This document shows, in pieces, positions 1 to 38,950 of a DNA stretch of 38,950 nucleotides (positions within the stretch are counted from its first letter, which is position 1; each line of letters starts with the position of its first letter). A program made the position numbers and the translations under genes. The notes below the pieces were generated by a model, which saw only the letters and a list, made by a program, of their open reading frames with translations, did not search any database and was not told where the DNA came from. The stretch lies in assembly GCA_030700255.1 (NCBI GenBank), contig JAUYJN010000008.1:1-38950 (forward strand). Reading direction: 5' to 3'. Source of the stretch: Candidatus Peregrinibacteria bacterium (GTDB lineage Bacteria > Patescibacteriota > Gracilibacteria > UBA1369 > JABINC01).

Positions 1-6
1 GACTAT

Positions 7-146
7 TTTATGAGAGAAATGTGTCTGGGAGTGTTTTTTTTAGCAAGGCATAAAAACCAAATTGTACGGATTATTGTACAATCCCTCCTTCCGGGAAGAG
101 TTTTTGTACAAGATAACGTACAAAATCTGTGCACGTGCACAGATTT
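7..146. repeat. Left arm of a ~140-bp dispersed inverted repeat
   Basis: The reverse complement of this stretch matches 27024-27164 almost base for base, differing only by a one-base insertion, one base in an A-run and a few substitutions near the outer end. It contains two hairpins with 8-nt loops built on GTAC pairs exactly 12 bp apart (61-82 and 102-125). It ends in a 24-bp perfect palindrome at 123-146 with core TGTGCACGTGCACA. No coding function is apparent. It may be a BIME- or MITE-like intergenic element. Confidence 0.85.
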
Positions 147-207
147 AGGGTCGTTTAAGGGCGCGAATAAGCCATTTTCGATTCTTATCCCTGGTTTCTT
201 TTCGTAA

Positions 208-315
208 AAATCATTTATTGTATCACCTATTCCCAATATCAAAATTTTCTCGGTGGAAAAATCTGTTGATCCAACTGTAGAGGAAATTGCAAATCTACTT
301 GAATTAGAACTTTAG
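208..315 (+). other. Possible 3' remnant of a gene
   Basis: An open frame of 35 codons without a convincing start ends in an acidic, helix-like tail (KSVDPTVEEIANLLELEL, then TAG). The composition looks protein-like, and the frame abuts the repeat arm at 7-146, so it could be the tail of a gene whose upstream part lies elsewhere. No family is recognised and chance is possible. The rest of 1-366 holds only the repeat and a short AT-rich leader to purH. Confidence 0.2.
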
Positions 316-366
316 TTCCCTTAAACTCCTCTCTGGTCTAAATCCCTCTAATATACGACCAAAAAC

Positions 367-1929
367 ATGATCAAAAGAGCTCTCATCAGTGTCTCAGACA
401 AAGAAGGAATAGTTGAATTCACAACTAGGCTGCAAAGTAAAAACATAGAAATTTTATCTACAGGAGGTACGGCCAAGGCTTTGAAAGAAGCCGGTATTGA
501 TGTTACAGATGTTAGTGATTATACAGGATTTCCTGAGATGATGGACGGACGTGTAAAGACCCTTCATCCAAAAGTTCACGGAGGCTTGCTTGCTGTGCGT
601 GACAATGAGGGGCACATGGCCGAAGCTCAAAAGAATGACATAGGTATGATAGACTTAGTGGTTGTAAATCTTTATCCGTTCAAAGCGACGGCACAAACCA
701 AAGGTAAGACAGAGGAGGAAGTTATAGAGCAAATTGATATTGGAGGGCCGAGTATGCTCAGGTCCGCTGCAAAGAATTTTAAATCAGTTACAGTCGTAAT
801 GGATACGGCGGATTATGCAAAAGTTATTGAACAAATAGAAGAGGCCGGAGACACAACGCCGGAATTTAGAAAAGAACTGGCGGAGAAAGTTTTTGCAAAG
901 ACATGTGAATACGACATGGATATTACGTATTATTTTAATCGTGCGATGAAAGGAAATGGGGACTCACCGGAGATGCTTGATCTTCATTATGAAAAAGTTA
1001 TGAGTTTGCGATATGGAGAAAATCCACACCAAAATGCTGCGTTTTTCCGCAATCCAAATAACAAAGATGCGAATATTACAAATGCAAAAATTTTAAGTGG
1101 AAAAGAGCTTTCATACAACAATATAGTTGATGCGGATTTTGCAATTGAGATGGTAAAAGAGTTTGAGAACCCGGCCGCAATATTTGTGAAACATAATAAC
1201 CCATGCGGATCGGCCACTGCTGATACGTTAATTGAGGCATTTGAAAAAGGGCATCAAGTTGATCCAATGTCAGCATTCGGATGCGTGATTGCAATCAACA
1301 GAGAATGTACAAAAGAGATAGTTGAATACACGCAGAGAGAAAAAATGTTTATAGAAATTATAGCTGCTCCGAGCTTTACGTCGGAAGCGCTAGAGATGCT
1401 AAAAGAAAAGAAAAATCTAAGAGTGTTAGAACTTTCAGGGAAGTTTGGAATTGATTACAAGAGGCGTGATATCAAAAAAGTTGCCGGAGGAATACTTGTG
1501 CAGAATGCCGACACTAAGCCGGTTCTAAAAGAAGAATTAAAAGTGGTTACCAAAAAAGCTCCAACAGATGAAGAGTTGGAAACTCTTCTTTTTGCTCGCA
1601 TACTCGCAAAACACGCAAAATCAAACGCAGTTGTCTACGCCAAAAAAGAAGGCTCATGTTACGTCGCAACCGGTATGGGAGTTGGCCAGATGTCTAGAGT
1701 TGATTCAGCAATTATTGCCGGCCGCAAAGGTGGTGATAGGGTGAAGGGATCAGTTATGGCATCAGATGCCTTCTTCCCTTTTTCAGATGCTGTTGAAGCG
1801 GCGGCCGAGGCCGGAGTGACAGCGATCATTCAGCCAGGAGGCTCTATCCGCGATGACGAAGTTATAGCTCGTTGTGATGAGCTCGGCCTTTCTATGGTCT
1901 TTTCAGGAGTACGAAATTTTAGGCATTAA
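367..1929 (+). CDS. purH: Bifunctional AICAR formyltransferase / IMP cyclohydrolase
   Basis: PurH performs the last two steps of purine synthesis, formylating AICAR with 10-formyl-THF and closing the ring to IMP. The 520-aa length is typical. The N-terminal MGS-like cyclohydrolase domain (about residues 1-200) shows ISVSDKEGI, STGGTAKAL, DGRVKTLHPKVHGG and DIGGPSMLRSAAKN. The transformylase domain shows LRYGENPHQ, the Lys-His of KHNNPCG, and the terminal GGSIRDDEVI and FSGVRNFRH. No Shine-Dalgarno precedes the ATG. Two PurP-like genes lie 2.5 and 4.5 kb downstream, so AICAR formylation may be doubly encoded. uppP follows after 11 nt, suggesting co-transcription. Confidence 0.97.
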   Translation: MIKRALISVSDKEGIVEFTTRLQSKNIEILSTGGTAKALKEAGIDVTDVSDYTGFPEMMDGRVKTLHPKVHGGLLAVRDNEGHMAEAQKNDIGMIDLVVVNLYPFKATAQTKGKTEEEVIEQIDIGGPSMLRSAAKNFKSVTVVMDTADYAKVIEQIEEAGDTTPEFRKELAEKVFAKTCEYDMDITYYFNRAMKGNGDSPEMLDLHYEKVMSLRYGENPHQNAAFFRNPNNKDANITNAKILSGKELSYNNIVDADFAIEMVKEFENPAAIFVKHNNPCGSATADTLIEAFEKGHQVDPMSAFGCVIAINRECTKEIVEYTQREKMFIEIIAAPSFTSEALEMLKEKKNLRVLELSGKFGIDYKRRDIKKVAGGILVQNADTKPVLKEELKVVTKKAPTDEELETLLFARILAKHAKSNAVVYAKKEGSCYVATGMGVGQMSRVDSAIIAGRKGGDRVKGSVMASDAFFPFSDAVEAAAEAGVTAIIQPGGSIRDDEVIARCDELGLSMVFSGVRNFRH

Positions 1930-1940
1930 TAAAATTTAAT

Positions 1941-2753
1941 ATGACGATTCTTCAATCCTTTATACTCGGAATTATCCAAGGAATCACAGAATTTCTGCCG
2001 ATTTCATCGTCAGGACATTTGGTGATTTTTGAGTCTTGGTTTGGGCTGCAAGTGACAGAACTTAGATCATTTGATGTGGTTGTTCATATTGGGACGCTGC
2101 TTGCGATTTTGATTTATTTTAGGAAGGATATCCTGGATATTTTTAAACAAATTTTCAGAGGAGATTTTCGTATGACAGGATTTCTTATACTCGCAACGAT
2201 TCCAGCAGTGATTGCTGGATTTACTATGCAAGATGTACTCGATGGTTATTTTAGATCTTCAGAAAAAGTAGCATTTGCGATGATCGGTTGTGCGGTTTTA
2301 TTTGTAATCGCGGAATACTTTGGAAAAAGAAATGGCTTAAATAAGCCTCAAAATGTAGCCGAAAGTGTGCCCGGGCACACTTTAAAACTTACTTGGCCAA
2401 AGATTATTTTCATTGGACTACTTCAATCAGTCGCTTTGATACCTGGAGTTTCTAGATCTGGTTCAACTATTTCTGCAGGACTTATGGTCGGGCTTAGTCG
2501 CACAGAGGCGGCTCGATTCTCATTTTTACTTGGATCGATTGCGATTTTTGGAGCAGGACTACTAACGGCAAAAGATGTAATCTCAGATGGACTTTATTTT
2601 CCTGAAATTTCAGTAGCGATCACCGGCTTCGTCGCCTCGCTCCTCGCCGGCTACTTTTCAGTCACATTCCTAATGAAATTCCTCAAAAACCACTCACTGC
2701 ATGTGTTTGCGCTCTATCTTGTTATTCTTGCAGGCTCAGTATTTTTATTTTAA
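1941..2753 (+). CDS. uppP: Undecaprenyl-diphosphatase (BacA/UppP)
   Basis: This integral membrane enzyme dephosphorylates undecaprenyl diphosphate to recycle the lipid carrier for peptidoglycan and other envelope glycans. The 270-aa protein carries both family signatures: EFLPISSSGHL at about residues 17-27, with the catalytic Glu, and PGVSRSGST near residue 173. About seven to eight hydrophobic segments are visible. The middle loop (residues about 141-148, ESVPGHTL) is encoded by a 22-bp perfect palindrome at 2362-2383 related to the intergenic palindromes elsewhere in the window. It follows purH by 11 nt. Confidence 0.96.
   Translation: MTILQSFILGIIQGITEFLPISSSGHLVIFESWFGLQVTELRSFDVVVHIGTLLAILIYFRKDILDIFKQIFRGDFRMTGFLILATIPAVIAGFTMQDVLDGYFRSSEKVAFAMIGCAVLFVIAEYFGKRNGLNKPQNVAESVPGHTLKLTWPKIIFIGLLQSVALIPGVSRSGSTISAGLMVGLSRTEAARFSFLLGSIAIFGAGLLTAKDVISDGLYFPEISVAITGFVASLLAGYFSVTFLMKFLKNHSLHVFALYLVILAGSVFLF
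2362..2383. repeat. 22-bp perfect palindrome inside uppP
   Basis: Two 11-bp arms (AAAGTGTGCCC and its complement) meet exactly. The core TGTGC-CCGG-GCACA has the form TGTGC-N4-GCACA shared with intergenic palindromes at 128, 7654, 27024 and 27230. It is read in frame as part of a cytoplasmic or periplasmic loop of UppP. Confidence 0.85.
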
Positions 2754-2852
2754 AGCCTTACTTTATAATTTTACTTAGCGACAATTTTCTGAGATAATCA
2801 CTAGGCATTTTAGGTAAAAAAATATTTAAAATTAATTTCTAATCAAAACAAT

Positions 2853-3404
2853 ATGACCCCATTAATAATACTTTTAGTGATCGTTGGTCTGTTAATACTT
2901 TTTATTATCGGATCATACAACGGATTGGTGCGTGCACGTTTGCATACAGAGGAGGCTTATTCCGGTATGGATGTTCAGCTCAAAAGACGTTATGACATGA
3001 TTCCAAATTTGGTTGAGATTGTGAAGGGCTATGCGGCGCATGAAAAAGAAATTCTTATAAAGGTAACTGAGGCGAGGAGTAACGCTATGAATGCGCAAGG
3101 GGTTGCGAATAAAGCTGGGGCGGAAAATGCTCTTTCAGGTGCACTTAAATCACTTTTTGCAGTTGCAGAGAACTACCCGGATTTGAAGGCAAATACAAAT
3201 TTCTTAAAACTTCAAGAAGAATATGCGATCGTAGAAGATGCGATTCAAGGTTCCAGAAGAATGTTCAATTCAGCTGTTAAGAGTCTTAATATCAAAGTTG
3301 AAACTTTCCCAAGCAATATGATTGCAGGAATGTTTGGATTTAAGAAAAAAGAGTTTTTTGAAGCGGATGAGTCTGCTCGTGAAAATATTAAAATTGAAAT
3401 GTAA
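2853..3404 (+). CDS. lemA: LemA family protein
   Basis: LemA proteins are anchored by one N-terminal helix and have a long helical-bundle domain; their biochemical role is unsettled. This 183-aa protein has the N-terminal membrane segment (residues 2-22) and family signatures YNGLV near residue 23 and RRYDMIPNLVEIVKGYA near residues 45-61, with the C-terminal N-x3-FPSN-x-IAG-x-FGF region. htpX starts 2 nt after its stop. This lemA-htpX order is common in bacteria and suggests a shared envelope-stress role. Confidence 0.93.
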   Translation: MTPLIILLVIVGLLILFIIGSYNGLVRARLHTEEAYSGMDVQLKRRYDMIPNLVEIVKGYAAHEKEILIKVTEARSNAMNAQGVANKAGAENALSGALKSLFAVAENYPDLKANTNFLKLQEEYAIVEDAIQGSRRMFNSAVKSLNIKVETFPSNMIAGMFGFKKKEFFEADESARENIKIEM

Positions 3405-3406
3405 TT

Positions 3407-4309
3407 ATGGCAAAGTACAAAAGTCTATATGAACATGTAGCGGCAAATAAATTCAAATCAAGTTTATTGCTTGGCGTGTTTGCTGCCATTGTGATGGGGG
3501 CCGGTTTTGCATGGGGTGAGTATTATGGGGATGGAATGACCGGACTTATGGCGGCGGGGATTTTTACAGTAATTTATGGATTGATAGCTTATTTCAAGGG
3601 GAGCAGTATCGCCCTCGCGGTTAGCGGTGCCAAAAAGGCGGATAAGCGAAATTACAATGAACTTTATTCTGCAGTTGATAATCTTGCAATCACCGCGGGC
3701 CTTATGACTCCGGAAGTTTATGTCATGGAGTCAGAAGCTCTAAATGCATTTGCAACAGGGCGTGACCCAAAGCATTCAGCGATAGCAGTTACAACCGGAC
3801 TACTTGCAACTCTCACAAAACGTGAACTCAGGGGAGTACTTGCGCATGAAATGTCACACATTGGAAATTACGATATTCGTATGCAAACTCTCGTGATAAT
3901 TTTGGCGGGTGCGCTTACTATGATGGCAGATCTTTTTATGAGGGCAACTTTTTATGGGAATCGCGGCGGAAGCCGCGGCAAAAGTGGTGGTAAGGCAGGC
4001 GGAATAATTATAATTATCGCTATAGGTTTCGCAATTTTATCTCCACTTATCGCAATGCTTATCCAGATGACTATCTCACGCAAGCGTGAATTTCTCGCTG
4101 ACCACACGGGTGCGATTATGATTCAAGATGCCGAAGCTCTCGCAAGTGCACTCGAAAAAATCGGCGGAGACACTCACCAGCTCAAAACTGCCAACAAGGC
4201 AACGGCTCACTTATTTATCTCAAACCCTCTCAAAAAAGGGGTAATTGCAAACATGTTTTCAACGCACCCACCGATAGAAGAAAGGATTAAGATTCTAAGA
4301 GCACTTTAA
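3407..4309 (+). CDS. htpX: HtpX-like membrane zinc metalloprotease
   Basis: HtpX (M48 family) degrades misfolded membrane proteins at the cytoplasmic membrane. The 300-aa sequence has two N-terminal membrane segments (about 18-35 and 44-62), the zinc motif HEMSH at residues 147-151, a further membrane region around 195-220, and the downstream REFLADHTGA containing the third zinc ligand Glu. It ends with the usual STHPPIEERI motif. It is cotranscribed with lemA (2-nt gap). No regulator is visible. Confidence 0.95.
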   Translation: MAKYKSLYEHVAANKFKSSLLLGVFAAIVMGAGFAWGEYYGDGMTGLMAAGIFTVIYGLIAYFKGSSIALAVSGAKKADKRNYNELYSAVDNLAITAGLMTPEVYVMESEALNAFATGRDPKHSAIAVTTGLLATLTKRELRGVLAHEMSHIGNYDIRMQTLVIILAGALTMMADLFMRATFYGNRGGSRGKSGGKAGGIIIIIAIGFAILSPLIAMLIQMTISRKREFLADHTGAIMIQDAEALASALEKIGGDTHQLKTANKATAHLFISNPLKKGVIANMFSTHPPIEERIKILRAL

Positions 4310-4362
4310 CAAAAACACATGTCTGATTTTAGTGCAAATATATTTCAGATGGCCAATTAGCC

Positions 4363-4391
4363 TTGAGTTATTTCGTTGAATGACTTACAAT
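4363..4391 (+). promoter_or_regulatory. Sigma70-like promoter for the first purP-like gene
   Basis: TTGAGT at 4363-4368 and TACAAT at 4386-4391 are separated by 17 bp. The predicted start of transcription leaves a short leader of roughly 16 nt before ATG 4414, with no Shine-Dalgarno. Confidence 0.6.
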
Positions 4392-4413
4392 AGCCAAAAT
4401 TTACAATTTATTT

Positions 4414-5442
4414 ATGGCATCCTCACAAGACATCAAAGACTACAAGATCGTAACTCTGGCTTCGCATACTGCACTGCAGATTCTCAAAGGTGCAAAAGAT
4501 GAGGGGTTTCATACTGTGGCAATTTGTCCAAAAGGACGAAGTCGTCCATATGAAAGTTATGGTGTTGCAGATGAAATTATCGAAATTGAAAGTTATGAGG
4601 AATTTTTCAAAGTAGATAAAAGGTTTAGTGAGGAAAATGGAATCTTGATTCCGCATGGTTCTTTTATTGCATATTTGGGGCATGACCGCGTCAAAGAAGT
4701 AAAGATGAATTATTATGGAACTAAAGAAATTCTTGAATGGGAATCAGACAGAGAAATGGAGAGGAAATGGTTGCTCAACGCAAAACTCAATTTGCCAAAA
4801 ATTTACAAAAATCCGGAAGATATAGATGGTCCTGTGATCATCAAATTTCATGGTGCCGGTGGTGGGCACGGATATTTTCTTGCGAACACACCTGAAGAAT
4901 TTTACAGACGTATAAAAGATCATCCGGATGTTGCGAGGGGATATGTTATTCAGCAGTACATAGTTGGAGTTCCGATCTATGCACATTTCTTTTATTCTCG
5001 TTTAACGGGTGAGCTCGAAGTTATGGGTTTTGATAAAAGATACGAATCAAATGCCGATTCTATTGGTAGGATTTCCGCAAAAGATCAGCTTGAAGTAGGG
5101 GTCGAAACTTCATATACGATCACAGGGAATATTCCAATCGTACTTCGCGAATCATTACTTCCGGAAATTTTTGAAATGGGAGATAATGTAGTTGCAGAGT
5201 CAAAGAAAATTGCAGGAGAAGGTTTGTTTGGTCCTTTTTGCCTTGAAATGATACTTGATCCGAATTTAAAATTCTTTGTATTTGAAATCTCTGCACGTAT
5301 AGTCGCAGGAACCAATCCATACACAAACGGCTCGCCATATACATGGCTTCGCTACGACGTACCAATGTCAACCGGCCGCAGAGTTGCACTCGACATCAAA
5401 CAAGCAATCGAAGCCGGGCAGATTGATAAAGTCTTAGGATAA
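4414..5442 (+). CDS. purP: PurP-type formate-AICAR ligase (ATP-grasp)
   Basis: PurP makes FAICAR from AICAR, formate and ATP; it was characterised in archaea, where PurH transformylase is absent. The 342-aa length is close to archaeal PurP (about 360). The N-terminal pre-ATP-grasp domain begins ASSQDIKDYKIVTLASHTAL and has the KGRSRPYESYGVADE segment. The ATP-grasp core shows KFHGAGGGHGYF, QQYIVGVPIYAHFFYS, and a C-terminal EISARIVAGTNPYTNGSPYTW with metal/phosphate-binding residues. A related paralogue lies at 6409. The presence of purH in the same neighbourhood makes the true substrate worth testing. Confidence 0.9.
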   Translation: MASSQDIKDYKIVTLASHTALQILKGAKDEGFHTVAICPKGRSRPYESYGVADEIIEIESYEEFFKVDKRFSEENGILIPHGSFIAYLGHDRVKEVKMNYYGTKEILEWESDREMERKWLLNAKLNLPKIYKNPEDIDGPVIIKFHGAGGGHGYFLANTPEEFYRRIKDHPDVARGYVIQQYIVGVPIYAHFFYSRLTGELEVMGFDKRYESNADSIGRISAKDQLEVGVETSYTITGNIPIVLRESLLPEIFEMGDNVVAESKKIAGEGLFGPFCLEMILDPNLKFFVFEISARIVAGTNPYTNGSPYTWLRYDVPMSTGRRVALDIKQAIEAGQIDKVLG

Positions 5443-5448
5443 AGCAAT

Positions 5449-5655
5449 CTAATTCTTAGTACTTTCTGCCACTCCCTCTTCGAGAGTCTCCCCTTCCGGT
5501 ACAAAAATAAGTGCATCACCATTTTCCATTGGGTCGGGAATAAGGCTATTTGCAATTGGGTCATCGTGTGAGGTTGAAGTCATAATCAAAAAGATTAGGA
5601 ATATACTTATACCAATTAAAAGGAGTGCGAAAAGGATTTTTTTTGTAGATTTCAT
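5449..5655 (-). CDS. Small single-pass membrane or exported protein, unknown
   Basis: A 68-aa protein with a basic N-terminus (MKSTKK), one strong hydrophobic helix (about residues 7-26) and a short acidic, proline-containing outer tail. No family is recognised. It is divergent from msrA and its start is 54 bp from the msrA start, with a palindrome CATGTACATG at 5672-5681 between them that could be a shared operator. Signal-anchor architecture argues for a real gene, but coding evidence is limited by length. Confidence 0.55.
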   Translation of the reverse strand: MKSTKKILFALLLIGISIFLIFLIMTSTSHDDPIANSLIPDPMENGDALIFVPEGETLEEGVAESTKN

Positions 5656-5658
5656 AGC

Positions 5659-5688
5659 GTGACAATCTTACCATGTACATGCTAAAAT
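5659..5688 (+). promoter_or_regulatory. Possible promoter for msrA with internal palindrome
   Basis: GTGACA at 5659-5664 and TAAAAT at 5683-5688 lie 18 bp apart, giving a leader of about 15 nt to ATG 5710. The palindrome CATGTACATG (5672-5681) sits between the boxes. Confidence 0.4.
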
Positions 5689-5709
5689 CATCATAAATAA
5701 TATATATTT

Positions 5710-6345
5710 ATGAAAAAAGTTTTAACATTATTTCTTATCCTAATTATTATGGGTATTGGTGCATGTTCGATAAATCGTAACAAGCCGCAAGATCCGAAAG
5801 AACTAAAAGTCGATCTTGGAACTTTAGAAGAACAAGGGCTCAGAAAAGCAATATTTGCAGGGGGATGCTTCTGGTGCGTGGAGTCGGCTTTTGATGATTT
5901 GGATGGGGTGGCGCAAGCTCTGTCGGGTTATACGGGTGGAGATATGATAGATCCAACATACAAAGATCATGGAGATCATTTGGAGGCGGTAGAGGTGGTA
6001 TATGACCCAACAAAAATTACATACAATGATTTGTTAAATGTATTTTGGAGGCAAATAAATCCTACGGATGATGGTGGGCAGTTTGTAGACAGAGGGCATT
6101 CTTATACCAGTGCGATTTTTTATGGAAATGATGATGAGAAATTACTCGCCGAAAAATCAAAAGAAGAGCTCGCTGCTTCAGGTCGATACGAGGCTTCAAT
6201 AGTAACTCCAATCCTTCCAGCAAAAGAATTTTATCTTGCTGAGGAATACCACCAAGATTATCACATCAAAAATCCGGTTCGTTATAAGTACTATAGAGGG
6301 GGCTCAGGCAGGGATGCATACTTGGAGAGAATTTGGGGGGAGTAG
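5710..6345 (+). CDS. msrA: Lipoprotein peptide-methionine (S)-S-oxide reductase
   Basis: MsrA reduces methionine-S-sulfoxide in proteins. The 211-aa protein starts with a lipoprotein signal (MKKVLTLFLILIIMGIGAC, lipidated Cys19), so it probably works on the outer face of the membrane. The active-site motif GGCFWC places the catalytic cysteine at residue 53 and a second Cys at 56. The C-terminal EEYHQDYHIKNP is the family substrate-binding motif. No MsrB domain or neighbour is seen. LspA, needed for its maturation, is encoded at 28614. Confidence 0.95.
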   Translation: MKKVLTLFLILIIMGIGACSINRNKPQDPKELKVDLGTLEEQGLRKAIFAGGCFWCVESAFDDLDGVAQALSGYTGGDMIDPTYKDHGDHLEAVEVVYDPTKITYNDLLNVFWRQINPTDDGGQFVDRGHSYTSAIFYGNDDEKLLAEKSKEELAASGRYEASIVTPILPAKEFYLAEEYHQDYHIKNPVRYKYYRGGSGRDAYLERIWGE

Positions 6346-6408
6346 ATTTAAACTTGTACTTTTTTGGCTTTTACGGTTCAATACAAACACATTTTTCAAT
6401 AATTTCAG

Positions 6409-7614
6409 ATGTCAGAGATATTACAAAAAATCCAAAAAGTACTCGAAGGTTATGATTTATCACAAATTACAATTGCGGTACTCGGTGGCCATAGTGCTCT
6501 TGACGTTTGTCGTGGAGCTAAGAAATACGGATTTAGGACGGTTGCAGTCTGTCAAAAAGGACGTGAAAAAACTTATAGCAAATTTTACAAATATCGTCAG
6601 GGGCTTTTTAATCAGCCGATTGGGTGCGTTGACGAAGTTATAGAAGTGGATAGTTTTGCAGATGTGGTGAAGCCCGAAGTACAAGAAAAACTCCGTGCTA
6701 TGAATGCCATATTTGTGCACAATAGATATTTCTGGGTTTATTGTGATTTCAAAGAAGTTGAAAAAAACTTCATAGTGCCTATCTTTGGAAATAGAGAATA
6801 TGTAAGACTTGAAGAGCGTGACGTGCCGAATAATCAGTACGAACTTTTGCAAAAAGCAGGGATTAGAATCCCTATGTTGCTTCGCAAGGGTGGTGATATA
6901 CATGGAAGGAGATTGCTTGAAGAGAAGCTCGATAAGCACTTCGTAGCTGATAAGGGAGGGCCGCTTATTGTGAAGGTAAACGAGGCGATTCGTGGATATG
7001 AGAGAGCGTTTTTTGTAGTAACTACAACTGAAGAATATTTTGATGTTAGTGAAAAAATGATCGCGCGAGGAATAATCACACAGGAAGATTTGGATAAATC
7101 AGTAATTGAAGAATTTATTATTGGGGCTCAGGTGAATTTTAATTATTTTTATTGTCCATTTATGCGACAGGTTGAATTGATGGGTACAGACATGAGGAGG
7201 CAGACCAGTCTTGATGGATTTCTCCGACTTAACGCAGTGGTTCAGACCAATTTGATAAAATCAGGATACAAACCAACTATGATTGAGACTGGACACGTCG
7301 CTTGCACTATCAAAGAATCGCTCGTACAGAAGGCATGTGAGCTTGGGGAACAGTTCGTTGTAACTACTGCAAAAGAACTTGGTCGACCGATCACGGGGCC
7401 GTTTGCATTGCAGGGTGCTGTTTCGAGCTCAGACGGAAAAGAAGAGTTAGTGATATTTGATGTTTCTATGCGAATTCCGGGATCTCCGGGTACCGCAGTT
7501 ACACCATATTCAGGATATCTATATGGCGAATCAATGAGCTTCGGCGAACGCATCGCAATGTCACTCAAAGCCGCTGAAGGTAATGTTGAGGCAATCATGC
7601 AACTTGTGAGCTGA
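6409..7614 (+). CDS. Second PurP-like ATP-grasp protein
   Basis: A 401-aa paralogue of the 4414 gene. It has the same pre-ATP-grasp start (IAVLGGHSALDVCRGAKKYG, then VCQKGREKTY), an ATP-grasp body with IVKVNEAIRGYERAFF, EFIIGAQVNFNYFY and DMRRQTSLDGFLR, and the C-terminal FDVSMRIPGSPGTAVTPYSG that aligns with EISARIVAGTNPYTNG of the first copy. Archaea also often carry two PurP paralogues of differing sequence. Whether this copy is a formate-AICAR ligase or uses another substrate cannot be told. It ends in TGA. Confidence 0.82.
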   Translation: MSEILQKIQKVLEGYDLSQITIAVLGGHSALDVCRGAKKYGFRTVAVCQKGREKTYSKFYKYRQGLFNQPIGCVDEVIEVDSFADVVKPEVQEKLRAMNAIFVHNRYFWVYCDFKEVEKNFIVPIFGNREYVRLEERDVPNNQYELLQKAGIRIPMLLRKGGDIHGRRLLEEKLDKHFVADKGGPLIVKVNEAIRGYERAFFVVTTTEEYFDVSEKMIARGIITQEDLDKSVIEEFIIGAQVNFNYFYCPFMRQVELMGTDMRRQTSLDGFLRLNAVVQTNLIKSGYKPTMIETGHVACTIKESLVQKACELGEQFVVTTAKELGRPITGPFALQGAVSSSDGKEELVIFDVSMRIPGSPGTAVTPYSGYLYGESMSFGERIAMSLKAAEGNVEAIMQLVS

Positions 7615-7650
7615 TTATCTTGCAAAATTTTTCAAAATCACTAACCTTCA

Positions 7651-7740
7651 GTGTGTGCGTACGCACAGATTTTGTACAATATTTCGTACGTAATACCTCT
7701 CCGTGCACACTTTTCGTACGCAATATCGTACCAACTTCAT
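7651..7740. repeat. Intergenic palindrome and GTAC-hairpin repeats
   Basis: A 14-bp palindrome TGTGCGTACGCACA (7654-7667) is followed by two degenerate units of the form GCACA-x-TTTT-(c)GTAC-N8-GTAC (7661-7689 and 7704-7731). They align with the inner end of the inverted repeat at 7-146 and 27024-27164. The array fills the spacer between the second purP-like gene and hisC. No protein is encoded. Confidence 0.75.
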
Positions 7741-7764
7741 ACGGATGAGATTCTTATTTAAGAA

Positions 7765-8934
7765 ATGAATATGCCATATATACCGCATCACATACAGGCG
7801 CTGAAACCTTATCAATCCGCGAGAGATTTATATCAAGGTGATTATCTTTTTTTGGATGCGAATGAAAATTGTTTTGGTGCGCTTGTCGATTCAAAAGATC
7901 TGCTTAATTCAGATGGTACTTCAAAAATTGATGTGAGCGCATATCCGGATACGGACTCAACTGCACTTCGCAAAGTACTTGCTCCATACTACGGCGTTGA
8001 CATTGATGAAATGGCTATTTTCAATGGTTCTGATGCAAGTATTCCTGAAATTATTATTGCTTTTTCTGATCCTGGGGACTGTATCGCAGGACTCGATATA
8101 GGGTTTGGAATGTTTCGATCTTTTACTGAAATGCATGACAGAAAATATACGTCCCTTCCAACTGATGAGAATTTTAATCTTATAATGACTGAGGATGGTA
8201 AGAAAGAAATGGAAAAAATCCTTAAAAAATCTAGAGTAGTTTTTCTTGATACTCCGAACAACCCATCTGGTAACCCCCAGTCTAGAGAGGCTATAGAATG
8301 GCTTATTGAAAAAACTGGAGAGATGGGTGCGCTCCTTGTAATAGATGAAGCTTATAACGGATTTATGGACAACTCGGATGTAAGTTCATTTATAAAACTT
8401 GCACCAAAACTTTCTCATGTATTTGTGTCGCGAAGTTTTTCGAAAAAATGGAGCATGGCAGGTGGTCGAATAGGGGGGGTAGTTGGAAACAAGGATTTGA
8501 TAAATACGATTATAAAGGTACGAATTCCATATCACATGAGCGCAATGTCACAAGCTTTGGGGGTTGCCGCGGTAGGGAAGAAGGGTGAAATGGAGAGGAT
8601 GTGTGAATTGATAAAAGAGTACAGGGCGGATTTGGCGGAAAGTCTGAATTCATTGCAAATTTCCGATGCTGACGGACAGGCCAAAAAAGCTTTACATGTT
8701 TATCCATCACAAACAAATTTTCTTCTCGTAAAATTTCCTAAAAATTCTCGAGAGATTTTTGACCGCCTCGTCAACGAATACAAAATAGTCCTCCGCTACT
8801 TCGGAGGAGGCGATACTCTTGCAGGTAAGGATAGTAAGCTTGCACATTGCGTGCGAATAACGGTCGGCACTCCAGAACAGAATGAAAAATTGACAAACGC
8901 TTTAAGAAAAATTATCAGTAATTCACAATCATGA
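7765..8934 (+). CDS. hisC: Histidinol-phosphate aminotransferase-like PLP enzyme
   Basis: A fold-type I class I/II aminotransferase of 389 aa, closest in motifs to HisC. It shows LDANENCFG near the N-terminus, the DTPNNPSGNP substrate/PLP motif, VIDEAYNGF with the PLP-contacting Asp, and SFSKKWSMAGGRIGG with the Schiff-base lysine, plus a C-terminal Arg motif (CVRITVGTPEQNE). No other histidine genes lie nearby, so specificity for histidinol phosphate rather than another amino donor is inference. A second in-frame ATG lies at 7771. The stop overlaps the next start by 4 nt (ATGA). Confidence 0.8.
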   Translation: MNMPYIPHHIQALKPYQSARDLYQGDYLFLDANENCFGALVDSKDLLNSDGTSKIDVSAYPDTDSTALRKVLAPYYGVDIDEMAIFNGSDASIPEIIIAFSDPGDCIAGLDIGFGMFRSFTEMHDRKYTSLPTDENFNLIMTEDGKKEMEKILKKSRVVFLDTPNNPSGNPQSREAIEWLIEKTGEMGALLVIDEAYNGFMDNSDVSSFIKLAPKLSHVFVSRSFSKKWSMAGGRIGGVVGNKDLINTIIKVRIPYHMSAMSQALGVAAVGKKGEMERMCELIKEYRADLAESLNSLQISDADGQAKKALHVYPSQTNFLLVKFPKNSREIFDRLVNEYKIVLRYFGGGDTLAGKDSKLAHCVRITVGTPEQNEKLTNALRKIISNSQS

Positions 8935-9299
8935 AACTCAAAGAACTTTTGAAAATCTCAGGTCTTCCAGTGCTATTTGCATCACTTTGTTGCTTGAGTC
9001 CGGTCATAGTTGTGGTTTTCGGTCTCGGCTCAGTGACCTTCGCCTCGACTCTAGCCGACACACTTTACGGAGATTATAAATGGTATTTCCGTGCGCTTGG
9101 TCTTGTACTTTTAGCTATTGCATATATTTGGTATCTACGAAAAAATAAAGGTATCTGCACTATCGACCAAGCAAAAAGACACAGAAATGAAATCATAAAC
9201 AACATAGTTGTGCTTCTCGTGGCGGGGGTTCTCGGGTATATCATTTTCCTATATGTGATTGTACATTATATAGGAGTGTTTTTGAAAATCTGGGCGTAA
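8931..9299 (+). CDS. MerT-like small membrane protein
   Basis: A 122-aa protein with about three membrane helices (about residues 10-42, 49-66 and 88-115). The vicinal Cys pair in LFASLCCLSP within the first helix, followed by the GxGSVTFAST turn, a Y-x-WYFRALGL-x-LLAIAY second helix and a cytosolic Cys after it (KNKGICTI), matches the layout of MerT mercuric-ion transporters. No merA, merP or merR is present, so a metal-transport role is inference and mercury specificity is doubtful. Translation is probably coupled to hisC through the ATGA overlap. Confidence 0.6.
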   Translation: MKLKELLKISGLPVLFASLCCLSPVIVVVFGLGSVTFASTLADTLYGDYKWYFRALGLVLLAIAYIWYLRKNKGICTIDQAKRHRNEIINNIVVLLVAGVLGYIIFLYVIVHYIGVFLKIWA

Positions 9300-9300
9300 T

Positions 9301-9717
9301 CTATAGTTGGCTAATCAAGAATTCTTCCGGTGAAAAGCTCGGTAATGCGGATTTTGTGAAGTCGCGCAAATTACGTGTGATTATACATTTGGCTTTACAA
9401 TTTATTGCGCTGAAATTTTGTATGGCATCTTCAAAATCTTTGAAGTCGCAGTCCAATGCTTTTGCCAAAACATCTTCGGTAAAAGGTGATATTTTGACAA
9501 GCGAAAATATTTTCTTCAAGGTGGATTTGGATTTTGCGGATGAAGAGATTTTCCTCAATATGTAATGCATATTTGCAAAAGACAATGGTGAAACGTAGGC
9601 GGTGAGTTTTCCATTTTCGATAAGTGAAAATAATTTTGCGGATCCATTATAATAAGGCTCTCTTTTTGTAAGAACGTCAAATATAACATCGGTATCTACA
9701 TAAACAGAATGAATCAT
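9301..9717 (-). CDS. PIN-domain toxin (VapC-like)
   Basis: A 138-aa PIN ribonuclease. It has the N-terminal VYVDTDVIFDVL with acidic residues Asp8 and Asp10, a central acidic helix (DCDFKDFEDAIQ) and the C-terminal IITRNLRDF strand typical of PIN toxins. It probably cleaves RNA when unopposed. It follows its antitoxin with a 4-nt overlap and ends 2 nt from the convergent MerT-like gene. The pair marks the left end of the accessory island. Confidence 0.88.
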   Translation of the reverse strand: MIHSVYVDTDVIFDVLTKREPYYNGSAKLFSLIENGKLTAYVSPLSFANMHYILRKISSSAKSKSTLKKIFSLVKISPFTEDVLAKALDCDFKDFEDAIQNFSAINCKAKCIITRNLRDFTKSALPSFSPEEFLISQL

Positions 9718-9965
9718 CCATACTTATTAAGTAAATAGTCAGCGTAAGAGTCTTTTGCCATTTCGTAATCTTCTACTTTTATTATGCCGGAAATCGATTT
9801 AACTATAGGTGTAAGCTCCATAGAACTATCCGTAGGCTCATGACCGGCTAGAGCTTTGAAATAATTCTCTACAAGTTTTGATAAACTTTCACCCTTTTTC
9901 GCAGCATATGTTTTTGCACTCTCTATTGTGTGCGTGTCTAGTTTTAGAGTCAGTTTTGAATTCAT
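9714..9965 (-). CDS. Ribbon-helix-helix antitoxin (DUF6364-like)
   Basis: An 83-aa protein beginning MNSKLTLKLDTHTIESAKTY, a basic beta-strand followed by helices as in RHH DNA-binding antitoxins. AAKKGESLSKLVENYFKAL forms the second half of the domain. It should neutralise the PIN toxin encoded immediately downstream and repress its own promoter; a 16-bp palindrome lies at its promoter. The acidic C-terminus would be the toxin-binding part. Confidence 0.87.
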   Translation of the reverse strand: MNSKLTLKLDTHTIESAKTYAAKKGESLSKLVENYFKALAGHEPTDSSMELTPIVKSISGIIKVEDYEMAKDSYADYLLNKYG

Positions 9966-9972
9966 AATAAAG

Positions 9973-9988
9973 ATTAGTACGTACTAAT
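9973..9988. promoter_or_regulatory. Operator palindrome for the PIN/RHH pair
   Basis: ATTAGTACGTACTAAT is a perfect 16-bp palindrome overlapping the downstream edge of the -10 box. A second partial site (ATACGTACC) lies 24 bp away at 10001-10009 inside the promoter spacer. This is the expected layout for cooperative RHH autorepression. Confidence 0.7.
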
Positions 9989-10016
9989 TATACCAAAAAT
10001 ATACGTACCATTTCAA
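9987..10016 (-). promoter_or_regulatory. Promoter of the PIN/RHH toxin-antitoxin operon
   Basis: On the minus strand TTGAAA (10011-10016) and the consensus TATAAT (9987-9992) are 18 bp apart. Transcription would start near 9980, leaving a short leader to the antitoxin ATG at 9965. Confidence 0.75.
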
Positions 10017-10026
10017 GGTGGAATTT

Positions 10027-10052
10027 ATGAAGTAGCTTCTAAACTACTTCAT
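10027..10052. other. Perfect 9-bp stem hairpin at the end of the Cys-rich gene
   Basis: ATGAAGTAG and CTACTTCAT enclose an 8-nt loop, spanning the stop codon of the minus-strand Cys-rich gene. There is no long T-run, so it may be a weak terminator or an mRNA 3' stabiliser. Confidence 0.45.
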
Positions 10053-11646
10053 CCAAGTACGCTTCATGCGATAGGATTCTGCCGTCTAGGCTTTGTGGAA
10101 GTCCGGTCATTATTTTTTCGCCGGTTTTGGAGCATACAGTTTCACGTAGGGTTCCATTGCAAAATGTGAGTGAGAAATTTTCTTTGATTCGACGAACATA
10201 AAAACAATTCGGCAAAGGTAAGTTTCTTGCTTTGCAAAATTTCAGATCAAATTGAGTGATTTTAAATGGTCGGTTGGCAATGCTATCCCAAAATGTTTTT
10301 TGGCAGATTGTTTCATCCGCATCATGTGAATTATCAGGAATATCTGATACAGGTAAATACTCAGGATGTTTATCGGATTTGTCTTGTTTGACGCGGAAGT
10401 GCAGCGAAGCTTGCTCAGATAGAGTGAGCGGCCAGTGAAATCCGGATATGCTCTCATCATAAGGAGAGGCTGCGAAATATGCAGGGAAGAACTCTCCATA
10501 TTGATTGCGAGCGATTAAATCCGTTTTAATTTCCGCCACTTTGGTTTTCCATTCTTCAGAAGAATATTTTTTATTAAAAATACAGTATTTCATATTTACG
10601 AGGCCGGAGCATCCGAAGCAGTATTCGCAGTTTAGGCAGTTTGCACTGTATTCCATGTATTTGCATGTCATGAGATTCCAGCAAAATCTTATGTCGTAAC
10701 ATTTGTCTTGTGCCATTGAACTCATATAAACGAGCTCTGCGTTGTAGCTCGACATTGTTAGTAAGTTATCCTTGATCCAGCCAGCTCGAAAAGAATGAGC
10801 GCAGTCTTCTGCTTCTGTCATCATGTAACAGTTGAAGCAGTTTTTGCATTTTTGCAAATAGTCACCGGTACAATTTTCACATTGTTCCAAATCTACATTT
10901 TTGAAATTAACTTTTGTATTTAGGATTTCATAGAAAGTTTGTTTGCCTTCATCATAAATTTTTCTTGATCCGAAATCATATTTCGCACGCTCTTTTTTGT
11001 ATTCTTCTTCCGTGTATTGTTTATTAAAAATACAGTATTTTTTGTTTCGTAAATTCCAGCAAAAAAGTGAGTCAGTGATATTTCTGCAATCAAATAAAAA
11101 CGCACTATCTCGACATTGGCGTGAGTTAAGTGCGAAGTTTACATTGAAACAATCAGTAGAATTTATGAGGTCGGTGCAGAGTTCAGATGTAAAAGAAAAC
11201 ACACAAAATTCGGAATCTTTGAGAGTGAGGACTCTATAGCAATAATGTGCATCCTCATTTTTTACGCCGGAATGGCAAAGGTAGCAGTTTCGGCTGTACC
11301 ACAAATCATCAGTATATTCACAGTTTTCGTTATTAGAACCGATGTTGTGAGGGATGGGGCATTGTTTAAAAAGTTCAAATAGCTGCTCAAAAAAAGGTCG
11401 CTCAGGATCATATGCCGCCTCCGGCGGCTCCGCATGCTTCACCCATTCATCTTTATGCCAAACAGGATATGGGCATGTTTCATCAAAGACCGAAATTATA
11501 GTGCGTCCGGTGCGGTCACACTTCCTTGTATGTATTCCAAAATGATGCCAGAAAGCGCCGAGGTGGCGGAAAATTTGCCAAATCGGAACATTCGGCATTG
11601 AAACACCAAATTTATCACATAGTGATTTGACGATTTCATTTTCCAA
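10039..11646 (-). CDS. Cysteine-rich repeat protein of a CPR-type family, unknown function
   Basis: A 535-aa protein with 34 cysteines. A central region (about residues 105-370) is made of irregular repeats of roughly 14-20 residues with C, CxxC and N/S spacing (for example NCYLC, NENCEYTD, CKNCFNC, NCLNCEYCFGC). It is punctuated by two copies of a signature (NKKYCIFNKQYTEEEYKKE and MKYCIFNKKYSSEEWKTK). N- and C-terminal CxxTGxxI knuckles (CDRTGRTI, CSKTGEKI) frame the repeats. There is no signal peptide or membrane segment, so it is probably cytoplasmic. The pattern recalls a Cys-lined solenoid or metal-cluster protein. Many candidate-phylum genomes carry relatives, but no function is known to me. 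Confidence 0.75.
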   Translation of the reverse strand: MENEIVKSLCDKFGVSMPNVPIWQIFRHLGAFWHHFGIHTRKCDRTGRTIISVFDETCPYPVWHKDEWVKHAEPPEAAYDPERPFFEQLFELFKQCPIPHNIGSNNENCEYTDDLWYSRNCYLCHSGVKNEDAHYCYRVLTLKDSEFCVFSFTSELCTDLINSTDCFNVNFALNSRQCRDSAFLFDCRNITDSLFCWNLRNKKYCIFNKQYTEEEYKKERAKYDFGSRKIYDEGKQTFYEILNTKVNFKNVDLEQCENCTGDYLQKCKNCFNCYMMTEAEDCAHSFRAGWIKDNLLTMSSYNAELVYMSSMAQDKCYDIRFCWNLMTCKYMEYSANCLNCEYCFGCSGLVNMKYCIFNKKYSSEEWKTKVAEIKTDLIARNQYGEFFPAYFAASPYDESISGFHWPLTLSEQASLHFRVKQDKSDKHPEYLPVSDIPDNSHDADETICQKTFWDSIANRPFKITQFDLKFCKARNLPLPNCFYVRRIKENFSLTFCNGTLRETVCSKTGEKIMTGLPQSLDGRILSHEAYLDEVV

Positions 11647-11669
11647 TTTGATTGTTTAAATTTTATGAA

Positions 11670-11698
11670 ATTCTAGTGGATTTCAATTTTAACCGCAA
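11670..11698 (-). promoter_or_regulatory. Probable promoter of the Cys-rich gene
   Basis: On the minus strand TTGCGG (11693-11698), 17 bp, then TAGAAT (11670-11675). The leader to ATG 11646 would be about 17 nt. Confidence 0.5.
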
Positions 11699-11739
11699 TC
11701 AAAATGCTCAAAACAAACCTTGTTTCGACAAATCAAGAC

Positions 11740-12033
11740 TCAACCGTGGCTTTCTTGCATATAATCCACCACTATCATAATTATTCCTTGAATGGTATTA
11801 TTGCACGATTTAAATTGAATTCTGTCTAACACTTCGTTGCCGTAGTTCCGGATCAGATCACTTATAAGGGCATGGATGAATGATTGAGTCGCACCTTCAA
11901 CCTTTTTAAAGTCTAAAACTATATTTTGCCCTTTTTCTAAAGATGGAACCAGATTTTTTAATCTTATATCTCTTGCAATATCTTTATTTTCAGCAAACTG
12001 GCCGGCTTTTTCAAAAATTTTTATTTTTATCAT
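11740..12033 (-). CDS. STAS-like DUF4325 protein
   Basis: A 97-aa protein with the layout of the STAS-like DUF4325 family: a beta strand, ARDIRLKNLVPSLEKG, the central NIVLDFKKVEGATQSFIHALI strand-helix around residues 37-57, and ISDLIRNYGNEVLDRIQF. STAS domains typically act as antagonists or partners of GHKL ATPase kinases, as SpoIIAA does for SpoIIAB. The upstream gene is a GHKL ATPase and overlaps it by 4 nt, so the two almost certainly work together. Confidence 0.8.
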   Translation of the reverse strand: MIKIKIFEKAGQFAENKDIARDIRLKNLVPSLEKGQNIVLDFKKVEGATQSFIHALISDLIRNYGNEVLDRIQFKSCNNTIQGIIMIVVDYMQESHG

Positions 12034-12989
12034 ATGAATTGCGGTTTTTTATATTTAGCTTTTTTTCTTTCCCTGATGGCTTCATTATAAGTTTGATTAA
12101 TCAATTTTAAGAGTAGGGAAAATTCTTGAGTTGTATCTAAGGACAAATCTATACCCACCGCCGTACCTTGCCAACATGGCAAATCATTTCTTTTACTGTG
12201 CCTGTCATTGAAAGGATCTGCGTGTAAGGCTATTCTTTTCCCTTTTCTTTTTAAGAGTTTATACATCGCTTTTCCGCTATAAATAACAAAAAAATCTTGA
12301 TTTACAGTCGCAATGGATTTGATGAAAAACAGTCCGGCACCGGCATTGTACTCCGTGCCGCCCTCTCTTGTTGTGGTGCCTGTGATTCCCGGTGTTAGAG
12401 CTAATCCGATTGCATCCAAATCATTTTTAGGATTATGTGATTGATTAATCGTTTGCCATATACCGACTCCGGTATCTACAATACCGATTCGAATAGTATT
12501 GCTTTTGGAATAATATTGCGCAGATACGATTGCACCTTCCTTTGACAGCGAATGTTCGAGAACATTTCTTATCAATTCGCTTAGCAAATAACGCAAAGGT
12601 TCGGCATGTAATGGCTCCAAATGAAGTAATGGTGTAACTTCCGTGATGAATTCGGTAAGCTCTTCGGGAGTTTTTATTTGAGTTAACGGCACAAATCTCC
12701 CGGATGCTTCATGTTCTGTTATTTGAATTCCGGAATCTATCCCTAGAAAACTGAACAATCCCATTCGTTCCAAATAATGCTTTGATTTTGCTTCAAGTTT
12801 TTCACATTTTATATTTTTCGGATCGATTTTCATCCCGAGAGAAGCAATCATAGATAAAACCATTGGATGAATAGACATCCATTTTTTGTGAAATGTGATT
12901 TCAAGTTTATTGGGGTTGCTTGGCTCGAATCCTTGTAAAAATGGATCTATACTATTCAGCCATGCCGCATTTGGAATGTGTATTTTCAT
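12030..12989 (-). CDS. GHKL (HATPase_c) ATP-binding protein
   Basis: A 319-aa protein with an N-terminal region of unknown fold and a C-terminal GHKL ATPase. The N-box is LLSELIRNVLEHS (about residues 130-142), the G1 box is IVDTGVGI, and the G2 region is NAGAGLFFIKSI preceded by TTTREGGTEY. There is no dimerisation His-box or membrane segment, so it is not a classical sensor kinase; it more resembles anti-sigma or STAS-kinase ATPases. It starts next to its own promoter, apparently leaderless, and is coupled to the STAS-like gene. A palindrome overlaps its -35 box. Confidence 0.83.
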   Translation of the reverse strand: MKIHIPNAAWLNSIDPFLQGFEPSNPNKLEITFHKKWMSIHPMVLSMIASLGMKIDPKNIKCEKLEAKSKHYLERMGLFSFLGIDSGIQITEHEASGRFVPLTQIKTPEELTEFITEVTPLLHLEPLHAEPLRYLLSELIRNVLEHSLSKEGAIVSAQYYSKSNTIRIGIVDTGVGIWQTINQSHNPKNDLDAIGLALTPGITGTTTREGGTEYNAGAGLFFIKSIATVNQDFFVIYSGKAMYKLLKRKGKRIALHADPFNDRHSKRNDLPCWQGTAVGIDLSLDTTQEFSLLLKLINQTYNEAIRERKKAKYKKPQFI

Positions 12990-12995
12990 ATTATG

Positions 12996-13024
12996 AGTTT
13001 ACCGGAGTTCCCATTAAATGTCAA
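12996..13024 (-). promoter_or_regulatory. Promoter of the GHKL-STAS pair, apparently leaderless
   Basis: On the minus strand TTGACA (13019-13024), 17 bp, then TAAACT (12996-13001). Only 6 nt separate the -10 box from the ATG at 12989, so transcription should begin at or next to the start codon. The -35 box forms the outer edge of the palindrome at 13019-13050. Confidence 0.65.
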
Positions 13025-13050
13025 ATTACCGGAATTCCGGTAATTTGACA
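13019..13050. repeat. 32-bp perfect palindrome at the GHKL-STAS promoter
   Basis: Two 16-bp arms (TGTCAAATTACCGGAA and its complement) meet exactly at the centre of a GAATTC. It overlaps the -35 box of the downstream pair and also supplies the stop codon of the truncated methylase ORF. A degenerate copy, TTACCGGAGTTCC, lies in the promoter spacer (12999-13011). It is a candidate operator, or a hairpin in readthrough RNA. Confidence 0.9.
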
Positions 13051-13487
13051 AAACATTTCAATCCCGGAGCGTATGTAAAAAACTTCTCCATTACTTTAAA
13101 TGCCAGAGGTTGATACATTTTGTTTCTGCGTGTATCTCCCATCAGAATTGCACAATATTTTCCTTTCTTTAATACCCTAAATAATTCCTTTGCAACTTTC
13201 TCTATTTCGTCAACAAAAGCGTCTATATCGTGTATTCCCGACAAATCTTCTTTAATTTTACCCTCACTGTATTTTATTATGTCTGCATACGGAGGATGAG
13301 TTAAAACAAAATCAATTTCATTGTCTTCAATAAAACTCATATCCCTTGCATCACATTTCACAATTCTTTGTTTCGCTTTATTATCAACCTCAAATTCAAG
13401 AGACTTTTTCGTTCTCTCTAATGCAATTATTTTACATTGATGCAAATCTGGCTGCATAGGAGACAAGGGACGACTCAGAAGTACCAT
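13026..13487 (-). pseudogene. Truncated N6-adenine/N4-cytosine DNA methylase
   Basis: A 153-aa ORF carrying the middle of a DNA methylase: a KIIALERTKKSLEFE strand/helix like motif II, CDARDMSF, the catalytic THPPY (motif IV, the [DNS]PPY class) and RVLKKGKYCAILMGDTRR. The N-terminal motif I (FxGxG) is missing; its place is taken by an unrelated start that overlaps the preceding small gene. The C-terminus runs into a palindrome. Both ends appear lost, so the enzyme is presumably inactive. The DpnI-like nuclease upstream would make an active GATC adenine methylase toxic. Confidence 0.75.
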
Positions 13488-13663
13488 ATTTGAAATTGTG
13501 GATATGTTTCTCTGTCATAGAAATCTAAATCGATGTCTTCTAGACCCAATTCAGTAAAATTATCATAATCTTCACTATAGCCTCTACACATAATATGTAT
13601 TCTTGGAGAAATCTTAAGAATTAATATTATTTTTGCCCAAAAGGGTGTTATTGTTATTTCCAT
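13475..13663 (-). CDS. Small acidic hypothetical protein
   Basis: A 62-aa ORF from ATG at 13663 (MEITITPFWAKIILILKISP...) to TGA at 13475, with an acidic, aromatic C-terminal half (YSEDYDNFTELGLEDIDLDF). It starts 17 nt after the zinc-ribbon gene and overlaps the methylase remnant. It could be a genuine small gene or part of a rearranged larger one. No family is recognised. Confidence 0.4.
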   Translation of the reverse strand: MEITITPFWAKIILILKISPRIHIMCRGYSEDYDNFTELGLEDIDLDFYDRETYPQFQIWYF

Positions 13664-13679
13664 AATATAAGATTTTCTA

Positions 13680-13883
13680 TTATGTGCCCGTCCACTCTTT
13701 TTCACATTCGGCACAGCGATCGTTGCCAGTGTGCTCAAACATCTCCGTAAAAGCATTTGGCTGATATGTGTTTTCCTTTTCGCTCCAAAAAAACTCATCG
13801 TCGATAATTGTCTCGACGTATTTACGCTCAGCTCCACAATGTTGACATGCATGTTTTGGATACTTTTTTGTTTCTTTTCTCAT
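13680..13883 (-). CDS. Small zinc-ribbon protein
   Basis: A 67-aa protein with two CxxC knuckles (CQHC at about residues 13-16 and CAEC at about 57-60) around an acidic linker, the pattern of a treble-clef or zinc-ribbon fold. It lies 26 nt downstream of the DpnI-like gene on the same strand, suggesting a shared transcript. The function is unknown; nucleic-acid or protein binding is possible. Confidence 0.6.
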   Translation of the reverse strand: MRKETKKYPKHACQHCGAERKYVETIIDDEFFWSEKENTYQPNAFTEMFEHTGNDRCAECEKEWTGT

Positions 13884-13909
13884 AATTAAAGCCTTGATCG
13901 AATCTGTTT

Positions 13910-14677
13910 CTATGTCAAGCGATATTTCCCGTCTCCCACAAATTCAAGATAACCTTTGTCTCTCAAGAACTGTAACTGCTGTCTTATTTTTGGCTTAATA
14001 TTTTTGTTTTCAGGATGGATAACGGACAAATCTTGCTCAAAAGCATATACGTCTTGTAAGGTAAAATTTTTTTGATTAAGTGAATCAATACAATTCATAA
14101 TATCTAAAATCCAACCCTTAGCGTCAGCTTTCTTAACTTTTTCCAAAAATACCGTTTTCTGCCATTTTTCCAAAACATCTTTTTTGGCAAGTTCCTCCCC
14201 GTTTTCGATATAAAAAATTTGTCCCGCTTTTGGTATTTTGGAAAATAGAATATTTGAGCCAATCCAACCAGCTCGTCTTGCATTTTCTGCTAAAGGCTTT
14301 CGTTTTTCGATAATTTCGGAAACAAAAAAGTGCTTCGGAACAACAAAGAAATCATTAACACTTAAAAACTCCAAAAGATAGTTCATGAAAAAGAAATTTG
14401 GTTTTTCCGCAGAGTTAATCCGCTCTATCATTTTTGAGTAAGCACCGGCAGAGACTTTTTTTCCAAACTTCACTTGTTTTGATTTGAGTTCAAAATCTTC
14501 CGTACATTTTCGACAATAAAAATCGGCAACCGGCTTGTTGTTCTGATATTCAAAAAGAGACTCCCCGCAATTAGGACAGTAGATTTCTCGTAAAACCCAA
14601 TCCTCACTCAAAACTCTAATTTTTTGAGAAGCATTGTTATAGTTCGCTATTAAGTTTTCATCAAAAGTCAGCTTCAT
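13910..14677 (-). CDS. DpnI-like modification-dependent restriction endonuclease
   Basis: A 255-aa protein that resembles DpnI (about 254 aa) along its whole length. DpnI cuts GATC only when the adenine is methylated. The zinc knuckles are Cys34/Cys37 and Cys55/Cys58. The PD-(D/E)xK core is PVADFYC then FELKSK, giving Asp52, Glu63 and Lys65. Also visible are RRAGWIGSNI in the middle and the C-terminal winged helix (FTLQDVYAFEQDL, KIRQQLQFLRDKGYLEF), which in DpnI also reads methylated DNA. No intact methylase accompanies it, as expected for a Type IIM/IV-like enzyme. It should defend against Dam-methylated incoming DNA. Confidence 0.93.
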   Translation of the reverse strand: MKLTFDENLIANYNNASQKIRVLSEDWVLREIYCPNCGESLFEYQNNKPVADFYCRKCTEDFELKSKQVKFGKKVSAGAYSKMIERINSAEKPNFFFMNYLLEFLSVNDFFVVPKHFFVSEIIEKRKPLAENARRAGWIGSNILFSKIPKAGQIFYIENGEELAKKDVLEKWQKTVFLEKVKKADAKGWILDIMNCIDSLNQKNFTLQDVYAFEQDLSVIHPENKNIKPKIRQQLQFLRDKGYLEFVGDGKYRLT

Positions 14678-14827
14678 ATATTTTCAGATTTTAGCTTTCG
14701 CTTCTTTTTTCTGGAATATTGCTATTTTTGTAATAGTTTGATTTTGAGTAGTCATAACTAATTGATTCATATTTGTATTAATTGTCGTGATTCTACCAAT
14801 ACTCGGTTTAATACTACAATCTTAAAT

Positions 14828-14915
14828 TGGCGGAGAGAGCGGGATTCGAACCCGCGGTACCTTGCGGTACACACGCTTTCCAAGCGTGCCCGATCGGCCA
14901 CTCTGGCATCTCTCC
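14828..14915 (-). tRNA. tRNA-Ser (anticodon GGA)
   Basis: Read on the minus strand, a class II tRNA of 88 nt including an encoded CCA. The acceptor is GGAGAGA/TCTCTCC, the anticodon arm CACGC-TTGGAAA-GCGTG with GGA, there is a long variable arm (TACCGCAAGGTA), and the T-arm contains GGTTCGAATCC. Its 3' end faces the accessory island at 9.3-14.7 kb, a position typical of integration sites, though no duplicated attachment sequence was seen. Confidence 0.96.
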
Positions 14916-14963
14916 TTTTTGATTTAAGTTTGCCATGAGGCATGTTACATAAATTCAGCACAA

Positions 14964-15001
14964 CTAAAAAGCCGATGTTGCGAGTAAACTCGAACACCGG
15001 C
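14964..15001 (-). terminator. Rho-independent terminator, minus strand
   Basis: On the minus strand a 31-nt hairpin (GCCG-x-TGTT-CGAG stems with small bulges and a 4-nt loop) is followed by CTTTTTAG. It lies just upstream of tRNA-Ser and ends a transcript coming from about 15.0-15.16 kb, where no gene is evident. Confidence 0.65.
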
Positions 15002-15002
15002 C

Positions 15003-15160
15003 CCTACCACCATGTGTCCCGACGAATCGGAACGCTTAGATTCTAGTTGAAGATATAAGAAATGCAAGCTTTTTTTCGGATTTTAATTGTGATAGAGTAC
15101 GCGAGGCGCGAAGCTTGCCTTGCGAGTAAAGCGGCGTAGCCAACAATTTAAAAATATTTC
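15003..15160 (-). ncRNA. Possible small structured RNA upstream of the terminator
   Basis: The spacer between the tRNA/terminator and the nucleotidyltransferase gene has no credible ORF. On the minus strand it holds CCGATTCGTCGG (a UUCG-loop hairpin) just before the terminator. No known RNA family (SRP, 6S, tmRNA) was recognised and no clear promoter was found, so this is tentative. Confidence 0.25.
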
Positions 15161-15162
15161 CT

Positions 15163-16524
15163 ATGAAAGTAATCCTACTAGCCGCAGGGCAGTCAAAGAG
15201 GGTATCCCCGATTGAAGATAAGAATTTTGTTACATTCTGTGGGAAATACTTGATCGAATGGCAACTTGCCAATTTGATTGAGCTTGGGATGGATGATTTC
15301 GTGATCGTTGGAAACGAAGGTAATTTGGGTAAATTGAAGGAGTTTGTAGGGGAATTTAAAGAATATTTCAAAGATAGTGGTTTCTCTATGGAAGTAGTTG
15401 AGCAAAAGAAGGTGGCGGATGGTATGGCAGGGGGAGTCGTCGCTTGTAAAGAATATTTTGAGGATGAGCCTTGTTTGATAGTTTCTTGCAATGATGTTGT
15501 GGATTTAGAAGCTTATGAATCTGTGCTTGAAGTGGCTAATGGATTTGTAGATGAACAAGGCTTAGCACTATCCGGGGCATTGCTCGGTTACAAAGTGGAA
15601 GAATATTTCCCTGGAGGATATATGAAGTTTGGTCATGCAAATAGAGTAGAAGGGATTGTTGAAAAGCCGGGAGCTGGCAAGCAGCCTAGTGATTATGTGA
15701 ATATAGTTGTGCATTTACATTCGAATTATGATGTTTTGTACAAAGCTCTATGCGAGGTTAAGTCTTTGAAAGATGATAAATATGAAGTGGCACTTGATAA
15801 CATGATTAAAGCTGGAGGAAATTTCCAAATGGTGCCTTACGAGGGTTTTTGGCAGCCACTTAAATTCCCATGGCATATTACTGAGCTCGATAAGCATTTC
15901 TTCAAAAGAAGGGCTGAAGAAATAGATGGTGATGGTAATTATAAAGTTGTTGGTGAGGCCTTGGTGCATATGAGTGCGGAGATTTCCGACAAAGCTACCA
16001 TAAAAGGAGATGTGATTATAGAAGCAGGTGTGAAAGTTTTTGAAAATGCGGTAATTCAAGGGCCGGCATATTTAGAAGAGGGATGCGTCGTTGGAAACAA
16101 TGCATTGTTTAGAGAGTCTTTCGCGGGGCAGCGGTGTGTGATTGGTTTTTCTACAGAGGTGGCTAGGTCTCATCTCAGCGATGACGTTTGGACTCATTCA
16201 AATTATATTGGGGACAGTATTATCGGATCAAATGTTTCATTTGGAGCGGGCGCTATCACGGCAAACCTCCGACTCGACGAAGGAGATATAAGTTGGCAAG
16301 GTGAGATGAGCGGTCAAAACAAACTGGGATTGATCACCGGCGATCATGTTCGAGTTGGCGTTCAGACATGTCTCATGCCGGGGATCTCAATTGGTAAAAA
16401 CGTTATGGTCGGCAGTGGCTTAACTATTTCAGAAAGCATAGAGGCAAATGAATTCATTTACGGTAAAACTTCTATCCATAAGAAAAAGAACAAAACTGAC
16501 GTTTCAGGGCTTTTACGAGATTAA
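15163..16524 (+). CDS. Sugar nucleotidyltransferase with hexapeptide-repeat acyltransferase domain
   Basis: A 453-aa two-domain protein built like GlmU and archaeal sugar-1-phosphate nucleotidyltransferases. Residues 1-240 form a nucleotidyltransferase (VILLAAGQSKRVSP, SCNDVVDLEA, GIVEKP). From about residue 270 there are left-handed beta-helix hexapeptide repeats (AEISDKATIKGDVIIEAGVK, IIGSNVSFGAGAITANL, ISIGKNVMVGSGLTI). It could make UDP-GlcNAc or another NDP-sugar for cell-wall or surface glycans. The signature GxGTR is replaced by GQSKR, so exact substrates are uncertain. A GT2 glycosyltransferase follows. Confidence 0.85.
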   Translation: MKVILLAAGQSKRVSPIEDKNFVTFCGKYLIEWQLANLIELGMDDFVIVGNEGNLGKLKEFVGEFKEYFKDSGFSMEVVEQKKVADGMAGGVVACKEYFEDEPCLIVSCNDVVDLEAYESVLEVANGFVDEQGLALSGALLGYKVEEYFPGGYMKFGHANRVEGIVEKPGAGKQPSDYVNIVVHLHSNYDVLYKALCEVKSLKDDKYEVALDNMIKAGGNFQMVPYEGFWQPLKFPWHITELDKHFFKRRAEEIDGDGNYKVVGEALVHMSAEISDKATIKGDVIIEAGVKVFENAVIQGPAYLEEGCVVGNNALFRESFAGQRCVIGFSTEVARSHLSDDVWTHSNYIGDSIIGSNVSFGAGAITANLRLDEGDISWQGEMSGQNKLGLITGDHVRVGVQTCLMPGISIGKNVMVGSGLTISESIEANEFIYGKTSIHKKKNKTDVSGLLRD

Positions 16525-16599
16525 AATCTGCAAATATGCGCACTTCCAATCATATTTTTTTGTGGTAAAATCCACTTAAAGGTAATTTAAAGCTACAGT

Positions 16600-17415
16600 A
16601 TGTTGAAGAAAAATATGAAGCTATCGGTTATAATTGTGAATTATAATCATAAGTATTTTCCACGGCTTGCGCTTGAGGCGCTTGAAAAGTCGAAAACAGA
16701 TTTTGAATTTGAGGTGATTTTTGTCGATAACAATTCAGATCCGGCCGATGAAAGCATAGGTTTCCTAAGAGATGCAGCCAAAGAGAATAGGATTATTCTT
16801 ATAGAATCCCCAAAAAACATTGGTTTTGGAGCTGGTAACAACCTCGGGATCAAGAAATCAAACGGAGAATATATTTTGTTACACAATCCGGACACAACGG
16901 TCTTACCAAATTCATTACAACAGATGGTCGATTATTTGGCGAAACACTCTGAAGTGGGTCTTCTTGGCCCGAAACTTGTGTATTCAAATGGTGATATTCA
17001 GGATTCATGTAGGAGATTTATGAGATTCAGCGATTTGATTATCAAAAGAACACCTCTGCGCAATATAAATCCATGGAAAAAACGTCTAAAACATTATCTG
17101 ATGGAGGATTTTGATCATAATAAAACTCAGCCTGTTGATCTAATTACCGGAGCTATGATGCTCGCACGTAGAGATTTTTTATGGGATAAATTACATGGAT
17201 TTGATGAAAGATACTTCTTATTTATGGAGGACTTTGATCTTTGTCAAAGAACTTGGGCGGCTGGCAAGGAAGTTGTTTATTATTCGGATGTTTCAATCCT
17301 TCACTATCACAAACGTTTATCTGGAGGAGGTTTTTTTGGTCAGTTTATGAAAAAAACATTCTGGCTGCACTTAATCAGTTCCGCCAAATATTTTTGGCGC
17401 TGGCGAAAGAGGTAA
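16600..17415 (+). CDS. GT2 family glycosyltransferase (rhamnosyltransferase-like)
   Basis: A 271-aa GT-A fold enzyme: LSVIIVNYNHKYF at the start, VIFVDNNSDPADES, NIGFGAGNNLGIKKSNGEYILLHNPDT (with the DxD-like nucleotide site), the acceptor-region GAMMLARRDF, and GFDERYFLFMEDFDLCQR with the catalytic-base EDxD. This is the WbbL-like layout of transferases acting on lipid-linked glycans. ATG 16615 is an alternative start that begins directly at MKLSVIIVNYN. It probably acts with the upstream nucleotidyltransferase in surface polysaccharide synthesis. Confidence 0.9.
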   Translation: MLKKNMKLSVIIVNYNHKYFPRLALEALEKSKTDFEFEVIFVDNNSDPADESIGFLRDAAKENRIILIESPKNIGFGAGNNLGIKKSNGEYILLHNPDTTVLPNSLQQMVDYLAKHSEVGLLGPKLVYSNGDIQDSCRRFMRFSDLIIKRTPLRNINPWKKRLKHYLMEDFDHNKTQPVDLITGAMMLARRDFLWDKLHGFDERYFLFMEDFDLCQRTWAAGKEVVYYSDVSILHYHKRLSGGGFFGQFMKKTFWLHLISSAKYFWRWRKR

Positions 17416-17486
17416 TCTTACAACGCCAGACCTGTTGACAAAAAACGAATAAAATGTTTGAATTGAAGCCTGATTAATATATTAAA

Positions 17487-17954
17487 ATGACGAGAAGAGC
17501 AAAGTTTGATGATTTTGAAGAGGGGGAGTTTGAATGTGGGGCTTTTGAAGGGCCTTTGTCTAAAGAGTTTATTGGACTTATGTATGTTGGGTTAATCCTT
17601 GCTACCCAGGTAAGGGACGCCCTGAGTGGTCTTGGTATCGGTTCAAGGCCTATATCATTAATTCCAAGAAGTGAACTGAGTCAGCCGGTCATCGCCCTAG
17701 ACGCAGCTACTCAAGCAAATAAAGCTAGGCATGATGCAAGTAAGGCTAGGTGTAAACTTCGTACAAAGGGGCTTTCTTGGGATAGTCCGGAAGCTTATGG
17801 TGCTGCTTCAAAAAATGAAATAGAGCGTTTACGAAAGTTGCAGGCTGGTGCGATTAGAGAAGATACCGTATTGGGGCAAGAAGCCACGCCGGTCTTGGGG
17901 CGAGATTTTGGATATGATCCGGTTTCCAAGCAATGGGTAGGTGAGAAAATTTAA
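17487..17954 (+). CDS. Hypothetical protein
   Basis: A 155-aa protein with an acidic N-terminus (DDFEEGEFECGAFEGP), a short moderately hydrophobic stretch (FIGLMYVGLILATQ) and a charged, Ala/Lys/Arg-rich second half. No family is recognised. It converges with the CofE-like gene and their ends overlap by 4 nt. An AT-rich leader precedes the ATG. Moderate length and amino-acid use support coding. Confidence 0.6.
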   Translation: MTRRAKFDDFEEGEFECGAFEGPLSKEFIGLMYVGLILATQVRDALSGLGIGSRPISLIPRSELSQPVIALDAATQANKARHDASKARCKLRTKGLSWDSPEAYGAASKNEIERLRKLQAGAIREDTVLGQEATPVLGRDFGYDPVSKQWVGEKI

Positions 17955-18694
17955 ATAGCAAACAGATCTTTATCGCTGTTGATTACGGCTTCGTTTGGAT
18001 TGGAGGATGCGTCTGTGAATGTAACGGGGGCTTCTTTTATGATCACTATAGGTGTGCATTCCGCAGATTCGCCCATGATACACATGGCGGCGGTAGTTAG
18101 GTTGTCAGCGACGGCGAGCTCCGTCATCTGCAGCGGAACTCCAAATAGATCCTCTGTCCCTCGCTCATCTCTGACCCCGATAAACCCACTCCATGCGAGG
18201 GCGAGGCCGGTAGTTCCTTTGCGCCCCGGAGTGATTCGCGAATCTGCAATGATGATTCCGAGACTCTCTATGTTGAATTCTTTTAATAATGCTTGTCTGA
18301 CTTTCTCCGCACTATCTTGAGGGTTCCTTGGCCATGGTATAGCGTATCCATTCGGTACATTTGAGCGGTCAGCTCCTGCATTTGGTATAAGGATCCCATT
18401 TTTTCTTGTTAAAAAACACTTATCGTCATCACTTTGACCACATTTTACCTCTCGAATTACCTCGTCTGATTCATTTTGAACTAGGTCTTTGAATGAAATA
18501 TCATCCAAATTAACCAAGTTTCCTTCCAAAATAGAGACTATTTTTGCACTTATTACTATCACAGAACCGATCAAAGTTTCACTCGGCGCATACTTTCCAA
18601 AACTTTTTTCAGCATCTTTGAGGCTTTTAACGACGAATTCTACGATATCGCCATTTCCTTTTACTACAGCTGTTTTGACCGCAACTAGTTCCAT
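17951..18694 (-). CDS. CofE-like F420-0:L-glutamate ligase family protein
   Basis: A 247-aa protein with motifs of coenzyme F420 gamma-glutamyl ligase (CofE/FbiB): GILIPNAGADRSNVPNG near residue 100, NPQDSAEKVRQALL, IIADSRITPGRKGTTGLALA and DERGTEDLFG, followed by the metal-site helix LAVADNLTTAAMCIMGE. The classic enzyme adds glutamate to F420-0 using GTP. No other F420 gene is present here and candidate-phylum bacteria are not expected to make F420, so another amide-ligation role is likely. The start is an ATG in a Shine-Dalgarno-free leader. Confidence 0.85.
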   Translation of the reverse strand: MELVAVKTAVVKGNGDIVEFVVKSLKDAEKSFGKYAPSETLIGSVIVISAKIVSILEGNLVNLDDISFKDLVQNESDEVIREVKCGQSDDDKCFLTRKNGILIPNAGADRSNVPNGYAIPWPRNPQDSAEKVRQALLKEFNIESLGIIIADSRITPGRKGTTGLALAWSGFIGVRDERGTEDLFGVPLQMTELAVADNLTTAAMCIMGESAECTPIVIIKEAPVTFTDASSNPNEAVINSDKDLFAI

Positions 18695-18746
18695 TCGAGA
18701 GTTATTATTAGAAAATGATATTAACGCCTGGGCAATGAGTAAAAAT

Positions 18747-18775
18747 TTGACATTCTGATTCGATGCGATTACAAT
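18747..18775 (+). promoter_or_regulatory. Consensus promoter in the 18.7-19.4 kb noncoding region
   Basis: TTGACA (18747-18752), 17 bp, TACAAT (18770-18775). This is one of the best promoters in the window, and no ORF follows it. Transcription should begin near 18782. Confidence 0.75.
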
Positions 18776-18781
18776 ACTTTG

Positions 18782-19341
18782 AACACTTCAGGAAGAAACA
18801 AATTTTTTACACCTCTACCTGATAAGTATTCATCTCAATATTCTCCTCGAATCTAATCCCCGATCAAGAAGTATTATACTGTTTGATCGGCAACAAAGCC
18901 AAGCGAGAAACGAAGTGACTCGCAAGTGTCGCCACTAAGCGACACAAGATAAGGAGCGCGAAGCTCACCAATTGTTCATTTAAATTACTATACGTCCCGC
19001 ACTCAATACGGGACATACAAACAAAGATTTCTGCTTTGTGAGTCCTATCTTAAGAAGTCTCAGCCAAGAATTTATTCTCGTCTAAGATCTCTTGTATAAG
19101 TTGGGCAACCACTTTTGCTCAGTATTTTTCAACCCACTTCGTTCACTCGAAGTAAAACCGCAAAACTACACTCAATGGGCGGTCCTGGTAAGACTAAAAA
19201 CTATACCGGAATGAGGCAGAGATAATGTGAAGTGCGTTTAATAGACGCTGAGTCAGAGCTTTTTATAACGTTTACTGACTGATAGCGAGAACGAACTACC
19301 ACATTGAAGAGACCCGCGCCGTGAGGCACGGGTCTTTTTTT
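18782..19341 (+). ncRNA. Candidate ~560-nt structured noncoding RNA
   Basis: Between a consensus promoter and a strong terminator there is no credible ORF but many helices on the plus strand: CCGATCAA/TTGATCGG, GCGAG/CTCGC, GTGTCGC-cactaa-GCGACAC, GAGC/GCTC, GTCCCG/CGGGAC, CAAAG/CTTTG, GGGCAA/TTGCTC, ACTTCG/CGAAGT, CCtGGTA/TACCGG, GCGT/ACGC, AGTCAG/CTGACT, and a closing AATGTG/CACATT. I could not match it to the conserved segments of RNase P RNA, tmRNA, SRP RNA or 6S RNA. It is the only gene-free stretch over 600 bp in the window. Confidence 0.6.
19310..19341 (+). terminator. Rho-independent terminator, probably bidirectional
   Basis: Stem AGACCCG-c-GCC, GTGA tetraloop, GGC-a-CGGGTCT, then seven T. 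It ends the plus-strand noncoding transcript and, read from the other side, can also stop the convergent LamG-like gene. Confidence 0.92.
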
Positions 19342-19388
19342 AATTCTCAAAATTTAACGACGCTTAACCTTTACCTTCACCTTAACTT

Positions 19389-20300
19389 TTACTTTTTTCT
19401 GACTGGCTCTAAATATCGTATAGCGCTATCCTGTAGACTTGGGAATGGCCCTCTTTCCGCCAAAGCAGCTTGTTTTAATTCTCTTTCTTGCTGTATTTGA
19501 GCCTTTAGTGATAGATGTTTAGTTTCTGGTTCTCTGTAATGATATGCTCTTTTTACGTATCTTTGTTTCGGTTTACCAGAGTGCTGAACACCTTGTATTG
19601 CGTTTACAGGGCTACTACTTGGCGTTGTTGTTTGAATTTGAATATTGCTAAATCTCACATCTGCATCCTCTGAGTAAAATCCAAATTTACCATCAAGTGA
19701 GAGCGTTCTTGCTCCAGAAAATACAAATTTCTGAACACCATCAACTGTTACTGTTATCACACCACTTTCGACATTAATTATAACGTCATATGAAGTGCCA
19801 ACGTCATAGCTATCGTCTCCAACCGACGAAGTCCAAAGGAAGTTTTGACCATCCTCTGTCAATGCTTCTCCAAGCTCGAGTCCATAGCCATTTGGTTTTA
19901 AAATCAAATAAGTGAACGTTTGATCAGGCCCCCCAAGTGAATCAAGTGCATCATTGTATCCAAATACTAACCATGGAGCTTCCCAAGGATTTGGCGGGTC
20001 ATTTTGACGCAGTTGCGCCAAATTCTCAACAGTCATAGAGATTTCATAGTCTCCTGTTAGATTTTCATTGCTAGTCACTAACCCTGCATGCGTCTCAGAT
20101 AGTATGGTCGCAGTCATTGGCGTAAGCTGAACCGTATTAGCCACTTGATTGACGTCGACAGTTCCAAATCCTGTGTATACAGTATTTAAAGTAAAATCGG
20201 CCAAAGTCGACGCAAACACAATTGAAGCACTGACAAATACAGCGATGGAAAGACACGTAAAGAACTTTGTAAATCCTGTAAATAATTTGTATGATTTCAT
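19389..20300 (-). CDS. Secreted LamG/DUF1080-like protein with possible -1 frameshift tail
   Basis: A 303-aa exported protein with a Sec signal or anchor (about residues 10-31, FFTCLSIAVFVSASIVFAST). A jelly-roll region follows (about 35-220) with features of concanavalin-like/3-keto-disaccharide-hydrolase folds (YEISMTVENLAQL, PWLVFGYND, YDVIINVESGVITVTVDGV, GKFGFYSEDADVRFSNIQI). After a short linker comes a basic, charged tail. The stop is immediately preceded by A_AAA_AAG (19392-19398). A -1 shift there would add (VK)5RR and end at 19354. The function is probably carbohydrate or surface binding; a catalytic role is not evident. Confidence 0.75.
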   Translation of the reverse strand: MKSYKLFTGFTKFFTCLSIAVFVSASIVFASTLADFTLNTVYTGFGTVDVNQVANTVQLTPMTATILSETHAGLVTSNENLTGDYEISMTVENLAQLRQNDPPNPWEAPWLVFGYNDALDSLGGPDQTFTYLILKPNGYGLELGEALTEDGQNFLWTSSVGDDSYDVGTSYDVIINVESGVITVTVDGVQKFVFSGARTLSLDGKFGFYSEDADVRFSNIQIQTTTPSSSPVNAIQGVQHSGKPKQRYVKRAYHYREPETKHLSLKAQIQQERELKQAALAERGPFPSLQDSAIRYLEPVRKK

Positions 20301-20379
20301 GCCACTTATTAAGAGTATTGATTATGTCACAATCCAATCCGTGCGTCAAGCGCGTTGTAAGTGGCGAGTTTCAGTAGAT

Positions 20380-20407
20380 TTGTTTTTTATAAGATATATG
20401 GTAGAAT
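20380..20407 (+). promoter_or_regulatory. Promoter of hicBA, apparently leaderless
   Basis: TTGTTT (20380-20385), 16 bp, TAGAAT (20402-20407). ATG 20414 follows the -10 box by only 6 nt, so the mRNA should start at or near the start codon. Confidence 0.55.
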
Positions 20408-20413
20408 ATACAC

Positions 20414-20623
20414 ATGAAAATTCACGTATATTCAGCTGTGGTTTATAAAGAAGAAGATCTTTATGTAGCCGAATGTCCCGAGGTGGGTACGGCGAGCCAG
20501 GGAGCAACATTTGAAGATGCAATTGCAAATTTAAAAGAGGCAACTGAGCTTTATTTGGAAGAGTTTCCAGTCACGAACAAAGCGGTTCCTTTTCTTACAA
20601 CTTTCGAAGTGAGTCATGCCTAA
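20414..20623 (+). CDS. hicB: HicB-like antitoxin
   Basis: A 69-aa partial-RNase-H-fold HicB antitoxin: HVYSAVVYKEEDLYVAECPE, then GATFEDAIANLKEATELYLE. The short version lacks an obvious C-terminal DNA-binding domain. It precedes and overlaps the HicA toxin by 8 nt, which is the antitoxin-first order. Confidence 0.9.
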   Translation: MKIHVYSAVVYKEEDLYVAECPEVGTASQGATFEDAIANLKEATELYLEEFPVTNKAVPFLTTFEVSHA

Positions 20624-20843
20624 ATTCAAAAGAATATCAGGCAAACAGATGATCAAATTCCTAGAAGGGCTTGGTTTTTTTGTAGTACGGCAAAAAGGGA
20701 GCCATGTCGTTTTGAAGATTCAAGACAAGCATGGCTCATATGGATGCGTCGTACCTCTACATAAAGAACTTGCATCAGGGACAATTGGTTCTATCTTGAA
20801 ACAAGCGCAAATTTCAAAAGATCAATTTATGTCTTTATTTTAG
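20616..20843 (+). CDS. hicA: HicA-like mRNA interferase toxin
   Basis: A 75-aa dsRBD-like HicA toxin. ISGKQMIKFLEGLGFFVVRQKGSH holds the catalytic His30 in the KGSHVVL motif, followed by VVPLHKELASGTIGSILKQA. It would cleave mRNA when free of HicB. It lies between two secreted-protein genes, a typical place for a mobile toxin-antitoxin pair. Confidence 0.92.
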   Translation: MPKFKRISGKQMIKFLEGLGFFVVRQKGSHVVLKIQDKHGSYGCVVPLHKELASGTIGSILKQAQISKDQFMSLF

Positions 20844-20896
20844 TTGAAAATTCGCGTTCTCACCTTTGTACGGTTCCATAGTTTCAAGTGCACGCC

Positions 20897-21313
20897 CTAC
20901 GGCAGATTATTTATCCAGGTTTGTCCGTCTACGGTGGTGAGTGAATCTCCCGGGTAAAAATTATTGCCCGCGATTGCATATATCGAGCCCATCCCGTTAT
21001 ACATCGATTCGACATAGTTAAAATACCACATTGCCAGTAGTACATCCGGGAAGGTTTGAACCGAAGGTGATATTATGTTCATCGTGCCGGTCACGGTGTT
21101 TGCATATACCGCAAGTATTTTCGATGCTTCCGCTCTGACTATGAGATCGTTCGGTGCGCAGTATCCCGTGCTATATGGAGTGACAATCCCCAGATTCACA
21201 GCGGTGACCCATACCGGCGTTTGCGCCGCAGTTACGTCGACACATGGAGCCGACCCTGTTAGCAGCGGCCGTCCTTCCACCGTGAACAATGTAGAAAGCA
21301 GATCGTTACGGAG
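20897..21313 (-). pseudogene. C-terminal SLH part of the surface protein, out of frame
   Basis: This open frame, reading from 21313 (no ATG; a TTG at 21289), continues the gene at 21306-23525 in the +1 frame. It encodes about 138 aa with two S-layer-homology-like repeats: VWVTAVNLGIVTPYS...APNDLIVRAEASKIL, then FPDV-x-AMWYFNYVESMYNGMG...FYPGDSLTTVDGQTW. SLH modules normally anchor proteins to cell-wall polymers, so this is the expected end of the large surface protein. It is joined either by programmed frameshifting at CCG_TAA_C or by a mutation. Confidence 0.75.
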
Positions 21314-23525
21314 TCATGTATGCGGGAGATACGGCTGGTTGGACATCTACGAGATTTCCGAGTGAAATATCACAAGTATTCCAACTTGGACATATGAACG
21401 GATTGATTGTTGATGAACTTTGATTAAATCTAATTAGAAACGGTATTGTAGGGTCGCTCGCCGTAACTGGATTTGTAAGTCCTGTTACATGAAGGCCTAT
21501 TTCAATTTCATTATCGTTTGTTGCCGTACCACTGTCATATGAGACATCATAACCTGCATCAGTGGCAAATGTAGGGCTTATATCAGCAACTACTGCGAGA
21601 AATTTCTCCGAACCGGGCAGTCCATTATGAGGAAAATTGAGATTTAAACTTTGCCCAGTAACCACATTACTTGGTCCCATCTGAAGACCACTTGCAAGTG
21701 GTGCACCGATAGGTTGATTGAGCGAGTAATCCCATTCATATAGACGAATATTTGTAAGATCCGGATGGATGGCATTATTGATCGCTAGTGGCTCATCACT
21801 AATCTTCAGTTCATTCAATGTGGCGCTAAGCGTTTGAGACCAGTTTTTCGCAACAAATACACCAAACAATACATCATTTTGACCCTGCTGAGCGGTAATC
21901 GGCCAAGGCGAGCCTGCACTTACAGGTTCCATAATCGATAAATTAGTCATATCAACATACACATTATAATCAGAAAATCCGGGAGCTGTAATTTGAGATG
22001 GAAGTAACAATTGTCCACTCGTTGTATCGGTTGCAACCGTAGTCAACTGTGCGTTATTGATAGCAAATATAAATAAGTCGTTATAGAAGCCCGATGCGTT
22101 GAAGATACTAGCAGGGTTTACATTCACCATAAGTTCAAAATGAGTTGGAACATTTGGAGTTAAAGCGAACGATCCAACATTCAAATCAACATATCCATCC
22201 ACATCACACTGAGGTGAGGTATAATTTGAACCGAGGGGGACAATACCATTTCCATTGGTCACGAGTGTGCCAAAATTTGATTGTAAATTGAAATTATTTA
22301 ACTTCGCGTTAAGTGTCGCTCCCATCTGAGATAAATTTGCACACATCGCAGGGGTAATTTGTGTCCCATATTCATCTGTTCGTAGTCGCGTATTCAAAGT
22401 AAATCTAAGCGTATTCAAAGCCACTGGAGCGGAAGGCGTAAGATTTAAATATGAAACATATCTGGTTTGAGTTCCAGAAGGCGCGTTGGGATACACATAA
22501 TGATTTTCATTTGGCAAAGCATTGAGTGCAGTATCTACCTGTATATCCAAAGTCACCGGAGCAGTCACGATGGGTGTTGCCCACATCCTCTTCCTCCACT
22601 GAGCGAATGCGTTTGAGATGCCGCCCCACATGTCCATGAGGTCGGTGTTGTCTTCATTATAATAAAGTCCGGCGGCGGTGTGCCAGATGAAATGTGAATT
22701 TACGTTGTGTGCATCGCTAAGAGTTCCGCCTACAACTGGTGTGAAAGTCAGACTGTCATTGGCTCGAACTTGAATATAATCGAAAGTGAGTGGTCCGGCG
22801 CTGTCGTCAACTATGTCGGCTGTCACTATGTATGTCTGAGTTCCGAGTGGTGGAATTACAGGTGGCTGATTTATCGGATTAAGAAGGTTCCCGGGATATG
22901 ACCAATCGAAATCCACGTATCCGTTTACGTTCGCGGCGTTATACACATGTCCTCTTGTGAGAGGAGTGTTCGGCGCGCTTGCGTCATATATTTTCCACTG
23001 CGCTCTGGAGTTCCACACGGTTTGGTCTATACCTTTTACCGTGTATTCCAAATACACCTTATCCATATATATAGGTGTCGTAGCGGAAGTGTTTTTGATG
23101 CGCATCGTGTACACGACTTCGTCGTTATTATATGCCAGATCATAAGTGGTGTATTCTCCGTTAACGACACAAGTTGGAGATCCGAACGGATCGTTACAAG
23201 CACCAAGGTATGTTTCGATTACAGGGTTTGCGTCCGGTTGAATTCCATTTCCCACATAATCATTATATCGTTCCGCATTACGCTCTTTTGTCGTACTTTT
23301 CGTTGTATTTTTTGTAGTTTCAGTCTTAGTTTTTGGTGCTACTTTTTTAGGGGTGGCAGTGGATTTCCGTGCGACCATTTCTCGTTGAAGTTTCTTGCCT
23401 TGTTCTCTTGTGAGCTTCACCCTTCCGGTTAAGTCTGAGCCGGAGTTTACGGCGAGGCTTATTGCACCGCCGAGAGTCAAGATAATCACTAAAGCGAGCC
23501 CGATCAGTTTGTGCGAATTCTTCAT
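21306..23525 (-). CDS. Large exported surface protein (N-terminal part)
   Basis: From ATG 23525 (MKNSHKLIGLALVIILTLGG, a better start than the upstream ATG at 23585) the product is 739 aa. It has one N-terminal membrane/signal helix, then SGSDLTGRVKLTREQG, a Thr/Lys-rich stalk (KSTATPKKVAPKTKTETTKN) and several beta-sandwich-like modules rich in Asn, Thr and Pro. The frame stops at TAA (21306-21308) just before SLH-encoding sequence in the +1 frame. The N-terminal motif SG-x3-GR-x-KL is shared with the two exported proteins at 24698 and 25385. No enzyme motif is seen; a structural or adhesive surface role is likely. Confidence 0.75.
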   Translation of the reverse strand: MKNSHKLIGLALVIILTLGGAISLAVNSGSDLTGRVKLTREQGKKLQREMVARKSTATPKKVAPKTKTETTKNTTKSTTKERNAERYNDYVGNGIQPDANPVIETYLGACNDPFGSPTCVVNGEYTTYDLAYNNDEVVYTMRIKNTSATTPIYMDKVYLEYTVKGIDQTVWNSRAQWKIYDASAPNTPLTRGHVYNAANVNGYVDFDWSYPGNLLNPINQPPVIPPLGTQTYIVTADIVDDSAGPLTFDYIQVRANDSLTFTPVVGGTLSDAHNVNSHFIWHTAAGLYYNEDNTDLMDMWGGISNAFAQWRKRMWATPIVTAPVTLDIQVDTALNALPNENHYVYPNAPSGTQTRYVSYLNLTPSAPVALNTLRFTLNTRLRTDEYGTQITPAMCANLSQMGATLNAKLNNFNLQSNFGTLVTNGNGIVPLGSNYTSPQCDVDGYVDLNVGSFALTPNVPTHFELMVNVNPASIFNASGFYNDLFIFAINNAQLTTVATDTTSGQLLLPSQITAPGFSDYNVYVDMTNLSIMEPVSAGSPWPITAQQGQNDVLFGVFVAKNWSQTLSATLNELKISDEPLAINNAIHPDLTNIRLYEWDYSLNQPIGAPLASGLQMGPSNVVTGQSLNLNFPHNGLPGSEKFLAVVADISPTFATDAGYDVSYDSGTATNDNEIEIGLHVTGLTNPVTASDPTIPFLIRFNQSSSTINPFICPSWNTCDISLGNLVDVQPAVSPAYMTP

Positions 23526-23638
23526 AATATGATGGATTACATAAATAAATCCATTTATTATAACATCTATCTTCATATTTAGCAAATTAAGTATGTAAAA
23601 AACGTATCATTCTTTACAATACTCCTTTTTATAAAAAG

Positions 23639-24676
23639 TTACATTCTGTGTTCGTCGAGAAATTCGCTACCGATTTTTTCTTCACCATCTTCCTTTATCG
23701 GTACTTGTACGGTTTCGTTTGGATGAATTTTATCGAATTCTCCGAAATTACTTTCCATAAGTTGTGATCTCTCTGCCTCAACTTTTTCAACGTCAGGTTG
23801 ATATACTGTGCGAATAGGGAAAGGAATGCTGATTCCCACTTTGTCGAAATTCATTTTGAGTACTCGAGCGACTTCGGAGCGAGTGTGTCTCCAGTTTGAC
23901 CTGGAATCAACCCAGAACCAAAGTCGTAGATTGATAGAACTATTTGAAAATTCATCTACTAGAACTGAGGGAGTCGGTTCTTTTAAAACTCCTTCTATCT
24001 GCAACATACTTGCAAAACAAACTTGGCAAGCTTTTGCCAGAGGCGTTGAATACTCAACACCTACGATTATTTCTAAACGTCTAAAAGGATTTGATGTGAA
24101 ACTTACAACTTTTTTAGAAAACAGGTCCGCATTTGGAATAATAATACGTGTCCCATCAAGGGCTTGTAGCACCGTTGCACGTGATTGGATTTCAACTATT
24201 TTTCCGATAGTACCTTCTATCTCAATATAATCTCCAATTGTAAAATGTCGTGAGAGTAATACGAGCACTCCGGCGATAAAGTTTGTAATAATTCCTTGTA
24301 GTGCAAAACCAAGTCCGAAACCAACTGCGGCAACTAGTGCCGTTAAGTCGAATCCGGCAATTTTCATACCAATCATGATACCGAGTGTTAGAACAGAAAC
24401 ATAGGTAGTACGTCCTACAAGTACGAGAACATCTTGGTGGTCGTCATCGAGTTTTGCTGCAACTTTGTTTGTTACTAAGTTTTTTACAAGCTTCGCAACT
24501 ATGATAGAAAAAACCATAACAATGATTCCAGCCACCCAAAACGGAGCTCTATCAACGAGAGTTGTGACAAATTCCTGCAAACCTGAAGTAGTTTCATTTG
24601 CAGTAGTCCTGGCAGATGCGGCTTGTGCGAATGCAGTCGGGATAAAATATGTGAAAAGTGCTTCTAACATAATCAA
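23639..24676 (-). CDS. mscS: MscS-family mechanosensitive channel
   Basis: A 345-aa small-conductance mechanosensitive channel. It has an N-terminal signal-like segment ending FAQA, three membrane helices (about 43-62, 83-103 and 110-150) with the pore-lining Gly/Ala helix VAAVGFGLGFALQGIITNFIAG, then the beta domain (FTIGDYIEIEGTIGKIVEIQSRAT, IIIPNADLF) and the C-terminal alpha/beta domain. It would release solutes on hypo-osmotic shock. Its 5' end lies inside the tandem-duplicated segment, and a truncated copy is found at 25307-25380. Confidence 0.94.
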   Translation of the reverse strand: MIMLEALFTYFIPTAFAQAASARTTANETTSGLQEFVTTLVDRAPFWVAGIIVMVFSIIVAKLVKNLVTNKVAAKLDDDHQDVLVLVGRTTYVSVLTLGIMIGMKIAGFDLTALVAAVGFGLGFALQGIITNFIAGVLVLLSRHFTIGDYIEIEGTIGKIVEIQSRATVLQALDGTRIIIPNADLFSKKVVSFTSNPFRRLEIIVGVEYSTPLAKACQVCFASMLQIEGVLKEPTPSVLVDEFSNSSINLRLWFWVDSRSNWRHTRSEVARVLKMNFDKVGISIPFPIRTVYQPDVEKVEAERSQLMESNFGEFDKIHPNETVQVPIKEDGEEKIGSEFLDEHRM

Positions 24677-25309
24677 TAAATTTATTTTAATTTGTAATTA
24701 TCCACAGTATCCAAATGATGAAACGGGGTCAGTTAAACATTCAAGACCAATATCGCTACATTTGACATCATCTCTTTCAGCATGCCATCCGATTGTACCT
24801 TGATATCCTGCTCCATAAAAGCAGTAATACTCACGGAGAGTTGTTCCGGCGCACCGGTCCTCCCAAACTTGCGAACTTGGATTTCCTCCTTTTTGGCCGA
24901 TAGTTTTACCTGGGATTGTTGGTTGAGAAATAGTTTGGATTGGAGTAAAGAATGTAGATCCAGGAGTGTCAGTGTCTACGCATGGCTGTGGGGCTTCTTG
25001 AATAGTTGCATTCTTGCCTTTAAATTTAAGCCTACCTAGAAACTCATTACCCGATTGTACGCTGGAGCTTACAAACACAGAGACTATGAGCATAGCTGTA
25101 AGTCCACCTGCAAGATATTTTGAATATTTCATATAATTTGGTTATGAATAAATCTAACTATTATACAACAGATTCTCTGCGGGGTAAATACTTTATCTTG
25201 GGACGCAGGTTCAAAATAAAACCGACCACTTAAGCTAAGATGTATATGGTTAAATCACTTTTATGGAAAAAATATTCGGAATATTGGCGTACCCGGCTTG
25301 GCATTCTTT
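24598..25309. repeat. Tandem segmental duplication, copy 1
   Basis: This segment runs from the 5' end of mscS through an exported-protein gene and its upstream region to a 5' fragment of aroE (25249-25309, matching 26058-26117). Copy 2 begins with an mscS 5' fragment at 25307. The junction joins aroE and mscS sequence at a TTTG microhomology. Ends and promoter regions are nearly identical, while the middle of the exported-protein genes has diverged. Confidence 0.85.
24698..25132 (-). CDS. Exported Cys-rich protein, duplicated family member A
   Basis: A 144-aa protein. The N-terminus ([20 protein letters not shown]) is a signal or anchor helix followed by SSSVQSGNEFLGRLKFKGKN, nearly identical to the paralogue at 25385. 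The remainder is different: a Thr/Pro linker and six cysteines in the C-terminal part (RCAGTTLREYYCFYGAGYQG, then KCSDIGLECLTDP and YCG), likely disulfide-bonded outside the cell. No known family was recognised. It lies just upstream of mscS on the same strand (21-nt gap). Confidence 0.72.
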   Translation of the reverse strand: MKYSKYLAGGLTAMLIVSVFVSSSVQSGNEFLGRLKFKGKNATIQEAPQPCVDTDTPGSTFFTPIQTISQPTIPGKTIGQKGGNPSSQVWEDRCAGTTLREYYCFYGAGYQGTIGWHAERDDVKCSDIGLECLTDPVSSFGYCG

Positions 25310-25376
25310 TGCAGTAGTCCTGGCAAATGCGGCTTGTGCGAATGCAGTCGGGATAAAATATGTGAGGAATTGTTGA
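25263..25376 (+). pseudogene. Chimeric aroE/mscS fragment at the duplication junction
   Basis: A 37-codon ORF fuses the first 15 codons of aroE (MEKIFGILAYPAWHS) to antisense mscS sequence (FAVVLANAACANAVGIKYV). It is a by-product of the tandem duplication, not an independent gene. The mscS part read on the minus strand still encodes FLTYFIPTAFAQAA from ATG 25380. Confidence 0.85.
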
Positions 25377-26117
25377 AACATAGTTTATTTAGTTTGTATT
25401 GTAGCACAATTTAAAGAATTTGGATCACATGGATTAAGAGGGTCACTTACAAAATATTCTGCTACTAGAGCACCTCCAGTTTCATCTCCATCCCAGACAC
25501 CATCCCCATCAGTATCAGGGTTGAGCGGATCTGTACCTAGGTAATTTTCTGTTAGGCCAACGAGCCCATCACGGTCATAATCCATAGGTGTAGTAGGAAT
25601 ACAGCCACTACAGTCATAGTGAAGTGGGTCAAACCGCCCCCCTTTGACTTCATCGCCATCATTCACCCCATCCCCATCAGTATCTGGGTTAAATGGATCT
25701 GTTCCAATATAGTCCTCTTGTTCATTTGTAAGACCGTCTCTATCAGAATCCATTTCTCCAAAATTGCGAGTATCTTTTTGAAGTTGAAATTCTTCACGTT
25801 GAACATGGGTAGCTTCTGTTTTTGAAGGGCCGTTTGAACGTCTTTCGAGATGAAGCCTACCTAGAAACCCATCACCCGATTGTACGCTGAAGCTTACAAA
25901 CACAGAGACTATGAGCATAGCTGTAAGTCCACCTGCAAGATATTTTGAATATTTCATATAATTTGGTTATGAATAAATCTAACTATTATACAACAGATTC
26001 TCTGCGGGGTCAATGCTTTATCTTGGGAAAATACTAAAATTAAGGTAAAAGCCATATGGTTAAATCACTTTTATGGAAAAAATATTCGGAATATTGGCGT
26101 ACCCGGCTTGGCATTCT
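25310..26117. repeat. Tandem segmental duplication, copy 2
   Basis: Second copy: mscS 5' fragment (25307-25380), the exported TSP3-repeat gene, its upstream region (25958-26030, nearly identical to 25133-25193) and the start of the intact aroE. It is longer than copy 1 because the inner part of the exported-protein gene is unrelated. Confidence 0.85.
25385..25957 (-). CDS. Exported thrombospondin type-3-like repeat protein, family member B
   Basis: A 190-aa protein with the same N-terminal helix and SG-x-GFLGRLHL motif as the gene at 24698. Two calcium-binding TSP3-like blocks follow: [19 protein letters not shown] plus [14 protein letters not shown] (about residues 70-105), and [19 protein letters not shown] plus [14 protein letters not shown] (about 126-160). 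Asp-rich DxDxDG loops imply Ca2+-dependent folding outside the cell. C-terminal cysteines may form disulfides. It is probably a surface-anchored protein of unknown binding function. Confidence 0.8.
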
Positions 26118-26975
26118 TTGTCTCCAGTCATGCATTTGGAGGGGTTTAAAGAGTTAGAATTGCCATATGGATTTGACACATTTGATGTAAAACCGGAAGA
26201 ACTTCGTGATTTTATGGGTGCTTTGAAGCGCAGAGAGTCGGTGGAGCTCTCTTCCAGAGAGTTTGATTTAAGCAAAGTTGAGGGTTTTTCGGTATCCATG
26301 CCACATAAAGAAATGATTATTCCGCTTTTGGATGGATTGGATGATGCGGGCCACGCAGTTGGCGCGGTATCTTGCGTGTATATGCAAGATGGTAAGTTTA
26401 TCGGTACAAATTTAGATTACATGGGTGTAAAAGGCAGTTTGCAAGCTTCAGATTATGCTAGCAAACAAGGTTTATCCGGGAAAAAAGTGATTGTGATTGG
26501 GGCGGGGGGAGCCGCTAAAGCGGCGGTCTATGGACTACTTCAGCTCAATATGATTCCTGTTTTGTTCAATCGTACAGTTGATAAAGCGCTCGAAATAGCA
26601 GATCAATTTTCCATGCAAAGCGTGAAACTTGCTTTGCAGAATAAGGAGCGTAGCAACAATATTAAAATAGATTCTTATTCCATAAAAGAATTAGAAAATG
26701 GTTTTGAAGACGTGGAAATTATAATTAATTGCACCTCATTGGGTCTGGAGGGAGATGAGAAAATAGTACCTGATAGTGTTTTTTCACATATCAAACTTTC
26801 ACTGGACGCCGTTTATAGTCATGAGCCTACGATTTTTCAAGCACAGTCAGTCGCAGCAGGTGCAGAAAATCTCACTGGCCTTGAATGGCTACTTCACCAA
26901 GGATACGAAGCATTTAAAATATGGACAGGCAAAGATGCACCGCAGGATGCTATGCGAGCTGCGGTGAGCAACTAA
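26073..26975 (+). CDS. aroE: Shikimate 5-dehydrogenase
   Basis: AroE reduces 3-dehydroshikimate to shikimate with NADPH in aromatic amino-acid synthesis. The 300-aa protein shows the substrate-binding HSLSPVMH (residues 14-21), VSMPHKE with the catalytic Lys, GTNLDYMGV with the catalytic Asp, the nucleotide-binding GAGGAAKAAVYGL and NRT, INCTSLGL and the C-terminal EWLLHQGYEAFKIWTG. No other aro gene is nearby. Its upstream region is shared with the duplicated segment; a broken 5' copy lies at 25249-25309. Confidence 0.96.
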   Translation: MEKIFGILAYPAWHSLSPVMHLEGFKELELPYGFDTFDVKPEELRDFMGALKRRESVELSSREFDLSKVEGFSVSMPHKEMIIPLLDGLDDAGHAVGAVSCVYMQDGKFIGTNLDYMGVKGSLQASDYASKQGLSGKKVIVIGAGGAAKAAVYGLLQLNMIPVLFNRTVDKALEIADQFSMQSVKLALQNKERSNNIKIDSYSIKELENGFEDVEIIINCTSLGLEGDEKIVPDSVFSHIKLSLDAVYSHEPTIFQAQSVAAGAENLTGLEWLLHQGYEAFKIWTGKDAPQDAMRAAVSN

Positions 26976-27023
26976 AAAGATGTCAGTTTTAAACAAATTT
27001 AATGAATTTTGGTTATGTGAAAG

Positions 27024-27164
27024 TGTGCACGTGCACAGATTTTGTACGTTATCTTGTACAAAAACTCTTCCCGGAAGGAGGGATTGTACAATAATCCGTA
27101 CAATTTGGTTTTTATGCGCTTGCTAAAAAAAAACACTCCCAGACACACTTCTCTTATAAAATCG
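27024..27164. repeat. Right arm of the ~140-bp inverted repeat
   Basis: Reverse-complement match to 7-146. It begins with the palindrome TGTGCACGTGCACA (27024-27037), then GTAC pairs 12 bp apart at 27044/27056 and 27086/27098. It sits just downstream of aroE, with the arms about 27 kb apart. Confidence 0.85.
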
Positions 27165-27208
27165 CCTCTCAAATACGTACTTCATGGATTATTCTTAAAA
27201 ATGACGTC

Positions 27209-27264
27209 TGAAGTACGGCGTTCAAGACGTGTGCGCGCGCACAGCCTTTGAAGTACGGCGTTCA
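27209..27264. repeat. Direct repeats flanking a 14-bp palindrome
   Basis: TGAAGTACGGCGTTCA occurs at 27209-27224 and 27249-27264. Between them lies TGTGCGCGCGCACA (27230-27243), another member of the TGTGC-N4-GCACA palindrome family. The remainder of the 26976-27358 gap is AT-rich with no ORF I would support. Confidence 0.85.
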
Positions 27265-27358
27265 GCTGTCAAAATTCGCGCACAGCATTGCCCAATTTGT
27301 TTAAAGGGCTAGTTTAAAATTGTTAAGGTTGCAGCAATTCGGGTCACATTAAAATATT

Positions 27359-27709
27359 ATGGCAGCATCAACAGAAACTGGAGAAGTATCAAGATTTGAA
27401 GACGTACCAGAAGGAGCTTACTTAGACTCTTTATTAGGAGGAAAAGCGGAGTTGTCAGGAGAGGTCACTTTACGGGGAAGTTCAAATGCACCTGTCTTTA
27501 TATATAGATCTGATGGCATGCAGGTAGTACCGAAAGGAGAAGATATTACAATAGAAGTATGTGGAGACCGTGGTAGAGTTACACGTTTTGTTATAAATCA
27601 TGTGACTGGACCAGAGGAACTTGGGTTAAGTCCTGAATACACATTGTCTGAGATTTTGGCAGCAGTAAAAGAAGGTATTAGGCTATTTTCAGAAGCAGAT
27701 AGGTCGTAA
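27359..27709 (+). CDS. Hypothetical cytoplasmic protein
   Basis: A 116-aa acidic protein without a signal or membrane helix. It has beta-rich features (AELSGEVTLRGSSNAPVFIY, DITIEVCGDRGRVTRFVI) and an acidic helical C-terminus (LSEILAAVKEGIRLFSEAD). No family is recognised. It converges with the membrane protein gene at 27716, 6 nt away. An AT-rich leader precedes the ATG. Amino-acid composition supports coding. Confidence 0.65.
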   Translation: MAASTETGEVSRFEDVPEGAYLDSLLGGKAELSGEVTLRGSSNAPVFIYRSDGMQVVPKGEDITIEVCGDRGRVTRFVINHVTGPEELGLSPEYTLSEILAAVKEGIRLFSEADRS

Positions 27710-27715
27710 AAGACT

Positions 27716-28528
27716 TTAGTTATTCTCATCTAGGAAATCTGCACCGTCTTCGTCTTTTGGTTCAGCTTTCTTTTTGATGTCTTTTTCTACCTCTTCTTCT
27801 ATTTCTTGATCTTCAGTTTTTCTTTTTCCTTTTCGTACTGTGTCTTCACCAAACTCGGTGTCATTTGAAAGGAAATCAATACCATATAGTCTATAAAAAG
27901 AGACATAAAGAGCTTCAACTCCACATTGTGCCAGTGCCATAAAAAACCAAGTAACAGGTAAGAAGGCAAAGAGTAGGACATTCACGGTTCCGGTAATTTT
28001 GAAAACTATTAAATTAGAAAAAGCTCCAAGTATAAGTCCAAGACTTGTACCATATATAGATACTAAACTGTAGCGTGGATTTGCCACGTTCTCGAGTACC
28101 AAATGGCTTCCGCTCAAAGCGACTAAACTGTGTATTAGAGCTACGATAGAGAGAGCACCAAAGTCTAGTGCAAGGGAGAAAATATAAAAAGGTAAGCTCA
28201 TAAAAAACATAACGGCATTGAAGATAAATACCTGATGCAAAATAGTTCCTCTCATAAAATATTTATCACGATCACAGAAGCTAATTAGCATAGATGCAAA
28301 TAAATTTGCCATAAGAAGGCCACTGAAAATCATTATCAAGAATACAGCCAAGAATATTGGATTTATAGTTTGAGAGCCAACTTCTTCTACTACAAAAACG
28401 CTATTTAGCACACCGGAGCTAAGTGTGAAAATGATTAACAACATAAGCGTACCAAAAAGCCCGCCGGTAAATCCGGAAATAGCCCTAAGGACGAATTTCA
28501 ATGGGTTTAAAGTGATTACTTCTAACAT
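27716..28528 (-). CDS. Polytopic membrane protein of unknown function
   Basis: A 270-aa protein with about six hydrophobic helices (about 20-45, 56-83, 97-118, 122-140, 155-175 and 180-200), then a highly charged tail (KGKRKTEDQEIEEEVEKDI and an acidic end). The layout is reminiscent of Yip1-domain proteins, but no diagnostic motif is visible. It lies downstream of lspA on the same strand, 85 bp away. Confidence 0.7.
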   Translation of the reverse strand: MLEVITLNPLKFVLRAISGFTGGLFGTLMLLIIFTLSSGVLNSVFVVEEVGSQTINPIFLAVFLIMIFSGLLMANLFASMLISFCDRDKYFMRGTILHQVFIFNAVMFFMSLPFYIFSLALDFGALSIVALIHSLVALSGSHLVLENVANPRYSLVSIYGTSLGLILGAFSNLIVFKITGTVNVLLFAFLPVTWFFMALAQCGVEALYVSFYRLYGIDFLSNDTEFGEDTVRKGKRKTEDQEIEEEVEKDIKKKAEPKDEDGADFLDENN

Positions 28529-28613
28529 ATTTTTAAATTAAATTTTATATATTATATGAGGTAGCATCTCCGCTCCTTATTCGCATCGGCACGCCGTGCG
28601 TGATTTTAGCAAA

Positions 28614-29039
28614 TTACTTTTTAAACCACAATACTGCGAACAGTAGTGCGCCGATTGTAACAAAACTATCTGCCACATTGAAAACCGGCCAAAATCCGAT
28701 ATTTATGAAATCAACTACATACCCCATATTTATACGATCCATTAAGTTCCCGAGTCCACCACCAAATATCATTGCGAGAGCGATTACCGCAGTCTTTCTC
28801 CTTGTATCGGTTTTCTCTGTTTCAACTATGTTTTTGGAAAAATAAATTAGGCAAATCAAAAGTATAGTTGTTACAAGGATTTGTAGTGTATATGGGAATT
28901 TTATAGAAAATGCCACCCCTTCATTTAGAGAAATAGGTATTTTACCATAATTTTGAACAAGGACTTTTGATAACTGGTCTGCAAATGCGAACAATAGTCC
29001 GAATAAAAAAACTCGATTGATAACTTTAATTGTTTTCAT
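28614..29039 (-). CDS. lspA: Lipoprotein signal peptidase
   Basis: LspA cleaves prolipoprotein signal peptides after lipid attachment at the membrane. The 141-aa protein has four membrane helices and the conserved motifs DQLSK (residues 21-25), [18 protein letters not shown] and [18 protein letters not shown], the last two carrying the catalytic aspartates. MsrA at 5710 is a likely client. It is divergent from ftsW (58 bp apart). Confidence 0.96.
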
Positions 29040-29097
29040 TCCGGGATTTCGTTAAGATTCATTGGCTTTCGACAAAATAGTACGTTAACTTTGATTC

Positions 29098-30321
29098 ATG
29101 CGCAAATCATATAGTTCTATCGATACGACACTTCTTTTTTTGGTACTGGGGCTACTTGCATTTGGTGTAATCATGATTGCAAGTATTGGAGTGCCAAAAT
29201 CTATTCAGTTGTCAGCTCCGGGGATCATGTATCCGGACTGTGGCTCAGCAGAGGTTCAGTGTTATTTGGTTCTAAAAAATCATGTTATTCGTGTAATACT
29301 TGGTGTTCTTGGTATGTTTCTTGTGATGAAAATTCCGTATAGATTTTGGCAAAAAGTTTCTCTGCCAATATTTGCAGGATCAATTTTTTTGTTGATTGCC
29401 GTTTTTCTTTTTGGAGATGATAACAATACTTTTGCTCAATCTTGGATTAATTTACCAGGTATACCATTTTTAAATTCCGTGCAGCCATCGGAGATTGCAA
29501 AGTTTGGAATGGTCATTTATTTTGCGAGTTGGCTTCAAGGTAAACGTATGGAAATTGAAACATGGGAAGGTGGGTTTTTACCATTTTGTTTAGTTTCCGG
29601 CGCTTTTGTTTTGCCTGTGATGTTACAGCCGGATTTCGGTTCGACTTTAGTTCTGATTATGATTGCAGTAGGTATTTATTTTGTCGCAGGTGCAAATTTA
29701 AAACATTTGGCAACCGGTGCTTTGATAGCGCTGGTTGCAGGTATATTTATCGTTAATAGCGCGTCATATCTTCAACAACGTTTTACTGCATTTATTTCCC
29801 CCGATACTGAATGTCGTGAAGATTTTTGTTGGCAGACGGAGCAGGCGAAGATTGCAATTGGCTCCGGCGGATTTTTTGGTAAGGGGCTTACTCAGGGGAT
29901 ACAAAAATCTTACTGGCTCCCTCAAGCCACGGATGATTTTATATTTGCAGCATCAGCAGAAGAGCTTGGCTTTGTTCGTACATTACTCGTAGTAATGGCG
30001 TATGCCTGGATAGCTATCCGTGGCTACCAGATAGCAAATCATGCACCTGATAGATTTTCACAATTGCTAGCTGTAGGTGTTACAACTTGGATCGCCGCCC
30101 AGGTATTTATGAACTTGGCAGTGAATACTTCGCTCATGCCGGTTACAGGGATAACCTTGCCATTTGTCTCGTATGGCGGCTCCTCTATGTTCACTACTTT
30201 GATAGGAATAGGTATTTTATTAAACATCTCTAAATATACTCAAAACCATGCGTATACTCTTGACAGGGGGAGGGACAGGCGGACACGTCGTCCCTCACGC
30301 TACAATTATAGAAGAGCTTAA
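29098..30321 (+). CDS. ftsW: FtsW/RodA SEDS peptidoglycan glycosyltransferase
   Basis: A 407-aa SEDS-family polymerase with about ten membrane helices. It shows QPSEIAKFGMVIYFASWL, QPDFGSTLVLIMI, IAIGSGGFFGKGLTQGIQKSYWLPQA, DDFIFAASAEELGF and TGITLPFVSYGGSSMF, the last being typical of FtsW. It polymerises lipid II during division. The last 24 codons overlap murG by 74 nt and encode a very basic tail (DRGRDRRTRRPSRYNYRRA). The adjacent murG supports FtsW over RodA. Confidence 0.93.
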   Translation: MRKSYSSIDTTLLFLVLGLLAFGVIMIASIGVPKSIQLSAPGIMYPDCGSAEVQCYLVLKNHVIRVILGVLGMFLVMKIPYRFWQKVSLPIFAGSIFLLIAVFLFGDDNNTFAQSWINLPGIPFLNSVQPSEIAKFGMVIYFASWLQGKRMEIETWEGGFLPFCLVSGAFVLPVMLQPDFGSTLVLIMIAVGIYFVAGANLKHLATGALIALVAGIFIVNSASYLQQRFTAFISPDTECREDFCWQTEQAKIAIGSGGFFGKGLTQGIQKSYWLPQATDDFIFAASAEELGFVRTLLVVMAYAWIAIRGYQIANHAPDRFSQLLAVGVTTWIAAQVFMNLAVNTSLMPVTGITLPFVSYGGSSMFTTLIGIGILLNISKYTQNHAYTLDRGRDRRTRRPSRYNYRRA

Positions 30322-31309
30322 TAGCCATGCTGACTTGGCGATTAAATTTGTTTACATAGGTTCAAATTCCGGACTGGAAGAGTCTTTTTGCAAATCTCAA
30401 AAAATAGCCTTTAAATCAGTCTTTACCGGTAAATTACGCAGATATTTTTCTGTTCAAAATCTGTTCGATATTTTCAAAATACCTGTCGGTGTATTCCAAT
30501 CAATTATTCATATTATAAAATTCAAGCCTGATGTTATTTTTTCAAAAGGAGGTTACGTTGCGATTCCAGTTGTGATTGCAGGTGGTTTACTTAAGAAAAA
30601 AATTGTCATTCATGAATCTGATTTTACGCCGGGAATTGCTACGAAAATTTCTTCTTTTTTTGCAAATAAAATATGTGTGCCAACGGAGAAGACCAAGGAA
30701 TGCTTTTCAAAAAAGACTCAGGACAAAGTTGTTATAACCGGCAATCCTGTTCGCAGCGAATTACTCAAAGGTACAAAAAAAGCGGCACTCGAATTTTTAA
30801 AAATCAAAGAAATAAAAAGTCCTGTTTTGCTTGTTATGGGAGGAAGTACCGGAGCATTTTCTTTGAACGAATTGATATGGAATAATCTTGAATCAATTTT
30901 AAAAAAACACACGGTTATTCACATAACCGGAAAAGGGAAAATGAAAGTTGTTAATAATAAAAACTATTTTGCATTCGAATATATCGATAAGGAATTGAAA
31001 GATATTTATGCGATTACAGATAGCGTTATATGTCGCTCCGGGGCAGGCACTGTATCAGAAATTAATGCACTCGGACTGCCTGCGATTTATGTCCCACTTG
31101 GTTATAGTGCTTCTCGTGGTGATCAATTTGATAATGCAAAATACATGAGTGAAACTCCTAATGTAATTTTGGATCAAAATTTGATTAACGATAAAAAACT
31201 ACTGACAGCTCTCAAGGAGATACAACTCAAAAAAAATGTACGAAATCAAAAGTCGCAAAATACAACTCCCGCAGCTAAAAAAATAGTTGAAGTAATTATT
31301 AATGTGTAA
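30248..31309 (+). CDS. murG: UDP-GlcNAc:lipid I N-acetylglucosaminyltransferase
   Basis: MurG adds GlcNAc to lipid I to make lipid II on the inner membrane face. The 353-aa GT-B protein shows ILLTGGGTGGHVVPHATI at the N-terminus, FSKGGYVAIPVVIAG, HESDFTPGIATK, TGNPVR, MGGSTGAFSLNE and the UDP-GlcNAc site CRSGAGTVSEINALGLPAIYVPLGYSASRGDQ. The ATG at 30248 lies inside ftsW but is fixed by the G-loop immediately after it. Translation is probably coupled to ftsW. Confidence 0.96.
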   Translation: MRILLTGGGTGGHVVPHATIIEELNSHADLAIKFVYIGSNSGLEESFCKSQKIAFKSVFTGKLRRYFSVQNLFDIFKIPVGVFQSIIHIIKFKPDVIFSKGGYVAIPVVIAGGLLKKKIVIHESDFTPGIATKISSFFANKICVPTEKTKECFSKKTQDKVVITGNPVRSELLKGTKKAALEFLKIKEIKSPVLLVMGGSTGAFSLNELIWNNLESILKKHTVIHITGKGKMKVVNNKNYFAFEYIDKELKDIYAITDSVICRSGAGTVSEINALGLPAIYVPLGYSASRGDQFDNAKYMSETPNVILDQNLINDKKLLTALKEIQLKKNVRNQKSQNTTPAAKKIVEVIINV

Positions 31310-31318
31310 GATGAAAAT

Positions 31319-32608
31319 ATGAATACAATGAAAGTAATGAAATTTTGTCAGAATACTGCATTTTACCTATTGTTTGGAATGTTGTTTTTGCTTCCATTTC
31401 ATGCGTTTGGAAGTACGGTTTTGAATTATGGGTATGGACTTGCTGATGTATTTGGTACTGCAAGTGTTGTATCGATGTGGAAAGAATTTGTAATTATCAT
31501 TCTGACATTATTACTTGGATTGAAATTTTTCTTAGAAAGAAAATTCCCAAAATTCGACATTCTCGACAAATTAATAATCGCTTATTTTTTATTTGGAATA
31601 TTACATGCGATCTTACTAAAAATAGATCTCAGCCAACTTGTCTGGGGAGCGAGATATGATTATGTTTTTTTATGTACATTCATGATTGTGCGACATTTTA
31701 AATTTGATAAAGAACAAACAAAGAAACTATTCAAAAGCGTAATTATAGGAGGGGCACTTAGCCTTATACTTGGATACATACTTCACTACTTGATTAAACC
31801 GGAGAATCTCACAGTACTTGGTTTTAGGGATGATTGGAGTACATGGTATCCGGGGCAATCTTTGGCTTTTTGTCAGAGGATGGAAAACCAAGAATTATGT
31901 AGGATGTCAGGAACATTTGCAGGGCCAAATCAGTTTGGAGCATACCTCGCAATGTTTATTCCAATTTTATATATGTGGCGAAAAGAAGTGAAAGAAAGGA
32001 TCAAAGATACGAGTCTAAGGAGGGGGATTCCAATTGCACTTATATCGCTCGCATTTTATGCACTTATCCAAACCTATTCCAGAGGTGCGCTGATAGGAGT
32101 ATTTATCGCTATATTTGTACTGCTCTCGTATGAATACAATTTATGGAAACATATAAAGAAAAAACATTTTCTATTTGGGTTAATTGGAATAGTCGTAGTG
32201 TCAGCGGTTTTATTAATCACAATAGGCGATACACTTATTCGTCCGGAATCAACAAGTGGGCATATTGCTGCATGGATTATGGGAATTCAAGAAATGTTTG
32301 CACATCCACTAGGTCAAGGCCTCGGCTCCGCCGGGCCTGCCAGCTACCGATTTGCCAACCCAATTATCCCGGAAAGCTGGTATCTGCAAGTAGGTATAGA
32401 GCTCGGATTCTTCGGGCTATTACTCTTCCTCGGAATCCTCGTTTTGACTATCAAAAAACTTTTTCAAGCCCGGAATACAGCTCTGCTCGCAAGCTTTCTC
32501 GGAGTCCTCGCAATCGCCTTTTTCCTCCATACATTTGAAGACTCTGCAGTAAGCATTACTTTATTCAGCTTACTGGGTCTTAAGCCTTCGAAAGTAAACA
32601 AAATTTGA
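31319..32608 (+). CDS. O-antigen ligase / polymerase family membrane protein
   Basis: A 429-aa protein with ten or more membrane helices and the Wzy_C/O-antigen ligase signature: SGTFAGPNQFGAYLAMFIP, then QTYSRGALIGVFIAI (periplasmic loop Arg) and HPLGQGLGSAGPASYRF, with a large extracytoplasmic loop between. It would polymerise or ligate surface glycans. It starts 9 nt after murG, placing it in the ftsW-murG transcript. The glycan substrate is unknown; the GT2 and nucleotidyltransferase at 15-17 kb may supply precursors. Confidence 0.88.
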   Translation: MNTMKVMKFCQNTAFYLLFGMLFLLPFHAFGSTVLNYGYGLADVFGTASVVSMWKEFVIIILTLLLGLKFFLERKFPKFDILDKLIIAYFLFGILHAILLKIDLSQLVWGARYDYVFLCTFMIVRHFKFDKEQTKKLFKSVIIGGALSLILGYILHYLIKPENLTVLGFRDDWSTWYPGQSLAFCQRMENQELCRMSGTFAGPNQFGAYLAMFIPILYMWRKEVKERIKDTSLRRGIPIALISLAFYALIQTYSRGALIGVFIAIFVLLSYEYNLWKHIKKKHFLFGLIGIVVVSAVLLITIGDTLIRPESTSGHIAAWIMGIQEMFAHPLGQGLGSAGPASYRFANPIIPESWYLQVGIELGFFGLLLFLGILVLTIKKLFQARNTALLASFLGVLAIAFFLHTFEDSAVSITLFSLLGLKPSKVNKI

Positions 32609-32633
32609 CCTTAGCTATGCTTTCTGTTAGTAT
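32605..32633 (+). promoter_or_regulatory. Promoter for the small-membrane/PH-domain/LemA-like cluster
   Basis: TTGACC (32605-32610), 17 bp, TAGTAT (32628-32633), overlapping the end of the O-antigen ligase gene. Because it covers the TTG and ATG codons at 32605 and 32617, the downstream gene more likely starts at ATG 32734, leaving a leader of about 95 nt. Confidence 0.55.
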
Positions 32634-32733
32634 TGTCCACAGAAGAAATGAGCTTTGCAATCTAGTTGAAAATAAAAAACAAAAACAAATCATCGCAAGT
32701 AGTTGTGGCGTTTTAGTGATTAACCAAAAAGCG

Positions 32734-32952
32734 ATGTTTATACAGGGTATTACAATTTTAATAGCTATATCATCTGTCATTTTTATGATAGTAAGTATGG
32801 TTGCTTTTTATCGGTATATAAGCGCTTATCGTTTACCACCGGGGCAATATTATCTATTACTTGGGTTCATACATCTGAAGTGGATTGCCTGGAGCTATAT
32901 AGTGTTAACTATAACGCTTAGTACGTGGATGGCTCTTATGATATTGCGTTAA
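32734..32952 (+). CDS. Small two-helix membrane protein
   Basis: From ATG 32734, a 72-aa protein with two membrane helices (about 3-26 and 46-70) and a short polar loop (ISAYRLPPGQYY). The open frame extends upstream to 32605, but that part is polar and overlaps a promoter. It is followed after 11 nt by the PH-domain gene. No family is recognised. Confidence 0.55.
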   Translation: MFIQGITILIAISSVIFMIVSMVAFYRYISAYRLPPGQYYLLLGFIHLKWIAWSYIVLTITLSTWMALMILR

Positions 32953-32963
32953 TAATTTTATCT

Positions 32964-33635
32964 ATGGGAATATTTGAAGACATGACGCCGCCTGAAATAG
33001 CAGTAGAAGACAATACTGATAGGCATTTTCCCGGGCAAAATAAAAATGAAGAACTGCTACTTTATACTCGACTGCATCCGATTATTTTGTTGCCTCACCT
33101 CATGGGGTTCGTTGCATCGTTGATAGTCTTCCCAATGATTGTTTATGCACTTGAATCTATGGAAGTCGAAGAGGGATCAATTCTTACTTCGGCTATTTTT
33201 TTATTCTTATTTATTACTTACGCATATTATTTCCATAAGTTTTTTCTAAAAATATTCAATTATTATCTTAGTGTGATTATTTTGACGAATTTCAGAATTA
33301 TTCAGTTAAAAAAGAGTGTATTTTTATATAATAGTAAGGACACGATAGATCTTCACAAGATTCAGGATTTGAGAAAAGACCAGAATGGACTTTTGAGTAC
33401 TTTGTTTGATTATGGCACGGTGACGATAGAGGTTTCAGCGATACATGAGACGAAGCAGCTGAAATATATACCACGCCCGGAACAATGCTTCCAAGTGCTC
33501 AATAAAGCCAAGAGGAAATACATAGATAAACGCCGCGAGAAAAAAGTAAGTATCGATGGAGGAGACATCGCTGGAAAACATACTATTAAAGATGAATTGA
33601 AGATTGTTCGTAGAGGGCTTACTTCTCCACTATGA
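32964..33635 (+). CDS. Bacterial PH-domain membrane protein
   Basis: From ATG 32964 (MGIFEDMTPPE; preferred over 32925, which overlaps the previous gene) the product is 223 aa. It has two membrane helices (about 50-72 and 83-102) followed by a bPH2-type domain: NYYLSVIILTNFRIIQLKKS, IDLHKIQDLRKDQNGLLSTLFDYGTVTIE. The C-terminus is highly basic. Such YdbS/YdbT-like proteins sit at the membrane with their PH domain in the cytosol; the role is not known. Confidence 0.82.
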   Translation: MGIFEDMTPPEIAVEDNTDRHFPGQNKNEELLLYTRLHPIILLPHLMGFVASLIVFPMIVYALESMEVEEGSILTSAIFLFLFITYAYYFHKFFLKIFNYYLSVIILTNFRIIQLKKSVFLYNSKDTIDLHKIQDLRKDQNGLLSTLFDYGTVTIEVSAIHETKQLKYIPRPEQCFQVLNKAKRKYIDKRREKKVSIDGGDIAGKHTIKDELKIVRRGLTSPL

Positions 33636-33704
33636 CAAATGCATTCACATTTCAATCGGATTACGGTATAAATATCCTGTAAAAAGGATTTTTTAAGTTT
33701 AAAT

Positions 33705-34328
33705 ATGCAAAATCATACGGAGATGTTTCCGGGACAGAGAAGGGGCGAGGTTGTTAAGTTGATAGTTACCAAGCATTGGATTATTTATTTTCGTATGTTT
33801 AGGCAATTTATAATTTTTGCATTAGTGCCATTGATTGGATTATTTTTTACGACTTTTGACACTGCGGAGAATATAAGGGGTATTACTTATTTTATTAGTT
33901 TTATGTATTTGTCATATTTTTTTCTGGTTGTTTTTATACGGTGGCTTGATGAAATGCTAGATGTTTTGATAGTGACAAATCAGAGGCTTATAAGTATTGA
34001 GCAAGTAAATTTATTTCAAAATGCCGCATCAGAAACAAATCTTCCAATGATTCAAGATGTAAAAGGTCGCAAAAAGGGTATTTTTGGTGGTCTTTTGCAA
34101 TATGGTGAAATGGAAATACAGACAGCGGCAGAGAAGATAGAGTTCAGAATACATGATGTAGGAGATCCCTTCACAAAGGCGAAGAGAATTCTGGACATAA
34201 GGGACGAATTTATCAGGGAGTATGAAGTGCATTCGCACAGTGGGCCGAATCCACATGATGCAAACAGTGGTTTCCCGGGTTATAGCGCCACTGCAGCCGA
34301 AGGTAATGAGCAAACAAATATACACTAA
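33705..34328 (+). CDS. Second PH-domain-like membrane protein
   Basis: A 207-aa paralogue of the preceding gene: GEVVKLIVTKHWIIYFRMF, two membrane helices (about 33-53 and 63-85), then VLIVTNQRLISIEQVNLF, LPMIQDVKGRKKGIFGGLLQYGEMEIQTAAE. The C-terminal 40 residues are His/Ser/Asn-rich and look disordered. The tandem arrangement suggests hetero-oligomers. The next gene begins 9 nt later. Confidence 0.8.
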   Translation: MQNHTEMFPGQRRGEVVKLIVTKHWIIYFRMFRQFIIFALVPLIGLFFTTFDTAENIRGITYFISFMYLSYFFLVVFIRWLDEMLDVLIVTNQRLISIEQVNLFQNAASETNLPMIQDVKGRKKGIFGGLLQYGEMEIQTAAEKIEFRIHDVGDPFTKAKRILDIRDEFIREYEVHSHSGPNPHDANSGFPGYSATAAEGNEQTNIH

Positions 34329-34337
34329 TTTTTTTAT

Positions 34338-34847
34338 ATGAATAATTTATTGATAGTTCTCGGTGCTATGATTTTTCTTATAATTCTCTGGATGCTGACG
34401 TATAGAAATATTTTGCAGCATTACAAGTCTGAGATCTCAAAGAGTGAAAGTGATTTAAAGCAGAAATTTTTTATAGTTTTTAATAGGATCCCTTACCTTC
34501 TTGAGGTTATGTCTGAGTATAAGGTTTTTATGTCTCATAATGGCGCTGAAATATTGGAGATGCGAACGACACTTATAGATTCGGAATTGAAAATTGAAGA
34601 TGCTTTTGAGATTTATGTAAAATTATATACTTACGTTGAAGAGGTGTTTGCTACAGATGGAAGTCAGTTCAAGTCTGACGTTGGTTTCCTCGAGATTCTC
34701 TATGAGCTTCAAGATATGCATGATGAGATAAGGCTTATTGTAAAAGAATACAATGGTAGTGCGGTAGGCTTTAACGAAAAACTTTTAAAATTCCCTGGTA
34801 ATTTTGTAGGTGGTTTGTTTAACATGCAATCTCTACGCACACTGTGA
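34338..34847 (+). CDS. Divergent LemA-like protein
   Basis: A 169-aa protein with an N-terminal membrane helix (about 3-21) and a helical remainder. RIPYLLEVM aligns with the PNLVE motif of LemA and KEYNGSAVGFNEKLLKFPGNFVGGLF with the N-x3-FN-x7-FPxN region. Compared with the lemA at 2853 it has lost much of the conserved N-terminal signature. It ends in TGA within a hairpin (34837-34867). It is the last gene of the PH-domain cluster. Confidence 0.7.
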   Translation: MNNLLIVLGAMIFLIILWMLTYRNILQHYKSEISKSESDLKQKFFIVFNRIPYLLEVMSEYKVFMSHNGAEILEMRTTLIDSELKIEDAFEIYVKLYTYVEEVFATDGSQFKSDVGFLEILYELQDMHDEIRLIVKEYNGSAVGFNEKLLKFPGNFVGGLFNMQSLRTL

Positions 34848-34867
34848 ACGTAGTGAACTTAGTGTGC
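34837..34867. repeat. Hairpin GCACACT/AGTGTGC at the LemA-like gene end
   Basis: A 7-bp stem with a 17-nt loop containing GTGAAC twice. It resembles the TGTGC/GCACA palindromes turned inside out. No T-run follows, so terminator function is weak. Confidence 0.4.
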
Positions 34868-34893
34868 AAAATAAAGAGCGCGTAGCGCAACCA

Positions 34894-34913
34894 TAAATAA
34901 ATAAATAAATAAA
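34894..34913. repeat. TAAA tetranucleotide repeat (x5) at the miaB start
   Basis: Five TAAA units run directly into ATG 34913, filling the usual ribosome-binding window. The repeat is short but of a type that can vary by slippage. Confidence 0.85.
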
Positions 34914-36469
34914 TGTCACACATAGTTACCAAACCGAAATTTTTTATAAAGACATTTGGTTGTCAGATGAACACTTCGGATTCGGAAAGAGTTATAACTG
35001 TTTTGGAAGCCCTTGGATATGAAAGTGTAAACGAAGAAGAATCTTTGAAATATGTAGATTTTGTGATTTTCAATACCTGTTCGGTAAAGCAAAAAGCTGA
35101 AGATAAAATGCTCGGAGTTATTAAGCATTATCATAAAATGCGAAAAATAAATCCAAATATAATTCTTGGTGTTACCGGATGTATGGTGCGGCAGACCGGA
35201 GTCAAAGAAGATGTTAGAAAGATAAAAGAGGGTAGGGGTGATGAGATTCCCGAGTATCGCAAGGTGCGCGCACTTGATCTGAAAAAACGTGGTTTAGCTG
35301 CCAAAAAAGGGTATGATATTTTACTTACAAGACTTACACAAATTGATTTAGTATTTAGAATTGAGGACATAGCAATTCTTGGAAATTTACTCAAAGAAGT
35401 TAATCCGAATTTACAACTCAACGAAATAGTTGATGAAGGGACTCTTGAAAATTATTTCAAAATAGCACCGAAAGTAGAGACAAAAGTTCAGGCGTATGTA
35501 CCGATCATGACAGGGTGTGACAAGTTTTGTACTTACTGCATCGTGCCGTTCACACGTGGTCGAGAATACAGTAGGAAATTTGAAGAAATCATTGATGAAT
35601 GCACCCGCTTGGTAAAGTCAGGTACGCAAGAAATCACATTGGTTGGTCAAACCGTAAATACTTACGGGCTCTCTCGCATGGATAGAGCTTCGAAGAATTT
35701 CGATTGGTATTATCATAAAGGTGGGCAGATTTCTTCTGCATATAGAGGTAACCATCCGGATGAGTCCGGTGTTGAAAAACCATTTATCACTCTACTAAAA
35801 GCAGTCGATAAATTAAAAACCAAAGGTCTAAAACGCCTAAGGTACACTTCCCCACATCCAAGAGATTTTACTGATGATGTTATAGATGCGATTACATCAC
35901 TTGATACAATTTGTCCACATATTCACATGCCGGTGCAGTCAGGCTCGAACACAGTTCTCAAAAGAATGAATAGGAATTACCTTGCGGAGGAATACGTAGA
36001 AATTTTGCAAAAGATGCGTGAGAAAATCCCAAACCTTGTGATTACAACAGATATTATTGTTGGATTCTGTGGTGAGACAGATGAAGAATTTGAAGAAACA
36101 TACAAAATGTATGACGCGCTCGAATGGGACTTTTGCTATATCTCACAATATTCTCCTCGCAAGGGGACGGTTAGTGAACGCATGATGGACGACGATATCT
36201 CGCGCGAAGTCAAAAAAGAGCGTTGGGAAAAAATGAATGAACTCATGAAGCAAAAAACTCATAAAAAAAACAAATCATACGAAGGGAGGGTCGTTGAAGT
36301 TTTGGTAGAAAGATCTACTCTCGAAAAAGACAATACTTATCTGAATTCCGGCCGCACACCTGACTCAAAAGAAATACAATTTATATCTGATCAAGATTTA
36401 ACCGGCGAATTTGTAAACATAAAAATAACAGAAGGCCTCGAGTGGCTTCTCCGTGGTGCATTACGATAA
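34913..36469 (+). CDS. miaB: tRNA-2-methylthio-N6-dimethylallyladenosine synthase (MiaB-like)
   Basis: MiaB is a radical-SAM methylthiotransferase that modifies A37 of tRNAs. It has the N-terminal 4Fe-4S cysteines (FIKTFGCQMN with Cys17, NTCSVKQ, TGCMVRQ), the radical SAM triad in MTGCDKFCTYCIVPFTRGRE, QSGSNTVLKRMNR and a C-terminal TRAM region (YEGRVVEVLVE, FVNIKITEGLEW). At 518 aa it is longer than usual (about 440-470), owing to two inserts: a helical, Lys-rich stretch near residues 105-165 and another after the NTYG motif (RMDRASKNFDWYYHKGG). It converges with alaS, 13 nt apart. Confidence 0.92.
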   Translation: MSHIVTKPKFFIKTFGCQMNTSDSERVITVLEALGYESVNEEESLKYVDFVIFNTCSVKQKAEDKMLGVIKHYHKMRKINPNIILGVTGCMVRQTGVKEDVRKIKEGRGDEIPEYRKVRALDLKKRGLAAKKGYDILLTRLTQIDLVFRIEDIAILGNLLKEVNPNLQLNEIVDEGTLENYFKIAPKVETKVQAYVPIMTGCDKFCTYCIVPFTRGREYSRKFEEIIDECTRLVKSGTQEITLVGQTVNTYGLSRMDRASKNFDWYYHKGGQISSAYRGNHPDESGVEKPFITLLKAVDKLKTKGLKRLRYTSPHPRDFTDDVIDAITSLDTICPHIHMPVQSGSNTVLKRMNRNYLAEEYVEILQKMREKIPNLVITTDIIVGFCGETDEEFEETYKMYDALEWDFCYISQYSPRKGTVSERMMDDDISREVKKERWEKMNELMKQKTHKKNKSYEGRVVEVLVERSTLEKDNTYLNSGRTPDSKEIQFISDQDLTGEFVNIKITEGLEWLLRGALR

Positions 36470-36482
36470 CTTGGCGCAAGGC

Positions 36483-38420
36483 TCATACTCCAATAACAGC
36501 TTTGATTCTTCGGACTCCCTTTGAGGAGCTTTCTTCTTTTTTGATTTTGAAAGAACCAAGTGATCCTGTATTTGCAGCATGTGGGCCACCGCAGATCTCG
36601 ACTGAGAAATAGTCTTCTTTTTTTGGTAAACCTTCACTCTCCGCGACACCGGCGTCTAGCATATCAACGATCGCCTGCATACTTGCAGGGTCGGTTGCAG
36701 CATCCCCATGTCCCATGAAATAAACTTTTACACGTCCGCCCAGATCTTTGTCGTATTTATCTTCAAATATTCCGGTAGCTCCGATTTTGCGAGCTTGTCC
36801 GACAGTCATCTCTACAAATCCAACTTTATAATCTTCTTTGATGGCATCATTTACAAATTTCTCAACTTCAGATTTTTGTTCATCAGTTAATTTGTCATCA
36901 TGAGAAAAATCAAATCGAAGTCTGTCAGCAGTTATATTTGAACCGCATTGATTTACATGTTCGCCGAGCACTTTGCGAAGTGCCTCGAGCATGAGATGTG
37001 TCGCTGTATGAAGTTTTTTGGTTTCCTCTGAGTGATCCGCCAGCCCGCCGGCGAACTTCTGCTCCGCTCCGGCTCTGCTGAGAGCTTGGTGCTCTTCAAA
37101 TGCAGTGTCAAATCCTTCACGATCAACGCTGATGCCTTTTTCTTTTGCTAATTCTTCTGTCATTTCGATAGGAAATCCATATGTGTCATATAATTTAAAC
37201 GACTCTTTTCCGGAAATCTCAGTATCACGAATACCAGTGTGCTCAAACTTTTTCTCAATTCTAAAAAGTAATTTTTCAAATTCTTTCTCACCTTTAATTA
37301 GTGTTTCTGAAAATTGTTTTTCTTCCCCCATAAGTTCATCTAAAATCTTTTGCCGATTCGTCTCGAGCTCAGTTTTATGTTTACCAAAATCATCGATATA
37401 TATTGCCGCAATATCTGCACAGAACGCCTTATCGATTCCAAGTTTACTTCCAAATCGTACCGCTCGTCGAATCAGCCTTCTGAGCACATAACCTTGATCT
37501 GTATTTGAAGGCACAACACCATCACCAATTATAAATGTAGCAGCCTTTAGATGGTCGGCTACGACACGCAACGCGTGTCTGACCCAGTCTTCACCTCGCT
37601 GGCTTGCCTCGACACTCGACATCTCATCAAGAACAGCAAATACCCCTGCAAAAAGCTCAGTGTCATAGACATTGTCCTTGCCTTGCATTACAGCAGTCAC
37701 GCGCTCAAGCCCCATTCCGGTATCTACATTTTGCTGAGAAAGCGGTTCAAAAGTACCATCTTCTTTTTTGTTGTATTGCATAAAAACATCATTCCAAATC
37801 TCCACCCATTTTTCATTGTCCGGATCGAACTTCATTGGTGCGGGTAATTTTCCCCCGTCTTCCTCAACCTCGCCACCAACCCAGTAAAACATCTCGGTAT
37901 CAGGTCCGCATGGTCCGGTTTGTCCGGCAGGTCCCCACCAGTTATCTTTTTTCGGTAAATACGCAATCCTTCCGTCCCGCACGCCAAGCTCTTTCCAAAT
38001 TCCTGCTGATTCCTCATCACGTGGACAATCGCTGTCCCCTGCAAACACAGACATTGCTAATCTATCAAGTGGCAAATTCAGCCAATCTTTTCCTGTCAAA
38101 AATTCAAAACTCCACGAGATAGCTTCTTTCTTAAAATAATCTCCAAGCGACCAATTCCCAAGCATTTCAAAAAATGTGAGATGAGTCCCATCTCCAACTT
38201 CATCGATATCTCCGGTACGGATACATTTTTGACTATCACATAACCTTGTCCCGGATGGATGTTTCTCACCGAGCAAATACGGCACCAAAGGATGCATCCC
38301 CGCAGTTGTAAAAAGTACAGTAGGATCATTCTCCGGCATCAGCGACGACGACGGTATTACGCTATGTCTTTTTGATTTAAAAAACTCAAGATACTTCTGT
38401 CTAATTTCCGCTGCTTTCAT
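36483..38420 (-). CDS. alaS: Alanyl-tRNA synthetase, short form lacking the C-Ala domain
   Basis: AlaS charges tRNA-Ala. The 645-aa protein has the class II core (SKRHSVIPSSSLMPENDPTVLFTTAGM, GDGTHLTFFEMLGNWSLGDYF, GPCGPDTE, VDTGMGLERV) and the tRNA-recognition and editing domain with zinc-type motifs HTATH and CGGPH. It ends at KGVRRIKAVIGV, right after the editing domain. The oligomerisation/C-Ala (DHHA1) domain of the usual ~875-aa enzyme is absent, a trait reported for reduced bacteria. The start ATG is fixed by the conserved MKAAEIRQKYLEFF. Confidence 0.96.
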   Translation of the reverse strand: MKAAEIRQKYLEFFKSKRHSVIPSSSLMPENDPTVLFTTAGMHPLVPYLLGEKHPSGTRLCDSQKCIRTGDIDEVGDGTHLTFFEMLGNWSLGDYFKKEAISWSFEFLTGKDWLNLPLDRLAMSVFAGDSDCPRDEESAGIWKELGVRDGRIAYLPKKDNWWGPAGQTGPCGPDTEMFYWVGGEVEEDGGKLPAPMKFDPDNEKWVEIWNDVFMQYNKKEDGTFEPLSQQNVDTGMGLERVTAVMQGKDNVYDTELFAGVFAVLDEMSSVEASQRGEDWVRHALRVVADHLKAATFIIGDGVVPSNTDQGYVLRRLIRRAVRFGSKLGIDKAFCADIAAIYIDDFGKHKTELETNRQKILDELMGEEKQFSETLIKGEKEFEKLLFRIEKKFEHTGIRDTEISGKESFKLYDTYGFPIEMTEELAKEKGISVDREGFDTAFEEHQALSRAGAEQKFAGGLADHSEETKKLHTATHLMLEALRKVLGEHVNQCGSNITADRLRFDFSHDDKLTDEQKSEVEKFVNDAIKEDYKVGFVEMTVGQARKIGATGIFEDKYDKDLGGRVKVYFMGHGDAATDPASMQAIVDMLDAGVAESEGLPKKEDYFSVEICGGPHAANTGSLGSFKIKKEESSSKGVRRIKAVIGV

Positions 38421-38631
38421 TTTTTTATTAGTTTATATTTAATGCCGTAGTGTCAAACTTTCTCTCTCCCATATTGTATATTGTTGCGAAAGCATTTTCA
38501 ATGCCACCCTCAAAACCTATGCAATCGTCAAGGGCTGAGCTGAGCATATATACTATGTAATACTTTTAGCGTGAAGTCATTTTAAAATAGAGTTTTCAGC
38601 TTGTTCATGCTCGTTTCCGTACTTTTAGCTC

Positions 38632-38662
38632 TTGACTTGAGATGGTGAGTGTATGCTATACT
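38632..38662 (+). promoter_or_regulatory. Promoter of the edge-truncated gene
   Basis: TTGACT (38632-38637), 19 bp, and TATACT (38657-38662) preceded by TG as an extended -10. The leader is about 26 nt to ATG 38695. The 38421-38694 spacer contains no ORF. Confidence 0.6.
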
Positions 38663-38694
38663 TTTTTCGTAAAATACATCTTAATTACACTCCC

Positions 38695-38950
38695 ATGAAC
38701 CAAGTCAAAACAACTTCTCAAACATCCAAAGAACAAATCAACATTCTACATCTCGAATTTCAGACCTGTGGCAAAAATGCGAAAGAATGGATTCAAAAAT
38801 GTAAAATGCTACTTCCGAAAATTCAAGAGCAAGAAGTGTGGCGCGCGAAGGGATTTACAAATATTTATGAATACGCACGCGTGTTTGCCGGTATGAGCAC
38901 GTATGCGGTGGATGATGCGCTTTGGATAATGAAAAAACTTGATAACAGAC
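38695..38950 (+). CDS. Hypothetical protein, 3' end beyond the window
   Basis: An open frame from ATG 38695 to the window edge (85 codons). It begins MNQVKTTSQTSKEQINILHL, then EWIQKCKMLLPKIQEQEVWR, and GFTNIYEYARVFAGMSTYAV. The polar helical start with an YEYA-x-x-AGMS motif resembles the N-termini of candidate-phylum proteins often annotated with a C-terminal HNH domain, but that domain would lie outside the window, so no function is assigned. Confidence 0.7.
   Translation, partial: MNQVKTTSQTSKEQINILHLEFQTCGKNAKEWIQKCKMLLPKIQEQEVWRAKGFTNIYEYARVFAGMSTYAVDDALWIMKKLDNR

Follow-up and report, generated by a model that had tools for sequence, protein, structure and literature searches.

A probable stand-alone gene for a structured RNA with a conserved pseudoknotted core in Peregrinibacteria

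The window analysed in this study is a stretch of 38,950 nucleotides of Candidatus Peregrinibacteria DNA (contig JAUYJN010000008.1), and it includes an intergenic gap of 694 nucleotides between two minus-strand ORFs. On one side is a gene (17951-18694) coding for a CofE-like F420-0:gamma-glutamyl ligase domain protein (Pfam PF01996, E = 1e-43), and on the other is an ORF of 303 amino acids (19389-20300). The gap holds positions 18747-19341, where all RNA features described below are read from the plus strand and the CofE-like gene is a divergent neighbour. A gene for an MscS-type channel, recognized by Pfam, is located farther along on the minus strand (23639-24676), and both it and the CofE-like gene serve as synteny markers. 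The 303-aa ORF and another large minus-strand ORF (21306-23585, 759 aa) have no Pfam match. The former has a signal-peptide-like start and, among the neighbours examined, is common only to a second genome of the same genus (G001).

The gap contains a sigma-70-type promoter at 18747-18775, composed of TTGACA (18747-18752), a 17-nucleotide spacer and TACAAT (18770-18775). A consensus promoter of this form had been claimed by an earlier sequence-only reading of the window, and it is borne out at 11 of 12 consensus positions. The site is also the top-scoring promoter-like sequence across 17900-20450, and G001 carries TTGACT-17-TACAAT at the counterpart position. At the other end, the GNRA-loop terminator claimed in the same reading is present at 19311-19341 as a stem GACCCGcGCC / GGCaCGGGTC, wherein the arms GACCCGCGCC and GGCACGGGTC enclose a GUGA loop and are followed by T7. 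The probable transcript, whose ends are placed by these two signals, therefore spans 18782-19341 and is about 560 nucleotides long.

The predicted folding energy of this transcript is -159 kcal/mol compared to -122 ± 6.3 for shuffled sequences (z = -5.85, with none of 100 shuffles as good), which agrees with the initial description of a structured RNA of about 560 nucleotides. However, the reverse strand of the region folds comparably (z = -6.1). Because the opposite strand folds equally well, the strand is not given by folding energy alone, and it was assigned from the promoter, the terminator and covariation. No plus-strand ORF longer than 40 aa is located wholly within the transcript, in line with the claim that the region lacks a credible ORF.

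The 5' domain of the RNA (18782-19032) folds well on its own (z = -5.03) and appears to form local hairpins at 18860-18867/18883-18890, 18903-18907/18919-18923, 18926-18932/18939-18945 and 18994-18999/19009-19014. Judging from sequence comparisons this domain is variable, with homology demonstrated inside the genus only. A candidate conserved block in the 5' domain (CGAATCTAAT) was rejected after its control failed (10 of 24 versus 7.7 expected). At the 3' end, an imperfect hairpin (19224-19305) is formed by AAUGUG (19224-19229) and CACAUU (19300-19305), with an inner stem (19247-19256/19275-19286) that is conserved in G001. The segment 19222-19341, including the terminator, has a folding z of -5.68. 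Alignment-based conservation is demonstrated for approximately 19033-19221, and for the 3' hairpin and terminator within the genus.

Positions 19033-19221 form the conserved core domain of the RNA family. The core is closed by GCUUUGU (19033-19039) pairing with AUGAGGC (19211-19217), which corresponds to family helices 1 and 2, wherein 93.6% and 97.3% of alignment cells are paired, respectively. A long-range closing stem noted from the window letters finds no support from evolution, and this helix is the closing pairing that is supported. Next is a core hairpin (19042-19106) with GUCC (19042-19045) paired to GGGC (19103-19106), whose insert is enlarged in the window copy. It matches family helix 3, for which double changes are found in 5 of 5 pairs and 94.9% of cells are paired among 73 homologues. 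This is followed by a two-part stem (19117-19180) composed of GCUCA (19117-19121) with UGGGC (19176-19180) and a short pairing of GUA (19122-19124) with UAC (19167-19169). These parts are family helices 5 and 6, and all 10 of their pairs exhibit double changes among the same 73 homologues. A hairpin inside this stem (19136-19153) is specific to the window. Across the family, the core ranges in length from 140 to 190 nucleotides.

The remainder of the core is an H-type pseudoknot. Its first stem (19181-19195) pairs GGUC (19181-19184) with GACU (19192-19195), and its second (19187-19207) pairs GGUA (19187-19190) with UACC (19204-19207) across an A-rich crossing loop, AAAAAC. The family version has GUCC/GGAC as stem 1 and UGGC/GCCA as stem 2, with the core string GGUCCGUGGCAGGACUGGAAAAAACAGCCAAAGC, and the window RNA conforms to the family pattern of GGUC/GACU plus UGG(C/U)/(G/A)CC with an A-rich loop. 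Stem 1 varies among UA, CG and AU at its middle pair and exchanges CG for GC at its inner pair, whereas stem 2 is GGUA/UACC in the window versus GGUCA/UGACC in G001. In 20 sequences, 95.6% of pseudoknot cells pair and 8 are doubly changed, compared to 1.9 ± 1.1 in shuffles. A weaker second pseudoknot-like string (GGTCTGGTCAGACTTAAAACA) is present about 45 nucleotides 3' of the true core in G002 (L050, ~2039-2060) and in L051.

The family was reached through a 45-nucleotide DNA match in G036 and a motif search, which led to G002 and G049, whose RNAs were then used as queries. In G001 the RNA is found at the same address, with the promoter conserved and 76% identity over the 3' half. We used several covariance models and alignments to evaluate the structure. 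Model R1 represents the pseudoknot core with stem 2 left out. In the resulting 95-row alignment, which was not fitted to stem 2 and in which a handful of the weakest rows are probably chance matches, 93.9% of stem 2 cells pair nonetheless, and one pair is found as UA 33 times, CG 28 times and AU 4 times. Alignment A3 holds 20 homologues from the address of the window copy, with the window and G001 left out, and its consensus includes the closing helix, the hairpin, the two-part stem and pseudoknot stem 1. With stem 2 added, double-sided changes are present in 14 of 31 pairs compared to 6.6 ± 1.3 in shuffles, and pairing is lost when the partners are slid.

Model R2 was trained from A3 and therefore without the window sequence. 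When used to scan the window, its sole match is 19033-19221 (E = 1e-7), placing the window RNA in a new Peregrinibacteria family. The same model recovers copies at a second genomic address described below and matches 0 of 20 unrelated decoy loci. In an alignment of 73 homologues, 93.8% of cells pair, 25 of 27 pairs exhibit double changes, and 382 cells are doubly changed versus 101 ± 10 in shuffled data, although relatedness among the sequences inflates such covariation counts, as does, in the case of A5, alignment to the model. Because the 73-homologue alignment was fitted to its model, the A3 covariation and the blind R2 match to the window are the stronger tests. The sequence-only reading had proposed a covariance model and a search of genomes from the Candidate Phyla Radiation (CPR); the former yields strong covariation and the latter homologues in Peregrinibacteria.

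The family is found almost exclusively in one order of Peregrinibacteria. A scan of 353 genomes of the class with R1 gives matches with E ≤ 1e-5 in 56 genomes, all of them among the 89 that belong to the order. With R3, a scan of 380 genomes spread across the phylum finds the RNA in 14 of the 17 listed genomes of the order, clearly in one other genome of the class, and weakly in one more (E = 0.002). This last match, outside the class, is what chance would give. The RNA might not be universal in the order because R3 missed 3 of those 17 genomes, though the genome scans used strict filters by which absence from a single genome is not proven. With three loci designated f24 (L168, L169 and L180), the family reaches into another lineage of the class. 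Searches of phage and of plasmid sequences found no relatives of the RNA. RNAs of this kind had been expected to be rare in small genomes, which does not hold in this order, where the RNA is widespread and a genome often carries two copies.

Homologous loci share the gene anatomy seen in the window. Upstream of the core, a promoter matching at least 10 of 12 positions is found in 43 of 73 homologues compared to 6.6 expected from shuffles, and a strong terminator is located ~50-150 nucleotides 3' of the core in most. An ORF of at least 150 aa covers the core in only one of the 73, and in 49 of them the next gene downstream is encoded on the other strand. Thus, the RNA appears to be neither a coding region nor a 5' leader, and a leader or riboswitch function is excluded for most loci. 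Although the intergenic position and the good folding of both strands could be expected of a cis-acting element or of a chance intergenic structure, the RNA has its own terminator, is followed in the window and most homologues by an oppositely oriented gene, exhibits strong covariation, and is recovered by a blind model. This explanation is already contradicted by synteny and covariation, and we consider it close to untenable.

Representatives occupy two conserved addresses. The first has a divergent gene, CofE-like or serine dehydratase-like (the latter named by sequence reading), on one side of the RNA and a convergent MscS gene on the other. This is the address of the window copy; a CofE-like homologue is divergent from the RNA in 15 loci, and MscS is downstream on the opposite strand in 19. 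A search of genome contigs with the F420-ligase protein returned no loci. At the second address, the divergent gene is DinG-like (exonuclease/helicase), and the RNA is often followed by a carbamoyl-phosphate synthase small-subunit-like gene, both names again coming from sequence reading. Both addresses are occupied in 17 genomes. Scans of the window's own genome with R1 and R3 found no second-address copy, where the strict filters again mean that this is not proof of absence. A tree of the core groups the sequences by address much more strongly than shuffles do, without separating the two addresses cleanly, 141 columns being too few. Overall, the RNA is inherited vertically with fixed neighbours.

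Since the core is retained at both addresses despite their different neighbours, we infer that this probable stand-alone RNA is likely to act in trans. One way of acting in trans is regulatory, either through protein sequestration in the manner of 6S or CsrB RNAs or through base-pairing with mRNAs. Having a promoter and terminator of its own would suit such an RNA, as would the presence of two copies per genome in many species, which is true of some regulatory RNAs, and the variable 5' half could hold target sites. However, conservation falls on a compact core with a pseudoknot and numerous covarying helices, and not on a long hairpin with bulges, a series of short hairpins or a seed sequence, and there is no match to the 6S or Csr families. 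These characteristics make a regulatory role rather unlikely.

To place the RNA among known classes, the region was compared to all 4227 families of Rfam 15, another check proposed at the outset. No family match was obtained: no score in the region rises to the gathering threshold of its family, and lowering the bar to E = 10 yields nothing credible. A scan of 20 homologous loci likewise gave only matches below gathering score, whose displayed alignments consist of U- or A-rich stretches or simple hairpins. The sequence-only reading had seen no match to RNase P, tmRNA, SRP or 6S RNA. This assessment holds, with the first three explicitly excluded. In 6S RNA, a long hairpin carries a central open-promoter-like bubble, in contrast to the multi-helix pseudoknot domain conserved here.

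RNase P RNA (RF00010) is similar to the window RNA in its size class, in its compact conserved core with a variable periphery, and in its housekeeping-like distribution. One conceivable reading is a ribozyme or an RNA-processing enzyme's RNA subunit, such as a distant RNase P/MRP-like paralogue, since a large pseudoknotted core with a variable periphery is typical of RNAs of this sort. Judged by eye, some short strings (for example GAUGG and CCGUGGCACGGUAAAC) may resemble E. coli RNase P RNA. However, RNase P models give no match in 18600-19450 up to E = 10 or in 20 homologous loci up to E = 0.5, and an ordinary RNase P RNA is already encoded elsewhere in the same genome (C43:116421-116865, 166 bits). 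We therefore view this hypothesis as unlikely.

The window RNA also resembles tmRNA (RF00023) as a stand-alone structured RNA of a few hundred nucleotides with pseudoknots. However, ARAGORN detects no tRNA-like end or tag frame at the RNA, its one hit in the window being a tRNA-Ser elsewhere, and the tmRNA of this genome (G000) is at C37:796-1223 (131 bits).

Bacterial SRP RNA (RF00169, RF01854) is likewise a stand-alone housekeeping RNA. In five genomes of the order (G000, G001, G002, G031 and G025), neither the small (RF00169) nor the large (RF01854) form is recognized at E ≤ 0.1, whereas controls work, indicating that the SRP RNA of these genomes is either very divergent or missing. This could mean that the new RNA is a divergent stand-in for SRP RNA. 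However, the SRP models do not match it, a simple pattern for a domain-IV-like motif is found in just 1 of 73 homologues, the core is a pseudoknot rather than an SRP hairpin, and the true SRP RNA might be too divergent for the models. This makes a stand-in very improbable. Ranked by likelihood, a regulatory RNA comes ahead of a ribozyme, and a ribozyme ahead of an SRP replacement.

Among the large RNAs of Rfam 15, including OLE, ROOL, GOLLD and HEARO, none gives a covariance match to the window RNA. Like the window RNA, OLE, ROOL and GOLLD are long non-coding RNAs that stand alone, are structured and have conserved pseudoknots or kissing contacts, and ROOL and GOLLD have no known function (PMC12286853). 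The latter two are borne by phages or prophages, whereas the window RNA has no match among phage records. The family also differs from all three in residing at fixed addresses between ordinary genes of one bacterial order. In the open-access literature, we found no published RNA of this kind from CPR bacteria or Peregrinibacteria.

Considered together, these results lead us to favour, with a probability of roughly 0.6, a gene that stands alone and specifies a structured, trans-acting RNA of about 560 nucleotides, which represents a non-Rfam family and has a scaffold-type housekeeping role. The scaffold role is suggested by a conserved part that is a compact, tertiary-looking core with a variable periphery. 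The core would fold as a compact tertiary unit with the A-rich loop along the pseudoknot, and the variable 5' domain and 3' hairpin would decorate it. The RNA might then serve as scaffold for a ribonucleoprotein or RNA complex that is made constitutively. No protein partner was found to track the RNA from genome to genome. A more ambitious and decidedly tentative version is that this is an order-specific housekeeping RNA, often with two paralogous copies, that forms the core of a ribonucleoprotein or a catalytic RNA of a standing comparable to tmRNA or RNase P.

It is uncommon for a new family of large structured RNAs to be found, and the cases seen to date point to unknown RNA machines. The novelty of this RNA is at the level of the family, which has no homologous family in Rfam 15, and its mode of action may be of a known kind. 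The RNA gene had gone unnoticed, and most sampled members of an order with genomes near 1 Mb retain it. Its retention in such small genomes, frequently in two copies, argues for a function worth its cost. With the core defined and a covariance model in hand, it is a testable target that should appear in metatranscriptomes of Peregrinibacteria.

Several candidate relatives were rejected. The DNA matches L004-L007 are weak, short and local, and L004 and L005 lie inside genes. Most matches of the pattern YCTGGTMAGACTWAAAAC in bacterial genome contigs are in genes of unrelated bacteria (L013 and L014 are in genes), and both of its matches in viral contigs are under ORFs. In G002 and G049, this pattern marks the weaker second motif copy about 45 nucleotides 3' of the true core.

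Other features of the loci were also observed. Just ahead of the -35 box in the window (~18729-18746) is GGGCAATGAGTAAAAATTTGAC, and relatives at the first address (for example L059, L091 and L163) carry a conserved GTCCATTACA..TTTGAC. This string is perhaps an activator or UP-type site that the RNA shares with the divergent gene. Close copies of the RNA are found within single genomes such as G025 and G086. In L153 (G025:C1:89400-94700), L154 (G014:C2) and L135 (G086:C11), paired copies are located 1.1-2.7 kb apart on the same strand, and the pairs in G025 and G014 flank a gene for a protein of 706-710 aa. Finally, the predicted transcripts of many second-address RNAs (for example L148, L153 and L158) start with a small hairpin, TGATTTTC...GAAAATCA, whose arms co-vary between loci.
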